A DNA stretch of 64,000 bases from Sulfurimonas sp. GTDB taxonomy: Bacteria; Campylobacterota; Campylobacteria; Campylobacterales; Sulfurimonadaceae. The DNA lies in assembly GCF_041583195.1 (NCBI RefSeq), contig NZ_JBFHGL010000007.1:62001-126000 (forward strand), written 5' to 3'. The stretch's first letter is position 1, and every line of letters begins with the position of its first letter. The notes beneath the pieces are model-generated. The model had not been told where the DNA came from and searched no databases. It saw only the letters and a list, made by a program, of their open reading frames with translations. Both the position numbers and the translations under genes were made by a program. This document shows, piece by piece, positions 1 to 64,000 of the stretch.

Positions 1-505
1 AGATAAGATGACTTATCTAAATGAAGAGCGTGTAATGCTTGAATACTCTATACCTATGAATGAGATAGTAGTTGATTTTTACGATACTCTAAAATCTATC
101 TCAAAAGGTTATGCGTCTTTTGATTATGAGCCTACTGATTTTAAAGAGGGTGACCTTGTAAAACTAGATGTTAAAGTTGCAGGTGATGTTGTAGATGCAT
201 TAAGTGTAATCGTACCTCGCTCATCTGCACTTTCTCGCGGACGTGTACTTGTTAAAAACATGAAAGAGCTTATTCCACGTCAACTGTTTGAAGTTGCTGT
301 TCAGGCTTCTTTAGGTAACCAAGTAATTGCTCGTGAGACTGTAAAATCTATGGGTAAAAATGTTACCGCAAAATGTTACGGTGGTGATATTACACGTAAG
401 CGTAAACTTTTAGAGAAACAAAAAGCCGGTAAGAAACGTATGAAGTCTATCGGTAAAGTACAGCTTCCTCAGGAAGCGTTTATGTCTGTTTTAAAAATGG
501 ACTAA
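1..505 (+). CDS. lepA: Elongation factor 4 (LepA), C-terminal part
   Basis: The reading frame is open from base 2, so this is the 3' end of a gene that begins before the window. The visible residues match the end of LepA/EF4: a domain IV-V region followed by the lysine-rich C-terminal domain (KAGKKRMK) that is specific to LepA among translational GTPases. LepA binds ribosomes and acts on stalled or mis-translocated complexes. The GTPase domain is outside the window. The next gene starts one base after the stop, which suggests co-transcription. The identity is clear from the C-terminal domain; the true start cannot be seen. Confidence 0.92.
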
Positions 506-506
506 C

Positions 507-1073
507 ATGAGATGTATGTTGTGTGAGAGCTTATCTTTCACACACATATGTAACTCCTGCCAAAATAACTTTCTAAAACCACGAATCTACAAAAGAAAAA
601 TCAACAACACAGAAGTAATATCTTTTTATAAATATGAAGAGATTAAAGATCTTTTACATACTAAACATACTGATTTGGGATACCATATATATAATATACT
701 GGCGCGAAACTCATTTAAAAAATTTGCAGATGAGTTTTATACAAAAGAGAAGTATAACTCTATAGCAATTGATGATCACACACGAAACGGTTACTCCCAT
801 ACATCAATATTGAATAATGCATTAAGTTCTAATAATATTAAACCTCATCATAATAAACTGCTCGCTCAAAACAAAGTTACATACTCAGGTAAAACAAAAG
901 CTTTTCGTTTAAACAACCCAAGAGATTTTCGCTATAAAAACAATAATCTAAATAATATTATTCTAGTAGATGATATAGTAACAACAGGAACAACTATAAA
1001 TGAAGCTATCAAACTTGTAGGAAATGAAAACATAGCTTTTTGCATGTGTCTTGTTGATATTTCTAAAAAATAA
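507..1073 (+). CDS. ComF-family phosphoribosyltransferase-like protein
   Basis: The protein has 188 residues. The N-terminus carries four cysteines in two CxxC pairs (C3, C6, C15, C18), as in the zinc-ribbon start of ComFC proteins. Residues 151-163 hold the PRPP-binding loop IILVDDIVTTGTT. Between them is a short phosphoribosyltransferase fold. ComF-family proteins are needed for DNA uptake in naturally transformable bacteria, probably at the inner membrane or cytosol side. dprA at 18.3-19.1 kb is another competence gene in this window, which fits but does not prove that role. The gene begins one base after lepA and has no separate promoter that I can see. The family call is firm; a competence function is inference. 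Confidence 0.8.
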   Translation: MRCMLCESLSFTHICNSCQNNFLKPRIYKRKINNTEVISFYKYEEIKDLLHTKHTDLGYHIYNILARNSFKKFADEFYTKEKYNSIAIDDHTRNGYSHTSILNNALSSNNIKPHHNKLLAQNKVTYSGKTKAFRLNNPRDFRYKNNNLNNIILVDDIVTTGTTINEAIKLVGNENIAFCMCLVDISKK

Positions 1074-1146
1074 TTCAATTAAATAGTTGATGAAATAGTA
1101 GACAAACCTGTAATTAGCAAGTAATAATTTTTAGTTATAATTACGA

Positions 1147-1599
1147 ATGGTTAAATTATTTATATTTCTTATTATGATTTTCACTTATACCAATGCTAGT
1201 GCTAAACTTACTTACAAAGACAGTATTAATTTAGTACATTCCATACAATCATATGGTATAGAATATGGTGAAGGGAAACAAAACGTATATGTGTTTGTTG
1301 ATCCTCTCTGTCCTTACTCTAGAAAATTTATCTCGATGATAAGTTCTAAACCAAAGATGTTAGAAAAATATAAATATACAATCTATCTTTATGAGATACC
1401 TCGTCTTCATTCAACAGATACAATAGCCTCTATTTATAATGCAAAAGAGCCGATTAACTTGCTTTTAGAAGTTATGCTTAAAGACAAAAAAACATTAATT
1501 GAACCAACTAAAAAAACAGAAACTACAGTAAATGCTATAACAAATGTTGCTCAAAAACTTCATATCAAAAAACGTCCATTTATAATTGTAGAAAAATAG
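1147..1599 (+). CDS. Periplasmic thioredoxin-fold protein with a single cysteine
   Basis: The 150-residue protein starts with a signal peptide (hydrophobic residues 3-17, likely cut after ASA). A thioredoxin-like strand follows with VDPLCPYSRKF at residues 51-61, which aligns with the active site of DsbC/DsbG-type disulfide isomerases. The second cysteine of the CxxC motif is replaced by serine (C55-P-Y-S58), and no other cysteine is present. RPF near residue 144 may be the cis-proline loop. A monothiol site cannot do the usual dithiol cycle, so it may form mixed disulfides or bind a ligand. It lies 10 bases before an RND-type exporter gene and may act with it. The specific function is unknown. 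Confidence 0.7.
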   Translation: MVKLFIFLIMIFTYTNASAKLTYKDSINLVHSIQSYGIEYGEGKQNVYVFVDPLCPYSRKFISMISSKPKMLEKYKYTIYLYEIPRLHSTDTIASIYNAKEPINLLLEVMLKDKKTLIEPTKKTETTVNAITNVAQKLHIKKRPFIIVEK

Positions 1600-1609
1600 G
1601 AATATAAAT

Positions 1610-3703
1610 ATGTACTACAATATACCAAATGTCAACAGATACATTAACACAATCATTAGGTTTAGAAAACTAATCATTTTGATGTTTTCACTATTAGCAA
1701 TTACCGGTGCAATATTTGTACAACCAAAATTTCTAAGCTCAGACGAGCTTTTTTGGCTTAACGATTCCTCAGAGTTCCAAAGGACGAAAAATCAAAACTA
1801 CCAAACATACAGACAGTCTAAACTTATTGTCAGCATAAAAAACTTTGATGAGAATGCTTTAAGCGAGTTGCGAAAGTTACACAAAAACCTTCTTGAAGTA
1901 GAAGGTGTACAAAAGGTTTCTTCTTTATTTAGCAACGATTTTGTTTGTAATAAAAACAATGAAAACCCCTCAGGTCTGGTAGTTGTATTAAATTCAAATC
2001 AAATAGATACACTAAAATTAAAAAAGCTGGTCAAACTAGAACACAATAGCTACTCTAACATTGTTGATAAAGACTTCAAAACATTTTACTACTATATAAA
2101 TGCAACGCAAAAATTAGATCTCTCCAGTATTAAGATTCCAGGAGAATTTGTTTATCTAGACAAAATAAGTGACATAGACTGGAATGGACTGTTTATATTT
2201 GCTTTAATATTCGTAGTTATTATAACTATATTATTTAGAATCCTATTTAGAAATTATATCGCTGCAATAAGCGCTATAATTTTTTTAACTATATCTACAA
2301 TTTTGACATTTACAACGATCATTTTACTAACAGACATATACACTATTCATATTACAATGCCGTTTATTACAGTTACTATTGGACTTGTTGAATTTTTATA
2401 TTTTTATTACAGATGGCATGTATCTCAATATAGTACAAATAAACTGACTGCACTTAGAAAAATGGTAAACAGAAATATGACACCGGCCATTTGGACCTCT
2501 ATTTTAACTCTACTTGGACTTGGAAGTTTAGTTTTTATAGATTCGGACATAATCAAGCTTTTAAGTCTGAGTCTAATAATATCTTCTTTTACCAGTTATA
2601 TACTTAACCTTACACTTTTACCTGCACTTCTAAGTTTTTTTAAGCTTGAGCATACACATGTGCAATATGCAAAACTAAGTTATATGCTAACATCAAGTGA
2701 ACTCCATTATAATAAAAATTTTCTATACATTTTTTTAGCCGGGACTTATCTGCTTGCTGCAATCGGGGTTTTTTCAATTTTATCAAAATCACACAACTTT
2801 TTCTCACTTCAAGTACAAAATGAACAGATTGAACTAAAGATACCTTACGAAAAAATAGATCCTGAATTTATACTTTCAGTCAAAAAATTTACTGATGAGC
2901 TTCAAAATAAATTTGAAGATGAAGTAAGTGAAGTGTACTCTATAGTTTCACTTATAGAAGAACTTAATGAAGCTTCTTCTAAAGCTGAAGATATAAATGA
3001 AGAGGCTATTTTGCAAGCTTTATTTTACATGGACTTATATGATCTTAATGAAAAATATTTTGATGAAAATGCACTGAATATCACTGTTGATCTTTTTGAT
3101 ATTAATAAACTCGAATTACTTGAGTGGCTAAAAAATTATAAAAATATGGAGCTTTATTTTTTAGATAAAAACTCCTTGCTTAGTATTGCTAAATACGACC
3201 AGGCCATATTACTTGCCTCGTCACTGCTCTTTGCCCTTTTAATTATAGGAACTATTATAGCTTGGATTTTCCGCTCTTATAAAATGGCATTTGTTGCTTT
3301 TACCACAAATGCTATTCCTATCATTTGGTTTGGGTTATTTATAACTCTTTTCAATATTCCATTAAGTTTGGAGATGCTTATAGCAATGACTATATCAGTT
3401 GGACTTGCTTCAGATGCAACTATACATTTTGCTTACAAGTATTTTCGTTTGCGATACTTTGGAAGAAGTCTAAAACACACTTTAGACAAACTCTTCTTTT
3501 ATGCAGCAGTACCTGTATTTATAGGTTCTGTAGTTTTAATAAGTGTTTTTGCATCACTATACTTCTCTCAAATACAATCATTACAACTCATCGGACTCTA
3601 TAGTGCTATACTTATTAGTATCTCCTTAGTTACAGATCTACTGATACTTCCTGTAATGCTTTTATTTGTAGATAAGTTTGATACGAAGGAACAAAGTCCT
3701 TAA
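1610..3703 (+). CDS. RND/MMPL-family exporter
   Basis: The 697-residue protein has the two-part layout of the MMPL/RND superfamily: a first membrane helix near residues 17-38, a periplasmic domain to about residue 190, a block of helices to about 345, another helix near 370, a second periplasmic domain (about 395-530), then a final block of helices. The final block contains SVGLASDATIHFAY, with the acidic residue typical of proton-driven RND transporters. It is about half the size of AcrB-type pumps and resembles the lipid- or hopanoid-exporter class. No membrane-fusion or outer-membrane partner lies nearby. The short gap after the thioredoxin-like gene suggests a two-gene operon. The substrate cannot be told from sequence. 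Confidence 0.8.
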   Translation: MYYNIPNVNRYINTIIRFRKLIILMFSLLAITGAIFVQPKFLSSDELFWLNDSSEFQRTKNQNYQTYRQSKLIVSIKNFDENALSELRKLHKNLLEVEGVQKVSSLFSNDFVCNKNNENPSGLVVVLNSNQIDTLKLKKLVKLEHNSYSNIVDKDFKTFYYYINATQKLDLSSIKIPGEFVYLDKISDIDWNGLFIFALIFVVIITILFRILFRNYIAAISAIIFLTISTILTFTTIILLTDIYTIHITMPFITVTIGLVEFLYFYYRWHVSQYSTNKLTALRKMVNRNMTPAIWTSILTLLGLGSLVFIDSDIIKLLSLSLIISSFTSYILNLTLLPALLSFFKLEHTHVQYAKLSYMLTSSELHYNKNFLYIFLAGTYLLAAIGVFSILSKSHNFFSLQVQNEQIELKIPYEKIDPEFILSVKKFTDELQNKFEDEVSEVYSIVSLIEELNEASSKAEDINEEAILQALFYMDLYDLNEKYFDENALNITVDLFDINKLELLEWLKNYKNMELYFLDKNSLLSIAKYDQAILLASSLLFALLIIGTIIAWIFRSYKMAFVAFTTNAIPIIWFGLFITLFNIPLSLEMLIAMTISVGLASDATIHFAYKYFRLRYFGRSLKHTLDKLFFYAAVPVFIGSVVLISVFASLYFSQIQSLQLIGLYSAILISISLVTDLLILPVMLLFVDKFDTKEQSP

Positions 3704-3742
3704 AATATGAGGGTTTTAGATACTTTAGTCATATAGACTCAA

Positions 3743-3801
3743 TTAGATTGAATTATCTTATTTAGATTGAACTTGACATTGTTACACTCATATGTCATAA
3801 T
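3743..3801 (+). promoter_or_regulatory. grpE promoter with inverted and direct repeats
   Basis: TTGACA at 3773-3778 and CATAAT at 3796-3801 are separated by 17 bases, a near-consensus sigma-70 promoter and much better than most in this AT-rich window. TGACAT (3774-3779) and ATGTCA (3792-3797) form an inverted repeat over the -35 and -10 boxes, where a repressor could sit. Just upstream, TTAGATTGAA occurs twice (3743-3752 and 3762-3771). I see no CIRCE sequence, so HrcA control is not supported here. Confidence 0.65.
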
Positions 3802-3837
3802 GTTGTTATCTTTTGAATAAGGAGCAATTTAACAATT

Positions 3838-4392
3838 ATGTCTAAAGAAGAAATAAAAGAAGAAGAGATTCAACAAGAATCTCAAGAAAATGAAGAAACA
3901 TCTGAAGAGCTAGAGGCTTCTGAAGATGCTCCAATGAGTGAACTTGAAGCTGTTCAAAAAGAACTAGCAGAACTTAAAGACACTTATGCACGTGTTCATG
4001 CCGATTTTGAAAATATCAAAAAAAGACTTGAGCGTGAAAAATATACAGCTGTGGAATATGCAAACGAAAAATTTGCAAAAGATATGATTCCTGTTATGGA
4101 TGCACTTGACGGTGCTATGAAATCAGTTGAGAGCGATGCCGATAAAGCTGAACTTTTTGATAAATTAAAAGAGGGTATCGAGTTAACACATAAACAATTT
4201 TTGACTCAACTTGAAAAACATGGTGTGACAATTGTTGCTCATGATGAACCGTTTGATCCTAACATCCATAATGCAATCCAGAGTATGGATTCTGATGAAG
4301 TTGAAAGTGGACAAATTGTTCAAACTTTCCAAACAGGTTACAAGTATAAAAATCGTCCGCTTCGTGAAGCGATGGTTGTAGTAGCAAATTAA
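3838..4392 (+). CDS. grpE: Nucleotide exchange factor GrpE
   Basis: GrpE releases ADP from DnaK and so resets the Hsp70 cycle in the cytosol. The 184-residue protein has an acidic low-complexity N-terminus (about 1-40), a long helical coiled-coil region (about 40-110) and the C-terminal beta domain with the family signature ending GYKYKNRPLREAMVVVA. The length matches Campylobacterota GrpE. It is followed by dnaK after a 97-base gap with two hairpins. In many relatives hrcA precedes grpE; here an RND exporter gene does, so heat-shock control may differ. Confidence 0.97.
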   Translation: MSKEEIKEEEIQQESQENEETSEELEASEDAPMSELEAVQKELAELKDTYARVHADFENIKKRLEREKYTAVEYANEKFAKDMIPVMDALDGAMKSVESDADKAELFDKLKEGIELTHKQFLTQLEKHGVTIVAHDEPFDPNIHNAIQSMDSDEVESGQIVQTFQTGYKYKNRPLREAMVVVAN

Positions 4393-4396
4393 GATG

Positions 4397-4452
4397 TGCC
4401 ACTTAAGTGGCAGAACTGATTTTCATATAACGGTAAAATTTCTCCGTTATAT
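4397..4452 (+). other. Two hairpins between grpE and dnaK
   Basis: TGCCACTTAAGTGGCA at 4397-4412 is a perfect 16-base palindrome just after the grpE stop. A second hairpin pairs ATATAACGG (4425-4433) with CCGTTATAT (4444-4452) around a 10-base loop. Neither is followed by a T-run, so they are not ordinary terminators. They may be RNase processing or mRNA-stability signals that let dnaK outpace grpE, or protein-binding sites. The pairing is directly visible; the role is inference. Confidence 0.6.
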
Positions 4453-4489
4453 AAACAAATTTTAAAAATAAAAACTAAAAGGATATAAA

Positions 4490-6382
4490 ATGAGTAAAGT
4501 AATAGGTATAGATTTAGGAACAACAAACTCTTGTGTAGCTGTTTATGAAGGTGGTGAAGCTAAAGTTATCCCAAATGCAGAGGGTAAAAACACAACTCCT
4601 TCAGTTGTAGCATTTACAGATAAAGGTGAAACACTAGTTGGTGATCCTGCAAAACGTCAAGCTATCACAAACCCTGAGAAGACTATCACTTCTATTAAAA
4701 GAATTATGGGTCTTATGATGAATGAGGAAAATGCTAAAGAGGCACATGATAAAGTAACATACAACATCGTAGATAAAGACGGTATGGCTGCAGTTGACGT
4801 TGCTGGTACAGTTTACACTCCTCAAGAGATCTCGGCTAAAATTCTTTCTAAACTAAAAGAAGATGCTGAAAACTATATCGGTTCAACTGTAACTGATGCA
4901 GTTATTACAGTTCCTGCATATTTCAATGATGCACAACGTAAAGCTACTAAAGATGCAGGTACTATCGCTGGTCTTAACGTACTACGTATTATCAATGAGC
5001 CAACTGCATCTGCACTAGCTTATGGTTTAGAATCTAAAAGTGAAGAAAACGTATTAGTATACGACCTTGGTGGTGGTACATTCGACGTTACAACATTAGA
5101 GATCTCTGATGGAACTTTTGAAGTTCTTTCAACTGATGGTAACGCATTCCTAGGTGGTGACGACTTCGATAATAAAATCGTTGACTTCTTAAATGCTGAG
5201 TTCAAAAACTCTCACGGTATTGAGCTTAAAAATGACAAAATGGCACTTCAACGTCTAAAAGACGCTGCTGAAAATGCTAAAAAAGAGTTAAGTTCTTCTA
5301 CTGAAACTGAGATCAACTTACCGTTTATCACTATGACAGAAGCTGGTCCACAACACTTAGTTGTAAAACTAACTCGTGCTAAGTTTGAAGGTATGATTGC
5401 ATCTTTAATTGATGAGACTATCTCTCATATTAAAACTGCTATGAGTGAAGCTGATCTAAGTAACGATGAGATCAAAGAGATCATCATGGTTGGTGGTTCT
5501 ACTCGTGTACCTGCTGCTCAAGAAGCTGTATCTAAATTCTTCGGTGGTAAAAAACTTAACAAAGGTGTAAACCCTGACGAAGTTGTTGCTGCTGGTGCTG
5601 CTATTCAAGGTGGTGTTTTACGTGGTGATGTTAAAGACGTTCTTTTACTAGACGTTACTCCATTATCACTTGGTATTGAGACTTTAGGTGGTGTTGCTAC
5701 TAAAATTATTGAAAAAGGTACAACTATCCCAGTTAAAAAATCTCAAGTTTTCTCAACTGCTGAAGACAACCAACCAGCTGTTTCAATCTCAGTTGTTCAA
5801 GGTGAGCGTGAGTTTGCAAAAGACAATAAATCATTAGGTTTATTTGAACTTGGTGATATCCCTGCAGCTCCACGTGGTGTTCCACAGATCGAAGTTACAT
5901 TTGATATCGATGCAAATGGTATCTTAACTGTAAGTTCAACTGATAAAGGTACTGGAAAATCTCAGTCTATCACAATCAGCGGTTCATCTGGATTAAGTGA
6001 AGAAGAGATCAACAAAATGGTTCAAGATGCAGAAGAGAATAAAGCTGCTGATGAAGAGAGAAAAGCATTAGTTGATCTTAAAAACCAAGCAGATGCACTT
6101 ATCGCTCAAGTTGAAAAAACTATGACTGATATGGGTGACAAAGTTGATGCTGAAGAGAAAGCTAAAATTGAGACTGCAATAACTGAACTTAAAGATGTTC
6201 TAAAAGATGAAAATGCTACTAAAGAGCAAATCGAAGAGAAAGTTAAAGCACTTACAGAAGCTAGCCACAAAGTAACTGAAGAGATGTACAAACAACAAGC
6301 TGGTGGTGAGCAAGCTCAAGGTGCTGCTGATCAAGCTAAAAAGAAAGATGACGATGATGTTATCGACGCTGAGATAGAGTAA
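4490..6382 (+). CDS. dnaK: Molecular chaperone DnaK (Hsp70)
   Basis: DnaK is the ATP-dependent cytosolic chaperone that works with GrpE and DnaJ. The 630-residue protein has the nucleotide-binding domain ([14 protein letters not shown] at about residues 5-18, phosphate loop [10 protein letters not shown] near 196-205, VGGSTRVP near 337), the substrate-binding domain with the linker [19 protein letters not shown] near 382-400, and a helical lid ending in the acidic tail [11 protein letters not shown]. The ribosome binding site AAAGGAT lies just before ATG. Codon choice is visibly more regular than in neighbours, as expected for a highly expressed gene. No dnaJ is adjacent. Confidence 0.99.
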
Positions 6383-6407
6383 TTTTACTCTCTCTCAACT
6401 CCCCATA

Positions 6408-7472
6408 TTAAAACAATCCAAAAAACTTCTTTTTCCTTTTTAAATTTACTTTTTCCAATTCAATCTGATAAATTTCCAAAAAATCTTCCAAATTATTAAA
6501 AAACAGATCAATCAATTTAGGATCAAAATGTTTCCCTCTCATATCCTTTAAATGATCTAAAACTTTTTGTATATGCCAACTCTCTTTGTAAGAGCGTCTA
6601 AATAATAGTGCATCAAATACATCTGCAATAGCTACAATACGACCGTATATATGTATATCACTAGCTTTTAAACCATGAGGATATCCTGTTCCATCATATT
6701 TTTCATGATGCTGCTCACATACAATAGATGCTGTTTTAAATAAAGGAAGTTCACTTTTTCCAAGCATATCAGCACCAGCTTTTGCATGCTTGTTCATCTC
6801 TTTGCGTTCTTTTTTATTTAAGATGCCATTTTTATGAAGTATTGAATCACTAATGCTCAGCTTACCTATGTCATGCATATAAGCAGCATGTTTTAATCTT
6901 ATAGCTTCATACTTTTTTAGACCGTATAATAGTCCAAGTTTGTATGCAAATTCACCGACTCTTCTTACATGTTTTTGTGTTTCAATTGAATGCCCCTCGG
7001 CAATTCCACCAAGCGTATACATAAGCTTTACCTGAGTTTCCATACTCTCTTTTGTTTTTTGCACAACTTTTTGTTCAAGATTTTTTTCATAATCTTTTAG
7101 TTTTAAATGTGTTTTTACTCTGGCAATGAGTTCTTCTTTAAAAAAAGGCTTTTTTATATAATCCACACCACCTGCATCGTAGGCTATTTTTAAACTTTCT
7201 TTATCGTCACTTCCTGTGATAAATATGACGGGAATAGAAGCAGTGTTAGGTTCTATTTTTAAATATCTGCATGTATCTATACCATTTATCTTAGGCATCA
7301 TGACATCTAAAAGTATCAGATCAAACTTTTCTTTTTCCACCAGTTTTAATGCACTTATACCATCATGTACATATTCTGTTCTAAACCCCTCTTTTTCAAG
7401 CATAGATTTAACTATTAAAACATTTTGCTGCACATCATCAACAATTAAAATTTTATAATTTTCGTTTTTCAT
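6408..7472 (-). CDS. Response regulator with HD-GYP phosphodiesterase output
   Basis: The 354-residue protein has a receiver domain (about 1-120) with acidic pocket VDD at 11-13, phospho-acceptor D56 and conserved K108. A linker helix leads to an HD-GYP domain (about 150-330): HD at 200-201 in MHDIGK, then HHEKYDGTGYPHG at 255-267. HD-GYP domains hydrolyse cyclic di-GMP. This is the RpfG-type layout, in which phosphorylation of the receiver gates hydrolysis. No partner histidine kinase is adjacent. All metal-binding residues that I can check are present, so it is probably active. It is divergent from the cytochrome peroxidase gene. Confidence 0.92.
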   Translation of the reverse strand: MKNENYKILIVDDVQQNVLIVKSMLEKEGFRTEYVHDGISALKLVEKEKFDLILLDVMMPKINGIDTCRYLKIEPNTASIPVIFITGSDDKESLKIAYDAGGVDYIKKPFFKEELIARVKTHLKLKDYEKNLEQKVVQKTKESMETQVKLMYTLGGIAEGHSIETQKHVRRVGEFAYKLGLLYGLKKYEAIRLKHAAYMHDIGKLSISDSILHKNGILNKKERKEMNKHAKAGADMLGKSELPLFKTASIVCEQHHEKYDGTGYPHGLKASDIHIYGRIVAIADVFDALLFRRSYKESWHIQKVLDHLKDMRGKHFDPKLIDLFFNNLEDFLEIYQIELEKVNLKRKKKFFGLF

Positions 7473-7509
7473 TTAACTTTTTTAAATATTAATTTTTTTA
7501 ATATTATAA

Positions 7510-7571
7510 AAAGATATATTAAAATAAATTAAATTACAAAGATATATTAAAATAAATTAAATTACAAAGAT
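7510..7571. repeat. 28-bp tandem repeat, about 2.2 copies
   Basis: An AT-only-like unit beginning AAAGATATATTAAAATAAAT and 28 bases long occurs at 7510-7537 and again, unchanged, at 7538-7565. A third start (AAAGAT) follows at 7566-7571. It lies in the 212-base gap between the divergent HD-GYP regulator and cytochrome peroxidase genes. Exact identity of the copies points to recent slippage duplication or to selection for a repeated binding site. Confidence 0.9.
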
Positions 7572-7648
7572 TTTTTAATAACATATTATTAGAGATTAGT
7601 GGTAAATTCTAGTAAAAAATAATTATTATCCTTTAAGACTAGATACCT

Positions 7649-7654
7649 TATAAT
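7649..7654 (+). promoter_or_regulatory. -10 box of the cytochrome c peroxidase gene
   Basis: A perfect TATAAT lies 31 bases before the ATG; no good -35 hexamer is present, as is usual for sigma-70 promoters in this phylum. An inverted repeat TACCTTAT (7644-7651) / ATAAGGTA (7672-7679) spans the -10 box and the ribosome binding site and could be an operator. Confidence 0.5.
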
Positions 7655-7684
7655 TCAATAAAATAAAACACATAAGGTAGAAAA

Positions 7685-8698
7685 ATGAAAATATTAGCTT
7701 TAACAGTTGTTAGTGCATCACTTTTAATGGCCTCTCCATTAGCTAAACAAGCTACAGATGCTGGTTTAAAACCAATCCCTAATGATAAAAATGAGTTACA
7801 AAAGCTTATTGATAATCCAAAAAATCCAATCACTGCTATGAAAGTTGAACTTGGTAAAAAACTATATTTCGATCCTCGTTTATCAAAAAGTAATCTAATC
7901 AGCTGTAACACATGTCATAACCTTGCAACGGGTGGAACTGATGGTGTAAGTGCTGCAATTGGTCATAAATGGACAGCTAATCCTCATCACCTAAACTCTC
8001 CAACTGTTTACAATGCAGTATTTTTCTCTGCACAGTTCTGGGATGGTCGTGATCCTGACTTAGAAAAACAAGCGCAGGGACCTATCCAGGCTCATCCGGA
8101 AATGGCAGCTACAAAAGAGCATGTTGTAAATACAGTTACATCTATGCCTCAATATGTAGGTGAATTCAAAGCAGCTTACGGTGATGATGTAAAAATCGAC
8201 TTTGAAAAAGTAACTGACACTATCGCTACGTTTGAGCGTACACTTGTTACTCCATCAAGATTTGATGCATTTTTAAACGGTAATGCATCGGCACTAAGTC
8301 AAGCTGAAAAAGATGGTCTTAAGACATTTATTGACAAAGGTTGTACAACTTGTCACAACGGTGTAGGAATCGGACAAGATATGAATGCTTTTGAAGTTAC
8401 TGCACAATACAAACACCGTAACCTAGGTGATTTTAAAGGTGATGCAAACGGCATGGTAAAAGTACCTACTTTAAGAAACATCGTAGAAACAGCTCCATAT
8501 TTTCATAACGGTGCTATCTGGGATCTAAAAGAAGCGGTAATTGAGATGGGTAGAATCCAACTTGGATTAGACATTACTGATGCTGAGGCAGAATCAATTG
8601 TAACTTTCTTAAAATCTTTAACTGGTAAAAAACCAAACGTTTTATACCCTGAGCTTCCAGCACGTACTGCAAGCACTCCTAAACCAAGCGCTGACTAA
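7685..8698 (+). CDS. Di-heme cytochrome c peroxidase
   Basis: The enzyme reduces hydrogen peroxide to water in the periplasm with electrons from c-type cytochromes. The 337-residue protein has a signal peptide (about 1-17) and two CxxCH haem sites: C74-N-T-C77-H78 and C220-T-T-C223-H224. Spacing and length match the CcpA/MauG bacterial peroxidase family (about 330 residues). The C-terminal half holds the conserved stretch VPTLRNIVETAPYFHNG. The start is set by AAGG seven bases before ATG. The stop overlaps the convergent folP gene by four bases. A 28-bp tandem repeat lies in the upstream gap. The family assignment is certain. Confidence 0.96.
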   Translation: MKILALTVVSASLLMASPLAKQATDAGLKPIPNDKNELQKLIDNPKNPITAMKVELGKKLYFDPRLSKSNLISCNTCHNLATGGTDGVSAAIGHKWTANPHHLNSPTVYNAVFFSAQFWDGRDPDLEKQAQGPIQAHPEMAATKEHVVNTVTSMPQYVGEFKAAYGDDVKIDFEKVTDTIATFERTLVTPSRFDAFLNGNASALSQAEKDGLKTFIDKGCTTCHNGVGIGQDMNAFEVTAQYKHRNLGDFKGDANGMVKVPTLRNIVETAPYFHNGAIWDLKEAVIEMGRIQLGLDITDAEAESIVTFLKSLTGKKPNVLYPELPARTASTPKPSAD

Positions 8699-9834
8699 GC
8701 GTTTAGAGCCTTATGCACAGCTAAAGCCTGTGCATGCTCTTTTACATCGTGAACTCTTATAACTTCGGCTCCGTTTCTAACTGACTCCATATGAATCTCT
8801 AAAGTACCAGGTAAACGCTCTGCTATTTCACAAGGGTATATCTTATCGATCATAGATTTTCTTGAAGCTCCAACTAGCAATGGCTTATCTAAACTCAAAA
8901 AGTGACCGAGGTTTTTAATCAAAGATATGTTGTGCTGTAATGTTTTTCCAAAACCTATCCCTACATCTAAAACTATATCTTTTACTCCAAAGCTCTGTGC
9001 TTTTTCTATTCTCTCTTGGAAAAAATTATACACTTCATCTAGAAGATCATCGTATACAGGATTTGCCTGCATAGTTTGAGGATTGCCTTGCATATGCATA
9101 ATTATAGCCTGAGCATCATAACCAGCAACAAGTCTACATACCTCATCATTTGCAAGGCCTGTAATATCATTGATTATTTTAAACCCAGAATCTAAAGCTC
9201 TTTTTACAACTTCAGGCTCATAAGTGTCCGCACTGAACTTTACACGTTCATAGAGTTTATGCTCATATATGAGTTTATAGATTCCTTCTATTCGAGATAG
9301 TTCCTCTTCTACACTTACTACCTTAGAATTCGGTGCAGAACTAACAGCACCTATATCTATACTTGAAGCACCGTCTTCTATCATCTTCTCAATTCTACTA
9401 AGTGCATCACTTTCACTAAAACGGCTGCTTTTAAAAAAGCTGTCATCATTTGCATTGATAACACCCATTATCTCTACATTTTTTGGCTTATTAATATTAA
9501 TAATATCCGATAATTTTTTTGCCAATTCTTTTAAACCAAACGGTTGAGCCAACTCTTTTTTTGCCAGTGTTTGCAGCTGTCTTGTTGTTGCTATTAGCAG
9601 ACAATCAACTGTTGGTGTTTTTGCTAGAACAGTACCACGAGGTACTGCTAGATCAGCCCCTGCACTTAGAGCATCTTGTTTTAATATATTTGCAGCACCG
9701 ACATGAAGATCTTTTATATATATGATATTCATTTGTGATTTTGCAGATAATATATTTACACCGCCTGAATCAACACCTATTTCGCTAAGTAGTTTTTTTA
9801 TATTCGTATTACTGTTTAGTTTCTCAAGATGCAT
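8695..9834 (-). CDS. folP: Dihydropteroate synthase
   Basis: FolP condenses 4-aminobenzoate with hydroxymethyl-dihydropterin diphosphate in folate synthesis and is the sulfonamide target. The 379-residue protein is about 100 residues longer than the E. coli enzyme; the extra N-terminal part is usual in Campylobacterota. The pterin-binding core begins near residue 118 with MGVINANDDSFF, a variant of the usual NxTPDSF loop, and contains IDIGAVSSAP, INDITGL, IIMHMQGNP and LDVGIGFGKT. It overlaps holB by 11 bases, and together with holB, hobA, lysC and rppH forms one run on the minus strand. Confidence 0.94.
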   Translation of the reverse strand: MHLEKLNSNTNIKKLLSEIGVDSGGVNILSAKSQMNIIYIKDLHVGAANILKQDALSAGADLAVPRGTVLAKTPTVDCLLIATTRQLQTLAKKELAQPFGLKELAKKLSDIININKPKNVEIMGVINANDDSFFKSSRFSESDALSRIEKMIEDGASSIDIGAVSSAPNSKVVSVEEELSRIEGIYKLIYEHKLYERVKFSADTYEPEVVKRALDSGFKIINDITGLANDEVCRLVAGYDAQAIIMHMQGNPQTMQANPVYDDLLDEVYNFFQERIEKAQSFGVKDIVLDVGIGFGKTLQHNISLIKNLGHFLSLDKPLLVGASRKSMIDKIYPCEIAERLPGTLEIHMESVRNGAEVIRVHDVKEHAQALAVHKALNA

Positions 9835-10432
9835 GAATAAATCCCATTAATAAAAGTGAAAGAACACTTTGTGGTCTTGAATTAAGCTCTAATAACCTAT
9901 AAGCCTTATCAAAATTATTTAGCTGCGATTCATTTAATATAAGCTTATCAATTACCGTAGCTCTGTGATATATTGCTTGTACAAGCTCTTTTGCTTCCAT
10001 TTTGGAGATTCTTGCATTTGTTTTTAGAAATGTAAATACTTCTCCGTAATCTAATTTGGATAAGTTCATATCAAAGTTTATACTCTCATGAGAGATCTCA
10101 CCACTTATTACAGGTAAACGTGAACGAACAGTAGGTAAGAGGTTTGATTTTGTAGGTGAGATAATTATAAATTCTATATTTCTAGGCGGTTCTTCTAAAA
10201 GTTTTAAAAGCGAGTTTTGAGCTTCAATTCCAAAACTCTTTGAACCTAGTATTAAATACTTAGTTTTTTCTTCGCTTATATAAGCTTCTCTTACAACTGC
10301 TTTTGCATGTTCAAGTTTAAAAGCATCTTCAACAAAGCCTATTACTCTATTTGGTTGAAGTTCTTGTTTAAACTTTTCAAATTCTTTATTAATATCCGTA
10401 GATATTAATATATGAGAGTTAACTTGTGACAT
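9824..10432 (-). CDS. holB: DNA polymerase III subunit delta' (short form)
   Basis: HolB is part of the clamp-loader that places the sliding clamp on DNA. The 202-residue product matches the AAA-type core of delta' proteins: YLILGSKSFGIEAQNSLLKLLEEPPRNIEFIIISPTKSNLLPTVRSR is represented here by the sensor region (EAQNSLLKLLEEPP, then LLPTVRSRLP with the SRC-like arginine). It lacks a P-loop, as expected for delta', and is much shorter than the 334-residue E. coli protein because the C-terminal collar domain is missing or reduced. Its position between hobA and folP matches H. pylori. It overlaps both neighbours, suggesting translational coupling. Confidence 0.85.
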   Translation of the reverse strand: MSQVNSHILISTDINKEFEKFKQELQPNRVIGFVEDAFKLEHAKAVVREAYISEEKTKYLILGSKSFGIEAQNSLLKLLEEPPRNIEFIIISPTKSNLLPTVRSRLPVISGEISHESINFDMNLSKLDYGEVFTFLKTNARISKMEAKELVQAIYHRATVIDKLILNESQLNNFDKAYRLLELNSRPQSVLSLLLMGFIHAS

Positions 10433-10976
10433 CTACCTCTCCAAACATTGCACCGTTTAAAGAGAGATCAAATAATCGATAAACTTGAAGTAGTTTAATA
10501 TCGAGGTGTGCGTCATAACTTTTTAGATTAAAACTGTTTGCATAATCTTCATCAAAAATCCAAAAGTAGCTATTGTCTTTTCTTTTAGCAATATCGGAAC
10601 GCTTATTATTTCCAGCTCCTATATACCAAAAGAAATACTCCCTTTTTAATGAGATGTTTACCATATCTTCTATGATATCTATCATATCTCCACCGCTAAT
10701 ATTGTTAAAGTGAGGATAAAGTGAATCTATACTTACAATTGGTACAGGCGGACGTTCAAGTCTATCCGGATTGATAGAGCTTAAAATATATTCTTGTAAC
10801 CACTTTCTTTTTTCATCAGTTATAAGAACTATTGTTTTCCCGTTTAAGATCTGCTCTAATGCTAAAGCAGTAGCAGGTGTCCACTCAAATCTAAGCTCTT
10901 CTAACCACGAAAAAGTTGCACCTTCTGCGCGGATAGTATCTAAACTCCATTGAGCAAAGTCTGCGATTTCTTCCAT
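10419..10976 (-). CDS. hobA: DnaA initiator-associating protein HobA
   Basis: HobA binds domain I of DnaA and promotes its assembly at the replication origin; it is the structural equivalent of DiaA in other bacteria and is known only from Campylobacterota. The 185-residue protein starts MEEIADFAQWSLDTIRAEGATFSWLEELR and contains the SIS-like Rossmann fold region with the strand TIVLITDEKR and the loop after VPIVSIDSLYP. Length and gene order (lysC, hobA, holB, folP) match H. pylori HP1229-HP1232. It overlaps holB by 14 bases. This gene is the strongest phylum marker in the window. Confidence 0.94.
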   Translation of the reverse strand: MEEIADFAQWSLDTIRAEGATFSWLEELRFEWTPATALALEQILNGKTIVLITDEKRKWLQEYILSSINPDRLERPPVPIVSIDSLYPHFNNISGGDMIDIIEDMVNISLKREYFFWYIGAGNNKRSDIAKRKDNSYFWIFDEDYANSFNLKSYDAHLDIKLLQVYRLFDLSLNGAMFGEVDVTS

Positions 10977-10980
10977 TTGA

Positions 10981-12192
10981 TTACTTATCTAACTCATATG
11001 CTTCGTGAAGACCACGAACAGCAAGTTCTGCATATTTTTCATCTATAACCATAGATATTTTAATCTCTGAAGTTGAGATCATGTTGATGTTTATATTGTT
11101 AGCAGCCATAGTTTGAAATGCTTTTGCAGCCACACCAGCGTGAGATTTCATACCAACACCTACAACTGAAACTTTACAGATATTTTCATTATAAACATCA
11201 TTTTCTAAGTCACCCTCTTTTAAAAACTCTGCTACTACCTCTTTTGCATCTAAAAGATCACCTTTTGGAACTGTAAAGTCAATGTTTGTTATCTCACCGT
11301 GTGCACGGTTTTGAATAATCATATCTACATTTACTTCAGCCTTAGCTAGTTTTGTAAATATATCTGAAGCGATACCTGGTCTGTCACTTACACCTATTAA
11401 AGATATACGAGCTTGATTTTTATCTAAAGCTATTCCACTTACTAATGGTTTTTCCATAATATTTTCTTCCTTAGTTATTAAAGTTCCCTCTTCATCTGAG
11501 AAGCTTGTTCTTGTTACAAGATTTACATTTAATTTTTTTGCTAGTTCAACTGAACGGTTTTGAAGAACTTTTGCACCAAGTGATGCAAGTTCCAACATCT
11601 CATCATAAGATATCTTTTCAAGCTTTTTAGCTTTTGGTTCAATTCTTGGATCAGTTGTAAAAATACCGCTTACATCGGTATAAATTTCACAAAGATCAGC
11701 TTCAAGTGCACCTGCTATTGCTACGGCTGAAAGATCACTTCCACCACGTCCCAGTGTAGTTACATCACCGTTTTCATTTACACCCTGAAAACCTGCAACA
11801 ACTACAATTTTTCCTTCTTTAAGACTTGTATTCATTACAGCAGGATCTATCTCTTCAATACGTGCTTTTGTATGTAGGTTATCTGTTAAAATCCCAGCTT
11901 TTCTACCAGTCATCGCACACGCTTTATAACCCATCTCTTGAAGTGCAATTGAAAGTAGTGATGCAGTTACACGCTCACCTGAACTTAAAAGCATATCCAT
12001 TTCCGGTTTACTAGGGTTTTGTGAGAAATGTTCTGCATAACCTACAAGTTTATTTGTCTCACCACTCATAGCTGAAACTACAACTACTACGTCATGACCC
12101 TCATCTTTAGTTTTTGCAACACGGTTGGCTACGTTTTGGATTCTGTCTAAGTCACCAACACTAGTTCCGCCAAATTTTTGTACTATTAACAT
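10981..12192 (-). CDS. lysC: Aspartokinase
   Basis: LysC phosphorylates aspartate, the first step toward lysine, threonine, methionine and diaminopimelate. The 403-residue protein has the kinase domain with KFGGTSVGD at residues 5-13, the serine-rich loop VSAMSGETNKLVG near 44-56 and GRGGSDLSAVA near 150-160. Two ACT domains follow (about 265-400), the site of feedback inhibition by lysine or threonine. Length fits the monofunctional class. It is followed four bases later by hobA and preceded directly by rppH. Confidence 0.97.
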   Translation of the reverse strand: MLIVQKFGGTSVGDLDRIQNVANRVAKTKDEGHDVVVVVSAMSGETNKLVGYAEHFSQNPSKPEMDMLLSSGERVTASLLSIALQEMGYKACAMTGRKAGILTDNLHTKARIEEIDPAVMNTSLKEGKIVVVAGFQGVNENGDVTTLGRGGSDLSAVAIAGALEADLCEIYTDVSGIFTTDPRIEPKAKKLEKISYDEMLELASLGAKVLQNRSVELAKKLNVNLVTRTSFSDEEGTLITKEENIMEKPLVSGIALDKNQARISLIGVSDRPGIASDIFTKLAKAEVNVDMIIQNRAHGEITNIDFTVPKGDLLDAKEVVAEFLKEGDLENDVYNENICKVSVVGVGMKSHAGVAAKAFQTMAANNININMISTSEIKISMVIDEKYAELAVRGLHEAYELDK

Positions 12193-12663
12193 CTACAAAT
12201 AGTCCTCATCTTTAAAATATTTAATAACTTTCTCATATACATCTTTTTTAAATGATGCACTAAGACCAAGTACATCATCAACACCTACGAATTTATAGTC
12301 GCTAAATTCAGGGTGCTTTGTATTTATATCGATACGAGCTTTTTTCTTTAGCTTGACTAAAAAATATCTTTGTTTCTGCCCTATCCATGGCTTCATGTTT
12401 TTGGCAATCTTTTCAGGGAAATCGTATCTTAACCACTCAGGATATTCAGCTATGATCTTCACCTCGTCAGTTCCGATCTCTTCTTCTAGTTCACGAAAAA
12501 GTGCTTCTTTTACCTCTTCACCTTCATCAATTCCACCTTGAGGGAACTGCCAAACATCAGACAAGTCATTTCTTTGAGCTATAAAAATCTCTTTTTTGTC
12601 AGGATAGTTATTAGATACAACTATCATAGCTACATTGGGACGATATAAATCTTTTTTACTCAT
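12193..12663 (-). CDS. rppH: RNA pyrophosphohydrolase
   Basis: RppH removes pyrophosphate from the 5' triphosphate end of mRNA and so opens it to decay; the same family hydrolyses diadenosine polyphosphates. The 156-residue protein has an intact Nudix box from G43 to G64 (GGIDEGEEV then RELEEEIG) and the flanking VWQFPQGG typical of RppH. The stop lies directly before the lysC start, which suggests co-transcription with lysC-hobA-holB-folP. The gap upstream is only 70 bases. Confidence 0.93.
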   Translation of the reverse strand: MSKKDLYRPNVAMIVVSNNYPDKKEIFIAQRNDLSDVWQFPQGGIDEGEEVKEALFRELEEEIGTDEVKIIAEYPEWLRYDFPEKIAKNMKPWIGQKQRYFLVKLKKKARIDINTKHPEFSDYKFVGVDDVLGLSASFKKDVYEKVIKYFKDEDYL

Positions 12664-12733
12664 ATATATGCGCTTTATTTTTTAGGGGATTATACAAAAA
12701 AAGCAATTAAAACTATATTATAAAATTTATATA

Positions 12734-14917
12734 CTATATTTGGTCATATAATAAACCAAGTTCTGCCGGACTTTTTGGCTCAGAATAATAGTAACCTTGA
12801 GAAAAATCTATACCAAGTTCTTTAACTTTGTCTGCTATATCTTTTGTACTTACAAATTCCGCTATCGTTTTCATTTTTGCACCTTTTGCAAAATTAAGAA
12901 TTGATTTTACGACATTCAAAACATTTTCATCTGTATTTAGTTTTTCTATCAAAGAACCATCAAGCTTTATATAGTCTATATTTAATAAAAGTACATTTGT
13001 AAAGTTCGAATATCCGGAGCCAAAGTCATCAATAGATATATTACATCCATATTCTTTTACCATTAAAATAAACTCTTCTACAACTTTATAGTCTTTAATC
13101 TCTTCAGACTCTAATATTTCAAAAGTTACACCGCTTCCGCCGTATTTGTCAAGTCTGTTTTTTATATACTTTATCATATCTTTAGATACCAGGTTTTCAT
13201 AGGTTACATTTATAGTAACATTTATATTATTTTTAGAATAAATGTTAAACACTTTTTGCATCATCTGACGGGAGAATGCTTCAAAAGATTTATCTTCACG
13301 AGATGATTCTAAAAAATAGTACGGAGATATAACCTCATCATCACTTATAATTCTAGCCAGCGCTTCATACTTTATGATTCCACCAGTTTCACTATCTACT
13401 ATTGGTTGAAAATAAGGCTCTATAGAACCGTCTATTAAAGCTTTTTTATAAACCTTCATTCTATTTATAGAATCTACCTCTTTAGATACGGCATCAAGAG
13501 TATCTATATATTCTAAAAAGCTTACTTTTCTAAGAAGTGCTTCTTGTAAAACTACATCTGCATTATGTAAAATATTTTTTATACCATACGCAATGCCTGC
13601 AGTAAAAGTAACTATAGGCGCATCGCTCTCATCAAATGAAGATGATATAATCATCGTATCTTCTAAAACAGAATATCTAATTAAAGAAAGATACTTATCA
13701 AAAAGCTTCTCATTTGTAACTACTATTGCGAATTCTTGAAGATTCAGACTATAAAGAGTGGCATCACGATCAAGCAAAATACTTTGAAGTTCGTCCACTT
13801 TTGATGCTACTATCTCACTTACTCCGTTAATTCCATATACGGTTTTTAATAAATTTATATGATTTAATCTAAGAAGTATGATCATAGAACGTTTTTCAAT
13901 TTTTATAAGATCGTTGATCAACACCTCACGGTTTGGAAGTATAGATATCGAATTATCAGACTTGTTTTTCTTTTTGTTGTCTAAATTCTCTACATCAAAA
14001 ACAACTTGATTTTTTCCATTTTTCTTAGCTTTTTCAAGGTTGTATTCTGCTATATCTACTACCTCTGAAGAGCTAACATTTTGAAGCACTGTATCTATGC
14101 TTACAGCACCACCAGATATAGTTAAAACATCAGACACGTCACTAGAATCGTGTTCTATGTTTAATATTTTTATAGACTCATAAACGCTATCTACAAGTGC
14201 CCTTAGATAACCTGCATTTTGATTTGTCACTATTATTGCAAACTCTTCACCCCTAAACCTAAAAACAGGGTTTGTCTTAACGTACTTGTTGTTTTTTAAA
14301 GCATAAGCAACTCTTTTTATAGCTTTATCACCTGCCATAACACCATATGTAGTGTTATATAGTTCTAAGCAGTCAATATCAAATAAAACTATAGAAAAAA
14401 TCTGTTTTGATTTTATCGCACGAAACAACTCTTTTTTGATATATACGTCAAAATAATTTCTGTTATAAAATCCTGTTAGCTGATCTGTAATAGACAACTC
14501 TTGAAGCTTCTTCTGCGGTGTAGTGTCATTTAAAATACACATATAAGCAACTTTTCTTCTTTGCTCATCATAAAGAGGGCTAATAACTATTTTTGCCCAA
14601 AAAACTTCGCTATTTTTCTTTTTACTTTTTATTTCCCCATTAAAAGTAAAACCGCTTTTTAGTGTAGTTTTTATTTCATTAATAAGCTCATCATTATCAT
14701 ATTTACTTATTAAAAAACTATATTTTTGATTTCTTATCTCTTTATCTTTATAGTCTAAAAAATCCAAAAAAGCTTTTGAAATATCAATTATATTTCCCTT
14801 TGCGTCTAATATACAAGTAAACACATTCTTATCAATAAGAGAATTTTTTTGGTCCTGCATAGCAAGACTTTTATGTAAACTACTTACAGACATCAATCCC
14901 CTTAACTTTTTATTCAT
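12734..14917 (-). CDS. PAS-GGDEF-GGDEF(degenerate)-EAL protein
   Basis: The 727-residue protein lacks obvious membrane helices. A PAS domain spans about 25-135. A GGDEF domain (about 140-310) carries RGEEF instead of GGDEF and no RxxD inhibitory site upstream. A second stretch (about 325-470) looks like a decayed GGDEF domain with no signature. The EAL domain (about 480-725) keeps the residues needed for cyclic di-GMP hydrolysis: YEALARI, the asparagine in TINVTYENL, FEILESEE, IDDFGSGYSNF, YIKLDG, AEFV and FSQGYYY. I infer net phosphodiesterase activity with a regulatory GGDEF module. It is divergent from hemW with only 24 bases between. Confidence 0.88.
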   Translation of the reverse strand: MNKKLRGLMSVSSLHKSLAMQDQKNSLIDKNVFTCILDAKGNIIDISKAFLDFLDYKDKEIRNQKYSFLISKYDNDELINEIKTTLKSGFTFNGEIKSKKKNSEVFWAKIVISPLYDEQRRKVAYMCILNDTTPQKKLQELSITDQLTGFYNRNYFDVYIKKELFRAIKSKQIFSIVLFDIDCLELYNTTYGVMAGDKAIKRVAYALKNNKYVKTNPVFRFRGEEFAIIVTNQNAGYLRALVDSVYESIKILNIEHDSSDVSDVLTISGGAVSIDTVLQNVSSSEVVDIAEYNLEKAKKNGKNQVVFDVENLDNKKKNKSDNSISILPNREVLINDLIKIEKRSMIILLRLNHINLLKTVYGINGVSEIVASKVDELQSILLDRDATLYSLNLQEFAIVVTNEKLFDKYLSLIRYSVLEDTMIISSSFDESDAPIVTFTAGIAYGIKNILHNADVVLQEALLRKVSFLEYIDTLDAVSKEVDSINRMKVYKKALIDGSIEPYFQPIVDSETGGIIKYEALARIISDDEVISPYYFLESSREDKSFEAFSRQMMQKVFNIYSKNNINVTINVTYENLVSKDMIKYIKNRLDKYGGSGVTFEILESEEIKDYKVVEEFILMVKEYGCNISIDDFGSGYSNFTNVLLLNIDYIKLDGSLIEKLNTDENVLNVVKSILNFAKGAKMKTIAEFVSTKDIADKVKELGIDFSQGYYYSEPKSPAELGLLYDQI

Positions 14918-14941
14918 ATTTTATCATAAAAACAAGATATA

Positions 14942-16003
14942 ATGCTATCTATGCTCTATATACATATCCCGTTTTGCGATTCAAAATGCTCTTACTGCGC
15001 CTTTAATTCCTATGTTGACAAGTACTATTTAAAAAAGGAATATATGGATGCACTTTTGGTACAACTTGAATATGAATTTAAAAGATTTAATACCAAAAAG
15101 AACTCTATAAAAACACTTTTTATAGGTGGCGGTACACCTTCAACTATAAGTCCTAAACTTTATACACCACTATTTGAAAAAATAAAACCATATCTTGCTA
15201 AAGATGCTGAAATAACAAGTGAAGCCAATCCAAATTCAGCAACATATGAGTGGCTTGAGGGAATGATGTTTCTTGGTGTTAATAGACTTAGTTTTGGAGT
15301 TCAGAGTTTTAGTGATGAAAAACTAAAACTTCTAAACCGTGCACATAATTCAAAGCAAGCCAAAGAAGCTATCATAATGGCAAAAGAGATAGGCTTTGAG
15401 CATATCTCACTTGATCTAATCTATGCAACCGATGGTGATTCAAAAGAGCTTTTACAAAACGATATAGATGAAGCTTTTAAGCTACCAATTGATCATCTTA
15501 GTGCTTATGCACTGACTATTGAAGAAGGTACTGCTTTTGAGACTAAACCGCAAATGTCAAAAGAGGATCTTGAACTGACATCTTGGCTGTTTAATGAGAT
15601 TAAAAAATACGGCTTTGATCAATACGAGATCAGTAATTTCGGAACTTATAAAAGCAAACATAATTTGGGTTATTGGGAATACAAAGATTATATAGGTCTT
15701 GGTTGTGGAGCTGTGGGAAAAAAAGACAACAAAAGATTTTATCCTTCAAGCGATATAGAATCATACATAAAAAATCCGCTAGATATCCAAACAGAAACTT
15801 TGAGTGAAGATGATATAAAAATAGAGAAAATATTTTTAGGTTTAAGATCGATTGTGGGTGTAAATAAAAATATTTTAGATGAACATGAACTCTCACGTGC
15901 AAAAATACTAGTAGATGAAAAAAAACTTATACTTAAAAATGACATATTTTATAACCATGACTATCTTTTGAGTGATGAGATCGCGCTTTTTCTAACTTCA
16001 TAG
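14942..16003 (+). CDS. hemW: HemW-like radical SAM protein
   Basis: The family resembles oxygen-independent coproporphyrinogen III oxidase (HemN), but HemW members act as haem chaperones rather than oxidases. The 353-residue protein has the radical SAM iron-sulfur motif C12-x3-C16-x2-C19 in IHIPFCDSKCSYCAF, then TLFIGGGTPST and LSFGVQSF, and the HemW C-terminal region. The short length and the single extra residue pattern favour HemW over HemN. An in-frame ATG at 14951 (MLYIHIPF) could be the real start, as many relatives begin there; the choice does not affect the domain. Confidence 0.88.
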   Translation: MLSMLYIHIPFCDSKCSYCAFNSYVDKYYLKKEYMDALLVQLEYEFKRFNTKKNSIKTLFIGGGTPSTISPKLYTPLFEKIKPYLAKDAEITSEANPNSATYEWLEGMMFLGVNRLSFGVQSFSDEKLKLLNRAHNSKQAKEAIIMAKEIGFEHISLDLIYATDGDSKELLQNDIDEAFKLPIDHLSAYALTIEEGTAFETKPQMSKEDLELTSWLFNEIKKYGFDQYEISNFGTYKSKHNLGYWEYKDYIGLGCGAVGKKDNKRFYPSSDIESYIKNPLDIQTETLSEDDIKIEKIFLGLRSIVGVNKNILDEHELSRAKILVDEKKLILKNDIFYNHDYLLSDEIALFLTS

Positions 16004-16070
16004 ATAAATTTAATCATTCTTTAGATAAAATCTCAAATTATTAATTTTAAATTTTTTTTGAAGGTTTTAT

Positions 16071-16472
16071 ATGTTTGGAATGGGTTTTACAGAGATACTC
16101 ATAATAGCTGTTATAGCAATACTCTTTTTAGGTCCAGATAAACTTCCATCAGCTATGGTAGAAGTTGCAAAGTTTTTTAGAAATGCAAAAAGAACTATAG
16201 GCAGTGTTAAAGATTCATTAGAAGAAGAGATGAATGTAAAAGATCTAAAAGAGGAAGCACTTTCATACAAGAAAGAACTAATGGATGCATCACACCAGTT
16301 AGAAAAAGCTACGGACACATCTCAAATAGGTGCAAAATTTGCAGATCTTGGAAATGACATACTAGATGACGAGCCAAAAGAAAAAAAGAAAAAGAAAGAA
16401 AGCGTAAAAGCTGAAAAAGTTACCTTTGAGAAAAAAAAGAAAAAGACAATAGAAGAAGATAGCGATGTTTGA
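16071..16472 (+). CDS. tatB: Sec-independent translocase subunit TatB
   Basis: TatB and TatC form the receptor for folded twin-arginine substrates in the inner membrane. The 133-residue protein has one N-terminal membrane helix (about 5-21, FGMGFTEILIIAVIAILFLG followed by the conserved P-D-KLP hinge), an amphipathic helix, and a charged lysine- and glutamate-rich tail. The Glu at the start of the helix and the length separate it from TatA. GAAGG lies before ATG. It overlaps tatC by eight bases. tatA is not in this window. Confidence 0.94.
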   Translation: MFGMGFTEILIIAVIAILFLGPDKLPSAMVEVAKFFRNAKRTIGSVKDSLEEEMNVKDLKEEALSYKKELMDASHQLEKATDTSQIGAKFADLGNDILDDEPKEKKKKKESVKAEKVTFEKKKKKTIEEDSDV

Positions 16473-17274
16473 AGATTTAAAACCACACTTAGTAGAGCTT
16501 AGAAAAAGACTTGGAATATCTGTAGGTAGCTTAATAGTTATGTTTTTCGTGATGTTTTACTTTCACGAACCAATATTAGAATGGATGATTGAACCTCTAA
16601 ACCAAGCCCTTATAGAGGTTGGTAAGAAATCTGTACATGCTGCTGATGGTATGGTTACAACGACTCAGGTTGGTGGGGCATTCTTCGTAGCACTAAAAGT
16701 AGCATTTTTTGCAGGGATCTTAGGTGCACTGCCTATCATACTTGCTCAAATCTGGATGTTCATAGCACCAGGGCTTTATGCAAACGAGAAAAAAATGTTG
16801 ATCCCGTTTATTTTAGGTGGGTCTATTATGTTCGGTGTTGGTGTATTGTTTGCCTACTATATAGTTACACCTTTTGGTTTTGACTTTTTGATCACATTTG
16901 GTTCATTTAAATTTACCCCGCTTATCAACATAGAAGACTATATTGGCTTTTTTACAAAGATCATGTTTGGTTTTGGTATAGCGTTTGAGCTTCCAATCTT
17001 TGCATACTTTTTAGCACTTCTTGGTATGGTAAATGACCGTCAGATGTCGGAATTTTTCAAATACGCAATTATCATTATTTTTATAGTTGCAGCACTTTTA
17101 ACGCCTCCTGATGTTTTAACCCAGCTTCTAATGGCAGGACCGTTAATTGTTCTTTACGGTTTTTCCATCTTAATAGTTAAACTTGTAAACCCTGCTCCAA
17201 AAGAGGAAGAAGAGGATGATGATGAAGAGGTTGAATCATTAAGTGAAATACTTGGTTTAGAGGATAAAAAATAG
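16465..17274 (+). CDS. tatC: Sec-independent translocase subunit TatC
   Basis: TatC is the multi-spanning core of the twin-arginine receptor. The 269-residue protein starts MFEDLKPHLVELRKRL, the cytoplasmic signature with the conserved glutamate, and has six membrane helices. The conserved FxxPG-like loop is seen as WMFIAPGLYANEKK. A long acidic tail (KEEEEDDDEEVE) closes the protein. Its stop codon overlaps the proposed unusual start of queA, so tatB-tatC-queA look like one operon. Confidence 0.97.
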   Translation: MFEDLKPHLVELRKRLGISVGSLIVMFFVMFYFHEPILEWMIEPLNQALIEVGKKSVHAADGMVTTTQVGGAFFVALKVAFFAGILGALPIILAQIWMFIAPGLYANEKKMLIPFILGGSIMFGVGVLFAYYIVTPFGFDFLITFGSFKFTPLINIEDYIGFFTKIMFGFGIAFELPIFAYFLALLGMVNDRQMSEFFKYAIIIIFIVAALLTPPDVLTQLLMAGPLIVLYGFSILIVKLVNPAPKEEEEDDDEEVESLSEILGLEDKK

Positions 17275-18293
17275 ACCCGCTTCTAACTTCCAGCTATGAC
17301 TTTCATCTTCCGGATGAGCTCATAGCAACCCACCCTGCAAGCCCAAGGGATCATGCTAAACTTTTAGTGTATGATAGAAAAACCGACAAAATAACTCATG
17401 CACATTTTTATGATCTTGAAAAGTATATACCGAAAAACTGCGCTTTAATATTTAACGACACAAAAGTAATAAAAGCAAGACTATATGGCCATAAACCGAG
17501 TGGAGGCAAAATAGAGCTTCTTATAAACCGTCCGCTTGATGCATACAGTGTAAATGTATATATTCGCGGAAAAGTCAAGCCAGATACTGAGATATTATTT
17601 GATGATGCTTTAATTGCGAAGGTTGTAAAACTTGAAGATGATGGAAGCCGTATAGTAGAGTTTTATCAAAATTCTGAAAAACTGCGTTTTGAAGACTTGC
17701 TTCCAATCATTGACACAATAGGTCATGTTCCACTTCCACCATATATAAACCGCGAAGATGATAAGAGTGATGAAGATGAATACCAAAGTGTTTTTGCTTC
17801 AAACGAAGGTGCTGTAGCAGCTCCAACAGCATCTCTTCACTTCACTCCCCAGCAGCATAAACGTGTATGTGAAAATCATAAACATGCTTATGTAACTCTT
17901 CATGTAGGAAGCGGAACTTTTAAGCCTGTAGATGCAGAAATAATAACTGATCATCCAATGCACTCAGAATACTATGATATCTCAGATGAGGCCAAAGAGA
18001 TACTAGACTCTGATATAGAAGTTTTGAGTGTTGGTACTACTTCAACAAGGACTATCGAGTACTATGCTAAACACGGAAAAGTTCAACGCGGGGAAGCAAA
18101 CCTGTTTTTACATCCAAACAATAAACCAAGCCGTGTAAATCATTTGCTGACGAATTTTCACTTACCAAAATCAACACTTTTAATGCTTGTAGCCTCTTTT
18201 GTAGGTGTTGAAAAAACATTAGAACTTTATGAAGAAGCTATTAAAAACAAGTATCGCTTTTACTCTTACGGCGATGCTATGTTAATACTCTAA
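17271..18293 (+). CDS. queA: S-adenosylmethionine:tRNA ribosyltransferase-isomerase, probable ATA start
   Basis: QueA transfers ribose from SAM to preQ1 in tRNA, making epoxyqueuosine. No ATG, GTG or TTG precedes the conserved N-terminal block YDFHLPDELIATHPASPRDHAKLLV; the first such codon is GTG at 17367, which would delete it. In the same frame the codon ATA at 17271 overlaps the tatC stop, and AGAGGA at 17259-17264 lies six bases before it. An in-frame stop at 17265-17267 excludes any earlier start. From 17271 the product is 340 residues, close to the family norm (about 340-356). Later motifs include NDTKVIKARL and TNFHLPKSTLLMLV. The gene end overlaps dprA by 17 bases. Confidence 0.85.
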   Translation: MDPLLTSSYDFHLPDELIATHPASPRDHAKLLVYDRKTDKITHAHFYDLEKYIPKNCALIFNDTKVIKARLYGHKPSGGKIELLINRPLDAYSVNVYIRGKVKPDTEILFDDALIAKVVKLEDDGSRIVEFYQNSEKLRFEDLLPIIDTIGHVPLPPYINREDDKSDEDEYQSVFASNEGAVAAPTASLHFTPQQHKRVCENHKHAYVTLHVGSGTFKPVDAEIITDHPMHSEYYDISDEAKEILDSDIEVLSVGTTSTRTIEYYAKHGKVQRGEANLFLHPNNKPSRVNHLLTNFHLPKSTLLMLVASFVGVEKTLELYEEAIKNKYRFYSYGDAMLIL

Positions 18294-19059
18294 CACTTCC
18301 ATCTTTTATAACTATCTCACCTGAAAGTTCAGCTTCAAAAATACGCACGGGATATTTTGCAACTGCATCTTCATAACTAGGATTTGTTGAACAATATTTT
18401 AAAAAATCATCACTTACTATCTCTTTGGCAGATTTAGCATCTGGATATAAAGAATATATAAAACTGTCTATATCTGTAATAAGCTTAGCCTTAGAGTTTT
18501 GAAGCAGTTTATTTGTAGCATTACTCTCCCCTATTCTATGTGGAAGTACATATATATCTTTACCCATCTCTAAAGCAAACTCTACACTTCTCATAGTTCC
18601 GCTTCCTTCATCTGCCTCACCGACGATCAGAGCATCACCTAAAGCTACAACGACTTCGTTTCTTAAAACAAAACTATATGGACGAGATTTTTCACCTACA
18701 TCAAATTGTGACAATAGTAATCCATTTTCAGCTATATCATTTAAAAGGTTTTTATTTACACTTGGATAACGCAGATCTATACCACACGGTAGTACAGATA
18801 TTGTGTTATTTGCACCAGCACCTTGATGTGCTATAGCATCAATTCCCATTGCACCACCGCTAACTACGCATATACCTGCATTTGATAGTTTTGAAGCCAA
18901 GTTTGAAATTTGTGTTTTGGAATATTTTAAAGGGCGTCTGCTACCCACAATGGAGATTTTCGGTCTTTTTAAAAGTTCAAGATTCCCATCATAAAAAAGC
19001 TTCTCTGGATATTTTTTCATATCCTCTAGCTCTTTTATTTTGGTATCTAAAATCGGCAT
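18277..19059 (-). CDS. dprA: DNA-processing protein DprA
   Basis: DprA protects incoming single-stranded DNA and loads RecA during natural transformation. The 260-residue protein has the Rossmann-like fold of the family: ISIVGSRRPLKYSK near 35-48, VVSGGAMGIDAIAHQGA near 64-80, LPCGIDLRYP near 89-98 and GEADEGSGTMRSVEFALEMGKDIYVLPHRIG near 147-178 in pieces. It lacks the C-terminal winged-helix domain DprA has in some species. It overlaps the upstream gene by one base. With the ComF-type gene at 0.5 kb it suggests competence. Confidence 0.93.
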   Translation of the reverse strand: MPILDTKIKELEDMKKYPEKLFYDGNLELLKRPKISIVGSRRPLKYSKTQISNLASKLSNAGICVVSGGAMGIDAIAHQGAGANNTISVLPCGIDLRYPSVNKNLLNDIAENGLLLSQFDVGEKSRPYSFVLRNEVVVALGDALIVGEADEGSGTMRSVEFALEMGKDIYVLPHRIGESNATNKLLQNSKAKLITDIDSFIYSLYPDAKSAKEIVSDDFLKYCSTNPSYEDAVAKYPVRIFEAELSGEIVIKDGSVRVLT

Positions 19060-20069
19060 TAGTATATCCTGTTGACTCTTACCAAATCTACTTCACGCAG
19101 TAGTTCTTTTGATTCTTTTATGGCAAGCAGAGTGTTTTTATGAGGATGTCCAATTGCTATTGCAGTGCCGTGTTCTTTTGCTATTTTTATAGCTCTTTTT
19201 ATTTGTGATTTTACATAATTTTTGTCAGAATGGTGATCCAAAAATACATCGCGCCCTATATATTTCATACCGTAATTTTTCATAACTTTAGGAACTTTTG
19301 TATCTGCAATAGTACGTGAATCTATAAAGTTTATATTGTTTTTTTTCAACTCATATATTAATTTATTTACAGCACGCTCATTTGATGTAAATTTACTTCC
19401 TGTGTGGTTATTTATATATCTTACTTTTGGAAATAGCTCTTTTAGTTTTTGAATTCTGTTAGATATTTTATCTTGAGAATCATCTACTCTTAGGGTAAAG
19501 GGTTCTTCCTTTGTAAAACTCATAGCTTCCATCGGCAAATGCACCATATAAAAACTCTCATTTTGAGCTAATTTTGCGGAATTTGGTCTATGTTTTGAAG
19601 GTGGTAAAAAACTCATTGTTAAAGGCAAATTTAAATTTTTAATAGCTTCAACCTGACTTCTAACAGACACATCATCTAAAATAATTGCTAACTTTGGTTT
19701 TTGATCTGGACTAACTATTTTTATCTTTTCTCTTACAGGTGGTTTTGCAAGTTTATTAGGATCATATTCATGTCTGGCATCGAGATCTTCTTCTTTTTTT
19801 TGTGGAGCTTCTTTTAAAACCTCTTTTAACCTTGTATTTACACTTTTCTTATCTTCTTTACTTGCATCTTCAAGTTTTTTTAAAACCGCCAAACGCTTTT
19901 TCTCTTTTGAACTCATCTGCTCTTTTGCTTGGCTTTGTGCATCATTAAAACCTAAATAATAGCCTATAGCAAGTGATGCCAAAATTACCGTCACAAATGC
20001 TAATGTCCAAGCAATATAAGTCAGCAAATGTGAACTTGTTTTACTTTTTTTCTGTTTTCTTTTTGTCAT
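19059..20069 (-). CDS. Divergent polysaccharide deacetylase (YibQ-type)
   Basis: The 336-residue protein has one N-terminal membrane helix (about 14-34), a charged linker rich in lysine and glutamate to about 115, and then a domain of the divergent polysaccharide deacetylase family (PF04748): KLAIILDDVSVRS, MSFLPPSKH, MVHLPMEAMS, YINNHTGSKFT, FIDSRT and AIGHPHKNTL. The family has the NodB-like fold and acts in the periplasm; substrate and activity are poorly known. It overlaps dprA by one base. Confidence 0.87.
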   Translation of the reverse strand: MTKRKQKKSKTSSHLLTYIAWTLAFVTVILASLAIGYYLGFNDAQSQAKEQMSSKEKKRLAVLKKLEDASKEDKKSVNTRLKEVLKEAPQKKEEDLDARHEYDPNKLAKPPVREKIKIVSPDQKPKLAIILDDVSVRSQVEAIKNLNLPLTMSFLPPSKHRPNSAKLAQNESFYMVHLPMEAMSFTKEEPFTLRVDDSQDKISNRIQKLKELFPKVRYINNHTGSKFTSNERAVNKLIYELKKNNINFIDSRTIADTKVPKVMKNYGMKYIGRDVFLDHHSDKNYVKSQIKRAIKIAKEHGTAIAIGHPHKNTLLAIKESKELLREVDLVRVNRIY

Positions 20070-20200
20070 TTATCTCTATCTATTTTTTAGTATTTTAAAA
20101 CTATATCAAAATTGCACCAACATTTATATAAATATTGCAAATTGACATATTCAAGCATAAGCTAGATTGTTATCATCATAGTTCTTTAAGTATAGTTAGA

Positions 20201-20206
20201 TATAAT
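20201..20206 (+). promoter_or_regulatory. -10 box of the rpsF operon
   Basis: TATAAT at 20201-20206 has a T- and A-rich upstream region and no clear -35 hexamer. Transcription would start near 20213, exactly where the 5' arm of the leader structure begins. Confidence 0.65.
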
Positions 20207-20212
20207 TGCGAG

Positions 20213-20313
20213 TTCCTTTCTCTTTGTATCATAAAAATTTGTGATATATTTTATAACCGAAAGGGAAACTAAAAAGCCTTATAAAGGCAGATTCCAAGAG
20301 GAGACTATAGTCT
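20213..20313 (+). promoter_or_regulatory. Structured rpsF leader, candidate S6:S18 autoregulatory RNA
   Basis: TTCCTTTC (20213-20220) pairs with GAAAGGGAA (20259-20267) with one bulged G. Inside it TGTATCA (20225-20231) pairs with TGATATA (20242-20248). The internal loop has CC at 20257-20258 next to the first stem G, giving an exposed CCG. A stem-loop with an unpaired CCG near the closing stem is the hallmark of the described rpsF leader bound by the S6:S18 complex. A second hairpin GCCTT/AAGGC lies at 20276-20288, and AGACTATAGTCT (20302-20313) is a palindrome between the ribosome binding site and ATG. Pairing is visible; the regulatory class is inference. Confidence 0.55.
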
Positions 20314-20712
20314 ATGAGAAATTACGAAAACTTAGTAATCGTAAAACCAACATTAACAGCAGAAGAGATTCAAGAAAGCCTAAAAGCTATCCAAGAAGTA
20401 ATCACTTCTAACGGTGGCGAAATAGCTACAACTGATGATATGGGAATGAGAAAATTAGCATACCCAATTGAAAAACAAGAACGTGGATTTTTCCAAGTTA
20501 TTTATTATTCAGCAGAGCCTTCAGCAATCTCTGAAATCGAGAGAAGATTCCGTTTAAATGAAGAACTACTTCGTTTTGTTACTATCAAATATGATACTAA
20601 CCGTGAAGTTACTGCATGGAATGAAATGGTAAAAAAAGCTCAAGGTAAAGCTTCTGCACCAAAAGTAGAAGAAGCACCAAAAGCTGAAGAAACTGAAGCA
20701 GCAGCAGAGTAA
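20314..20712 (+). CDS. rpsF: Ribosomal protein bS6
   Basis: bS6 binds 16S rRNA together with bS18 on the small-subunit platform. The 132-residue protein has the family core MRNYENLVIVKPTL, GMRKLAYPIEKQERGFFQVIYY and RRFRLNEELLRFVTIKYD, then an alanine- and glutamate-rich tail from about residue 108 that is longer than in E. coli. AAGAGGAG precedes ATG. It heads the rpsF-ssb-rpsR operon. Confidence 0.98.
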   Translation: MRNYENLVIVKPTLTAEEIQESLKAIQEVITSNGGEIATTDDMGMRKLAYPIEKQERGFFQVIYYSAEPSAISEIERRFRLNEELLRFVTIKYDTNREVTAWNEMVKKAQGKASAPKVEEAPKAEETEAAAE

Positions 20713-20754
20713 TAAGTAGCTTTATTTATAAAGCATTAATTAAAAAGGAAACTC

Positions 20755-21330
20755 ATGTTTAACAAAGTTATTTTAGTCGGAAACTTAACACGCGATATTG
20801 AGCTTAGATACTCACAAGGCGGTATGGGTATTGCAAACACTGCAATAGCTACTAGCCGTAAGTATACAAGCAACGGTGAAAAAAAAGAGGAAGTATGTTT
20901 TGTAGACATCACTTTTTTTGCACGTTCAGCTGAAATAGCTAATCAATATCTTCGTAAAGGGAGTAAAATCCTAGTTGAAGGTAGACTTAACTTTGACCAA
21001 TGGGTAGATCAAAACGGACAAAAAAGAAGCAAGCACTCTGTTGTAGTTGAAACTATGCAGATGTTAGATAGCAAAGGTGATAATCCAAGTGCTAATGCAT
21101 ATCCTCAAGATAATGCACCTAGCCAAGCTTATCAAGCACCTCAGCAGCAACAAGCTCAAAGCTATCAAGCACCTCAGCAACAACAGCAAAGTTACGGTCA
21201 GCCACAGCAACAACAAAGCTATGGTCAACCTGCTCAGCAACAAAACTATGGACAGCAACAGCACCAACAAATACCAAATGCTAACCAAGTTCCTGAGATC
21301 GACATCGACGAAGATGAGATTCCGTTTTAG
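20755..21330 (+). CDS. ssb: Single-stranded DNA-binding protein
   Basis: SSB coats single-stranded DNA during replication, repair and recombination. The 191-residue protein has an OB fold (about 1-110: MFNKVILVGNLTRDIELRY, FARSAEIANQYLRKGSKILVEGRL), then a linker of glutamine-rich repeats (about 120-178, units like SYQAPQQQQ and SYGQPQQQ) and the acidic partner-binding tip ending DEDEIPF. The linker DNA is repetitive and may vary in length between strains. It lies between the two ribosomal genes whose products bind as a pair. Confidence 0.97.
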   Translation: MFNKVILVGNLTRDIELRYSQGGMGIANTAIATSRKYTSNGEKKEEVCFVDITFFARSAEIANQYLRKGSKILVEGRLNFDQWVDQNGQKRSKHSVVVETMQMLDSKGDNPSANAYPQDNAPSQAYQAPQQQQAQSYQAPQQQQQSYGQPQQQQSYGQPAQQQNYGQQQHQQIPNANQVPEIDIDEDEIPF

Positions 21331-21354
21331 AAAAATATAAATTAAGGATAAATC

Positions 21355-21618
21355 ATGGCAGAAAGAAGAAAGTACAAAAAAAGATATTGTAAATACTGTG
21401 AAGCAAAAGTTGACTTCATCGATTATAAAGATGTAGCAGGTCTACGTTTTTCACTATCTGAGAGATATAAAATCATGCCTCGTCGTTTAACAGGTAACTG
21501 TAAACGTCACCAAGACATGGTATCTACAGTAATCAAAAGAGCTCGTGCTGCAGCATTAGTTCCATATACTGTAACTCGTAAAGCAGTTGTAACTGCACCT
21601 TTCGAAAACCTAAAATAG
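21355..21618 (+). CDS. rpsR: Ribosomal protein bS18
   Basis: bS18 binds bS6 and 16S rRNA. The 87-residue protein starts [26 protein letters not shown] and keeps the CxxC pair near the N-terminus (C12, C15) seen in zinc-type bS18, then [31 protein letters not shown] precedes ATG. It closes the rpsF-ssb-rpsR operon. Confidence 0.98.
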
Positions 21619-21628
21619 GTTTTTACCC

Positions 21629-21646
21629 CTTCCCTTTCTGGGGAAG
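21629..21646. terminator. Hairpin after rpsR
   Basis: CTTCCC (21629-21634) pairs with GGGAAG (21641-21646) around a six-base loop, in the 31-base gap between convergent rpsR and the HD-domain gene. There is no clear T-run on either side, so termination strength is uncertain. Confidence 0.45.
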
Positions 21647-21649
21647 ATT

Positions 21650-22924
21650 CTAAAAAGAAAAGAGTGGTATTTCACTCTCTTTATTTTCAACAGCATTACC
21701 AATAGCTATATCGAAACATTTTTTACTATTTTGCTTAGCTATAGATACAACATCTTTATCAAGTTTCCCACTATCAACAAATTCATCTAAAATAGAAATA
21801 ATTTTATCTAAATCCATACCATCTCTATATGGCCTGTTTTGCGCGAGTGCCTGAAATATATCTGCTACTGCTATAACTCTTGCTTCTATACTTAAATCTT
21901 TTTTACTTGGATGAAAAGGATACCCGTTTCCATTTAAGCCCTCATGGTGGAATGCTGCCCAGCTAGCTATATCATCTAAACCTTTTATATGACGTAGTAT
22001 CTCAAATGTTTCATAACTATGCTGATCCATAATTGATCGTTCTGCATTTGTAAGTTTTCCAGGTTTTTCTAAAATGTTATCAGGTGTTCTAAGTTTTCCT
22101 ATGTCGTGTAAAAAACCTGCTATTTCAATTTTTTCACATTGCTCAGAATTAAGACCGTAACACTTAGCTATATATTTTGACAAGCAGCCTACTCTTGAGG
22201 AATGTTGTGCTGTAAAAGGACTTTTCTGATCCACTATATAAGCCATTATGAGAGACAACTGTTTTAATTGTTTTAAACTTAGTGAACTTTCCGTATCGAA
22301 TAATCCCATATCCCATGTATATCTTGTAATATGTCTATCTTCAAGTGCTATCCAAAAAGCTTCTGATTTTTCTACCTCTATAAATGCATCAATAAACGCA
22401 GGGTCAAAATATTTTTCGCTGTAATCTTTTATAGATTTTAAGATTGTGTCTCTAGCAAGTAATATATCTGAACCATAATGACTGGCTGCAGTTACATCTA
22501 TTCTATCTGCTAAGAAAATAAGATTTGCCATTTTTGCATCTTTTGGGTCTATGTCTAAGTTCTTAAGTTCTTCAAACGGTGTGTGATGATATAGTATGGG
22601 CGTAGCAAATTTTGATAATGGCTCGAAATTTTTTAAAAGTTTATAACCTATTTCACAATGTATATGTGCATCTTCCCAATCAAAGTGATTTACCAAGTTA
22701 CTATGCATCTGTTCAGTTGATACACCGCAATCATGTAATAAACCAAGTTCAAATATATAGTGTATATCTTTATCACTATATCCTAATTTATTAGCTAACT
22801 GGGTTGCTATAAAACCAACTCTTTTTCCATGGTTGGTATCATTCATACCTACTAAATCTACAGCTGTTTCAATTGCTAAAACCATCTGTCTAAGATCTAT
22901 ATTTAACTCTATTTGCTTGTTCAC
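21650..22924 (-). CDS. Protein with two HD domains, the second HD-GYP
   Basis: The 424-residue cytosolic protein has an N-terminal HD domain (about 15-200) with LLHDCG near 67-72 and later YHH, but no GYP signature. The second HD domain (about 230-400) has FLHDIGKLRTPDNIL and HHEGLNGNGYPFH, a complete HD-GYP motif set. HD-GYP domains degrade cyclic di-GMP. The N-terminal copy is probably a divergent, possibly regulatory, duplicate. The gene is convergent to rpsR and stands alone. Confidence 0.85.
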   Translation of the reverse strand: MNKQIELNIDLRQMVLAIETAVDLVGMNDTNHGKRVGFIATQLANKLGYSDKDIHYIFELGLLHDCGVSTEQMHSNLVNHFDWEDAHIHCEIGYKLLKNFEPLSKFATPILYHHTPFEELKNLDIDPKDAKMANLIFLADRIDVTAASHYGSDILLARDTILKSIKDYSEKYFDPAFIDAFIEVEKSEAFWIALEDRHITRYTWDMGLFDTESSLSLKQLKQLSLIMAYIVDQKSPFTAQHSSRVGCLSKYIAKCYGLNSEQCEKIEIAGFLHDIGKLRTPDNILEKPGKLTNAERSIMDQHSYETFEILRHIKGLDDIASWAAFHHEGLNGNGYPFHPSKKDLSIEARVIAVADIFQALAQNRPYRDGMDLDKIISILDEFVDSGKLDKDVVSIAKQNSKKCFDIAIGNAVENKESEIPLFSF

Positions 22925-23057
22925 TTTAATACCTTCAATAGAACTTGTAAATATAATATTTTAATCATACATTTATAAACTTAAACCATTTATAACTTTT
23001 AAATTAAGTATTTGTTCTTTTTTAATCATTTTTTGTAACTTATTTGTTTCTTTTTGG

Positions 23058-23089
23058 TATCATATATGAAATAATACTTTTGTATTATT
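23058..23089 (+). promoter_or_regulatory. Extended -10 promoter and 5' hairpin of the 45-residue ORF
   Basis: TGGTATCAT (23055-23063) reads as an extended -10 box. The expected transcription start near 23070 is the first base of a perfect hairpin: AATAATAC (23070-23077), TTTT loop, GTATTATT (23082-23089). A stem at the very 5' end could protect the transcript from RppH-dependent decay. Confidence 0.45.
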
Positions 23090-23118
23090 CATCCACTAAA
23101 TAAAAAAAGGGAGTGGTT

Positions 23119-23256
23119 ATGATTAAGACAGAAAAGAATGAAATGATTGTTTCTAAAACAAAGTTGGGTTTTGTAGATTGGTTTATGATATGTACTGTTA
23201 GTTGTGTTAATATTACCTATGTTGGGTTAATGTCATACGAATTATTTAACTTTTAG
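23119..23256 (+). CDS. Small single-span membrane protein, 45 residues
   Basis: This short ORF has a strong ribosome binding site (AGGGAG at 23108-23113, five bases before ATG) and a plausible promoter upstream. The product has a charged start (MIKTEKNEM), then a hydrophobic stretch from about residue 18 to 41 with two cysteines (C25, C29), enough for one membrane helix. I do not recognise a family. It lies upstream of the OmpA-domain gene in the same direction. The ribosome binding site, hydrophobic helix and hairpin leader argue that it is real, but there is no homology evidence here. Confidence 0.5.
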   Translation: MIKTEKNEMIVSKTKLGFVDWFMICTVSCVNITYVGLMSYELFNF

Positions 23257-23293
23257 AGATCTGTTTTTAAACTTCATAAAAATAGAATTTATA

Positions 23294-23309
23294 TGGAATA
23301 TAATTTGCT
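23294..23309 (+). promoter_or_regulatory. Candidate sigma-54 promoter of the OmpA-domain gene
   Basis: TGGAAT-ATAAT-TTGCT has GG at 23295-23296 and GC at 23307-23308, the exact GG-N10-GC spacing of sigma-54 sites, 24 bases before ATG. The -24 half is imperfect (AAT in place of CAC), the -12 half is good. Weaker than the flgB and TPR-gene sites. Confidence 0.45.
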
Positions 23310-23332
23310 TTTTTATACTAAAAAGTAGATAT

Positions 23333-25057
23333 ATGAAACCATACATAATTCTAATTACTCTGATTCTATCAAACTTACTATTCGCCAAAGATTCCGATTA
23401 TTCACTAATAATTGACAAACCATTTAACAATGAACTTATCTCTATTACACAAGATTATGACAGAGATATTAGTGCAGTTGGGTTTATAAACAATTATAAA
23501 ACAAGTTCTAATGAAAAAAACTCATATACAAATGCTTTTGACTACCTCGCAAGCGTAAACAGTAAAAACGGCACACATATGCAACTGATCAAAGCAGACC
23601 ATGGTGCCAATGTTGTTATAGACAAAGCCATCACACTCCCTAGTTTTTCAAAAGCAGTATCGTTGGTAAAAACTCCAAACAACGGTTATTTTATCGGTGG
23701 TCATACAATGGATGGTCAACTTTTACTTTTAAAACTTGACTCAAATGCAAATATAGTTTTCAAAAAAAAGTTTGGAACTAAAAACTTTGACAGATTAAAA
23801 AATATAGTGCAATTAAGTGATGGTGGTATATTAGCAATCGGTTCATCTGCTACATCTAGAGATACAAGTGATCCAGTATTTAAAAGCGGTCTTGGACTAA
23901 ACGATGTTTTTGTGACTAGATTTAATAAAAACGGGTACGAGCTATGGAGTAAAAAATACGGTACAGAATATGACGATGAAGGTATAGATGCTGTTGAAGC
24001 AAGAGACGGCTCTATTATGGTTGTTAGCCAAACGCTTAACGGTAGTGACAAAAGTATGAGTTTAATGCGTATAGATGAAAACGGAAATAAAATTTGGTTA
24101 AAAAAATATGAATATGAAAGAGGTCTATTCCCGAGAAAAATGATCAAACTTCGTGATGACAACTTTTTGCTCTCAATCACTCAGCAAGATGAACTTTTTA
24201 AAGATCAAATCAGATTTATAAAGTTTGACCTAAGAGGAAATGAGATCTACGACAAACAGATCTTTACAAAGTATGCTTCTGCAATACTTGATATAAAAGA
24301 GTTTTCAGACGGCGGAATAATAGGAGCAGGATATGTTAAAGACACATACAATACAGATGCTCTTGTGATGGTTTTGGATCCTCAACTTAAAATGCTTTAT
24401 CAAGATCATTACGGAGAGGACAATTATGATCTTTTTAATTCTCTTACTATTTTAAATAACTCGCAAGTAGCAGCAGCCGGTATCCATACTCAAAACAAAT
24501 CTCAAGAGTCAAATATGTGGATCGTAAAGCTGAACAGAGACGGGACTTTAGCTCAAATCTCTTCTAATGCTGTTGACTTTTATCAAAAGCTCTTACAACT
24601 GTTTGCAGAAGAGATTAATTCAAATCAGATCAGAGTAAAAAGAGATCTATCTATTGAATTTTTAGATGAAAGACTGCTTTTTAAAGTATCTGAATATGAA
24701 TTAAATAAAACACAGAAGATCTTCATCGATAAATTCTCAAACAAACTAATTCCCTTTATTAATAAATATCAAGATATTGTAAAAACATTAGAAGTAAACG
24801 GTCATACATCAAGCGAATGGGGAGATGTAAGTTTTACACAAAACTATCTAAAAAATGAAAAGCTATCTATGAACAGGGCTTACTCTACTATGAGTTATGT
24901 GTTTAATAATCAAAAAGAGAGACTAAAAAAATATCTAAGCGAAATATTTAAAGGAAGCGGTTACGGTTTTTCTAAAAGAATAATAATTGATGATAAGGAA
25001 GATAGAAAGAACTCAAGAAGAGTCTCATTTAAAATCATTTTAAATGAGAAAAAATAG
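23333..25057 (+). CDS. Beta-propeller-like protein with C-terminal OmpA domain
   Basis: The 574-residue protein has a signal peptide (about 1-18). Residues 20-405 contain repeated blades of about 50 residues with the pattern GGhhhhG and hhKLDxxGN...WxKKYG, as in secreted propeller proteins. The C-terminal 130 residues match OmpA-like peptidoglycan binding: NKTQKIFIDKF, LEVNGHTSSEWG, LSMNRAYSTMSYV and DRKNSRRVSFKI. It should sit in the periplasm or outer membrane, anchored to the cell wall. A sigma-54-like site precedes it, so a flagellar or envelope role is possible. No partner gene is obvious. Confidence 0.78.
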   Translation: MKPYIILITLILSNLLFAKDSDYSLIIDKPFNNELISITQDYDRDISAVGFINNYKTSSNEKNSYTNAFDYLASVNSKNGTHMQLIKADHGANVVIDKAITLPSFSKAVSLVKTPNNGYFIGGHTMDGQLLLLKLDSNANIVFKKKFGTKNFDRLKNIVQLSDGGILAIGSSATSRDTSDPVFKSGLGLNDVFVTRFNKNGYELWSKKYGTEYDDEGIDAVEARDGSIMVVSQTLNGSDKSMSLMRIDENGNKIWLKKYEYERGLFPRKMIKLRDDNFLLSITQQDELFKDQIRFIKFDLRGNEIYDKQIFTKYASAILDIKEFSDGGIIGAGYVKDTYNTDALVMVLDPQLKMLYQDHYGEDNYDLFNSLTILNNSQVAAAGIHTQNKSQESNMWIVKLNRDGTLAQISSNAVDFYQKLLQLFAEEINSNQIRVKRDLSIEFLDERLLFKVSEYELNKTQKIFIDKFSNKLIPFINKYQDIVKTLEVNGHTSSEWGDVSFTQNYLKNEKLSMNRAYSTMSYVFNNQKERLKKYLSEIFKGSGYGFSKRIIIDDKEDRKNSRRVSFKIILNEKK

Positions 25058-25387
25058 TTACTCTTCTTCGTAAGCAGTAGCTCTAAAACTAAGACGTGTT
25101 TTGTCTTGCTTTAGTTTTTTATATAGTTTGAACTTTGCTTTTTCAAGTTCCTCTTTAGTGTATGAAAAAGCTTCGCATAGTTCATCATCAGATATATCTG
25201 CACTATCCATAGCAAAAAGTTTTAACTCTTTTTTTGTAAGTTTTGATTTCATAACAGCATATAGATCTTTATCATCGGCTATAAATTCTAATTCATCCAT
25301 TACACAAAACTCTGCAAGTTTTTCTCTAAAACTGTTATCTTCGTTGTATTGTCTCCATACAGAGCTCTCTAAAACTGATTCACTCAT
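25058..25387 (-). CDS. Small helical protein with sigma-region-4-like segment
   Basis: A longer open frame extends upstream inside serB, but the ATG at 25387 fits better: it overlaps the serB stop by one base (TAATG), and codons upstream read as the arginine-rich shadow of serB. The resulting 109-residue protein is acidic and helical. Residues about 52-95 (LTKKELKLFA, then DDELCEAFSYTKEELEKAKFKLYKKLKQ) resemble the helix-turn-helix of sigma region 4. I do not recognise a named family. The overlap predicts translational coupling with serB. Confidence 0.72.
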   Translation of the reverse strand: MSESVLESSVWRQYNEDNSFREKLAEFCVMDELEFIADDKDLYAVMKSKLTKKELKLFAMDSADISDDELCEAFSYTKEELEKAKFKLYKKLKQDKTRLSFRATAYEEE

Positions 25388-26010
25388 TATATTTTCTCCA
25401 AAATTAAAGTAAGATCTTTTTCTTTTATTATCACGTTTGCTTCTTTCTCTAGGATCTCTCTTGCACAAAAAGCTACGCGCGTTCCTGCGTGAGCAAACAT
25501 TGAAAGATCGTTTGCACCATCGCCGCATACTAGAGTTTCTTCTTCACTAACGCCTAAAATGTTTTGAAGACGAACAAGCATATCACCTTTTGAGAAGTTA
25601 AACATCATATCTCCGCCCACAAGTCCTGTAAGTTTTCCGTCTTTTTCATGCAGGGCATTTGAAAAGTCTGCATCGTAACCAAGTATATCTTTTGCATAGC
25701 TTGTTGCCGTTCTGAATCCGCCTGAAAAACATACAACTGTCATACCTCTTCTTTTAAGTTCAGCTATTGTTTCCTTCGCACCTTTCATATAAGGAAGGTT
25801 ATGAGAGATTTTCTCAACTACGGAAAAATCGAGTCCTTTTAAAAGAGATACCCTTTGCTGCAGTGATTCAAAAAAATCAAGTCTTCCGCTCATTGCTTCT
25901 TCAGTAATAGCAGCAACTTGCTCGCCAAGTCCTAACTCTTCTGCAAAAAAATCTATTGTCTCACCATCCATAAGTGTAGAATCAAAATCAAAAACCGCTA
26001 GTTTTAACAT
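25387..26010 (-). CDS. serB: Phosphoserine phosphatase
   Basis: SerB makes serine from phosphoserine, the last step of the phosphorylated pathway. The 207-residue protein has the HAD motif FDFDSTLMDGE (D8 nucleophile, D10), motif II FSGGF, and motif III CGDGANDLSMF with lysine in KGDML before it. It lacks the N-terminal ACT domain found in E. coli SerB. The small downstream gene overlaps the stop. It is divergent from the metF-like gene. Confidence 0.94.
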   Translation of the reverse strand: MLKLAVFDFDSTLMDGETIDFFAEELGLGEQVAAITEEAMSGRLDFFESLQQRVSLLKGLDFSVVEKISHNLPYMKGAKETIAELKRRGMTVVCFSGGFRTATSYAKDILGYDADFSNALHEKDGKLTGLVGGDMMFNFSKGDMLVRLQNILGVSEEETLVCGDGANDLSMFAHAGTRVAFCAREILEKEANVIIKEKDLTLILEKI

Positions 26011-26064
26011 ATATTTTTCTCTCTTTAGTTATAATTACGGAATTATACCATTTAGGACTTGTTT

Positions 26065-26976
26065 TTGTTTGATACACTAATAGATAAACTAAAAAATTCA
26101 ACATACATAACTCTTGAAACTACGCCTGGTCATTCTGCGCAGTTTACTCCGACTATAGAAAAAATAGCAGAGCTTGAGCTTGATAAATATGTAGACGGAT
26201 TTAGTACTACTGACAACCCATTAGCAAAACTAAAATATAACTCGTTATTTGCAGCTAAGATGCTACAAGACAGATTTAACAAACCAGTAATTGCGACTAT
26301 GAGTATGCGTGATCGTAATAAAATTGCGCTTCAGTCTGATCTGCTAGGTGCAAACGAAGTTGATGTTCGCGCAATACTTGCACTAACAGGCGATCCTGCG
26401 AACTTGTCTGATCAGCCACATGTAAAAGGTGTATTTGAGGGTGATTCAACACTTCTTTTAGAGATGATTTCTGCTTTTAATTCCGGTATGAACTATACAG
26501 GTAAACCATTTGCTGTAAGACCTAAAGAGATCTATCCTTTTGCAGTTGTAAATTCTTATGCAAGAAACCCTAAAACTCTTCAGAAGAAGATGCAAAAAAA
26601 GATAAAACACGGTGCACTTGGAATAATAACTCAGCCTGTATATGATGTTGAGAGTGCAAAGCTTCTACTTGATCTTATTGAGAGTGCAAATAACGAGTGT
26701 TGCGGAGATCATAAACGTGCCGAATTGATACTAGGACTTTTCCCTATTACAAAACTAAGAACTGCACAGTTTTTATCTGCTCATGTGCCTGGTATAAATG
26801 TTCCGGATTACTGGATAGATAAACTCCGCATCGCTTCAAAAGGCGGAGAAGCAGAAGAGTATAAGGTCGGATTTGAACTTAGTAAAGAGCTGTTTGAGGA
26901 TCTAAAAGCACTTCATCCAAAGATGCATTTGATGACTGCAAACCAATTTAAAATTGCTAAAGATATATTAATATAA
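26065..26976 (+). CDS. Methylenetetrahydrofolate reductase-like protein
   Basis: The product, about 303 residues, matches the MTHFR (MetF, PF02219) TIM-barrel family: ITLETTPGH, DGFSTTDNP, VIATMSMRDRN, ILALTGDPA, and ALGIITQPVYDVE. MetF makes 5-methyl-THF for methionine synthesis using a flavin. The start is uncertain: TTG at 26059 is one base after AGGA, while TTG at 26065 has a seven-base spacing and is preferred. The N-terminal half is conserved; whether it uses NADH or ferredoxin is not visible. It is followed after nine bases by serS. Confidence 0.85.
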   Translation: MFDTLIDKLKNSTYITLETTPGHSAQFTPTIEKIAELELDKYVDGFSTTDNPLAKLKYNSLFAAKMLQDRFNKPVIATMSMRDRNKIALQSDLLGANEVDVRAILALTGDPANLSDQPHVKGVFEGDSTLLLEMISAFNSGMNYTGKPFAVRPKEIYPFAVVNSYARNPKTLQKKMQKKIKHGALGIITQPVYDVESAKLLLDLIESANNECCGDHKRAELILGLFPITKLRTAQFLSAHVPGINVPDYWIDKLRIASKGGEAEEYKVGFELSKELFEDLKALHPKMHLMTANQFKIAKDILI

Positions 26977-26985
26977 GGGTAAAAA

Positions 26986-28236
26986 TTGATAGATTTAAAA
27001 CTATTACAAAAAGATTTTGAAACAGTTAGTAAAAAATTAATTCGTAAAGGTGTAGATACTGCTCTACTTAAGGATTTAAAAGCAAAAAACGAGCACCTAA
27101 AAGCTGCTAAACAAGCTTATGAAACACTTCAAGCAGATCAGAATGCTATGAGTAAAGAGTTCCCTATCTATAAAAAAGAGGGAAAAGACATTTCTGAACT
27201 TAAAGCCAGACTAGATGAAAACAAGCTAAAAATAGCAGATGCTTTAGAGATCCAAAGAGAGCGTCAAGAAGAGCTTGAAAAAATCGCTATGGCTATTCCT
27301 AATATGCCTGATGATAATGTACCTGATGGTGAGGATGAAGAGGATAATGTTGAGCTTAAAAAAGTTCTTACTCCAAGAGAGTTTAGCTTCACTCCAAAAG
27401 AGCACTGGGAACTGGCTGAGCAAAATGGCTGGATCGATTTCGAGCGCGGTGTTAAACTTGCAACTAGCCGTTTCTCTGTTCAGTTTGGAATGGGTGCAAG
27501 ATTAGAGCGCGCACTTATAAACTTTATGCTTGATTTTAACCGTGAGCGTGGATTTGATGAAGTAAGTGTACCTGCACTTGTAAACCGTACAGCATTAGAG
27601 GGTACTGGACAGCTTCCAAAATTTGAAGATGATCTTTACAAAATGGACAAGCAAGATCTTTTCCTGATTCCAACAGCAGAAGTTCCAGTAACAAATCTTT
27701 ACCAAGATGAGATCTTACGCGAAGATGAACTTCCTAAAAAGATGACTGCATATACATCATGTTTTAGAAAAGAAGCAGGTGCTGCAGGACGTGACACTCG
27801 CGGTATGATCAGACAGCACCAGTTTCATAAAGTTGAGCTTGTAGCTGTTACACATCCTGAGACAAGCGAGAAAGTATTTGATGAAATGGTAGCTTGTGCA
27901 TCTGATATATTGACTGCACTTGAACTTCCACACCGATTAGTAAACTTATGTACAGGAGATCTCGGTTTTGGAGCTGCTCACACTACAGACATCGAAGTAT
28001 GGCTGCCTGGACAGAACACTTACCGTGAAATTAGCTCTATATCAAACACAAGAGAGTTCCAAGCTAGACGCGCAAAAATCCGTTTTAAAGACGGTAAGAA
28101 AAACTCTTTTGTACATACACTAAACGGTAGTTCATTAGCTGTTGGTCGTACACTTGTAGCTATTATGGAGAACTTCCAAAATGAAGATGGAAGCATAGAT
28201 ATTCCTAAAGTTCTAAAACCTTACTTAGGTATGTAA
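26986..28236 (+). CDS. serS: Seryl-tRNA synthetase
   Basis: SerRS charges tRNA-Ser. The 416-residue protein has the N-terminal coiled-coil arm (about 25-105) that contacts the tRNA long variable arm, then the class II core: [36 protein letters not shown] (motif 2, about 260-285), and [17 protein letters not shown] (motif 3). The start is TTG after AAGGGT. It shares a serine-folate theme with serB and the metF-like gene nearby. Confidence 0.98.
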
Positions 28237-28242
28237 CTTATT

Positions 28243-28268
28243 AAATAGGTAGAAACTGCTACCTATTT
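28243..28268. terminator. Bidirectional terminator between serS and the DUF523 gene
   Basis: AAATAGGTAG (28243-28252) and CTACCTATTT (28259-28268) form a perfect 10-base stem around a six-base loop. It sits between convergent genes, with A/T tracts on both flanks built into the stem ends. Confidence 0.75.
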
Positions 28269-28291
28269 GAAATTTATTTCATAACAAACTC

Positions 28292-29236
28292 TTACTTTCC
28301 ACTTTTTATATCTGAACGTAAAGCCAGTTCTTTTGGATATGGTTCTAAAAACATCTGCTCTAATAAATAGATAGATTCATATTTAGTAGCATATATCTTG
28401 AGTGTACTAAGAGGTACAATCAAAGGAACAATCTTTTTAGCATAGTCTTCTATTTGTTCATGCAACATTTTTTTCTCATGTTGGTCAATTGACTTTTTTA
28501 TAAAGCCTGCCATATGTTCAAGTACATTTCTTGTTTTTTTAATACTGCTTTTTTTAGCTATTGTTGTTTTAAAAAGATGTTCATACTCTTCTAATATCAA
28601 ATCAAAAGGTTTTTTATCATGATTACCAACGATCTTACCAAGTGATCTGTAGTGAACTTCAGCTTTAGACTGAAGTAAAAATTTTGCTTTTTGATGAAAA
28701 AGTACTAAGTCTTTCATTTGAGCATTTATTTTAAATTTTTCAAAAGCATCATAAGCAAAAACCTGCATTACAAAATTCTCTCTTAGCCATGGATCATTTA
28801 ATCTGCCTTCTTCCTCCATAGGTAAAAGTGGGAACCTTTCCTTACATATCTTCGCAAAAAGTCCATCTGTTTTACCTTCAGTAAATCCATTTTCAGAATA
28901 TAACTTTGCACTGCTTAAACCACAGCTAGGTGATTTTGACTTAAAGATAATTGCACTTAGTCTATATGAGCTAATTTCATCTAAATTCTCCATAGATGCT
29001 TTTAAAAGTGGATCACTCAGGTCTTCTCCTGTTTTATTTGATTCCACTATCATGGAGTTTTCTTTACTTACTAATCTCAGCGTTGGTCTTGGTGAACCAA
29101 AAGCTAAATCTTCAGGACAAAAACGAATGAACTTGGCAAACTTTGAGAGTTCATCAACTATGAAACTATCTCTCTTATGTCCCTTGTCAAAACGTACTTT
29201 TTCTCCAAGTAAGCAAGCTGATACAGCTATATTCAT
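28292..29236 (-). CDS. DUF523 and DUF1722 domain protein
   Basis: The 314-residue protein starts with the DUF523 domain: MNIAVSACLLGEKVRFDKGHKRD, FCPEDLAFGSPRPTLRL, and SPSCG near 102-106 with the conserved cysteine. The C-terminal half (about 165-305) is DUF1722 (YbgA-type), with LVLFHQKAKFLLQSK and LGKIVGN. The fusion is common in bacteria and its function is not established; links to photolyase or stress operons have been noted in other phyla. It follows the unknown gene upstream by 12 bases. Confidence 0.85.
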   Translation of the reverse strand: MNIAVSACLLGEKVRFDKGHKRDSFIVDELSKFAKFIRFCPEDLAFGSPRPTLRLVSKENSMIVESNKTGEDLSDPLLKASMENLDEISSYRLSAIIFKSKSPSCGLSSAKLYSENGFTEGKTDGLFAKICKERFPLLPMEEEGRLNDPWLRENFVMQVFAYDAFEKFKINAQMKDLVLFHQKAKFLLQSKAEVHYRSLGKIVGNHDKKPFDLILEEYEHLFKTTIAKKSSIKKTRNVLEHMAGFIKKSIDQHEKKMLHEQIEDYAKKIVPLIVPLSTLKIYATKYESIYLLEQMFLEPYPKELALRSDIKSGK

Positions 29237-29248
29237 TAAAACTCCTTT

Positions 29249-30370
29249 TTATGAATTCTTACTTTCAAAATAGTTTAGAAGTCTAAAAAGTTCCTCTTGT
29301 TCATACTTTAGTTTATCTTGATCTAGTGTTTTTAGATAGTATCTTAAAAATGTCTCGGTTGAGTAAGTCCCTTTGATGCCGGAAGTCTTGAAATACTCTT
29401 TTATAGACTTAGATTTAACCGCATTTTTCCACATATATGAATCAAAATCATAAGCTTTATAATTTAGAATTCTTTCTATCATATCTTTATATTTAACTTG
29501 AAGTATAGATAGCTTTTTATCAAACTCTCTAAAATATTTTTTTGTATATATTTGCTTGATATTTACCATATCTTCCAACTCTTCTTTTATACATGCCCTT
29601 TCATGTATAGCATCAACATATACACCGCGGATCTTTTTAAGCTTTGCACCTATACTCAATCTTATCTTTTTATTTGTCGTTGTTTTAAGATTTTCTTCTC
29701 CACTTTTTAGATCTGCTTCTAGTGAGTTAATAAGTTCTGTTAACGATGGAATAGCACTTACATATTTTTCTCTTTGTTCCTGATTTTTTATATACTCGGG
29801 TTGTATTCGTAAAAAAATCATTTCAAAAGCATATTGTGGTATATCAACTTGTTCGCTTAAACTATTGTATGCTTTATGAAGAGTATCTATTGTATTGATC
29901 TTCTCTTTCATTTCACCATGTTCATATATTTTAGGATCCAGACTTCTAAGGTTATTATATGCCGTAAATAAAAAACGTTTTGCTAAAAAATAATCTAATT
30001 GCTCTTTTGTATTTATAACTGAAGGGGGTTTGCCTATTGCCTGTTCTATAGGACTAAAGTGAATTTTTAGGGCTTCATCAACAGTATAAGTTGAGGCTTC
30101 TACTTCCGTTTCATCATCTATATACTCTTCATCTGTTGAAAGATCTCTCTCATAAGCAGGTCTTGAAACAGTTTGATTCTCCGATGAGACGGTTATACCT
30201 ATTAATATATCTTTATCCATCTCACAATCAACTAGCAAATTTACTTCCGGTGCAAGTTCAAACTCATCCCACTCTTCTATAGAGAAATTCATTTTTTCTT
30301 TTGTATGAAGAATTATCTTACCCTTACCGGTTTGCGGATTGTAAAAAATTATTCTACCTTGTATTTTCAT
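29249..30370 (-). CDS. Unknown protein with small OB-like N-terminus and coiled coil
   Basis: I do not recognise a named family for this 373-residue protein. Residues 1-62 (MKIQGRIIFYNPQTGKGKI, then a short beta-rich stretch) look like a cold-shock or OB-type beta barrel, which often binds nucleic acid. An acidic linker follows (about 63-95). The rest is helical and charged, with likely coiled coil around 205-300. There is no signal peptide or membrane helix. It is upstream of the DUF523 gene on the same strand. Confidence 0.6.
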   Translation of the reverse strand: MKIQGRIIFYNPQTGKGKIILHTKEKMNFSIEEWDEFELAPEVNLLVDCEMDKDILIGITVSSENQTVSRPAYERDLSTDEEYIDDETEVEASTYTVDEALKIHFSPIEQAIGKPPSVINTKEQLDYFLAKRFLFTAYNNLRSLDPKIYEHGEMKEKINTIDTLHKAYNSLSEQVDIPQYAFEMIFLRIQPEYIKNQEQREKYVSAIPSLTELINSLEADLKSGEENLKTTTNKKIRLSIGAKLKKIRGVYVDAIHERACIKEELEDMVNIKQIYTKKYFREFDKKLSILQVKYKDMIERILNYKAYDFDSYMWKNAVKSKSIKEYFKTSGIKGTYSTETFLRYYLKTLDQDKLKYEQEELFRLLNYFESKNS

Positions 30371-30445
30371 CTAGAGCCTATAAGTAAAAGTATTGAATAT
30401 TATATCCAATAATAATATAAGAATTAATGTAGAATATATCTATTT

Positions 30446-30880
30446 CTACTTTTTATATTCTTCTATAAATTCACGAGCATTGTCACCACGCCAATACTCA
30501 GCTAAACCTATCAGACCGTCTTTAAGATAACGTGCATCGTAACCTTTTAATTTTAAAAAAGTACGAGCCATGATTGCTCTGTCTTTGTGTGGACATGCAG
30601 TAACTATAGTTTTACTTTTATCAAGTTCATTTAAACGCATCGGCAGTTCATTAAGCGGTATATTTATAGATGCAGGCATATGCCATGCTTCATACTCTTC
30701 TTTGAATCTTATATCTACCAGTTGAGCCTTTTTCTCTTCAAGTAAGACTGAAAGTTCTACCTTACCGATTTTCATAGCTTTACGTTCTTCATAGCTAAAA
30801 CTTTTAAGATACTCGTCATGTTTTGTATCTGCCAAAACTCCTGTCAAACATATACAAAAAATTAAAATTATTTTTTTCAT
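30446..30880 (-). CDS. Periplasmic rhodanese-like protein
   Basis: The 144-residue protein has a signal peptide (about 1-17). The rhodanese domain has LVDIRFKEEYEAWHMPASINIPLNELPMRL in outline and the active-site loop ACPHKDRA with a catalytic cysteine. Single-domain rhodaneses move sulfane sulfur. It lies 27 bases after another exported rhodanese, so the two likely form an operon. In a sulfur-oxidising Campylobacterota cell this may serve periplasmic sulfur handling, which is inference. Confidence 0.85.
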   Translation of the reverse strand: MKKIILIFCICLTGVLADTKHDEYLKSFSYEERKAMKIGKVELSVLLEEKKAQLVDIRFKEEYEAWHMPASINIPLNELPMRLNELDKSKTIVTACPHKDRAIMARTFLKLKGYDARYLKDGLIGLAEYWRGDNAREFIEEYKK

Positions 30881-30907
30881 ATTACTCCAATTTAGTAGAT
30901 AAACTTA

Positions 30908-31369
30908 CTATTTATAAAGTTTCATTACACCCAGACCTGTGTCTATACCATATCCTGCTTTTGTCCAGGCCTTGAGTCCACCTTGAAGGTTAATAGCATT
31001 TTTATAGCCTAACTTTCTTAATGTCTGTGCTGCGAGCGCACTACGGTAACCTCCACGACAGTAAGTAACTATTAATGCATTTTTGTCTTTTATTTTATTA
31101 AGGACCCTAAACTCCAAACTTCCTCTTGTTATGGCATAATGATCATCTGCATATATTTCTCCCTCTGCTCGTTGTTCAACTTCTCTAACATCAAGGAGTA
31201 TTACATACTTACCATCATCGAGCATTTTTTTAAGACTTTGAGGTGTTATCTCGCCAGTTTCCTTTTTAGCCTGATCAATCAACTTTTGTGTTTGTGGATG
31301 TTCTGCCAAAAGATATGTACTAAAACTCATGAGTATTATAAATAAAACTTTTAACATTGTATAGTTCAA
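30908..31369 (-). CDS. Periplasmic rhodanese-like protein
   Basis: The 153-residue protein has a signal peptide (about 1-22) and one rhodanese domain with VILLDVREVEQRAEGEI, the active loop TYCRGGYRSALAA with catalytic cysteine, and the end motif INLQGGLKAWTKAGY. It is the first gene of the rhodanese pair. The active loop differs from its neighbour (CRGGYRS versus CPHKDRA), so the two probably use different partners. Confidence 0.9.
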   Translation of the reverse strand: MNYTMLKVLFIILMSFSTYLLAEHPQTQKLIDQAKKETGEITPQSLKKMLDDGKYVILLDVREVEQRAEGEIYADDHYAITRGSLEFRVLNKIKDKNALIVTYCRGGYRSALAAQTLRKLGYKNAINLQGGLKAWTKAGYGIDTGLGVMKLYK

Positions 31370-31580
31370 AATTCTCTCCTTTTTAATTATTATTACTCTG
31401 TTACACTTATATCTAAATATTTCAGTATATCATAAATAGTTATTTATAGCTTCTTATAAAAGAAATGTTTTCAAAAATACACACCGAAAAAAATATAATA
31501 TTTTTCATCAAATTAAATTTTAATATTAACCAAATTCAATCATATAAATGTTATTATTCCCGTATGCAAAAGGGGATTTT

Positions 31581-32687
31581 TTGTTTAAAAAATTAAAAGA
31601 TAAATTTTTATGTAGAACTATATTTGGATTTGATAATGAAAAAACAAATCAGCAGTTTATGAAGTGGAGAAGGGATCACTCTTATACCCAAATAACATAT
31701 TTAGCTGCCGTAACCGCTACTATGTATGTACTTTTAGCAACTATAAATATATATATCTCACCTAAAGAAATGTTACCTGACGCTGTTATATTAGAGATGT
31801 TTGTTATAGCACCTATGTTATATTTTATCTCCTATATAAGTTATAGAAAAAAAGATTTTTTATATGTAGAGCTAATGCTGTTTATCTCACCCATTGTAGC
31901 CGCTTCTTTACACCTTTACATAATTTCAAAACTAGAAGTATATAACTCTTATCAAGTTGAATTATATCTTATGATCATATGGATCTATACTTTATCAGGT
32001 ATGAGTTATTATCATGCAATTGTTAGCTCCACTATAATATATATTTTGGGAATATCATTGCCATATACAATGTATAGTGATCAGATGCACCCTTTTATAT
32101 TACACACTATGTGGATGAGTATATCTATGATATTTGGCTTATTTGGTGCATATTTAATAAAAAAATCTCAAAAAGAAAACTTCATCAAACAGCTTGAACT
32201 CGAAAAGATGGCTATAGAAGACAAGCTTACAGGTCTTTATAATCGTACAAAACTTGATGAAGTCTTAACACATGAACTACAAAGAGCTTCGAGATATAAA
32301 GAATCAATAGGACTTTTTATAATAGATATAGATTATTTTAAATCTGTTAATGATATGTATGGACATCTTGTCGGTGACCAAGTTATAATTGATATTTCAA
32401 AACTTATAAAGAACAATCTACGTTCAACTGATACTCTTTTTAGATGGGGTGGTGAGGAGTTTATAGTCCTATCACTTGAGACACATAAAGAAGAGGCAAT
32501 GACTATAGCTCACAAAATCAATAACTATATAAAAGAAGCAGAATTTGATTTAGTCGGACATAAAACGGTAAGTATCGGTGTTACTACAAATAATGAAGAT
32601 GATGATGTAACATCAATCATAAAACGTGCCGATGAAGCACTGTATTTAGCAAAAAACAGCGGTCGTGACTGTGTTAAATATATATAA
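31581..32687 (+). CDS. Membrane diguanylate cyclase (GGDEF)
   Basis: The chosen start is TTG at 31581, five bases after AGGGGA; the in-frame ATG at 31548 has no ribosome binding site. The 368-residue product has about six membrane helices (about 38-205) as an input region and a GGDEF domain (about 215-365). The active site is GGEEF in LFRWGGEEFIVL, and RSTD five residues before it is an intact inhibitory site. It should make cyclic di-GMP and be product-inhibited. The signal sensed by the membrane part is unknown. Confidence 0.88.
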   Translation: MFKKLKDKFLCRTIFGFDNEKTNQQFMKWRRDHSYTQITYLAAVTATMYVLLATINIYISPKEMLPDAVILEMFVIAPMLYFISYISYRKKDFLYVELMLFISPIVAASLHLYIISKLEVYNSYQVELYLMIIWIYTLSGMSYYHAIVSSTIIYILGISLPYTMYSDQMHPFILHTMWMSISMIFGLFGAYLIKKSQKENFIKQLELEKMAIEDKLTGLYNRTKLDEVLTHELQRASRYKESIGLFIIDIDYFKSVNDMYGHLVGDQVIIDISKLIKNNLRSTDTLFRWGGEEFIVLSLETHKEEAMTIAHKINNYIKEAEFDLVGHKTVSIGVTTNNEDDDVTSIIKRADEALYLAKNSGRDCVKYI

Positions 32688-32697
32688 CACTCTTTAA

Positions 32698-33474
32698 CTA
32701 ATATAGATCAGCGTGCCCGAAAAACACATCATATTCATCTGTTTTTCTCATACTCTCTAAAATACCCTTTGCTTTTAGTTTTGTCTCTTTGTTAAAATAG
32801 ATAAGCATATTTCTCGAAAATATAAAATCAAATTTTCCCAAATTTCTAAAAGACTCATCAAAAATATTTATTATTTTAAAAGACACAAGTGATTTTACAC
32901 TATCTTTTAAAGCATATTTATCATCCTCTTTAACAAAGTAATTATTTAAAATATCACTAGATAAGTTTCTGACGTTTCTCTCACCGTACTGTGCCACTTT
33001 AGCTTTACTTATCGCATCTGAATTGATATCGATCCCCAATATACTAATTTTACTCGGAGCAACACCTGCCTCAAGCAAACTTATAGCTATTGAGTAAGGT
33101 TCTTCACCTGTAGCTGAAGGTGCACATAATATATCTACACTTGAATTTTTTTCTTTTACAAGTTTAGTAAGCTGTTCTATCTGCTTTACTTCTCTGTAAA
33201 AAAAAGTCTCGTTTGTAGTTAGATGATCAATCAGTTCCTGTTTAAGCTGTGAATCTGATTTTACACGCTCTAACAAGTTTGAAAAAGAGTATATCTCCCT
33301 TCGTCTGCAAAAAGATACAACTTTATTTTTTAATATGCTCTCTTGCCTGTCAAACGTAACGCCAGTTTCATTATGAAAATAATCGGCTATCGGCATAACA
33401 TCATCAAATTCCTCTGTAGGTTTGATTACAACAACAGGCTCATTTTTATCTTTCTTTTTAAAAAAACTAAACAT
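32698..33474 (-). CDS. cheR: Chemotaxis methyltransferase CheR
   Basis: CheR methylates glutamates on chemoreceptors with SAM. The 258-residue protein has the N-terminal helical domain, TTNETFFYREVKQ near 95-107, the SAM site DILCAPSATGEEPYSIAI near 123-140 (the usual cysteine loop), and FDFIFSRNMLIYFN near 219-232. It overlaps cheB by one base. With MCP and cheB it forms a three-gene adaptation operon. Confidence 0.95.
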   Translation of the reverse strand: MFSFFKKKDKNEPVVVIKPTEEFDDVMPIADYFHNETGVTFDRQESILKNKVVSFCRRREIYSFSNLLERVKSDSQLKQELIDHLTTNETFFYREVKQIEQLTKLVKEKNSSVDILCAPSATGEEPYSIAISLLEAGVAPSKISILGIDINSDAISKAKVAQYGERNVRNLSSDILNNYFVKEDDKYALKDSVKSLVSFKIINIFDESFRNLGKFDFIFSRNMLIYFNKETKLKAKGILESMRKTDEYDVFFGHADLY

Positions 33475-34052
33475 TATTCACAAAACTCGTATATTATTTT
33501 TGCTATCTCATCGATATCATAAACTTCTATGTTTGGTACAATTGCTCTTGCACGAGCAGGCATTCCGTCCACTATTGCACTACTCTCATTTTCTGTTATA
33601 CATCTGGCACCATTTAAACTAAGCTCCTTTGAACTACTGACACCATCTTCCCCAATGCCCGTTAAAATCACACATAGTATTTTAATATCTTTTGCCAAAG
33701 ATACGAAAGAGTTAAACAAGGTATCTATATCAGGATTATATGAGTTGTGATCACAAGCTTTGTTTTTAAAAACAAGTTCGGAGTTTTGTTTTTCTATATG
33801 TGTAAAACCTGTGCATAAATATATATGTGCTTTTTTTAATATATTATTATTCTCTACTACGCTTATTATATTTATGTGTTTATCTTGAAGTCTTTGTGCA
33901 AAACTTGGGATAAAACCATCCACCATATGCTGAGCAATTATAAAACTGGTATTTTCCAGCTTAGGTAGAGACTTGATTATTTTTTCTATTTGACTAGGCC
34001 CTCCTGTGGAGGCACCAATAAGCACTATTTTATCAGGTACGGAATGCATCAA
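33474..34052 (-). CDS. cheB: Chemotaxis methylesterase CheB without receiver domain
   Basis: The 192-residue protein is only the methylesterase domain. The catalytic residues are visible: S15 in [10 protein letters not shown]42 in AQHM, and D136 in [10 protein letters not shown]. The receiver domain that gates enzyme activity in E. coli is absent, as is known for Campylobacter jejuni CheB, so control must be different. It overlaps cheR by one base and the MCP gene by 20 bases. Confidence 0.93.
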
Positions 34053-35670
34053 GTTTTGAGTTAAGCTCGTTAGTCATAGAGTTTAGATGATCACTAGCCG
34101 CAGATATCTCTTCAACACTTCTTGCATTTACAGCAGATATTTCATTTATCTCTGCAACTTTACCAACTATAACTTCAATATCTTCTCCAGTTTTTTCAAA
34201 GTCTGCTACTGTTTTATCACTTGCGCGAACTGCTTCATTAACCAACTCAACCGTAGAGTTTATTTTCTCTTCTACACTTTGAGCTACATTTGCAAGCTCT
34301 TGAATCTCATCTGAATTATTAATCATCTGAGTTGAAGCATCACCTATTGACTGAACTACGACATTGATCGTTGCATTTATCTCTGAAAGTGTTTTTTGAG
34401 TACGCTCAGCCAGTTTTCTAACCTCGTCCGCAACTACGGCAAAACCACGTCCGTGTTCACCTGCACGAGCAGCTTCAATAGCGGCATTTAACGCTAACAA
34501 GTTTGTCTGATCAGCTATATCTGAGATAATAGTAAGTACTGTTTTAACCTCATCAGCATCTTTAGAAAGTGTTTCCATGCTATGAGATAGTTCAACTTCA
34601 ACTTGGGCAGTCTCTTGAACTTTTGATGTAAGAGATATAATGTCGTCTCTTGCAGCATTAAGATTCTCATTAGCTTTTACAATATCTTTCTTAGACTCTT
34701 GCGCATCTTTAATAGCGATAATGATCTCACTTTGAACATCTTTAGCCTGAGTAGATGCTTCATTTACAACTGTAACAGAGTTCTCAACGTTTTGTCCTAC
34801 ACCTAAAGAGGTACTAGACAACTCATGTGAAATTGATGCATTTTCATGACTTGTTTGTTTTACAGAGTTTATAGTAGTTTGAACTTTTTCAATAAATAAA
34901 TTTATATTATCTGCTACATCGCTAATTTCATCTTTTGCTTTTACAACAACCCTTTTTGTAAGATCACCGTCACCAATCGATAGTTCCTTTGTAACTTGAA
35001 GCATATTTGAAAGAGAATTAAGTATATTAGATGAGATTAATATTCCAAGTGAAATAGATGCCACTATTAAAACTACTAGTGCAACAATTGAATTAGTAAC
35101 TATTGAGCTCTCTTGAAGTGTCATATTTTCCGTTGCTTCTACAACTTCCTCTTTAATTGAATCAATAACAGTACTAAGATCAGTTCCAATATTTCCGGCT
35201 ATCGAATCTATCTCATTGTCCAGTGCAGCCCATTGTTCATCTGAAGCACGGGATTCAACCATATTTTTTAGTTTTACTTTTATTACAGGTTCAAGTTTTT
35301 CAAGTGCACTCACTACAGCTTTTGCTTTTGCACGCTCAACTTCAGTATCTGCAGAATTTAAAAACTTACCTTTAATACTATGAAAATTTGAGAAAAGCTC
35401 GTCTAGCTCTTTGACTCTTTCGTCAGAAACAGACCCCTCTTCCTTATCTATAATAATATCCATAGCCATTAGTGTAATGGCAGTATTTAGATGATCTAAA
35501 TCTTTTGATAACATAATTTGCTCAAAGCGTTCTGCCTGTTCATGACCGGTAGATATAAGAGTTTTAGTTTCTGAATGACTGAAAATTATATACATAATAA
35601 ACAGAGCTATTGGTATCAAAACAAGCATAAATACTTTTGCTTTAATTGAGACAGTGTTGAAAAAGTTCAT
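34033..35670 (-). CDS. Methyl-accepting chemotaxis protein
   Basis: The 545-residue receptor has a first membrane helix near 12-30, a periplasmic helical sensor domain (about 31-190, rich in charged helices), a second helix (about 191-213), a HAMP domain (about 214-268), and the signalling domain. The conserved hairpin tip reads [41 protein letters not shown]. It heads the operon with cheB and cheR. The ligand is unknown. Confidence 0.95.
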
Positions 35671-35745
35671 TTTTTCCCTTTGTTATATTTTTGTTATATT
35701 GTATTAGTAATAAAATATACTAAAGCTTAAATATATAATTAAACA

Positions 35746-37035
35746 TTATAAAACACGTTTTTTATAAGCTTTTAAGATCAACGCAACACCTATGATTCCT
35801 GCTATAAATGATGCTATAAAGATACCTATTTTGACAGCCGCTATCGTGTTTTGGTCTAAAAATGCCAGTTGTGTTATAAAAATCGACATAGTAAAACCGA
35901 TTCCACCTAAGAAGCCAACAGCTATTATCTCATCCCATCCAAGGTCATCTGGTTTTTTAACTATTTTCATCTTTTGCGCAAGATAAGTAAAACCATAAAT
36001 ACCCATAGGTTTACCTAAAATTAATCCTAAAACTACCCCAAGAACGATCAGCATATTCTGTGAAACGGCTGAGAAGTCAAGTATAACACCGGCATTTGAA
36101 AAAGCAAACAAAGGCATGATCACAAAAGCAGAAAAACCGTGAAGTTGGTGTTCTAACTTTACCAAAGGGTTTTGAACCTTGTCGTAGTTATAAGCTATAT
36201 CTTCTAGAGCATCTATTTGATGATGATTTAAAATAGGGATCTCATCTATATTTTTTTCAAACTCTTTTACAGACTCATTTGTACTTTGTATAAAATCCTG
36301 CTCATTAACTTTTGATCTTATAGGTATTGCAAATGCTAAAAGAACACCAGCTATTGTTGCGTGAATACCTATAGAATGGATAAAGATCCATAAAGCTATT
36401 CCAAGAAGCAGATAAGGCATAAGCATAGTCACTTTTTTAATATTTAAAGCCCAGATAAGACCATATACTACTGCTGCATGTAAAAAATACTGTGCATGAA
36501 TTTCACTCGTATAAACAGTTGCAACTACTATAACTGCACCAAGATCATCAACAACTGCAAGTGCTACTAAAAAAAGCTTTAGTGCAGGATTTACTTTTTT
36601 ACCAAGAAGCATTAAAATACCTAATGCAAATGCTATATCTGTAGCCATTGGAATTCCGAAACCTTTAGGATCATCCATATTTAAAGAAACATATATAAGC
36701 GCAGGAATTATCATACCTCCGATTGCTGCTACAATTGGAAAACTCGCTTTTTGAATCGATGACAACTCACCGATAAGCAACTCTCTTTTGATCTCCAAAC
36801 CTACCATAAGAAAAAATAGGGCCATAAGTCCATCATTTATCCAGTGCATTAAACTCATAGATATCGTATGTTCACCTATTGTCACACCTAAAGCCATATT
36901 CCACAAAGCAAAATAACTCTCGCTTAATGCGCTGTTTGCAACGATTACGGCTGCCAATGTGGCTGCAAAAAGTAAAATACCACTAAATGATTCGTCTTTT
37001 ATAAATCTTTCAATTGCATGAAGATGCTCAGTCAA
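35746..37035 (-). CDS. nhaA: Na+/H+ antiporter NhaA
   Basis: NhaA expels sodium in exchange for protons. The 429-residue protein has about 12 helices. ALAVVDDLGAVIVVA near 163-177 holds the two adjacent aspartates for ion binding, and ATDIAFALGIL near 133-143 is conserved. An inserted loop (about 242-295) is charged and is common in epsilonproteobacterial NhaA. Presence fits a marine or brackish lifestyle. Monocistronic. Confidence 0.97.
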   Translation of the reverse strand: MTEHLHAIERFIKDESFSGILLFAATLAAVIVANSALSESYFALWNMALGVTIGEHTISMSLMHWINDGLMALFFLMVGLEIKRELLIGELSSIQKASFPIVAAIGGMIIPALIYVSLNMDDPKGFGIPMATDIAFALGILMLLGKKVNPALKLFLVALAVVDDLGAVIVVATVYTSEIHAQYFLHAAVVYGLIWALNIKKVTMLMPYLLLGIALWIFIHSIGIHATIAGVLLAFAIPIRSKVNEQDFIQSTNESVKEFEKNIDEIPILNHHQIDALEDIAYNYDKVQNPLVKLEHQLHGFSAFVIMPLFAFSNAGVILDFSAVSQNMLIVLGVVLGLILGKPMGIYGFTYLAQKMKIVKKPDDLGWDEIIAVGFLGGIGFTMSIFITQLAFLDQNTIAAVKIGIFIASFIAGIIGVALILKAYKKRVL

Positions 37036-37129
37036 GTCCTATCCTTTTTTAACATTTTATAGATTCAATATTGTAGCAATTTATTATTATTTATTTGTTA
37101 GAATCACAAAAATTTTTAGGAGATAAAAA

Positions 37130-37570
37130 TTGCTTAAGAAAACACTGCTAATTACGCTATTCATATTGATTGCAATTCAATTTATAAGACCGGATAAAAC
37201 AAATCCACCTATCGATAAGGCTATAGCGCTAAACTCATCAAAAGATGTAATGAATATATTGAAAAACAGCTGTTTCGACTGCCACTCTTATGAAACAAAA
37301 TGGCCTTATTACTCAGAGATTGCACCTGTATCGTTTTTTGTAGCATCACATGTTAAAAAAGGGCGTAAGGCTCTGAATTTTTCTGAGTGGAAAAATATAG
37401 ACAAAGATATTAAAAAAGCAAGATTAAAGCGCGCTATAATGACTGTTAATAACGGAATGATGGCACTACCGAGTTATGTATCTGTACATGATAATGCCGA
37501 GCTTAGTAAAGATGAAAAAAGTACCCTTATAAAATGGTTTGAAAAAGAGCTGGAAATTTTAGATCAATAA
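37130..37570 (+). CDS. Small haem-binding c-type domain protein
   Basis: The start is TTG at 37130, after TTAGGAGAT. The 146-residue product has an N-terminal anchor or signal (about 4-18) and one CxxCH haem site at SCFDCHSYETKWPYYSEIAPVS, the pattern of the haem-binding domain family PF14376. The following VKKGRKALNFSEW is also typical. The role is likely in periplasmic electron transfer or redox sensing. It lies between nhaA and tpx and is probably transcribed alone. Confidence 0.85.
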   Translation: MLKKTLLITLFILIAIQFIRPDKTNPPIDKAIALNSSKDVMNILKNSCFDCHSYETKWPYYSEIAPVSFFVASHVKKGRKALNFSEWKNIDKDIKKARLKRAIMTVNNGMMALPSYVSVHDNAELSKDEKSTLIKWFEKELEILDQ

Positions 37571-37652
37571 ATCAGATTATTATCTACCCACTTTCAAAGA
37601 TTTTTTTTTTACTTTTGTACAACTTAATAAATTAATATAAAAAAAATGTTAA

Positions 37653-37658
37653 TATAAT
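37653..37658 (+). promoter_or_regulatory. -10 box of tpx
   Basis: TATAAT preceded by an A/T-rich tract, 24 bases before the tpx start; the ribosome binding site AAGGGAT follows. No clear -35 box. Confidence 0.5.
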
Positions 37659-37681
37659 CAAAATTTTATTAAGGGATATAT

Positions 37682-38191
37682 ATGCAAACTACTATGTTTA
37701 AAGGAACAGAAGTTAAACTAGCAGGAAATGAGCTAAATGTTGGTGATGATGCACCAAAAGCTATAGCCGTAGGTACAGATTTAAGTGACATTGAGGTTGG
37801 AGGAGCAAAAGACAAAATCCAACTGATCATTACTCTACCGTCATTAGATACTGATACTTGTGCAGCTGAGACAAGAAGATTTAATGTAGATGTAAATAAT
37901 CTAGACATTTGTGAAACTACTGTAATCTCTATGGACTTACCTTTTGCATCTGACAGATTTTGTTCAACTCAGGGGATAGAAAACCTAAGCGTAGCATCTG
38001 ATTATATAGATAAAGAAGTTAGTAAAGCATACGGTGTTTTAATGGCTGATAACAAACTAAAAGGTTTAAGTGCAAGAGCTGTTTTCGTAGTAGATAGAGA
38101 GGGGAAAATCGTATATAAAGAGATAGTACCTGAAGTTACAAGCGAACCAGATTACGAAGCGGCATTAGAAGCTATTAAACAAGCAAGATAA
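37682..38191 (+). CDS. tpx: Thiol peroxidase Tpx
   Basis: Tpx reduces peroxides using thioredoxin. The 169-residue protein has the peroxidatic site PSLDTDTCAAETRRFN (cysteine near 60) and the resolving cysteine in SDRFCSTQGIENL (near 94). Length matches the family. It lies after the haem-binding gene and before a hairpin terminator that abuts the sigma-54 site of the next gene. With the cytochrome c peroxidase it indicates peroxide defence in both cytosol and periplasm. Confidence 0.97.
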   Translation: MQTTMFKGTEVKLAGNELNVGDDAPKAIAVGTDLSDIEVGGAKDKIQLIITLPSLDTDTCAAETRRFNVDVNNLDICETTVISMDLPFASDRFCSTQGIENLSVASDYIDKEVSKAYGVLMADNKLKGLSARAVFVVDREGKIVYKEIVPEVTSEPDYEAALEAIKQAR

Positions 38192-38195
38192 TTTT

Positions 38196-38215
38196 AATAA
38201 GGCATACCTTATTTT
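38196..38215 (+). terminator. Terminator after tpx
   Basis: AATAAGG (38196-38202), loop CATA, CCTTATT (38207-38213) followed by TT. Its 3' end touches the sigma-54 site at 38215, so termination and initiation are packed together. Confidence 0.65.
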
Positions 38216-38230
38216 GGCACTTTATTTGCT
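38215..38230 (+). promoter_or_regulatory. Sigma-54 promoter of the TPR gene
   Basis: TGGCAC-TTTAT-TTGCT is a perfect match to the sigma-54 consensus, with GG at 38216-38217 and GC at 38228-38229 (10 bases between). The ATG lies 30 bases downstream. In Campylobacterota sigma-54 serves mainly the class II flagellar genes. Confidence 0.88.
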
Positions 38231-38260
38231 TACATCTCATTATAAAATATAAGGTATGTA

Positions 38261-40600
38261 ATGGCTGAGGAACTAGAAGAGATAATTATCATTGAGGATG
38301 ATGATGTAGCTAAGGAAGATGAACTTAGTACACCTGATGATTCAGATAAGAAAAAAAAGATAATTATCTTCTCTGCAATAAGTGCAGTTTTAATTGTAAT
38401 AATCATACTCTCTTTGGTTGTAGCTTTATCATCTGAAAAAAAGGATATAACACAATACAATCTTGATTCTATAGAAACCAGACTGGATAAAGATAAACAA
38501 AAAAAACAATCCGCTGAAATTACAAAACTTGAAAATATGATTGCAAAAGCTGCATATTTATATGAAAACGGTTCACAAGCTAAAGCTCTTCATCTATACG
38601 AAAAAATTGCGCAGTACAGTGAGTCTATTTCACAATACAACCTTGGCGTAGCCCAACTAAAAAACAAACAATACGACACTGCACTGCAAACTTTTGCAAA
38701 AGCTATTGAAAATGGGGAAAAAAGATGTGTTAGTGCAATTAATGCCGCCGTATGTTCCCTACATTTAAAAGATGAAAAACGTTTCAATTACTACATTGAT
38801 CTAGCATACGCATTTTTACCAAATGAAAGTTCTTCGCCTTTATACTCTTACTATTACTCTTTAGTACAGTATTACAAACAAAACTATTTAGAAGCTCTAA
38901 GTGCATTAAATAATCCGACAACAAAAGAATACCCGAATATTCAAAAACACCTATCTGCGAAAATAAATGCACTGTATGACAATAATTATGTTGCAATTGA
39001 AAAATTAGAAAACAAATACAATAAAAAAGATTCTCTATCACTTGGTTTGTTATATGCAAGAATCGGTGATCTACCACTTGCTCAAAAATATCTGCAAGAA
39101 GCTATGAGTAACAATATAGAGCCTGTTAAATCTGCAGTTGCACTTAGCTATATATATTTAAAAACAGGGAAAATAACATCTGCTGGAAAAATGATTCAAA
39201 ACACTACAGATATGTTTCCAGCAGAAGTTTATAAACCATACCCTCTAAAAGTTAAACTAAAAGATGAACTATTTGATCCGCAAAAGGCTCAAATAAGTTA
39301 TATTGATGATCTAAAAAATAGCCTTCTTGTTAAATATAGCAAAATATTTTATTTCTCTCCATATAAAATATTTAATGCCAATGCTACGATCGACTATATT
39401 AGAAAAGGGAATACAAACATATACATTGACAATGTTGATAGTGCTAAAAAATACCTTCAAAAAAGTAAATCGACATCTAGCGTAAACAAAGGTATAATCC
39501 AGGCAATAAAATTAGCATTATCGTTTGATATAAGAGATGCTAACAGCAAGCTAAAACAGCTAGTAAAACTTCAACCTAAACACTCAATACTTCATTATAA
39601 TTTAGCTCTTACATATGCTCAAATGGGTGATATCAAAAATGCGTATGAGCACTTTAAAAAATCTTTCCATTTAGATGCTAAAAACTATGCATCCGGTATA
39701 TATGCGTCTATGTGTGCGCAATTACTTGATATAGATGATAAAAAACTTGTAAATGTTTTAAAGGAATCTATGATTTTAGAAAACGATTCTGAAGATATGC
39801 AATTTTACAGAACTCTTATGTTTATTTCTGAAAACAACTCTATAAGCGCTGCTGAATGGTTGTATAATAATTACAAACAAAGACCTATTTATATAGCATT
39901 ACAGGCTATTATAGCATCAGATGTCGGTAATGAAAGACTGTTGAAACAAGCTGTAACAAACTTGGTTGCACTATTTCCAAATGATATACTTCCACATATT
40001 ATGTATACAGATGCTTACTATAGTGATTTAAAAACTAAAAAATATTCTTTTGAGGTACAAAACTATTACAGAGAGCAAAAATTTGATTATAAAGATCTCT
40101 TTTACGGTCCTTTTATAACAAGACATCTTTATGCTCAGCAAGCATTAATTACAGGAAATTTATACTTTGTAAGAAAACTGCTAAGAGATGAGTTAGAAAC
40201 TACACAGAAATATACACATGAGCTTACAAGTGCTTTAGCTCTTACATCTTTATATGATAAAGCATACGAAGAGTCTTATGTACTTTACAACAATCTTATA
40301 GATGGATTAAAAGTAACAGATTCATATACTCTGTATCTAGGTGCAGTAGCTTCTACAGCAGCAGATCACAGTGCCAATGCAATAGCACTACTAGAGCTTT
40401 CTAAAATGAAAAATAAAACGTTTAAAGAGAGCCGTTATGCACTTGGTTTATTATACCTGCAGACCCAAAATAATGAGGGAGCATCGATTCAGTTAAAGAC
40501 GATTGGTGATTCTGGATTTAAATCCAAATACTTTACATTTGATATAGATGCAGACAAACTCTACACACAAAAAGTTTTAGCTAAGAAAGATAAGCAATAA
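38261..40600 (+). CDS. TPR membrane protein under sigma-54 control
   Basis: The 779-residue protein has an acidic cytosolic N-terminus (1-30), one membrane helix (about 34-57), and a very long periplasmic region of TPR-type repeats (about 80-240, 255-310, 425-500, 610-750). Repeats such as YNLGVAQLKNKQYDTALQTFAKAI and YNLALTYAQMGDIKNAYEHFKK are clear. The sigma-54 promoter points to flagellar assembly. From memory, C. jejuni Cj0390 (FlgX) is a similar TPR membrane protein involved in flagellar export; I cannot verify homology here. PflA is another candidate but lacks this N-terminal topology. Its 3' end overlaps psd-like by 20 bases. Confidence 0.75.
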   Translation: MAEELEEIIIIEDDDVAKEDELSTPDDSDKKKKIIIFSAISAVLIVIIILSLVVALSSEKKDITQYNLDSIETRLDKDKQKKQSAEITKLENMIAKAAYLYENGSQAKALHLYEKIAQYSESISQYNLGVAQLKNKQYDTALQTFAKAIENGEKRCVSAINAAVCSLHLKDEKRFNYYIDLAYAFLPNESSSPLYSYYYSLVQYYKQNYLEALSALNNPTTKEYPNIQKHLSAKINALYDNNYVAIEKLENKYNKKDSLSLGLLYARIGDLPLAQKYLQEAMSNNIEPVKSAVALSYIYLKTGKITSAGKMIQNTTDMFPAEVYKPYPLKVKLKDELFDPQKAQISYIDDLKNSLLVKYSKIFYFSPYKIFNANATIDYIRKGNTNIYIDNVDSAKKYLQKSKSTSSVNKGIIQAIKLALSFDIRDANSKLKQLVKLQPKHSILHYNLALTYAQMGDIKNAYEHFKKSFHLDAKNYASGIYASMCAQLLDIDDKKLVNVLKESMILENDSEDMQFYRTLMFISENNSISAAEWLYNNYKQRPIYIALQAIIASDVGNERLLKQAVTNLVALFPNDILPHIMYTDAYYSDLKTKKYSFEVQNYYREQKFDYKDLFYGPFITRHLYAQQALITGNLYFVRKLLRDELETTQKYTHELTSALALTSLYDKAYEESYVLYNNLIDGLKVTDSYTLYLGAVASTAADHSANAIALLELSKMKNKTFKESRYALGLLYLQTQNNEGASIQLKTIGDSGFKSKYFTFDIDADKLYTQKVLAKKDKQ

Positions 40601-41207
40601 TAGACTCACATCCTTTAAGCTCATCTCCAATATTAACATTAACTTTTGAGCCTTTTGGCAGAATAATTTTTGTTATACCTTTTGGCATAACACCATATCT
40701 AAAACCTTGAATAAGTTTTTGAGACTCACTTAAATCATGTGAGATATTTGCAAAGTTTAATGTGCTTAGATGTGAAATACTAATAACTCTTTTTTGTTCA
40801 TCTTCAAAATCTATAGTAAGCTTTTCATTTAGTATCTCTGACTTTGAAGAGTTTTTTCCCAAAGATGAACCTCTAATAGCTTTAATGTTTTTTACAACAC
40901 AAGAGATAGGTACTCTAAGAACAGAAACATCGTGGTAAGAGCTCTCTATAGTTAAAATTGTAGAGTTTTTATCCTCTTGCAGATCTGAAACATTTCCATC
41001 TACGGGGCTAACAACTCCACCCTTTTCCAAGGCCATTATCTGACGCTCAGGATTTCTGTAGATATATATAAAAAACATAATACCTACAAATGCGAAAAAC
41101 TGTAAAAACTCTAAATCTAAAAAACCTAATACTAAAAAAAGTACAACTGCGTATGCTATATAGTTCCAACCCTCTTTAGATATAGGGAATAGATTATTTT
41201 TCATCAT
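40581..41207 (-). CDS. Phosphatidylserine decarboxylase-like protein, pyruvoyl site missing
   Basis: The 208-residue protein has two N-terminal helices (about 14-50) and the type A decarboxylase core: YRNPERQI, VVSPVDGNVS, SYHDVSVLRVPIS. In active enzymes the C-terminal segment reads like FGxIxFGS, and the serine becomes the pyruvoyl cofactor after self-cleavage. Here the matching stretch is YGVMPKGITKIILP, so serine appears replaced by isoleucine. It may be inactive or act in another way. In C. jejuni a related gene, Cj1115c, follows ftsH in the same way. Its start overlaps ftsH by 14 bases. No pssA is adjacent. Confidence 0.72.
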   Translation of the reverse strand: MMKNNLFPISKEGWNYIAYAVVLFLVLGFLDLEFLQFFAFVGIMFFIYIYRNPERQIMALEKGGVVSPVDGNVSDLQEDKNSTILTIESSYHDVSVLRVPISCVVKNIKAIRGSSLGKNSSKSEILNEKLTIDFEDEQKRVISISHLSTLNFANISHDLSESQKLIQGFRYGVMPKGITKIILPKGSKVNVNIGDELKGCESIIAYLS

Positions 41208-43167
41208 CTTTATTCTCTTTTTCGCTCATTGTAGCATCTTGTTCAAGTTCATCTTTTATCTCATTGATATGTTCCTGAACTTTAGATTCGATGCCGTTTT
41301 CTTTTTCAAAATTTAATATGATCTCTCTAACTTCTTCACCTGTAATATTCTCTTTTTTGTAAAGAAGTTTAACCATATCTTCTATTGCGCCTTTATACTC
41401 TTCAAGTCTAGCTACAACAGCACTGTAATGTTCATCTAACGAAGCTTTGATAAACTCGTCCGCTTCTTGAGCCAGTTTATCACTGTATTCACGAGCTGCA
41501 CCACCTTGAGGTCCTAAGAAAGACTGGCGTGATTTTTCCATTACCATTAGCCCTGCAACATCTGTCATACCGTATGTTTGAACCATAGACTTGATTATAT
41601 CTGTTGCACGTTCTAAGTCATTCCCAGCACCTGTTGAGATCTCACCGATGAAAACCTGCTCAGCCGCACGACCACCAAGAAGTACATCTACTTCAGCCCA
41701 TAGTTCATGGCGTTGCATCATAAACTTGTCTTCTTCAGGTTTATTTAGTGTATATCCTAAAGCTGCAAGTCCACGTGGTACAATAGATACTTTAGACACT
41801 TGTTTAGCACCTTTTGTAGTCTCTGCTAAAAGAGCATGACCACTCTCATGATAAGCTACTATTTTTTTCTCTTTTGGATTGATACGGCGAGATTTTTTCG
41901 CTAAACCAGCAAGCGCACGCTCAACTGATTCAAACAGATCTTGCTGCTTAACTGTTTTTTGGTTTTTACGACCCGCTAAAAGAGCAGCTTCATTTACAAC
42001 ATTTGCCAGATCAGCTCCAGCTAGTCCTGCCGTAAGACGAGCTACCTCTTCAAGTTCTACGTCGTCATCCATCTTCACACCTTTTGTGTGAACTTTAAGT
42101 ATTTTAATACGACCTTCAAAATCAGGCTTATCCACTAATACTTGTCTATCAAAACGACCAGGTCTCATAAGAGCTTGGTCCAGTGTTTCAGGTCTATTTG
42201 TAGCAGCTAAAATAATTACAGGAGTATCAGTTCCAAAACCATCCATCTCAGATAATAGCTGATTTAGAGTTTGTTCACGTTCATCGTTACCACCCATCAT
42301 ACCACCAGCTGCACGGCTTTTACCGATTGCATCGATCTCATCTATAAATATAATACTTGGGCTGTCTTTTTTAGCTTGCTCAAATAGATCTCTTACACGC
42401 GCAGCACCTACACCGACAAACATCTCTATAAAGCTAGAACCTGTAACTGAGAAAAACGGTACATCAGCTTCGCCTGCAACAGCTTTAGCTAAAAGCGTCT
42501 TACCAGTACCAGGTGATCCAACTAATAATACACCTTTTGGAATCTTTGCACCAATCTCTACATAACGTCCAGGATGCTTTAAAAAGTCAACTATCTCTTG
42601 AACTTCCTCTTTAGCTTCTTCTACGCCTGCTACGTCGTCAAATTTAGTTTTAGGTTTTTCAGAATTAACCATATTCTTACTTCCACCCATACCAAGTATA
42701 CCGTTACCCATATTTTTCTGCATACGACCTGCAAAAAACATCCATAAAGCCATAATAATTAAAAATGGGAATAACCATCCAAACATCTCTGTAAACCAGT
42801 TAGTTTCACTAAAACCGCTGTATTCGATCCCTTGTTTATCTAACTCTTTTACTAGTTCAGTGTCATTTTTTACAATTCTAGTTGTATACACAGTACCATC
42901 TGATGATTTAGCACGGATAAACGTCTGACCAATCTCTACTTTGTTTAAAGCTTTTTGCGCAACTAAAGATTTTAATTCCGAATAAGATACTTGCTGTGTT
43001 CTTTTTGTTCCAGTTTGCCCATCCATAGTAGAATTTTCACCTACTAATGCTTTAAACAGCAGGATAACTACAACTGAAAATATTGCAAATGTTATTAATG
43101 GATTTTGATTAAAAAAATTATTTGGATTATTATTTTGGTTGTTTTGCTTGTTTGGCTTTTTCTGCAT
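41194..43167 (-). CDS. ftsH: ATP-dependent zinc metalloprotease FtsH
   Basis: FtsH degrades membrane and short-lived cytosolic proteins. The 657-residue protein has two N-terminal membrane helices (about 25-43 and 130-148), the AAA domain with Walker A GSPGTGKT (serine replaces the usual second proline), [11 protein letters not shown], the SRH region [14 protein letters not shown], and the zinc site HESGH in place of the common HEAGH. A charged C-terminus closes it. Gene order cheY-prmA-ftsH matches C. jejuni. Confidence 0.98.
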
Positions 43168-43173
43168 CTTTGT

Positions 43174-44004
43174 TTAGTTTTCCTTCTTTAATACTAATGT
43201 TACCCATTCCTCTTGGGCTATTCTTTGTTCTATTTTCATATCTTTGTAAAACTTTAAAACTTTATCTTCATACTTATCTAAAATACCTGATAAAATCATT
43301 ACACCTGAATCTTTTAAGGCAGATTTTAAATCTTTAGCTATAAAAGTCAAAACATCTGCTACGATGTTTGCAACTACTACATCATATTTATCATCTGCTA
43401 ATGAACACGAACCTTCCCATACTTTATTAAATTCTACATTATTTAATTCTGCATTTTGAAGTGTATTTTCAACTGAAACCGGATCCGTATCACACGCATC
43501 TACTTTTGCACCAAGTTTTAAAGCTCCAACACCTAAAATACCGCTTCCGCTTCCAACATCAATAACTCTGTCACCATCTTTTACATATTCAGAAATAGCA
43601 CGAAGTGATGAAGCAGTAGTTGGATGATGCCCTGTTCCAAAAGCAAGTGCTGGATCAATCTCAATATTTATAAGCTTATCACTCGGTTCATCCCATGTAG
43701 GATGGATATAAAACTTCTCTATTTCTATTGGTTGAATACTTTGCTGGTATTCTTTTATCCAATCACTCGCTTTAAGTTTTTTTTGATTACATTCACATTC
43801 AATGTTTGAAGACAGTGCTTTAGAGAGTGCCTGTGCGAATTGCTCAACACCCCAAGCTATAGTTTGAAGATCATCCTCACTTCTTACAATAAAACCGTTT
43901 TCAGTCTCTTCAAATCCGACAGGTATAGTGTCGGCTAAGAAATCTGCAAAAAGCTCATGATGAGAAGATACAGAGATTGTGAGCTCATAATAGCTCTCTT
44001 GCAT
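43174..44004 (-). CDS. prmA: Ribosomal protein L11 methyltransferase
   Basis: PrmA trimethylates residues of ribosomal protein uL11. The 276-residue protein has an N-terminal substrate-recognition domain and a SAM-binding domain with DPALAFGTGHHPTT near 116-129, VIDVGSGSGILGVGALKLGA near 143-162 and DVVVANIVADVL near 207-218. It overlaps the cheY stop by one base. Confidence 0.97.
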   Translation of the reverse strand: MQESYYELTISVSSHHELFADFLADTIPVGFEETENGFIVRSEDDLQTIAWGVEQFAQALSKALSSNIECECNQKKLKASDWIKEYQQSIQPIEIEKFYIHPTWDEPSDKLINIEIDPALAFGTGHHPTTASSLRAISEYVKDGDRVIDVGSGSGILGVGALKLGAKVDACDTDPVSVENTLQNAELNNVEFNKVWEGSCSLADDKYDVVVANIVADVLTFIAKDLKSALKDSGVMILSGILDKYEDKVLKFYKDMKIEQRIAQEEWVTLVLKKEN

Positions 44005-44378
44005 TACTCGGTTACGCCCATCACAGCAGCAAGCTTCTCTTTTAAAACTTGTGGTGTAAATGGTTTTACTATGTAGTTGTTAACACCTGCTTTAAGTGCA
44101 GTTATAACTTCTGCTTTACCACCCTCTGTTGTAACCATGATGATCGGAAGATCTGTAAAACGATCATCTGCACGAACTTTTTTAACAAGTTCAAGACCAT
44201 TCATTTCAGGCATATTCCAGTCTGTAATCAGCATCTCTACATCAGGATTAGCATTTATCGCATCCCAACCTTCAACACCATCAGCACCTTCTAGTACATC
44301 TTTATAGTTAAGTCTAGCTAAAGTGTTTTTAATAATACGACGCATTGTAGAACTGTCATCAACAACAAGTATTTTCAA
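44004..44378 (-). CDS. cheY: Chemotaxis response regulator CheY
   Basis: CheY binds the flagellar switch when phosphorylated. The 124-residue protein is a stand-alone receiver: acid pocket VDDSSTMRR (D7, D8), phospho-acceptor D53 in ITDWNMPEMNGLEL, T83-T84 and K105 in NNYIVKPF. The tryptophan after D53 is typical of CheY. It starts the run cheY-prmA-ftsH-psd-like, an arrangement known from C. jejuni. Confidence 0.95.
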   Translation of the reverse strand: MKILVVDDSSTMRRIIKNTLARLNYKDVLEGADGVEGWDAINANPDVEMLITDWNMPEMNGLELVKKVRADDRFTDLPIIMVTTEGGKAEVITALKAGVNNYIVKPFTPQVLKEKLAAVMGVTE

Positions 44379-44452
44379 CTAAAATCCTTTTTTATATATA
44401 TATTTTGCAAAATTTATTACTGTATAATAACAAAATTTTTATTTTTTTTCTA

Positions 44453-45163
44453 TTAATCAAGTAGTTTGAACATTTTCTCCAAGTCCAATGTACCCTCATA
44501 ATAAGCCTTTCCAATGATAACACCATCGACCTTTTTGGTCTCTATTAAAGCTTTAATATCATCTTCATCTTTAACACCGCCGCTTGCGATAGTACTTACA
44601 CCACTAGCATCGGCAATATCAACGGTAAACTTAACATTTACACCACTTAAAGTACCATCTTTACCCACATCTGTACATATAATAGCTTCTACACCTGCAT
44701 TTGCAAACTCTTTTGCCAAGTCAGTTGCCTTCATCTCACTAACTTCACCCCAGCCCTCAACAGCCACAAATCCGTCAATTGCATCAATACCTACAGCTAT
44801 AGGATATTTTGCAGCCATATCTTTTACAAACTGTGGATCTTTAACTGCTATTGAGCCTAGTATTATTCTATCTATCCCTATTTCAAGCATCTTTTGAATT
44901 GTAGCTTCATCTCTAATTCCACCGCCTAACTCAAGCTTTACATTACAGTTTTGACGAATTTTAATAATCTGCTCCAGATTTTTAGGCTCACCTGCAAATG
45001 CACCGTTTAGATCAACTAAATGTACCCACTCAGCACCCATATCTTCAAATTTTTTTACTAACTCATATGGCTCGTTTGAGTATATTTTAGCACTATCCAT
45101 AAGCCCTTTTGTAAGGCGAACTGCTTTTCCATCTTTTAAATCTATTGCCGGGTAAAGTGTCAT
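44453..45163 (-). CDS. hisA: Phosphoribosylformimino-AICAR ribotide isomerase
   Basis: HisA catalyses the Amadori rearrangement in histidine synthesis. The 236-residue TIM barrel starts with [12 protein letters not shown] (catalytic D9 region), has [11 protein letters not shown] near 78-88, [15 protein letters not shown] near 166-180 and [10 protein letters not shown]. It follows hisH by 11 bases. The other his genes lie elsewhere. Confidence 0.97.
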
Positions 45164-45174
45164 ATATGTTTTTC

Positions 45175-45795
45175 CTATAAATTAATAAAGTTTTCTAAAA
45201 TTTTCAAACCATTCTCATGGCTTTTTTCAGGGTGTGGCTGAATACCTAAAATATTGTCTTTTGCAACACTTGATGTAAACTCGTATCCATATTCAGTACG
45301 TCCTATAATATCTTTTTCATCATCACATACAGCATGAAATGAGTGAACAAAATAAAGATAATGCATCTCATCTAAACCTTTAAAAAGAGGATGCTCTTTT
45401 GTAAACATTCTATTCCATCCCATATGTGGAACCTTCAGAGACTCACTAAATTTTGATGTATCAAAAGCTTCCACATGACCCTTGATCAGGCCAAGTCCTT
45501 CATTACTACCAAATTCCTGAGAAGATTCAAATAAAAGCTGCATTCCCAAGCAGATACCAAACATATAGTTTCCACTCTCAGCATACTCTTTTATAGCATC
45601 TACCATATTACGCTCCCCAAGATGTTCCATAGCATCGCCAAATGCACCAACACCAGGTAGTATTAACTTGTCATACTCTTTAAACTTTTCAGGATCGCTC
45701 TCAACAATAGTATGTTGTCCCAACTTTTCAAATGCGTTTTTTACACTTGCCAAGTTTCCCATGTTATAGTCAACTATAGCTATATTTTGTTTCAT
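45175..45795 (-). CDS. hisH: Imidazole glycerol phosphate synthase subunit HisH
   Basis: HisH is the glutaminase that feeds ammonia to HisF. The 206-residue protein has the catalytic cysteine in [11 protein letters not shown] (near residue 80) and the H-E pair in [11 protein letters not shown] near 185-192. The oxyanion strand [11 protein letters not shown] is present. It overlaps the upstream PDC sensor gene by four bases and precedes hisA. Confidence 0.97.
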
Positions 45796-46700
45796 ATATG
45801 AGTCTCTTTTTCTTTTGTAAATTTAATATAAAATGCCAAACCAAACAGTAATATTCCAACACCGCCTACAATATACATTGAGTATAAAAGCTGACTTGGA
45901 TCTGTTATGGCAAATTTAAATACAAGCATCAACGCTTCTATCGATAAAGCTATGATAATGGAACCTATAAACTTAACCATAGTTTTATGTGTACCTGATG
46001 TACTGGTATCTTTTATTCTACCTAATACTTCTTCTTCAAAAATGGTCTTGGCCAGATCAAATATTGCCAATGCCAAAGTTAAAAGAATAGTAGCTTCAAA
46101 AACATCCTTTATTTTAAAATGAAAAGGAGTAATCTCATTTATAAAGAAACTTGTCAAACCTTTAAAAAATAAAAGCATTGATATTGCTACAAGAGCAAAA
46201 GCAAAAGTTGCATATGAGTATTTAAACAACTTTGCAAAGAAAATATCATTAGAATTTAGATGAGATATTTTTAATACCTCATCTAAAGACATATCTAAAC
46301 AAGCTACATATTTTATATCACCAGCTTCATCATAAATTGGTTGAGATGCAGTAACAGCCAATTCACCTGTAATAAGTGATGGATATGGATCGGTTATAGT
46401 ACAACGTCCTTCACGAACTGCACGATAATAATATGCACGATCTGCCCTTATTCTACCTATATCTTCATCATCAGATTTTTTATTTGTGTATGTAGGTGTA
46501 ACTTGAACACCTTTGTAATCAAGTAGATATGCTCCATCACAACTGCCCAAATCATCTTTGATCTTTAAAAGACGAGGTACGATCATGTCAATACTAAGTG
46601 ACGGCAAGCGATTTGGTATATTTTTAGAAAAAAGGTAACAAAAATATGCTCTAGCTTTTGTTCTATTTATTGAGAAATTTTGAATATCAGATGCAACCAT
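45792..46700 (-). CDS. PDC/Cache sensor membrane protein without output domain
   Basis: The 302-residue protein has an N-terminal PDC (Cache) region (about 1-155) with DRAYYYRAVREGRCTITDPYPSLITGELAVTASQPIYD in outline, the signature of small-ligand sensing domains. About four membrane helices follow (about 165-300). No HAMP, kinase, GGDEF or MCP domain is present, and there is no clear membrane helix before the sensor. It starts on ATG and overlaps hisH by four bases. How it signals is unknown; it may pass information within the membrane. Confidence 0.75.
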   Translation of the reverse strand: MVASDIQNFSINRTKARAYFCYLFSKNIPNRLPSLSIDMIVPRLLKIKDDLGSCDGAYLLDYKGVQVTPTYTNKKSDDEDIGRIRADRAYYYRAVREGRCTITDPYPSLITGELAVTASQPIYDEAGDIKYVACLDMSLDEVLKISHLNSNDIFFAKLFKYSYATFAFALVAISMLLFFKGLTSFFINEITPFHFKIKDVFEATILLTLALAIFDLAKTIFEEEVLGRIKDTSTSGTHKTMVKFIGSIIIALSIEALMLVFKFAITDPSQLLYSMYIVGGVGILLFGLAFYIKFTKEKETHI

Positions 46701-46791
46701 AATGCTTTTATCCTGTATCTTAAATATATTTGGAAGTATAGCAAAATGGTTATTAAATCTTGCTAGTTGTAAATTTAACGCAAATTTTTAA

Positions 46792-46800
46792 TGTTATAAT
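46792..46800 (+). promoter_or_regulatory. Extended -10 promoter of the lipid A acyltransferase gene
   Basis: TGTTATAAT combines an upstream TG with a perfect TATAAT; 25 bases separate it from the ATG at 46826. Confidence 0.55.
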
Positions 46801-46825
46801 TCCAATAAAAACAGGTTAATTACAA

Positions 46826-47716
46826 ATGGCTTATAAACTATTTTTACTATTTGAAAAGTTCTTAATGATTTTTCCAAGAAGTTTTAGAAGATTTTTATTT
46901 ACATCATTAGGGACTCTTGCATATTATGTTTCAGCAAAGTATAGAAAAGTATCTTTTAATAACTTAGATTTTATATTTGGAGACAAACTAAGCCAAAAAG
47001 AAAAAGTCGAGATTACAAAATACAGCTTTAAAAACCTTTTACTTAACTTCCACCATATTATGGAGTTAAGACATATGTCTAAAGATGATCTGAAAAAAAT
47101 CATAACTATAGAAAATATTGAAGCTGTAGAGAAAGTTCATAAAGAAGGTCGTGCAGTAATCTACGTTACCACACACTATTCTTCTTGGGAGCTAGGTGGG
47201 GCTAGTATAGGAGCATTTATAGAACCTATTGTAGCTGTTTATAGAAAAATGAAAAACCCGACTATGCAAGACTGGTTGTTAGAGGGACGTGCTAAATTTG
47301 GAAATATAAATCTTGAAAAGTCAAAAGTTATAAAGCCGCTAATCCGATACATAAAAGAGAAAAAAGGGAGTGGTATATTAATAGATACTAATTTAAACAA
47401 AAGAGAGGGTGTTGAAGTTGATTTTATGGGTAAAAAAATCTCTCAAACACCTACACCTGCTTACTTAGCCAGAAAATTTGATGCAGCCATAATACCTGTA
47501 ACTATCAGAACAGATGATGAAGAAAACTATACACTTATGTTGTTTGATGAGATAAAAGTTGAAAAAACTGATGATGAATCTCACGATATACAAAAAGCCA
47601 CACAAGCACAAGCTGATTGGCTAGGTTCTTTAATAGAGAAAGAACCTAAATTCTGGTTTTGGGTACACAGACGTTTTAAAACAGATTATCCGGAGATCTA
47701 TGCACCTAAGCCATAA
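46826..47716 (+). CDS. Lipid A biosynthesis acyltransferase (LpxL/HtrB family)
   Basis: The enzyme adds a secondary acyl chain to lipid A at the inner membrane. The 296-residue protein has an N-terminal helix (about 15-35), the catalytic H-x4-E motif in THYSSWELGG near 115-124, and later IPVTIRTDDE and WVHRRFK. Which acyl chain is added is not visible. The stop codon TAA is the first part of structured element E1. Confidence 0.93.
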   Translation: MAYKLFLLFEKFLMIFPRSFRRFLFTSLGTLAYYVSAKYRKVSFNNLDFIFGDKLSQKEKVEITKYSFKNLLLNFHHIMELRHMSKDDLKKIITIENIEAVEKVHKEGRAVIYVTTHYSSWELGGASIGAFIEPIVAVYRKMKNPTMQDWLLEGRAKFGNINLEKSKVIKPLIRYIKEKKGSGILIDTNLNKREGVEVDFMGKKISQTPTPAYLARKFDAAIIPVTIRTDDEENYTLMLFDEIKVEKTDDESHDIQKATQAQADWLGSLIEKEPKFWFWVHRRFKTDYPEIYAPKP

Positions 47717-47781
47717 GCGTATGGAGCATTTTGTGAAAATGCTCACGGGAGCTTATACTAAGGCTAGGTGTACACCTTTAG
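47709..47781 (+). ncRNA. Structured intergenic element E1
   Basis: Nested pairing is visible: AGCC (47709-47712) with GGCT (47762-47765); TAAGC (47714-47718) with GCTTA (47751-47755); GAGCATTTT (47724-47732) with AAAATGCTC (47736-47744), loop GTG. The inner internal loop is GTATG / ACGGGA. A second hairpin is CTAGGTG (47764-47770) with CACC..TAG (47773-47781). A second copy with matching loop and a compensatory pair change is at 60811. It lies between convergent genes. Either strand could be the functional one; the plus strand is listed by convenience. Confidence 0.6.
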
Positions 47782-47815
47782 GTGTTTTGTCCTTGCTTTT
47801 ATAAACTTAATTAGA

Positions 47816-48856
47816 CTAAGCGGCACAATCTGCAGTACGTGCTTCAAATATCTTTAAAATTGTTAGGAAAAATGCAGTAATCGCAGGTCCAAGTATCATC
47901 CCCCAAAAACCGAACGTAGCAAGCCCTGCTATGATCGCAAAAAATATAACAAGCTCATTTAGTTTTGCATCATCCTCCTCTAGAAGCCTATTGTTTATCT
48001 CTTTTATAATAATAGGTTTAATAAACGTATCTGCAATGATCGATATCATTATAATTGAATATAGTGCTATAAAAAATGCATTAAAAACATTTCCAAGATA
48101 GAATTCATACATCATAAACGGAAGCCACATCAATGCTCCACCTACTATTGGAATTAACGATGCAAATCCATACATGATTCCAAATAAAATACCATCATAT
48201 CCAAAGAACGAAATAGCTACACCAAACAAAATACCTTGAAACATAGCATTAACAATTATTGAGTAAAAAACAACACTCATAACACTTGAGAGCTCTTTTG
48301 CCAATGTATCTGCTTCTTCTACAGAAACCTGAACTACCCTTTTTAAAAACTCTACAATTGTAGCTCCGTTGTATTGAGCAAAGAAATAAAAAACTATAAC
48401 CAAAAATGCATTTTTTATAAAACCGGCTGAAAGTGCTGTAATATTTCCAGCTAATGATATAGCATCTGAAGCAATTGCTTTTACGTCTATATCGTTTAGT
48501 TTTCCCTCAATGTATGGCTTTAAAAATTCTAAATAAGCTGGTGGGTTTTCTATAAAGCCTCTTATAAAAACTTCCATTCCTTTAATTGTCATCTGATCAA
48601 GCGTATTTAACTTTATAGTGATCGTTGCTAAAAAATAACCAAGCGGTACGAAAAATAAAACTGCTAAAAGCGCACTGGAAATAAATGCAGCTGTAAATTT
48701 TGAACCTGTTTTATTCTCAAAAAAATCTTGAATATTTGATGTTGATATAGCTAAAAGTGCAGCTATTGTCATACTAAGTAAAAAAGGTGCATATAAAAAA
48801 TACATCCAATAAAGTGCTGTTGCAAATAAAATAGCTACAAAATACTGTGGTTTCAA
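47816..48856 (-). CDS. AI-2E family transporter (PerM-like permease)
   Basis: The 346-residue protein matches family PF01594: paired N-terminal helices (about 4-38), a helix near 62-80, a periplasmic or cytosolic segment (about 85-150), and a C-terminal helical bundle with [13 protein letters not shown] near 235-247 and [14 protein letters not shown] near the end. Members export autoinducer-2, small ions or unknown solutes, so the substrate is open. It overlaps ruvB by four bases. Confidence 0.88.
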
Positions 48857-49863
48857 AATAAAGTCCCCTCTTCATTTACCCAATCCATATTTAAAACATC
48901 ATAGGTAGCACGAGTAGCCTTTCGACCCTTAGCTGTGCGTTCTAAATAACCGTTTGCTAAAAGATACGGTTCAAGTACATCTTCAACCGTACCCTCATCC
49001 TCACTTAAACTTGCCGCAATTGTGCTAAGTCCCATAGGTTTACCTCTTGCATCTGTTAGGAGTTTTAAAAGTTTTAAGTCCATCTCATCAAACCCATGAG
49101 AATTTATTCCTAGCTCATCCAAAGCAAACTTTGTTCTATGATGTTCAATATTCATCTCATCAGCTACATCTGCAAAGTCTCTTACACGACGTAATAATCT
49201 TAAGGCTATACGTGGAGTACCGCGACTTCTTTTTGCAATCTCAAGCGCAGCTTCGTGCACTATCTCACGATCAAGTTTTTTTGAAGCTTGAGAGATAATC
49301 TGAGCTAACTCTTCATGGCTATAAAACTGTAACCTAAAGTTCATGCCAAATCTATCACGCAGTGGATTTGAAAGCATCCCTGCTCTTGTTGTAGCACCAA
49401 TTAGAGTAAATCTTGGAAGGTCAATTTTAACTGTTTGTGCAGCAGGACCGCTACCTATGATAATATCTATACGAAAGTCTTCCATAGATGAGTAAAGGAT
49501 CTCTTCAACAGCAGGTGAAAGGCGGTGAATCTCATCTATAAAAAGTATGTCACCCTCTTCCAAGTTTGTAAGTATTGCAGCCAAATCTCCGCTTTTTTCA
49601 ATCATCGGAGCTGCAGTTACTTTAATGTTTGAGTCCATCTCATTTGCAATAATCAATGCCAAAGTCGTTTTTCCAAGTCCAGGAGGGCCGTAAAAAAGCA
49701 CATGATCAAGCGCCTCTTGGCGTTTTTTACTAGCCTCTATAAACACACCGAGATTTTTTTTCATCTGCTCCTGACCTATGTATTCATTCCAGGCATCGGG
49801 ACGAAGACTTAGCTCACTGGACTCTTCTGAATCAAACTTCTCAATCTCTACCAATCTATCCAT
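48853..49863 (-). CDS. ruvB: Holliday junction helicase RuvB
   Basis: RuvB drives branch migration with RuvA. The 336-residue protein has Walker [10 protein letters not shown] near 60-68, Walker [11 protein letters not shown] near 104-113, sensor 1 LIGATTRAG and the C-terminal winged helix with [11 protein letters not shown]. Length and motifs are standard. It follows panB directly, sharing one base. Confidence 0.98.
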
Positions 49864-50654
49864 TAGTAAGTGTGTTCCTCTTTTGGAAATTCTCTTTTAA
49901 CAACTTCATCTGCATAGTTTGCAACTGCATCTTTAACAAGTAATGCACCATCAAGATACTTTTTGACAAACTTTGGAGTAAACTCTTCAAAAAGTCCAAG
50001 CATATCTGAAAATACTAACACCTGCCCGTCTACATCTACACCTGCTCCGATACCAATAACTGGAACCTCAACACTTTTTGCAACCTCTGCAGCCACATCA
50101 GCCTTTACACCCTCTATAACCATACAAAATGCACCAGCCTCTTCTATGGCTTTTGCATCAGCAATTAAAGAGCGTTTTTCATCTTCGGTTTTACCTTTAA
50201 CTTTATATCCGCCTTCGCTTCTAAAAGCTTGTGGAAGCAAACCAATATGACCACATACTGCTATGCCATTACTAGTTAAATGTTTAACAATATCTGCTTT
50301 GTCCAAACCACCCTCAATCTTTACACAGTCAGCAGGAGTCTCTTGAAAAACTTTTATAGCATTTCTTAAAGCGTCATCTTTATTAACATAAGTTCCAAAG
50401 GGCATATCACATACAACAAAACTATTTTTAGCACCGGCACAAACTGCATTTGTATGATAGATCATCTGCTCTAGGCTTGCACTTAGTGTGTCATTTTTAC
50501 CTGCAAAACTCATATTAAGTGAGTCTCCGACAAGTATCATATCAGCACTATTTTCAAACAGCTTTGCAAACAAAGCGTCATATGCAGTGATCATCACCAA
50601 TGGTTTATCGGCTTTTGCTTTTTTAATTGATGTTATTGTCATTTTTTTCTTCAT
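49863..50654 (-). CDS. panB: Ketopantoate hydroxymethyltransferase
   Basis: PanB makes ketopantoate for pantothenate and CoA. The 263-residue protein has [42 protein letters not shown] and [21 protein letters not shown]. The metal-binding aspartates are in place. panC is 8 kb away at 58.8 kb. The N-terminus may begin at the second lysine cluster, but no better start is visible. Confidence 0.97.
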
Positions 50655-50708
50655 AATCGTATTTTAACTAAAAACTGATACAATTGCATTAATTAGGAGA
50701 AATATTTT

Positions 50709-51113
50709 ATGGGAATAAAGAGTGACTTAGATTCTAACTTTGATTTCGAAGTAGTTGACGAGTTTTATGACCACTACACTATGATGGTAGAAAGTATGGA
50801 AGTGATGATTATAGACCTTTCAAAACCTGACACGTATCAACGTAGTGTCAATGAATTATTCCGTATATTCCATAATATCAAATCTGCATCAGGATTTCTA
50901 AAAATAGAACCAATGAGAAGGTTATCTACTTTTGTTGAAGAGGTTTTGGATGAACTCAGACAAAAAAATAAACCCTTAAGTGAAAAAACTATCAATTGGC
51001 TTTTAGAAGTCTGTGATATCTTTGCTGCATGGAAAGATGATTTAAAAAATGACAATGAACTTACACGTGTAAAATATTCTCTACTTAAAATACCTGATTT
51101 GGATGAAGATTGA
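50709..51113 (+). CDS. Hpt phosphotransfer domain protein
   Basis: The 134-residue helical protein resembles the P1/Hpt domain of CheA-type kinases. H55 in FRIFHNIKSASGFLKIEPM fits the HxxKG/S signature of the phospho-accepting histidine. No other domain is present. TTAGGAG precedes ATG. The stop overlaps trpA by four bases (TTGA). Its partners may include the receivers in this window, CheY and the RR/HD-GYP protein, but that is inference. Confidence 0.82.
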   Translation: MGIKSDLDSNFDFEVVDEFYDHYTMMVESMEVMIIDLSKPDTYQRSVNELFRIFHNIKSASGFLKIEPMRRLSTFVEEVLDELRQKNKPLSEKTINWLLEVCDIFAAWKDDLKNDNELTRVKYSLLKIPDLDED

Positions 51114-51850
51114 AAAATTTAGTAGCATATATAACTTCAGGATACCCTGAAAAATCTTTTAGCATAGACTTAGGCCTTGCCTTAGGTGAAAACGGAGTTG
51201 ATACACTAGAGCTTGGTGTACCGTTTTCAGACCCTGTAGCTGATGGTCCTTTAATAGAAAAGGCTAATCATAAAGCACTTGAACTTGGTTTTAAATTTAA
51301 ACATTTAAAAGAGATATCTTGTGAGATAGCACCAAAAGTTGATACGTTGTGGATGGGTTATTTTAACTCGTTTTACCAACAAAACCTTTCAAAACTTTTA
51401 CCAGAAGCCAGAGAGATTGGAATAAACGGCTTGATAATTCCAGACCTTCCTCATGAAGAAGCTCTAAAGTATAAAGATCTTTTTGCACAAAATAACCTCT
51501 CAAACATATCTTTTGTTGCTCCAACAGACTCTGAAGAGAGGATCGCAGAAGTTGTTAAAGATGCACAAAAGTTTATCTATATGGTAGCGTATGCAGGTAT
51601 TACCGGAAGTGGAAAAGCTGAAGATCTTCAGCCGTTTTTAGAGTCTATTAAAAAATACACTCAAACACCTGTATATGTAGGTTTTGGAGTAAATGCCAAA
51701 ACTGCAAAAGACAAAGTTAAAGGTGCTGATGGTGTTATAGTCGGTAGTGCATTTATAGATATCCTTTTAAAAGAAGATCTTAACTACTCTCAAAAAATTA
51801 AAGAATGTTCTGAACTGGCAAAAGTCATAAAAGGTGAGATCAACTCTTAA
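51110..51850 (+). CDS. trpA: Tryptophan synthase alpha subunit
   Basis: TrpA splits indole-glycerol phosphate. The 246-residue TIM barrel has TLELGVPFSDPVADGPLIEKAN (catalytic glutamate near 36 and aspartate near 47), GLIIPDLPHEE, FVAPTDSEERI and AYAGITGSGK. The start is TTG, overlapping the Hpt stop as TTGA. It is about 20 residues shorter than the E. coli enzyme. trpB is not adjacent. Confidence 0.95.
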   Translation: MKNLVAYITSGYPEKSFSIDLGLALGENGVDTLELGVPFSDPVADGPLIEKANHKALELGFKFKHLKEISCEIAPKVDTLWMGYFNSFYQQNLSKLLPEAREIGINGLIIPDLPHEEALKYKDLFAQNNLSNISFVAPTDSEERIAEVVKDAQKFIYMVAYAGITGSGKAEDLQPFLESIKKYTQTPVYVGFGVNAKTAKDKVKGADGVIVGSAFIDILLKEDLNYSQKIKECSELAKVIKGEINS

Positions 51851-52689
51851 TTAATTTCAAAAAGCACGAAAAGTGTTTTTTGAAACTCACTTGCATTATC
51901 ATCGCTTACCATTAAAAAAAGATTTTTGTCTATCTTTGCCAAACCCTCAAAATTATCTACATTTTTATCTTTATAACTGTCTAACACTTTCAAAACTTCA
52001 GATTCACATATACCTGAATCACACTTATTCAAACTCGCCAAACTAATTGTTATAATCTGTCTTCTAGTTAGATTGTTAAAGTCTCTCTCCAGTACCAGAA
52101 GTTTGTTTTTAGTTGTAAACTCCAGAGCTGTGATATAACCGTTTTTTTTGATTTTATAAATCTTATCCTTAGCATACAATATATGTAGCCCATCACCTTT
52201 AAAAGGTGCTTCAGGTGCTGTTATAAAACCATACTTTTTATTAAAGCCTAGTGCTTCAAAACCTTTGTTTTTACCAATAAAATTATCTTTATTATCTAGT
52301 TTTTTATTTAGCTTAATTTTTTTTATTTTTATGCCGTCTAAAGTATATGACTCTATACGATGTTTTCTCTCAAAAGAGATGTATAGCTTCTGATCTTTAT
52401 AAATCAAACCTTCTGAATCTCTTTTTTTCTTTTTTAAAGGTTGTTGTTTTTTATCTCTTAATTTATAAGTTTTTATATGCTTTAAATTTTTTATTTTATT
52501 ATTTTCTATTTCAAATTTAAAATGATGAAGTTCACCGTAGTCACTTAAAGCATACAGTATCTTTCCATCATATGCAAGAGCTGAGAGTTCTCTTATATCT
52601 TTATTTTTATATTCATATATATCAAGTATTCTAATTTTAGATGCATGTAAACTATTTATTAGTAGAAAAAATAAAATAACTAATTTCAT
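51847..52689 (-). CDS. Phytase-like esterase domain protein, exported
   Basis: The 280-residue protein has a signal peptide (about 1-16, cut near HAS). The rest matches the esterase-like activity of phytase family (PF13449), a beta-propeller with acidic calcium-type sites: ELSALAYDGK, DSEGLIYKD, NKGFEALGFNKK and DNFEGLAKIDKN. The substrate is unknown. It follows priA after six bases and overlaps trpA by four bases at the 3' end. Confidence 0.82.
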   Translation of the reverse strand: MKLVILFFLLINSLHASKIRILDIYEYKNKDIRELSALAYDGKILYALSDYGELHHFKFEIENNKIKNLKHIKTYKLRDKKQQPLKKKKRDSEGLIYKDQKLYISFERKHRIESYTLDGIKIKKIKLNKKLDNKDNFIGKNKGFEALGFNKKYGFITAPEAPFKGDGLHILYAKDKIYKIKKNGYITALEFTTKNKLLVLERDFNNLTRRQIITISLASLNKCDSGICESEVLKVLDSYKDKNVDNFEGLAKIDKNLFLMVSDDNASEFQKTLFVLFEIN

Positions 52690-52695
52690 ATTATC

Positions 52696-54546
52696 CTAAC
52701 CAAATTCTATAGGATCCATATCAACTTCACATAGGTCGTTTTTACTTGCATGTATAGCTTTAATAAGATCTGTACTCTTATCTGCTCGGAGAAGTATCTC
52801 AAAACGATATTTGTTTGCTATCTTTTCTATCGCGCATTTTCCAGAGCCTACTACTTCCACATTTTTATGCAGCTTTATACTGTCAAGTACTTCTTCCATA
52901 GCTTCTCTGGTCTTAGCACCGTTTTTATGGCTAAACAGCAAACGTGCCAGCTTTTTATACGGTGGATAGAGTCCCTCTCTATAGATTTTTTCTTCATCCA
53001 AAAAGCTCTCATATGAATCCAAATATACTTTAAAAAATTCCTCGTTAAAGCTCTGAACCAAAACTTTTGCCTTATCTTTCCTACCACTTCTTCCCGCTAT
53101 TTGAAGCAGTGATGAAAGGGCACGCTCACGCGAACGGTAATCTGGCATATTTAAAATATTGTCAAGTCCCAAAACAATAGCTAAAGTTACACCGTGATAA
53201 TCATGCCCTTTACTTAGCATCTGAGTTCCAACCAATATATCGCTCTCATGATCGTTAAATCTTTTTAGTGCTTTTTTTAACTTTGTGTTACTCGTTATAA
53301 CGTCACGATCAAACTGCTCAATGTATGCATCTTTAAACTCTTCACTTAAATTCTTTACAGCTTCAGCAGTTCCCAAACGGCTACTTACAAGCATGTCTGA
53401 ACCACATTCAGAACATATTTGAGGGATCGCCTGAGTATAATTACAGTAGTGACATTTAAGTGCATTAGATTTGTTATGAACACTTAAGCCAACTGAACAA
53501 AAAACACATTTATGTGTGTGCCCGCAATCAGCACAGATAAGATTTTTAAAATTAGCACGCGTTGGTATAAAAACAATAGCTTGTTTTTTTTCATTTAGTG
53601 TTTGCTTTAATTCTCTTAATACCACTGGACTTAACGATTCAGCTGACCTTTCATAAAAGAACTCTCGTTTTGAGCTAAAATGACCGCCTTTTAACCTTAC
53701 ATGTGGAAATTTTACATATGTAGTTAAACTTGGAGTCGCACTGCCAAGCACTACAGGTATATCATAAAGTTTACCCATATAAATAGCCAAATCCCTGGCA
53801 TTGTAACGTGGCCTTGATGATGATTTATAACTATCGTCGTGCTCTTCATCTACAACTATTAAACCCAAATCTTTTACAGGTAAAAAAAGAGCTGAACGCG
53901 GACCGGCTATAATTTTAGCTTCGCCGTTTCTTATTTTCTCTAAGGCTATTTTTTTTGCTTTTGGAGTAAGTTTAGAGTGGTACATTACAACTTCATCACC
54001 AAAATGTTTTTGCAGTCTTTGATCCATTTGTGGAGTTAATGATATCTCAGGCATTAAAAATATACAGCGTTTATTTTGAGATAAAATATCTTCAAAATAC
54101 TTCATATATATCTCTGTTTTCCCACTTCCGGTATCACCAAAGAGTAAAGATATTTTCTGTTTTTTTAAAAAGTCTAGTGCGTCTGATTGTATTTTAGAAA
54201 GTACTATATCCGATTCATGCGCTTTTTCTTTTTGGTGCAAAGTTTTAATTTCAGAGTTATTTTCATATGGAATCATTAAACCTAGTGCATCACCCAAGGA
54301 ACATATATAGTAAGATGAAATAAAACGGGCTAATTCAAGCTGTTTATCTGAAAAAACCTCATCAAAAACTTCTAAAATATCCAAAGTCTCAAATTCTGGT
54401 TTTTCACAAACTTCTAAAATAACACCGTTAACATCTCTGTTGTTAAATTTTATAGATATTTTTGAGTATAGTGAAATTGTTTTGTCAGATTGATAAGTGT
54501 AACTCCCCAAAGGAGAGTTTAATATGCAGACTTTATAGTAGTTCAA
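52696..54546 (-). CDS. priA: Primosomal helicase PriA
   Basis: PriA restarts stalled replication forks. The 616-residue protein has Walker A LLFGDTGSGKTEIY near 135-148, DEEHD near 228-232, the zinc-binding insertion with eight cysteines (CADCGHTHKCVFC, then CHYCN and CSECG, about 340-385), and GTQMLSKGHD near 440-449. The N-terminal domain is shorter than in E. coli (732 residues), as in other Campylobacterota. It follows the pseudopilins. Confidence 0.96.
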   Translation of the reverse strand: MNYYKVCILNSPLGSYTYQSDKTISLYSKISIKFNNRDVNGVILEVCEKPEFETLDILEVFDEVFSDKQLELARFISSYYICSLGDALGLMIPYENNSEIKTLHQKEKAHESDIVLSKIQSDALDFLKKQKISLLFGDTGSGKTEIYMKYFEDILSQNKRCIFLMPEISLTPQMDQRLQKHFGDEVVMYHSKLTPKAKKIALEKIRNGEAKIIAGPRSALFLPVKDLGLIVVDEEHDDSYKSSSRPRYNARDLAIYMGKLYDIPVVLGSATPSLTTYVKFPHVRLKGGHFSSKREFFYERSAESLSPVVLRELKQTLNEKKQAIVFIPTRANFKNLICADCGHTHKCVFCSVGLSVHNKSNALKCHYCNYTQAIPQICSECGSDMLVSSRLGTAEAVKNLSEEFKDAYIEQFDRDVITSNTKLKKALKRFNDHESDILVGTQMLSKGHDYHGVTLAIVLGLDNILNMPDYRSRERALSSLLQIAGRSGRKDKAKVLVQSFNEEFFKVYLDSYESFLDEEKIYREGLYPPYKKLARLLFSHKNGAKTREAMEEVLDSIKLHKNVEVVGSGKCAIEKIANKYRFEILLRADKSTDLIKAIHASKNDLCEVDMDPIEFG

Positions 54547-54560
54547 TTCTTTATTAAATT

Positions 54561-54986
54561 CTAATCTGTTAATTCATCACAGTAGTCATTACCAGCAGTA
54601 CATGTAAATATACCTGTAGCGGGGGTATATGTAAATGTTGTTGTTACTCCACCTGCAGTGTATGTATAAGTTAAAGCAGCTGTATGTTGCCATGCACCCT
54701 CTTTTATACCATAAGTAAGTAGAGTTCTTGTCCCATCACCTCTAAAAAGTATTGTATCAGTTGTATTTTCTGTAAGCTTAGGAATAAATGAAACTACACC
54801 CCTTATAACCTGAGACTGTCGTTCAGTAAGTATCGATGATCGGATTGAAGATACATCTGCTTTCCCTTTTGCTATCTCTGCATCTGTTCTTGTAGCAGAC
54901 AATCTTGGAACTGCAACTGCTGCTAAAATTCCTAAAAGCACAATAACAAATAAAACCTCCATGAGAGTAAAAGCTTCTCTTTTCAT
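54561..54986 (-). CDS. Type II secretion/type IV pseudopilin-like protein
   Basis: The 141-residue protein starts with a prepilin-type leader: MKREA then FTLMEVLFVIVLLGILAAVAVPRL, with glutamate at +5 of the mature chain. The residue before the cut is alanine rather than glycine, which prepilin peptidase tolerates less well. The C-terminus has two cysteines (CTAGNDYC), a likely disulfide loop. It shares the block ATRTDAEIAK with the next gene, so they are paralogues. Function could be DNA uptake or secretion. Confidence 0.82.
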   Translation of the reverse strand: MKREAFTLMEVLFVIVLLGILAAVAVPRLSATRTDAEIAKGKADVSSIRSSILTERQSQVIRGVVSFIPKLTENTTDTILFRGDGTRTLLTYGIKEGAWQHTAALTYTYTAGGVTTTFTYTPATGIFTCTAGNDYCDELTD

Positions 54987-55087
54987 AATAAAATACCTTT
55001 TTAGTTTATATTAATATAAGTAAGATGATTATAGCACAATTTTATAATGATTAAAATTTATTTGAAGAAGTTAAATAATGAAGATAA

Positions 55088-55118
55088 TTGTACAGTCCAA
55101 AGAGTATGGACTATACAA
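55088..55118 (-). terminator. Terminator after the upstream pseudopilin
   Basis: TTGTA (55088-55092), one mismatch, AGTCCA (55094-55099), seven-base loop, TGGACT (55107-55112), one mismatch, TACAA (55114-55118): an 11-pair stem with one internal mismatch, nine bases after the stop of the minus-strand gene at 55127. Confidence 0.65.
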
Positions 55119-55126
55119 ATTTAGTT

Positions 55127-55612
55127 TTACTGAATACCAGTTCCACCAAAATTATGTTGTTTTTCTAGAGATAAGATTCTAGTACGTACACCGTCACATA
55201 CAGCACTTGTACCAGCAGCTGATAATGTAACATTTAAAGAAGGATATAATGTTCCAGCAACAGAAGCATTACCATCAGCTACAGGTGCAAATGTAACACA
55301 GTTATTTGTACCATCTGTTAAATAAAGAGATGAACTTAACGTAACTGTAGACAGATCAGCTAATGTTGAAGAACCTGTTGTTTGTAAAGGTGTATTAGTA
55401 ACATCTTCCCATGCAGTAGTACCAATTAAATTAGCTCTTGCAGTCCACGACGAACCATAGTCACTTACAACTGTAGCAGCATTTGTAGCAATTTTAGCAA
55501 TCTCTGCATCAGAACGAGTAGCAGAAAGTTTTGGAACTGCAACAGCTGCAAGAATACCTAAGATAACGATAACGAAGATCAATTCGATCATTGTAAAACC
55601 AGCTCTTTTCAT
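55127..55612 (-). CDS. Type II secretion/type IV pseudopilin-like protein
   Basis: The 161-residue protein has the canonical leader MKRAG then FTMIELIFVIVILGILAAVAVPKL, with glycine at the cleavage site and glutamate at +5. The mature part keeps ATRSDAEIAK and then diverges, ending with cysteines in NNCVTF and AVCDG. AAGGAG precedes ATG. A strong hairpin follows, so it is probably transcribed apart from the downstream paralogue. It faces the flgB operon divergently. Confidence 0.85.
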   Translation of the reverse strand: MKRAGFTMIELIFVIVILGILAAVAVPKLSATRSDAEIAKIATNAATVVSDYGSSWTARANLIGTTAWEDVTNTPLQTTGSSTLADLSTVTLSSSLYLTDGTNNCVTFAPVADGNASVAGTLYPSLNVTLSAAGTSAVCDGVRTRILSLEKQHNFGGTGIQ

Positions 55613-55766
55613 AAAGAACTCCTTGAATTTAAAAAATTTGATTACACTAGTAACCGTAAAAAGTATTATGCTCCTATTAATCTTTACAAAAGCTTAAACT
55701 ATACATACAGTAATCTAAAATAACATTTTATATTTAATAGTTAAAATTAATTTAAAAATAAAATAT

Positions 55767-55782
55767 TGGTACTATATTTGCT
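55767..55782 (+). promoter_or_regulatory. Sigma-54 promoter of the flgB operon
   Basis: TGGTAC-TATAT-TTGCT has GG at 55768-55769 and GC at 55780-55781, 10 bases apart, with one mismatch to TGGCAC. It lies 37 bases before the flgB ATG. flgBC-fliE are class II sigma-54 genes in Campylobacterota. Confidence 0.85.
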
Positions 55783-55818
55783 TATAAACATACAAAAGTA
55801 TAACTTAAGGATATAAAG

Positions 55819-56250
55819 ATGGCAATCTCAATCTCACGTACAGCGATTTTGGCAAAAGAAGCACTAAACTATCGTGCTGCTCGTGAGAAGATGATAGCTT
55901 CTAACATTGCAAATGCAGACACGCCTTATTATCGTCCTCGCGATATCCGTTTTGGAGAATATTTAGCGCAAAAAAAAGCGGAGATCATGAATGACGATAG
56001 AGGTCAGTTACAAATGGCTCAAACTTCAGACAAGCATATAGAAGCGCCAAAGCCAAAGAACACTGAAAAACCGATAACATTTTTCCGTGATGGTCACATG
56101 GCTAGGAATGATGGTAACAGTGTTGATTTGGATGTTGAAACAACAGAGATGAGTAAAAACTCGATAATGTTTAATGCATTAATAAATGCGATAAAAAAAG
56201 ATGGTGCAATATTTAAAAGCGTTATAGATGCATCTAGTAAAATAAGTTAA
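55819..56250 (+). CDS. flgB: Flagellar basal-body rod protein FlgB
   Basis: FlgB is part of the proximal rod. The 143-residue protein has the rod N-terminus ASNIANADTPYYRPRDIRFGEYL near 28-50 and the C-terminal helix with MSKNSIMFNALINAIKKDGAIFK. Length matches the family. It heads flgB-flgC-fliE-ftsI under a sigma-54 site, the same order as in C. jejuni and H. pylori. Confidence 0.97.
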   Translation: MAISISRTAILAKEALNYRAAREKMIASNIANADTPYYRPRDIRFGEYLAQKKAEIMNDDRGQLQMAQTSDKHIEAPKPKNTEKPITFFRDGHMARNDGNSVDLDVETTEMSKNSIMFNALINAIKKDGAIFKSVIDASSKIS

Positions 56251-56270
56251 TATTTAAGAGGGAAAAAACT

Positions 56271-56765
56271 ATGAGTAATTTTTTAAACAGTTTTGACATA
56301 AGCGGTTACGGTTTAAGTGCGCAAAGAGTTCGTGTAAATACAATATCAAGCAATATAGCAAATGCGCAAACTACTCGTACAGATGAGGGTGGACCTTATA
56401 GACGCAAAGAGGTAGTTTTCAAAGCTGTTAACTTTAACGATCACTACAACAAAGCTATCGGAGAGGATACAAACAGTGCAAAATACCAAGATCCTCTGAA
56501 TGAAGGTGAATTTGGAAAAAAGGTAAATCCTGCTATAATGAGTGTAGTAGTTGATAAGATCTCACGTGATGATCGTGAACCTAAAATGAAATTTGAGCCA
56601 GAACACCCTGATGCGGATGCAAATGGATATGTAGCTTATCCAAATATTAATCCTGTTGTGGAAATGGCCGATTTAGTAGAAGCTACAAGAAGTTATCAAG
56701 CAAATGTATCTGCTTTTCAATCAGCAAAAGATATGGCAACTGCTTCGATATCTCTTTTACAATAA
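56271..56765 (+). CDS. flgC: Flagellar basal-body rod protein FlgC
   Basis: FlgC forms the rod with FlgB and FlgF. The 164-residue protein has FDISGYGLSAQRVRVNTISSNIANAQTTRTDEGG in outline and ends MVEATRSYQANVSAFQSAKDM-like (here DLVEATRSYQANVSAFQ). RBS GAGGGAAAA precedes ATG. It follows flgB by 20 bases. Confidence 0.97.
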   Translation: MSNFLNSFDISGYGLSAQRVRVNTISSNIANAQTTRTDEGGPYRRKEVVFKAVNFNDHYNKAIGEDTNSAKYQDPLNEGEFGKKVNPAIMSVVVDKISRDDREPKMKFEPEHPDADANGYVAYPNINPVVEMADLVEATRSYQANVSAFQSAKDMATASISLLQ

Positions 56766-56775
56766 GGGGTAAGTA

Positions 56776-57090
56776 ATGAGTAATATTACAAATGGTGTTG
56801 ATGGACTATTTAGCTCATCTACTGCCGATCTATTAAAACAGAAACAAAAACTTGATGGCGCAAACAGTGGTGAAGCATTTGCCGAACACTTAAAAGGTGC
56901 TATCAATGAGATGAACGATCTTCAGGTTAAAAAAGAAGAGGCTGTTGCTGATTTGGCAACGGGTGAAGTAAAAGACTTACATCAAGCGGCTCTTGCTATC
57001 GGTAAAGCGGAAACAAATATGAAACTAATGCTTGAAATTAGAAATAAAGCTTTAAGTGCATATAAAGAGCTCGGACGTACACAGCTATAA
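56776..57090 (+). CDS. fliE: Flagellar hook-basal body protein FliE
   Basis: FliE joins the MS ring and the rod. The 104-residue protein has the helical C-terminal signature DLATGEVKDLHQAALAIGKAETNMKLMLEIRNKALSAYKEL in outline, ending in AYKELGRTQL. It lies 10 bases after flgC. A penicillin-binding protein gene begins just after or overlapping its end. Confidence 0.96.
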   Translation: MSNITNGVDGLFSSSTADLLKQKQKLDGANSGEAFAEHLKGAINEMNDLQVKKEEAVADLATGEVKDLHQAALAIGKAETNMKLMLEIRNKALSAYKELGRTQL

Positions 57091-57094
57091 TAAC

Positions 57095-58861
57095 TTGAAT
57101 ACACAAAGTAAAAATAAGAGTAAAAAGATCTTTTTACTCTTCACTCTATTATCTATAGGTTTTTTAATATTTTTAGGTGTAATGCTATCAAATGTAGTAG
57201 CACCCAGAAACCTACCCTCTCTCTATACAAAAAATACATCTTATGCAATGCGTGGAAATATTTTAAGTGCTGATGGTTTTACTCTAGCATATACTACAAA
57301 ACTCTATAAAGCGGTTGTAAATACAAAGTTTATAGATCCTCAGAAAAAAGATCTTTTTATAGAACTGTTTAGTATCTATTCAGGTATTAGTCCTAAAGAG
57401 ATAAGAGAGAAACTCTCAAAAAGAAACGGTGTAGTTGTTTTAAGCTATAACATAGAGGAAAAAAATGCACAATATCTTAAAAAACTGGCATATGAACTTA
57501 GACGCTACGATGTTTTCATTGTAAGGCTAAATCCTAGAACAGGTATAAAAACTATTCAAGGTTTAAATATTATTGAGAGTGGTGAAAGCCGAGAATATCC
57601 ATATAAAAAACTTTTAACACCTGTAATAGGTTACACACATAAAATAGAAGATGACGGATATACAAAGATAAAAGGTGTGAAAGGTCTTGAAAAACGTTTT
57701 GAGGCTGAGCTAGAAGCTAGACAAGATGAATTGAGTCAAGGTAAGCGCGATGTTAACGGTTATATAATATTAAATAAAGAGAGCTTTACAAAACAACAGC
57801 TTAACGGACTTAATCTAAAACTAAACATACCTGCATCTCTGCAAATAAGAATGGAAAAAATGCTTGATTCCATGAAAGAAGAGCTCGATGCAAAGCAGGT
57901 TATGCTAGCTATAATGGACACAAAAAGTGCAAAAGTATTAAGCATGGCATCTTCAAACAGATATCTTCCAAAAGATATAAGAAAAGAGGACTATCCATCT
58001 CTTAATTCTGCTATGCTTGAGTACAGTTTTGAACCGGGTAGTGTTATTAAAACAATTACTTTTGCTCTTCTTTTAGATAAAAAGCTTATAAATCCATATG
58101 ATCTTGTAAACGGTCATAACGGTCGTTTTAAAATAGGTCGTAAAGTTATTACTGATGAACATGAGTTTGATTGGTTAAGTGCTGAGAATGTTATAGTTCA
58201 CTCATCAAACATCGGTATAGCTCAACTTGCTCAGAAAATGAGTGGTTTAGAGTTTCATGAAGGTCTAAAAGAGTTTGGATTTGCCAGTAAATCCATTCCG
58301 GATATGATTTATGAAAGAAAAGGTTCAATTCCACATCCTACAAGACTTAACAATGAAATATACAAAGCTACCTGTTCCTACGGATATGGAATGAGAGCAA
58401 ATCTTATGCAACTTATTCGTGCATATAGCGTATTTAACAATGGTGGTAAAAGTGTGACTCCTCAAATCGTTGATTCATTAATTAATGAACTTGGCGAAGA
58501 GACAAAAATACCAAAGCTTGAACAGATGCAAATAGTAAATCCTGAAACTGCACACCGTATGAAACAAATACTTATTAAAACAGTAAATAAAGGTACAGGT
58601 GTAAAGGCTATAACACCAGGTTTAGAAGTTGGAGGAAAAACCGGAACAGCCCACAAAGTTGAAGATGGAAGATATGTAAACAAATACAATACTGCTTTTT
58701 TAGGCTTTGTTAACGATAAAACAAAAAAATATACAATGGGTGTAGTCGTAATAGAGCCTAAAAAAAGTCAGTTTGCAGCTCAAACTGCAGTTCCTGTATT
58801 TAAAAAAGCAATAGATATTATGATAGAAAACGGCTATCTAAAGCCAGATATTATCGAGTAA
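57095..58861 (+). CDS. ftsI: Penicillin-binding protein 2/FtsI-type transpeptidase
   Basis: The enzyme cross-links peptidoglycan at the division septum. I prefer the TTG at 57095, four bases after the fliE stop; GTG at 57056 would overlap fliE by 35 bases. From 57095 the protein has 588 residues: membrane helix about 12-32, the PBP dimer domain, then the transpeptidase with S316-V-I-K319, S370-S-N372 and K515-T-G517. The order fliE-ftsI is shared with H. pylori and C. jejuni. The end overlaps convergent panC by 24 bases. Confidence 0.93.
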   Translation: MNTQSKNKSKKIFLLFTLLSIGFLIFLGVMLSNVVAPRNLPSLYTKNTSYAMRGNILSADGFTLAYTTKLYKAVVNTKFIDPQKKDLFIELFSIYSGISPKEIREKLSKRNGVVVLSYNIEEKNAQYLKKLAYELRRYDVFIVRLNPRTGIKTIQGLNIIESGESREYPYKKLLTPVIGYTHKIEDDGYTKIKGVKGLEKRFEAELEARQDELSQGKRDVNGYIILNKESFTKQQLNGLNLKLNIPASLQIRMEKMLDSMKEELDAKQVMLAIMDTKSAKVLSMASSNRYLPKDIRKEDYPSLNSAMLEYSFEPGSVIKTITFALLLDKKLINPYDLVNGHNGRFKIGRKVITDEHEFDWLSAENVIVHSSNIGIAQLAQKMSGLEFHEGLKEFGFASKSIPDMIYERKGSIPHPTRLNNEIYKATCSYGYGMRANLMQLIRAYSVFNNGGKSVTPQIVDSLINELGEETKIPKLEQMQIVNPETAHRMKQILIKTVNKGTGVKAITPGLEVGGKTGTAHKVEDGRYVNKYNTAFLGFVNDKTKKYTMGVVVIEPKKSQFAAQTAVPVFKKAIDIMIENGYLKPDIIE

Positions 58862-59659
58862 TCTGGTCTCGCCTACTTTAACTTCAACCAAAATTATAGT
58901 ATTACCGATCTCAACATTTTCTACTTTATTAAACTCACGGTCCAAGATCTCCACATAAAATACTTCTAACGGGCTTAGATAATCCAACATTTTTTCTTGT
59001 ATCTCTTTAGTGTCCAAAACTTTCTTTGCTATCAAATTAGATGCAAGGTTTAAAGATCCCGGAATTTTCAGGGCTTCTTTCCTTTGCTCTTTAGATAAGT
59101 AAACATTTCTACTGCTAAGTGCTAAACCATCAGAATCTCTTTTTGTATCTATTGGAACAATTTCTACGTTCATAAAAAGTTGTTTAACCATTAAAGTGAT
59201 AAGGTTTAATTGCTGAGCATCTTTTTTACCAAAGTATGCACGCGTAGGTTTTACTATATTTAAAAGTTTATTTACAACTGTTAATACGCCGTTAAAATGT
59301 GTAGGTCTTGTATGCCCTTCTAGTACATACCCACGTACATTTGGTGCTAAAAGTGATACTTCATCATCTCCATATATATCTTCAGCATTTGGAAAAAATA
59401 GAACATCGACGCCTGAGAGTTCACAAATCTTTTTATCAGCTTCATCTTTACGTGGGTATTTATCAAGGTCTTCATCTTTTGAAAACTGTGTTGGATTCAC
59501 AAAAATTGAAACTACTACAAATTCATTATTTTTTCTTGCTTCTTTTATAAGTGAAATATGCCCTTCATGTAGAGCACCCATAGTTGGAACAAAACCGATA
59601 GTTTTATCTAAAGTTTTAACATAATTATTTAATTCATGTGGGTTTGAAATTATCTTCAT
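58838..59659 (-). CDS. panC: Pantothenate synthetase
   Basis: PanC joins pantoate and beta-alanine with ATP. The start at 59659 (MKIISNPHEL) has AGGT seven bases upstream; an in-frame ATG 30 bases earlier lacks a ribosome binding site. The 273-residue protein has FVPTMGALHEGHISLI near 24-39 with the HxGH motif, VVSIFVNPTQF, AYFGKKDAQQ and DSDGLALSSRNVYLS. panB lies at 49.9 kb, so the two steps are unlinked. Confidence 0.95.
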   Translation of the reverse strand: MKIISNPHELNNYVKTLDKTIGFVPTMGALHEGHISLIKEARKNNEFVVVSIFVNPTQFSKDEDLDKYPRKDEADKKICELSGVDVLFFPNAEDIYGDDEVSLLAPNVRGYVLEGHTRPTHFNGVLTVVNKLLNIVKPTRAYFGKKDAQQLNLITLMVKQLFMNVEIVPIDTKRDSDGLALSSRNVYLSKEQRKEALKIPGSLNLASNLIAKKVLDTKEIQEKMLDYLSPLEVFYVEILDREFNKVENVEIGNTIILVEVKVGETRLLDNIWL

Positions 59660-59714
59660 TTTCTTACCTAATGTGTTATAATTCCGCAATTATACTATTT
59701 TTTACGGACTATTT

Positions 59715-60812
59715 ATGGACAACTATGAATATACAGAACTATTAAAAACTTTATCTATAAAAATGGACAATATTACAGGCGTAGTTGAACCAAATAAACT
59801 TCAAAACAGACTAAAAGAGATTGAAGAGATTGAGAATGATCCTGAGTTTTGGAACGATGCAAAAAATGCCGCTAAAATTCAAAAAGAAAAAACTCAGTGT
59901 GAGCGTAAACTAGAAAAGTACAATATAGCAAATGAAGCTATTGAAGATGCAAAAGACCTATATGAGATGGCTAAAGAAGAAAATGATGAAGACTCAATAG
60001 AGTCACTTTTTGAAGATGCACCGAACTTAGAAGAGCAGATTAAAAAAATGGAGCTTGAAGTACTACTAAGTGGTGAAAGCGATGCAAATAATGCTATTCT
60101 TTCTATTCACCCTGGTGCAGGAGGGACTGAAAGTCAGGACTGGGCATCGATGCTTCTTCGTATGTATAAAAGATGGGCTGAAAGACGTGGTTTTAAAGTC
60201 GAAACACTTGATTACCAGGTAGGTGAAGAAGCAGGTATAAAAGACGTATCTATAATCATTAAGGGCGAAAACGCTTACGGGTATTTAAAAGTTGAAAACG
60301 GTATTCATCGTTTAGTTAGAATAAGTCCGTTTGATTCAAATGCAAAACGCCATACATCTTTCTCATCTGTAATGGTGTCACCAGAGATTGATGACAATAT
60401 CGAAATAGATATTGAAGACAAAGATATCCGTATAGATACATACCGTGCATCTGGTGCAGGTGGACAACATGTAAATAAAACAGAATCTGCTATTCGTATA
60501 ACGCATATTGAAACAGGTGTAGTTGTTCAGTGTCAAAATGACAGATCTCAGCATAAAAACAAAGCGACTGCAATGAAGATGTTAAAATCACGTCTATATG
60601 AGCTTGAACTTGAAGCACAAAAAGCTGAACAAGACGGTGTTGCAAAAAGTGAGATTGGATGGGGACATCAGATCCGTTCATACGTAATGCAACCGTATCA
60701 ACAAGTAAAAGATACAAGAAGCAATGAGGCTTATTCAAATGTAAGCGGTATTTTAGACGGTGATATAGATGCCATTATTGAGGGTGTGCTTATAGCTAGC
60801 AATAAGGCATAG
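59715..60812 (+). CDS. prfB: Peptide chain release factor 2
   Basis: RF2 ends translation at UGA and UAA. The 365-residue protein has the N-terminal coiled coil, the SPF tripeptide ([11 protein letters not shown]) that reads the stop codon, and [13 protein letters not shown] with the catalytic GGQ. The reading frame is continuous from ATG: the programmed +1 frameshift at codon 26 known from E. coli is absent. Autoregulation by frameshift therefore does not occur here. Structured element E2 begins at the stop codon. Confidence 0.97.
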
Positions 60813-60887
60813 CCCTAAGCGTATGGAACTTTTTTCAAAGAAAAATGTTCACGGAAGCTTAGAATAGAGGCTAGGTTTCTTCTAGCC
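60811..60887 (+). ncRNA. Structured intergenic element E2
   Basis: The second copy of the element at 47709. TAGCC (60810-60814) pairs with GGCTA (60869-60873); TAAGC (60816-60820) with GCTTA (60857-60861); GAAC (60826-60829) with GTTC (60847-60850), then one T-T mismatch and TTTTT/AAAAA. The internal loop GTATG / ACGGAA matches E1. Relative to E1, the third pair of the inner stem changes G-C to A-T on both sides. Downstream GGCTAG (60869-60874) can also pair with CTAGCC (60882-60887), competing with the outer stem. Confidence 0.6.
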
Positions 60888-60910
60888 TTAGCTAGAAGTA
60901 TAAAAATGAA

Positions 60911-61243
60911 TTAATCATCATTCTTGTTAGATATAAAGCTATATCCAAGGAATATGACTCCTGCTATCATCATAATTATTAATGTGTATCTTAACTGGTC
61001 TTCTCTGGTGTTTTTGAATCTTTCTGCAATTTCACTGGCATCAGGTTCTCTTTTAGCAGTGCCTCCACCACCCATTTGTGAAGCTATTCTGGCTTCCATT
61101 CTTGCTACATTGGCTGCAGCGATTTCATTTTCAGTATAACCTTTTTTCGGTGCCGTCCAAAAAAATGCAGCTATTGAAATAACTAGTAACAATGATCCTA
61201 AAGTTCTAAATATTGCTATCTGATGTTTTAAAAAAAATTCCAA
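60911..61243 (-). CDS. Small two-helix membrane protein of unknown function
   Basis: TTG at 61243 is chosen because GGAG lies six bases upstream; a TTG four codons earlier would place that GGAG inside the gene. The 110-residue product has two membrane helices (about 9-30 and 81-103) and between them a hydrophilic segment with the glycine run QMGGGG. I do not recognise the family. It is 32 bases downstream of the HD-GYP gene on the same strand. Confidence 0.6.
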   Translation of the reverse strand: MEFFLKHQIAIFRTLGSLLLVISIAAFFWTAPKKGYTENEIAAANVARMEARIASQMGGGGTAKREPDASEIAERFKNTREDQLRYTLIIMMIAGVIFLGYSFISNKNDD

Positions 61244-61275
61244 TCTTAACTCCAAAAAAATAAATACTATATTAT

Positions 61276-62217
61276 CTATTTAAACATTAAGATCATTTGA
61301 TTTAACAATTTCAAATCTATATGTTTACTCATTTCTGTTTTCATAAGTTTTAAAGCTTCAAAAGATGTCATCGCTTTTTTATAACTTCTCTCACTAGTTA
61401 GTGCATCAAAGATATCACACATACCAACAATTTTTGCATATATAGGTATCTCTTCATTATAAAGCCCATTAGGATAGCCTGAACCGTCCATCTTTTCATG
61501 GTGATACTTTATACCTTCTAATACTTTTTTATTTTTAATACCAAGCTTTAAACCTAAACTAACTCCAAAAGATGGATGTTTTTTCATTGTATCAAACTCA
61601 TCTTTTGTAAGCGAACCATTTTTATTGATAATTTTACTATCAATTTTGCTTTTTCCAAGATCGTGTAAAAGTGCTGCTTCACCTAACTCTGCAAGTTCAC
61701 TGGCTTTAAAACCTAAAAAGTTTCCTAAGCTTAAAGCATATATTGATACGTTTATAGAATGTGTGTGCGTATAGTAATCATGTGTAGCAATCTGCATAAG
61801 AGATTTAATTGCAAAATCTTCATCTAATACACTATCCACAAGTTCGTTTACTACTTTTTTAGACTCTTTGTAGTTACTTAATTTTTCTGGATTATTAAAG
61901 AGTTCATTTAATGCATTAGAAGCATTTTTATACATTGTATCTATTTTTTGTGTAAATGTAATCGGGTTACCTACAGATGGTTTCTTTCCAAAATGTGCTT
62001 CATAAAACTGTTCATAACTCGAGTGTTCACTTCTATCTACATATAAATTTTTTACTTTATTTATAAAAAGCAAATCATTGTTTTCTAATAAAACTCCCTT
62101 TTGCTTAACTTGCTTAATCTGTGTGTTCTCACGTATGGAGCAATATATTGCAAAATCATAAGCACAGCCTTCAGCTATTATGCTTTTATCAATTGATATA
62201 TATTTGCCCTCTTGCAT
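61276..62217 (-). CDS. HD-GYP cyclic di-GMP phosphodiesterase
   Basis: The 313-residue protein has an N-terminal domain of unknown fold (about 1-130) and an HD-GYP domain (about 135-310): ALLHDLGKSKID near 187-198, HPSFG, and YHHEKMDGSGYPNG near 243-256. All metal ligands that I can identify are present, so it should hydrolyse cyclic di-GMP. No receiver is present, unlike the protein at 6.4 kb. The promoter region upstream (62218-62362) shows no sigma-54 or CIRCE-like site. Confidence 0.88.
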   Translation of the reverse strand: MQEGKYISIDKSIIAEGCAYDFAIYCSIRENTQIKQVKQKGVLLENNDLLFINKVKNLYVDRSEHSSYEQFYEAHFGKKPSVGNPITFTQKIDTMYKNASNALNELFNNPEKLSNYKESKKVVNELVDSVLDEDFAIKSLMQIATHDYYTHTHSINVSIYALSLGNFLGFKASELAELGEAALLHDLGKSKIDSKIINKNGSLTKDEFDTMKKHPSFGVSLGLKLGIKNKKVLEGIKYHHEKMDGSGYPNGLYNEEIPIYAKIVGMCDIFDALTSERSYKKAMTSFEALKLMKTEMSKHIDLKLLNQMILMFK

Positions 62218-62362
62218 TGAAACTCCGCTTTTATTAATGGATAAGATTTTACTTCTTTGTATATTAATCTTTCTTTAACTATTTATATTTAATTTACCAC
62301 TAAATATAACATAAGTATTTTAAGTAAGTCTATATTAATCGATACTATGTCAATATTTCATT

Positions 62363-63076
62363 ATGAATATACTAAAAGAGTTTTCCATAAATGACAAATG
62401 TTCATATCTAGACAACCTTGAACAAACTATGCACTATAAAATAATAGATGAGTGTTCTCAAAATAAGTGTGAAGATTTTATAGAAAGAGGTTTTAGACGT
62501 TTTGGCAAGATGTATTTCCGTCCAATTTGCGAAAGTTGTGATGAGTGTAAAAGCATTAAAATAGACGTTAAAAACTTCAATTTTTCAAAGTCACAAAGAA
62601 GAGTTTTGAGAAAAGCGGAAAATTTAAAATCTATAATTCAAAAGCCTACATTAACAAAAAGCCATATTGAACTTTTTGAAAAATACCATCTTCATATGAA
62701 GGATGAAAAAGGTTGGGAATATTCCCCTACTACAGCTCAAGGCTATTACAACTCTTTTGTAAGTGGTGCTAATGAATTTGGTTATGAAGTTTTATACTTT
62801 GATAATGAAAAACTAATTGGAGTTGATCTTATAGACATATTGCCTAATGGGATATCTTCTATTTATTTCTATTACGATCCAGATTATAAAAAATTTGCCT
62901 TAGGTAAACTATCTATGTATTTACAAATTAAGTTTGCTAAAGAGGCTAATAAAGATTGGATATATATGGGATACTACGTAAAAGATTGTCCATCTCTTTC
63001 TTATAAGTCACACTATGAGCCATATCTAACGTTAGAGGGAAGACCTAATGAAGGAGATGAGCTTACTTGGTTTTAA
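62363..63076 (+). CDS. bpt: Aspartate/glutamate leucyl-transferase (Bpt)
   Basis: Bpt adds leucine from Leu-tRNA to N-terminal Asp or Glu and feeds proteins to the N-end rule protease. The 237-residue protein has FRRFGKMYFRPICESCDECKSIKIDVKNF in outline with the paired cysteines, SSIYFYYDPDY near 170-180 and GYYVKDCPSLSYK near 213-225. It resembles arginyltransferases of eukaryotes, but bacterial members are leucyl-transferases. Its end overlaps the next gene by 14 bases, convergent. Confidence 0.93.
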   Translation: MNILKEFSINDKCSYLDNLEQTMHYKIIDECSQNKCEDFIERGFRRFGKMYFRPICESCDECKSIKIDVKNFNFSKSQRRVLRKAENLKSIIQKPTLTKSHIELFEKYHLHMKDEKGWEYSPTTAQGYYNSFVSGANEFGYEVLYFDNEKLIGVDLIDILPNGISSIYFYYDPDYKKFALGKLSMYLQIKFAKEANKDWIYMGYYVKDCPSLSYKSHYEPYLTLEGRPNEGDELTWF

Positions 63077-63728
63077 GCTCTTTTTTCTGTTCTTCTCTAA
63101 TCTTTTCTTTTTTCTTTTTTAACTCTTCTTCTAAAGATTTTACAATTGCCTCTTGTTTTTCTTTGTCTTTTGCTCTAATTCTTTTGATATTAGCTTTCTC
63201 TATTTCTTCTTTAGTTGGTCCTTTATATACTTTCTTTTTATTTTTCTTTTTTTCATCTTCTGCAACAAACTCTTCTATCACTGTGCCATTGATGTCTAAA
63301 TGTTCTTTATGCTCGTAGTAGTACTTTTTAATTTCAGGTTTGTATCTAGTTGTATCTATAAGACCTGTTTTTATCATCTCTAAAAATAAGTTATTGTTTT
63401 GCTTCTCTATAGAGTTTAAAAAAAATCTTTTAACTCTCATAAGATAAAAATCATTTGTTTTAGCAAGTTCTCTTAACTTTTTTAAATATTCATCTTTTGT
63501 TACACTTAGATTACCATTATCAATATTAAAACCGATATTTTTTATAACACTAACTAGGACAGCATAATCTTCGATTTTTTGTTTTTCATTTTCAAAATAT
63601 TTATATTTAGGTAGTTCTTGAATGCTATCAACTTTATTATATATTTTATCACCAAGAGCAGAATATACTTTTGGATTAAGTGCAAATACTTGAAGTGTCA
63701 ATATAGTGATCAGTAATATTATTTTCAT
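63063..63728 (-). CDS. Exported protein with charged C-terminal coiled coil
   Basis: I do not recognise a family. The 221-residue protein has a signal peptide (about 1-16). Residues 20-145 form a helical domain; residues 150-221 are almost only lysine, glutamate and arginine with the heptad pattern of a coiled coil. It should be periplasmic or surface-attached. It overlaps bpt by 14 bases at the 3' end and is divergent from the partial gene at 63801. Confidence 0.6.
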   Translation of the reverse strand: MKIILLITILTLQVFALNPKVYSALGDKIYNKVDSIQELPKYKYFENEKQKIEDYAVLVSVIKNIGFNIDNGNLSVTKDEYLKKLRELAKTNDFYLMRVKRFFLNSIEKQNNNLFLEMIKTGLIDTTRYKPEIKKYYYEHKEHLDINGTVIEEFVAEDEKKKNKKKVYKGPTKEEIEKANIKRIRAKDKEKQEAIVKSLEEELKKKKEKIREEQKKELKTK

Positions 63729-63800
63729 TGTTAAGCCATATTTTTTTCAAATTATAGCAAATTTAGTACCAACTAAGAGATAATCATATAAAATATTTCT

Positions 63801-64000
63801 ATGATTAATATAATAAAAAAAGAACTAATAATATACGCTGCACTTTTAACTGTGCTTATTGTGCTTATGCATCCAGATATGTTGTCCGACCCTACTGCTA
63901 GACTTGGACTTATGCAAGAAAAAGGTAATTATATACATCCATTATTGTATACGTTTATAATATATTTGGTGTTGTATTTTTTCCGCTTTATTTTTAGCTT
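63801..64000 (+). CDS. Membrane protein, N-terminal part
   Basis: The frame is open from ATG at 63801 to the window end (66 complete codons). It has a first hydrophobic segment (about 8-24, LIIYAALLTVLIVLMHP), a loop with DMLSDPTARLGLM, and a second segment (about 45-66) that continues beyond the window. No family can be named from this part. A ribosome binding site is not obvious, which is common here. Confidence 0.6.
   Translation, partial: MINIIKKELIIYAALLTVLIVLMHPDMLSDPTARLGLMQEKGNYIHPLLYTFIIYLVLYFFRFIFS

Follow-up and report, generated by a model that had tools for sequence, protein, structure and literature searches.

The rpsF leader of the window (the whole 64,000-nucleotide stretch of DNA that was analysed) is quite probably an S6:S18 autoregulatory leader that carries an extra CC unit and, with it, two ways to pair; the binding and the repression are predicted from the E. 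coli system. There, S6:S18 represses rpsF translation via the leader, with the putative Shine-Dalgarno in stem H1, and changing two conserved cytosines abolishes the regulation, as described in Babina 2015 (PMC4647458); a 2024 review (PMC10931766) places the CCG in a bulge that separates the stem from the hairpin. By extension, free S6:S18 in excess would bind the CC bases bulged from the leader, and the bound complex would hold the rpsF Shine-Dalgarno in stem H1, lowering the translation of rpsF-ssb-rpsR. Two pairings are envisaged for the strands listed in Table 1. In the nested one, homologous to that of E. coli, strand a would pair with the Shine-Dalgarno and strand b with b'; in the other, strand a would pair with b', and the Shine-Dalgarno would be freed or would pair with b as a pseudoknot. 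Of the readings considered for these sequences, an rpsF leader of the S6:S18 type has the best support; binding, repression and any switching in the window's family (f1) are what we infer. The widespread S6:S18 leader is already known, and the doubled-site form appears to be new, as no description of it was found in the literature searched on rpsF leaders, including those of Campylobacter and Helicobacter; the founding papers may already list members of the phylum.

The leader of about 100 nt precedes an operon of the order rpsF-ssb-rpsR (20314-21618), found unchanged in all 20 genomes examined, and thus lies in the 5' UTR of rpsF in a predicted single operon with rpsR. The first-pass annotation, which had the operon encode exactly S6 and S18, missed the ssb gene between the two. 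Its placement of a predicted transcript start at the stem agrees with the start implied by the TATAAT, given that the stem runs from 20213. A TANNNT begins 11-17 nt upstream of the GTTCC position in 89 of the 90 family sequences, and TATAAT itself is found at most 20 nt away in 65 of the 90; a generic promoter scan of the window gave other hexamers, the TATAAT at 20201-20206 being absent from its output. The neighbours between 16465 and 25057 include tatC, a queA-like gene and, on the - strand, a dprA-like gene, a divergent polysaccharide deacetylase and an HD-domain protein, along with an OmpA-like protein that falls under Pfam's cut-off.

Table 1. Elements of the rpsF leader and genes of the operon, in window coordinates.
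Feature	Position	Strand	Remarks
TATAAT, predicted -10 element	20201..20206	+	from sequence; implies a start at ~20211-20214
Strand a, UUCCUU, 5' strand of stem H1	20213..20218	+	GTTCCTT in 87/90 family sequences
N7, variable base between strands a and b	20219	+	T here; G/A in other genera
Strand b, CUCUUUG, homologous to the H2 5' strand	20220..20226	+	CTCTTTG in 88/90 family sequences
Inner hairpin P3	20225..20248	+	compensatory changes in 4/8 pairs among 28 close relatives
CC1 with G, upstream CCG half-site	20257..20259	+	CC in 90/90 aligned family sequences, largely by construction (the search pattern starts with CC; 4 sequences were hand-placed)
Strand b', AAAGGGAA	20260..20267	+	partner of a (stem of the first-pass annotation) or of b (E. 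coli-homologous fold)
P4, extra small hairpin between the half-sites	20276..20288	+	window's genus and some close genera
CC2, second half-site	20294..20295	+	directly 5' of the Shine-Dalgarno; corresponds to the E. coli CCG position
Shine-Dalgarno AAGAGGAG, strand a'	20296..20303	+	complementary to both a and b
rpsF (ribosomal protein S6)	20314..20712	+	TIGR00166, 96.9 bits
ssb	20755..21330	+	NF006297, 255 bits
rpsR (ribosomal protein S18)	21355..21618	+	TIGR00165, 100 bits

The stem proposed in the first-pass annotation, TTCCTTTC (20213-20220) with GAAAGGGAA (20259-20267), and its inner hairpin (20225-20248) are present as claimed, and compensatory change shows the hairpin to be real. The CCG said to be exposed there lies where it was placed (20257-20259), with its G paired to C20220 in that stem, so that CC alone is exposed. 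The annotation overlooked another CC half-site, located at the Shine-Dalgarno (20294-20303): CCG at 20257-20259 and CCA at 20294-20296 each precede an AAGG-type strand. The palindrome AGACTATAGTCT (20302-20313), noted before the ATG at 20314, does exist, and its conservation does not, the only perfect copy among 90 family sequences being that of the window; it was accordingly discarded as an operator or conserved hairpin. Transcription attenuation was also rejected, no terminator-like site having been found on the + strand of the leader. The linker hairpin P4 (genera g1, to which the window belongs, g3 and g16) beats its own shuffles at 5% in 8 of 32 distinct linkers. Read on the - strand, P4 resembles a terminator and has a T tail (1 found versus 0.0 expected); it also underlies a weak SpF51_sRNA match (26.8 bits against a cut-off of 50), and CAAAAGCC, at its start, recurs in many g1 and g16 relatives.

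The doubling of the motif can be gleaned from the upstream regions of rpsF, available for the 93 family genomes (of 101) that gave an rpsF match. Three were set aside, namely L085 (locus cut at a contig end), L037 (lacking the first motif) and L094 (of genus g17), and in nearly all of the remaining 90, GTTCCTT-N-CTCTTTG is followed by a variable hairpin, by CC-NN-AAGGG and, past a linker, by CC-NN and the Shine-Dalgarno. The pyrimidine strands UUCCUU and CUCUUU thus face the purine strands AAGGG and AAGGAG (the Shine-Dalgarno), each of the latter normally preceded by CC; owing to the extra CC-NN-AAGGG unit, there are two possible pairings among these four strands. CC2 is CC in the aligned family sequences, the exceptions being L080 and L082 (TC). 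A motif scan of public genomes gave at least 120 stretches; 76 of the 80 listed, mostly from Sulfurimonas, Sulfuricurvum or relatives, precede an S6-like start, the CC2 pattern is present in 74 of the 76 listed rpsF leaders (some of which are from the same genomes), and the four listed matches lacking such a start include two from Rhodanobacter and one archaeal record. The E. coli leader has the identical GUUCCUU at strand a.

Outside f1 and f11, the leaders of the phylum usually run from CCUUG through a hairpin and a linker to CC-NN-AAGGAG and the start. E. coli has this form too, its match to Rfam RF02893 reading GUUCCUU-GCCU..AGGC-linker-CCGU-AAGGAG in the same order. This form was found among 70 loci from nine other families, of which 66 were hand-picked; the f4 leaders have UCUUG and an altered Shine-Dalgarno. 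The search pattern fits 55 of the 65 distinct leaders (L108, L110, L181, L182, L187 and L204-L208 were dropped), and an H2 of at least five pairs, beginning at either of two positions past CCUU, is found in 49 of the 55 and beats its own shuffles at 5% in 37. In 28 single-CC leaders, the canonical H1/H2 arrangement is 98.5% paired, a value flattered by the choice of these 28 from the 55 with the six weakest H2 omitted, and its doubly changed cells number 22, where shuffles give 5.8; slid versions of the two helices on the same leaders are 28-67% paired. The compensatory change in H2 spans seven other families, and the counterpart of strand b in these is the 5' strand of H2, e.g. GCUCUUUU/AAAAGGGC. 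Two MAFFT alignments, A2 and A3, were out of register in H2 and were excluded from the counts. The other families of the phylum have a strongly covarying leader with the E. coli layout. Four leaders fetched from f7 (L192-L195) have CU for CC before the Shine-Dalgarno, and the 16S site of two other f7 genomes is ACCG.

R1, a covariance model built from the 28 single-CC leaders, carries this layout into the window's family. Its top hit in 3,070 bases of the E. coli locus is the E. coli leader (16.9 bits, E 0.0015, with E-values being rough), and it recovers L175, L178 and L180, the three of the six omitted leaders that were given to it. At E<=0.01, R1 finds 52 of the 93 family leaders (27/47 plus 25/46) and 4 of 4 from f11. 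In nine of the ten matches printed as alignments, strand a and the Shine-Dalgarno form the two ends and b lies on b'; L090, one of the 52, is a 35-nt match in the wrong register. The window's genus, where the linker is lengthened by the extra hairpin P4, yields 1 of 25 leaders at this threshold. The window's own leader is missed, the only match there being a 27-nt one at chance level (20277-20303, E 5.9) that ranks under many other places. Stacked stems, with H2 directly on H1 at the 5' side, are seen in the 28 other-family relatives and in the R1-aligned family members; in the window, this arrangement competes with other folds.

The S6:S18 leader has been called very widespread (Eckert 2020, PMC7247131), yet not one of the 101 family genomes, as searched with Infernal's stricter filters, gives an RF02893 match over the cut-off. 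The check with the Rfam model suggested in the first-pass annotation came out negative: RF02893 has no match in the window at its cut-off, nor any with E<=10 on 211 nt. Subthreshold matches in the family genomes total 18; 16 are in genomes with a known rpsF place, none of them at that place, and the other two are in genomes where no rpsF was found (G067 and G090). RF02893, known as RpsF_leader, describes the S6:S18 leader (Matelska 2013 and Fu 2014, as cited in Babina 2015, PMC4647458) and is a narrow model: it scores 110.1 bits on E. coli, and among 14 control genomes it gives a signal in three and is over the cut-off in one, evidently E. coli. B. subtilis, whose leader is described as an S6:S18 binder in the introduction to Babina 2015 (PMC4647458), is hence not over the cut-off. 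With one of 14 controls over the cut-off, a negative of this model is weak evidence. The first-pass annotation was prepared to abandon its reading if there were neither a leader-model match nor covariation in relatives; the former is absent and the latter is present, so one half of that pair holds. The covarying set from other families would yield an improved covariance model.

The a-b' stem of the first-pass annotation is one of two competing pairings, an additional one that the second unit allows, and the stem homologous to that of E. coli is, by comparison, UUCCUU (a) with the Shine-Dalgarno, with b and b' nested. The assignment to the S6:S18 type agrees with the covarying leaders of the phylum and the R1 matches in much of the family, binding being predicted. 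For the nested pairing, covariation signals weaker than that of the a-b' stem are present at two columns (29/40 against 22.4 and 25/40 against 16.7 expected, in related rows), and strand a is paired with the Shine-Dalgarno in 268 of 280 helix cells. The b-b' helix is weak in g7 and g10 (-3.8 and -4.5 kcal/mol), where N7 is mismatched.

A single predicted S6:S18 site, formed by the local stem 20213-20220/20259-20266 and the CCG at 20257-20259, with the Shine-Dalgarno outside and repression through steric hindrance or an altered downstream fold, we consider unlikely. The a-b' fold is more stable than the nested one in 72 of 75 sequences, and the 56-nt element alone takes the shape described in the first-pass annotation at -14.2 kcal/mol (z -3.26, with 1 of 200 shuffles as good). 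This stem also gains support at one position, N7: of 40 distinct rows, 34 pair it with 20260, where 21.3 would be expected and 0 of 5000 shuffles do as well (uncorrected for relatedness), the strongest signal among the 23 columns tested. On a tree of 20 genomes, in which two of the 17 inner branches are starred, N7 has changed at least six times, with one independent pair on supported branches, so that the tree gives this covariation test no power. Against the single site, most of CUCUUUG, kept in 88 of 90 sequences, would stay single-stranded on the 5' side, where the structure of E. coli and of the phylum has a continuous strand; in the free RNAalifold consensus of 28 close relatives, the partner of strand a is the Shine-Dalgarno; and the canonical model places the family leaders in the nested register. 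In the window, 118 nt including the Shine-Dalgarno and the first codons take a different best fold (z -2.37, 6 of 200 shuffles), and the a-b' stem forms with a predicted probability of 0.10, the mean across 77 distinct family sequences being 0.42. Strand a pairs with the Shine-Dalgarno at a probability of 0.01 in the window alone, and pairing of strands a and b with the first codons (20217-20222 with 20316-20321, GAGAAA) makes up 0.85 of the protein-free predicted ensemble there, averaging at most 0.21 in every genus.

Rated equally low is an H-type pseudoknot, in which a would pair with b' and b with the Shine-Dalgarno, and S6:S18 on CC1 would stabilise the structure and block initiation. Such a fold would account for the near-invariance of strand b, which is paired with the Shine-Dalgarno in 263 of 280 cells, and the summed duplex energy of its two helices is at least as good as that of the nested fold in 15 of 16 genera, where several margins are a few tenths of a kcal and pseudoknot energies are not included. 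It is weakened by the lack of visible covariation between b and the Shine-Dalgarno, which hardly vary, and by the constraint that 16S rRNA places on the Shine-Dalgarno in any case. The E. coli rpsO leader, bound by S15, is a pseudoknot that blocks initiation; its likeness would extend to this mechanism only, as both the protein and the RNA differ.

Two readings dispense with S6:S18. It is very improbable that the leader is no RNA regulator at all and is merely a conserved early transcribed region with a strong ribosome-binding site, its structure coming from composition; strands a and b do lie right at the predicted transcript start, and pyrimidine and purine strands pair in many registers from composition alone, so that cross-pairing is predicted, but compensatory change in the inner hairpin P3, that in H2 of seven other families and a layout shared with E. 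coli all speak against it. Least credible is CUCUUUG as a boxA-like NusB/S10 site in a Nus-factor target, despite its resemblance to the gammaproteobacterial search string GYTCTTTAANA and the boxA-like sites upstream of translation genes given in Baniulyte 2017, as CUCUUU in other families can be seen to form the 5' strand of H2, opposite partners with compensatory changes, and this reading was rejected because all six printed rRNA leaders of the family bear a different element, GATCATTGAAAAC. The latter, boxA-like and seen in the 16S leaders L123, L125, L126, L131, L132 and L134, is presumably the boxA of the family rRNA leaders.

Compared with RF02893, the window's leader, read as an S6:S18 leader, has the same position before rpsF in an operon with rpsR, the same GUUCCUU ... 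CC-NN-AAGG order and a hairpin on H1 with CC bulged on the 3' side, and the H1/H2 of other families show compensatory changes. It differs in that the family has two CC units and two interchangeable strand pairs, that P4 separates the upstream unit from the Shine-Dalgarno in the window's genus, and that RF02893 gives no match. A different S6:S18 leader candidate proposed for Chlorobi (Eckert 2020, PMC7247131) is, as presented there, likewise a lineage-specific leader before rpsF with S6:S18 as the likely ligand; that candidate is said not to resemble the rRNA site, whereas the window's leader retains the CCG and the widespread layout. A comparison of the bases at the site with those of 16S rRNA, made to look for mimicry, gave a mixed picture. 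In g1, the 16S site is mostly AAUACCGAAAGCG and the leader CCGAAAGGG (the 16S of the window's genome is cut at a contig end); other genomes do not track it: two g1 genomes have CCUAAAG in 16S and CCGAAAG in the leader, g14 has AUCAAAAG and CCAUAAG, and g7 and g10 have CCGAAAG and CCAUAAG.

The four f11 leaders also carry two CC units, and L094, from g17, the most divergent genus of the window's family, has just one CC, its R1 score being 46.7 bits. In a tree of S6, SSB and S18 from 20 genomes, f11 splits off first and g17 next, ahead of the remaining f1 genomes, from which it follows that the doubling either preceded the split of f11 and f1 and was lost in g17, or occurred more than once. The f11 leaders L204-L207 (g44) have, besides the two CC units, a tandem GCUCUUUGCUCUUU, which makes strands a and b near-identical there.

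What the doubling may have brought can be stated tentatively, at somewhat less than even confidence: in Sulfurimonas, Sulfuricurvum and relatives, the duplicated CC-NN-AAGG may have made a bistable leader out of a simple repressor site, in which S6:S18 would free or bury the rpsF Shine-Dalgarno, the burying fold being either the nested one with two stacked S6:S18 sites or the pseudoknot. If true, such a leader would provide two-site or cooperative feedback on ribosomal protein synthesis. With one CC in g17 and most of the other families sampled, and two in f11 and the rest of the window's family, the duplicated half-site offers a natural series in which to study the acquisition of a second site, or of a switch, by an autoregulatory leader.
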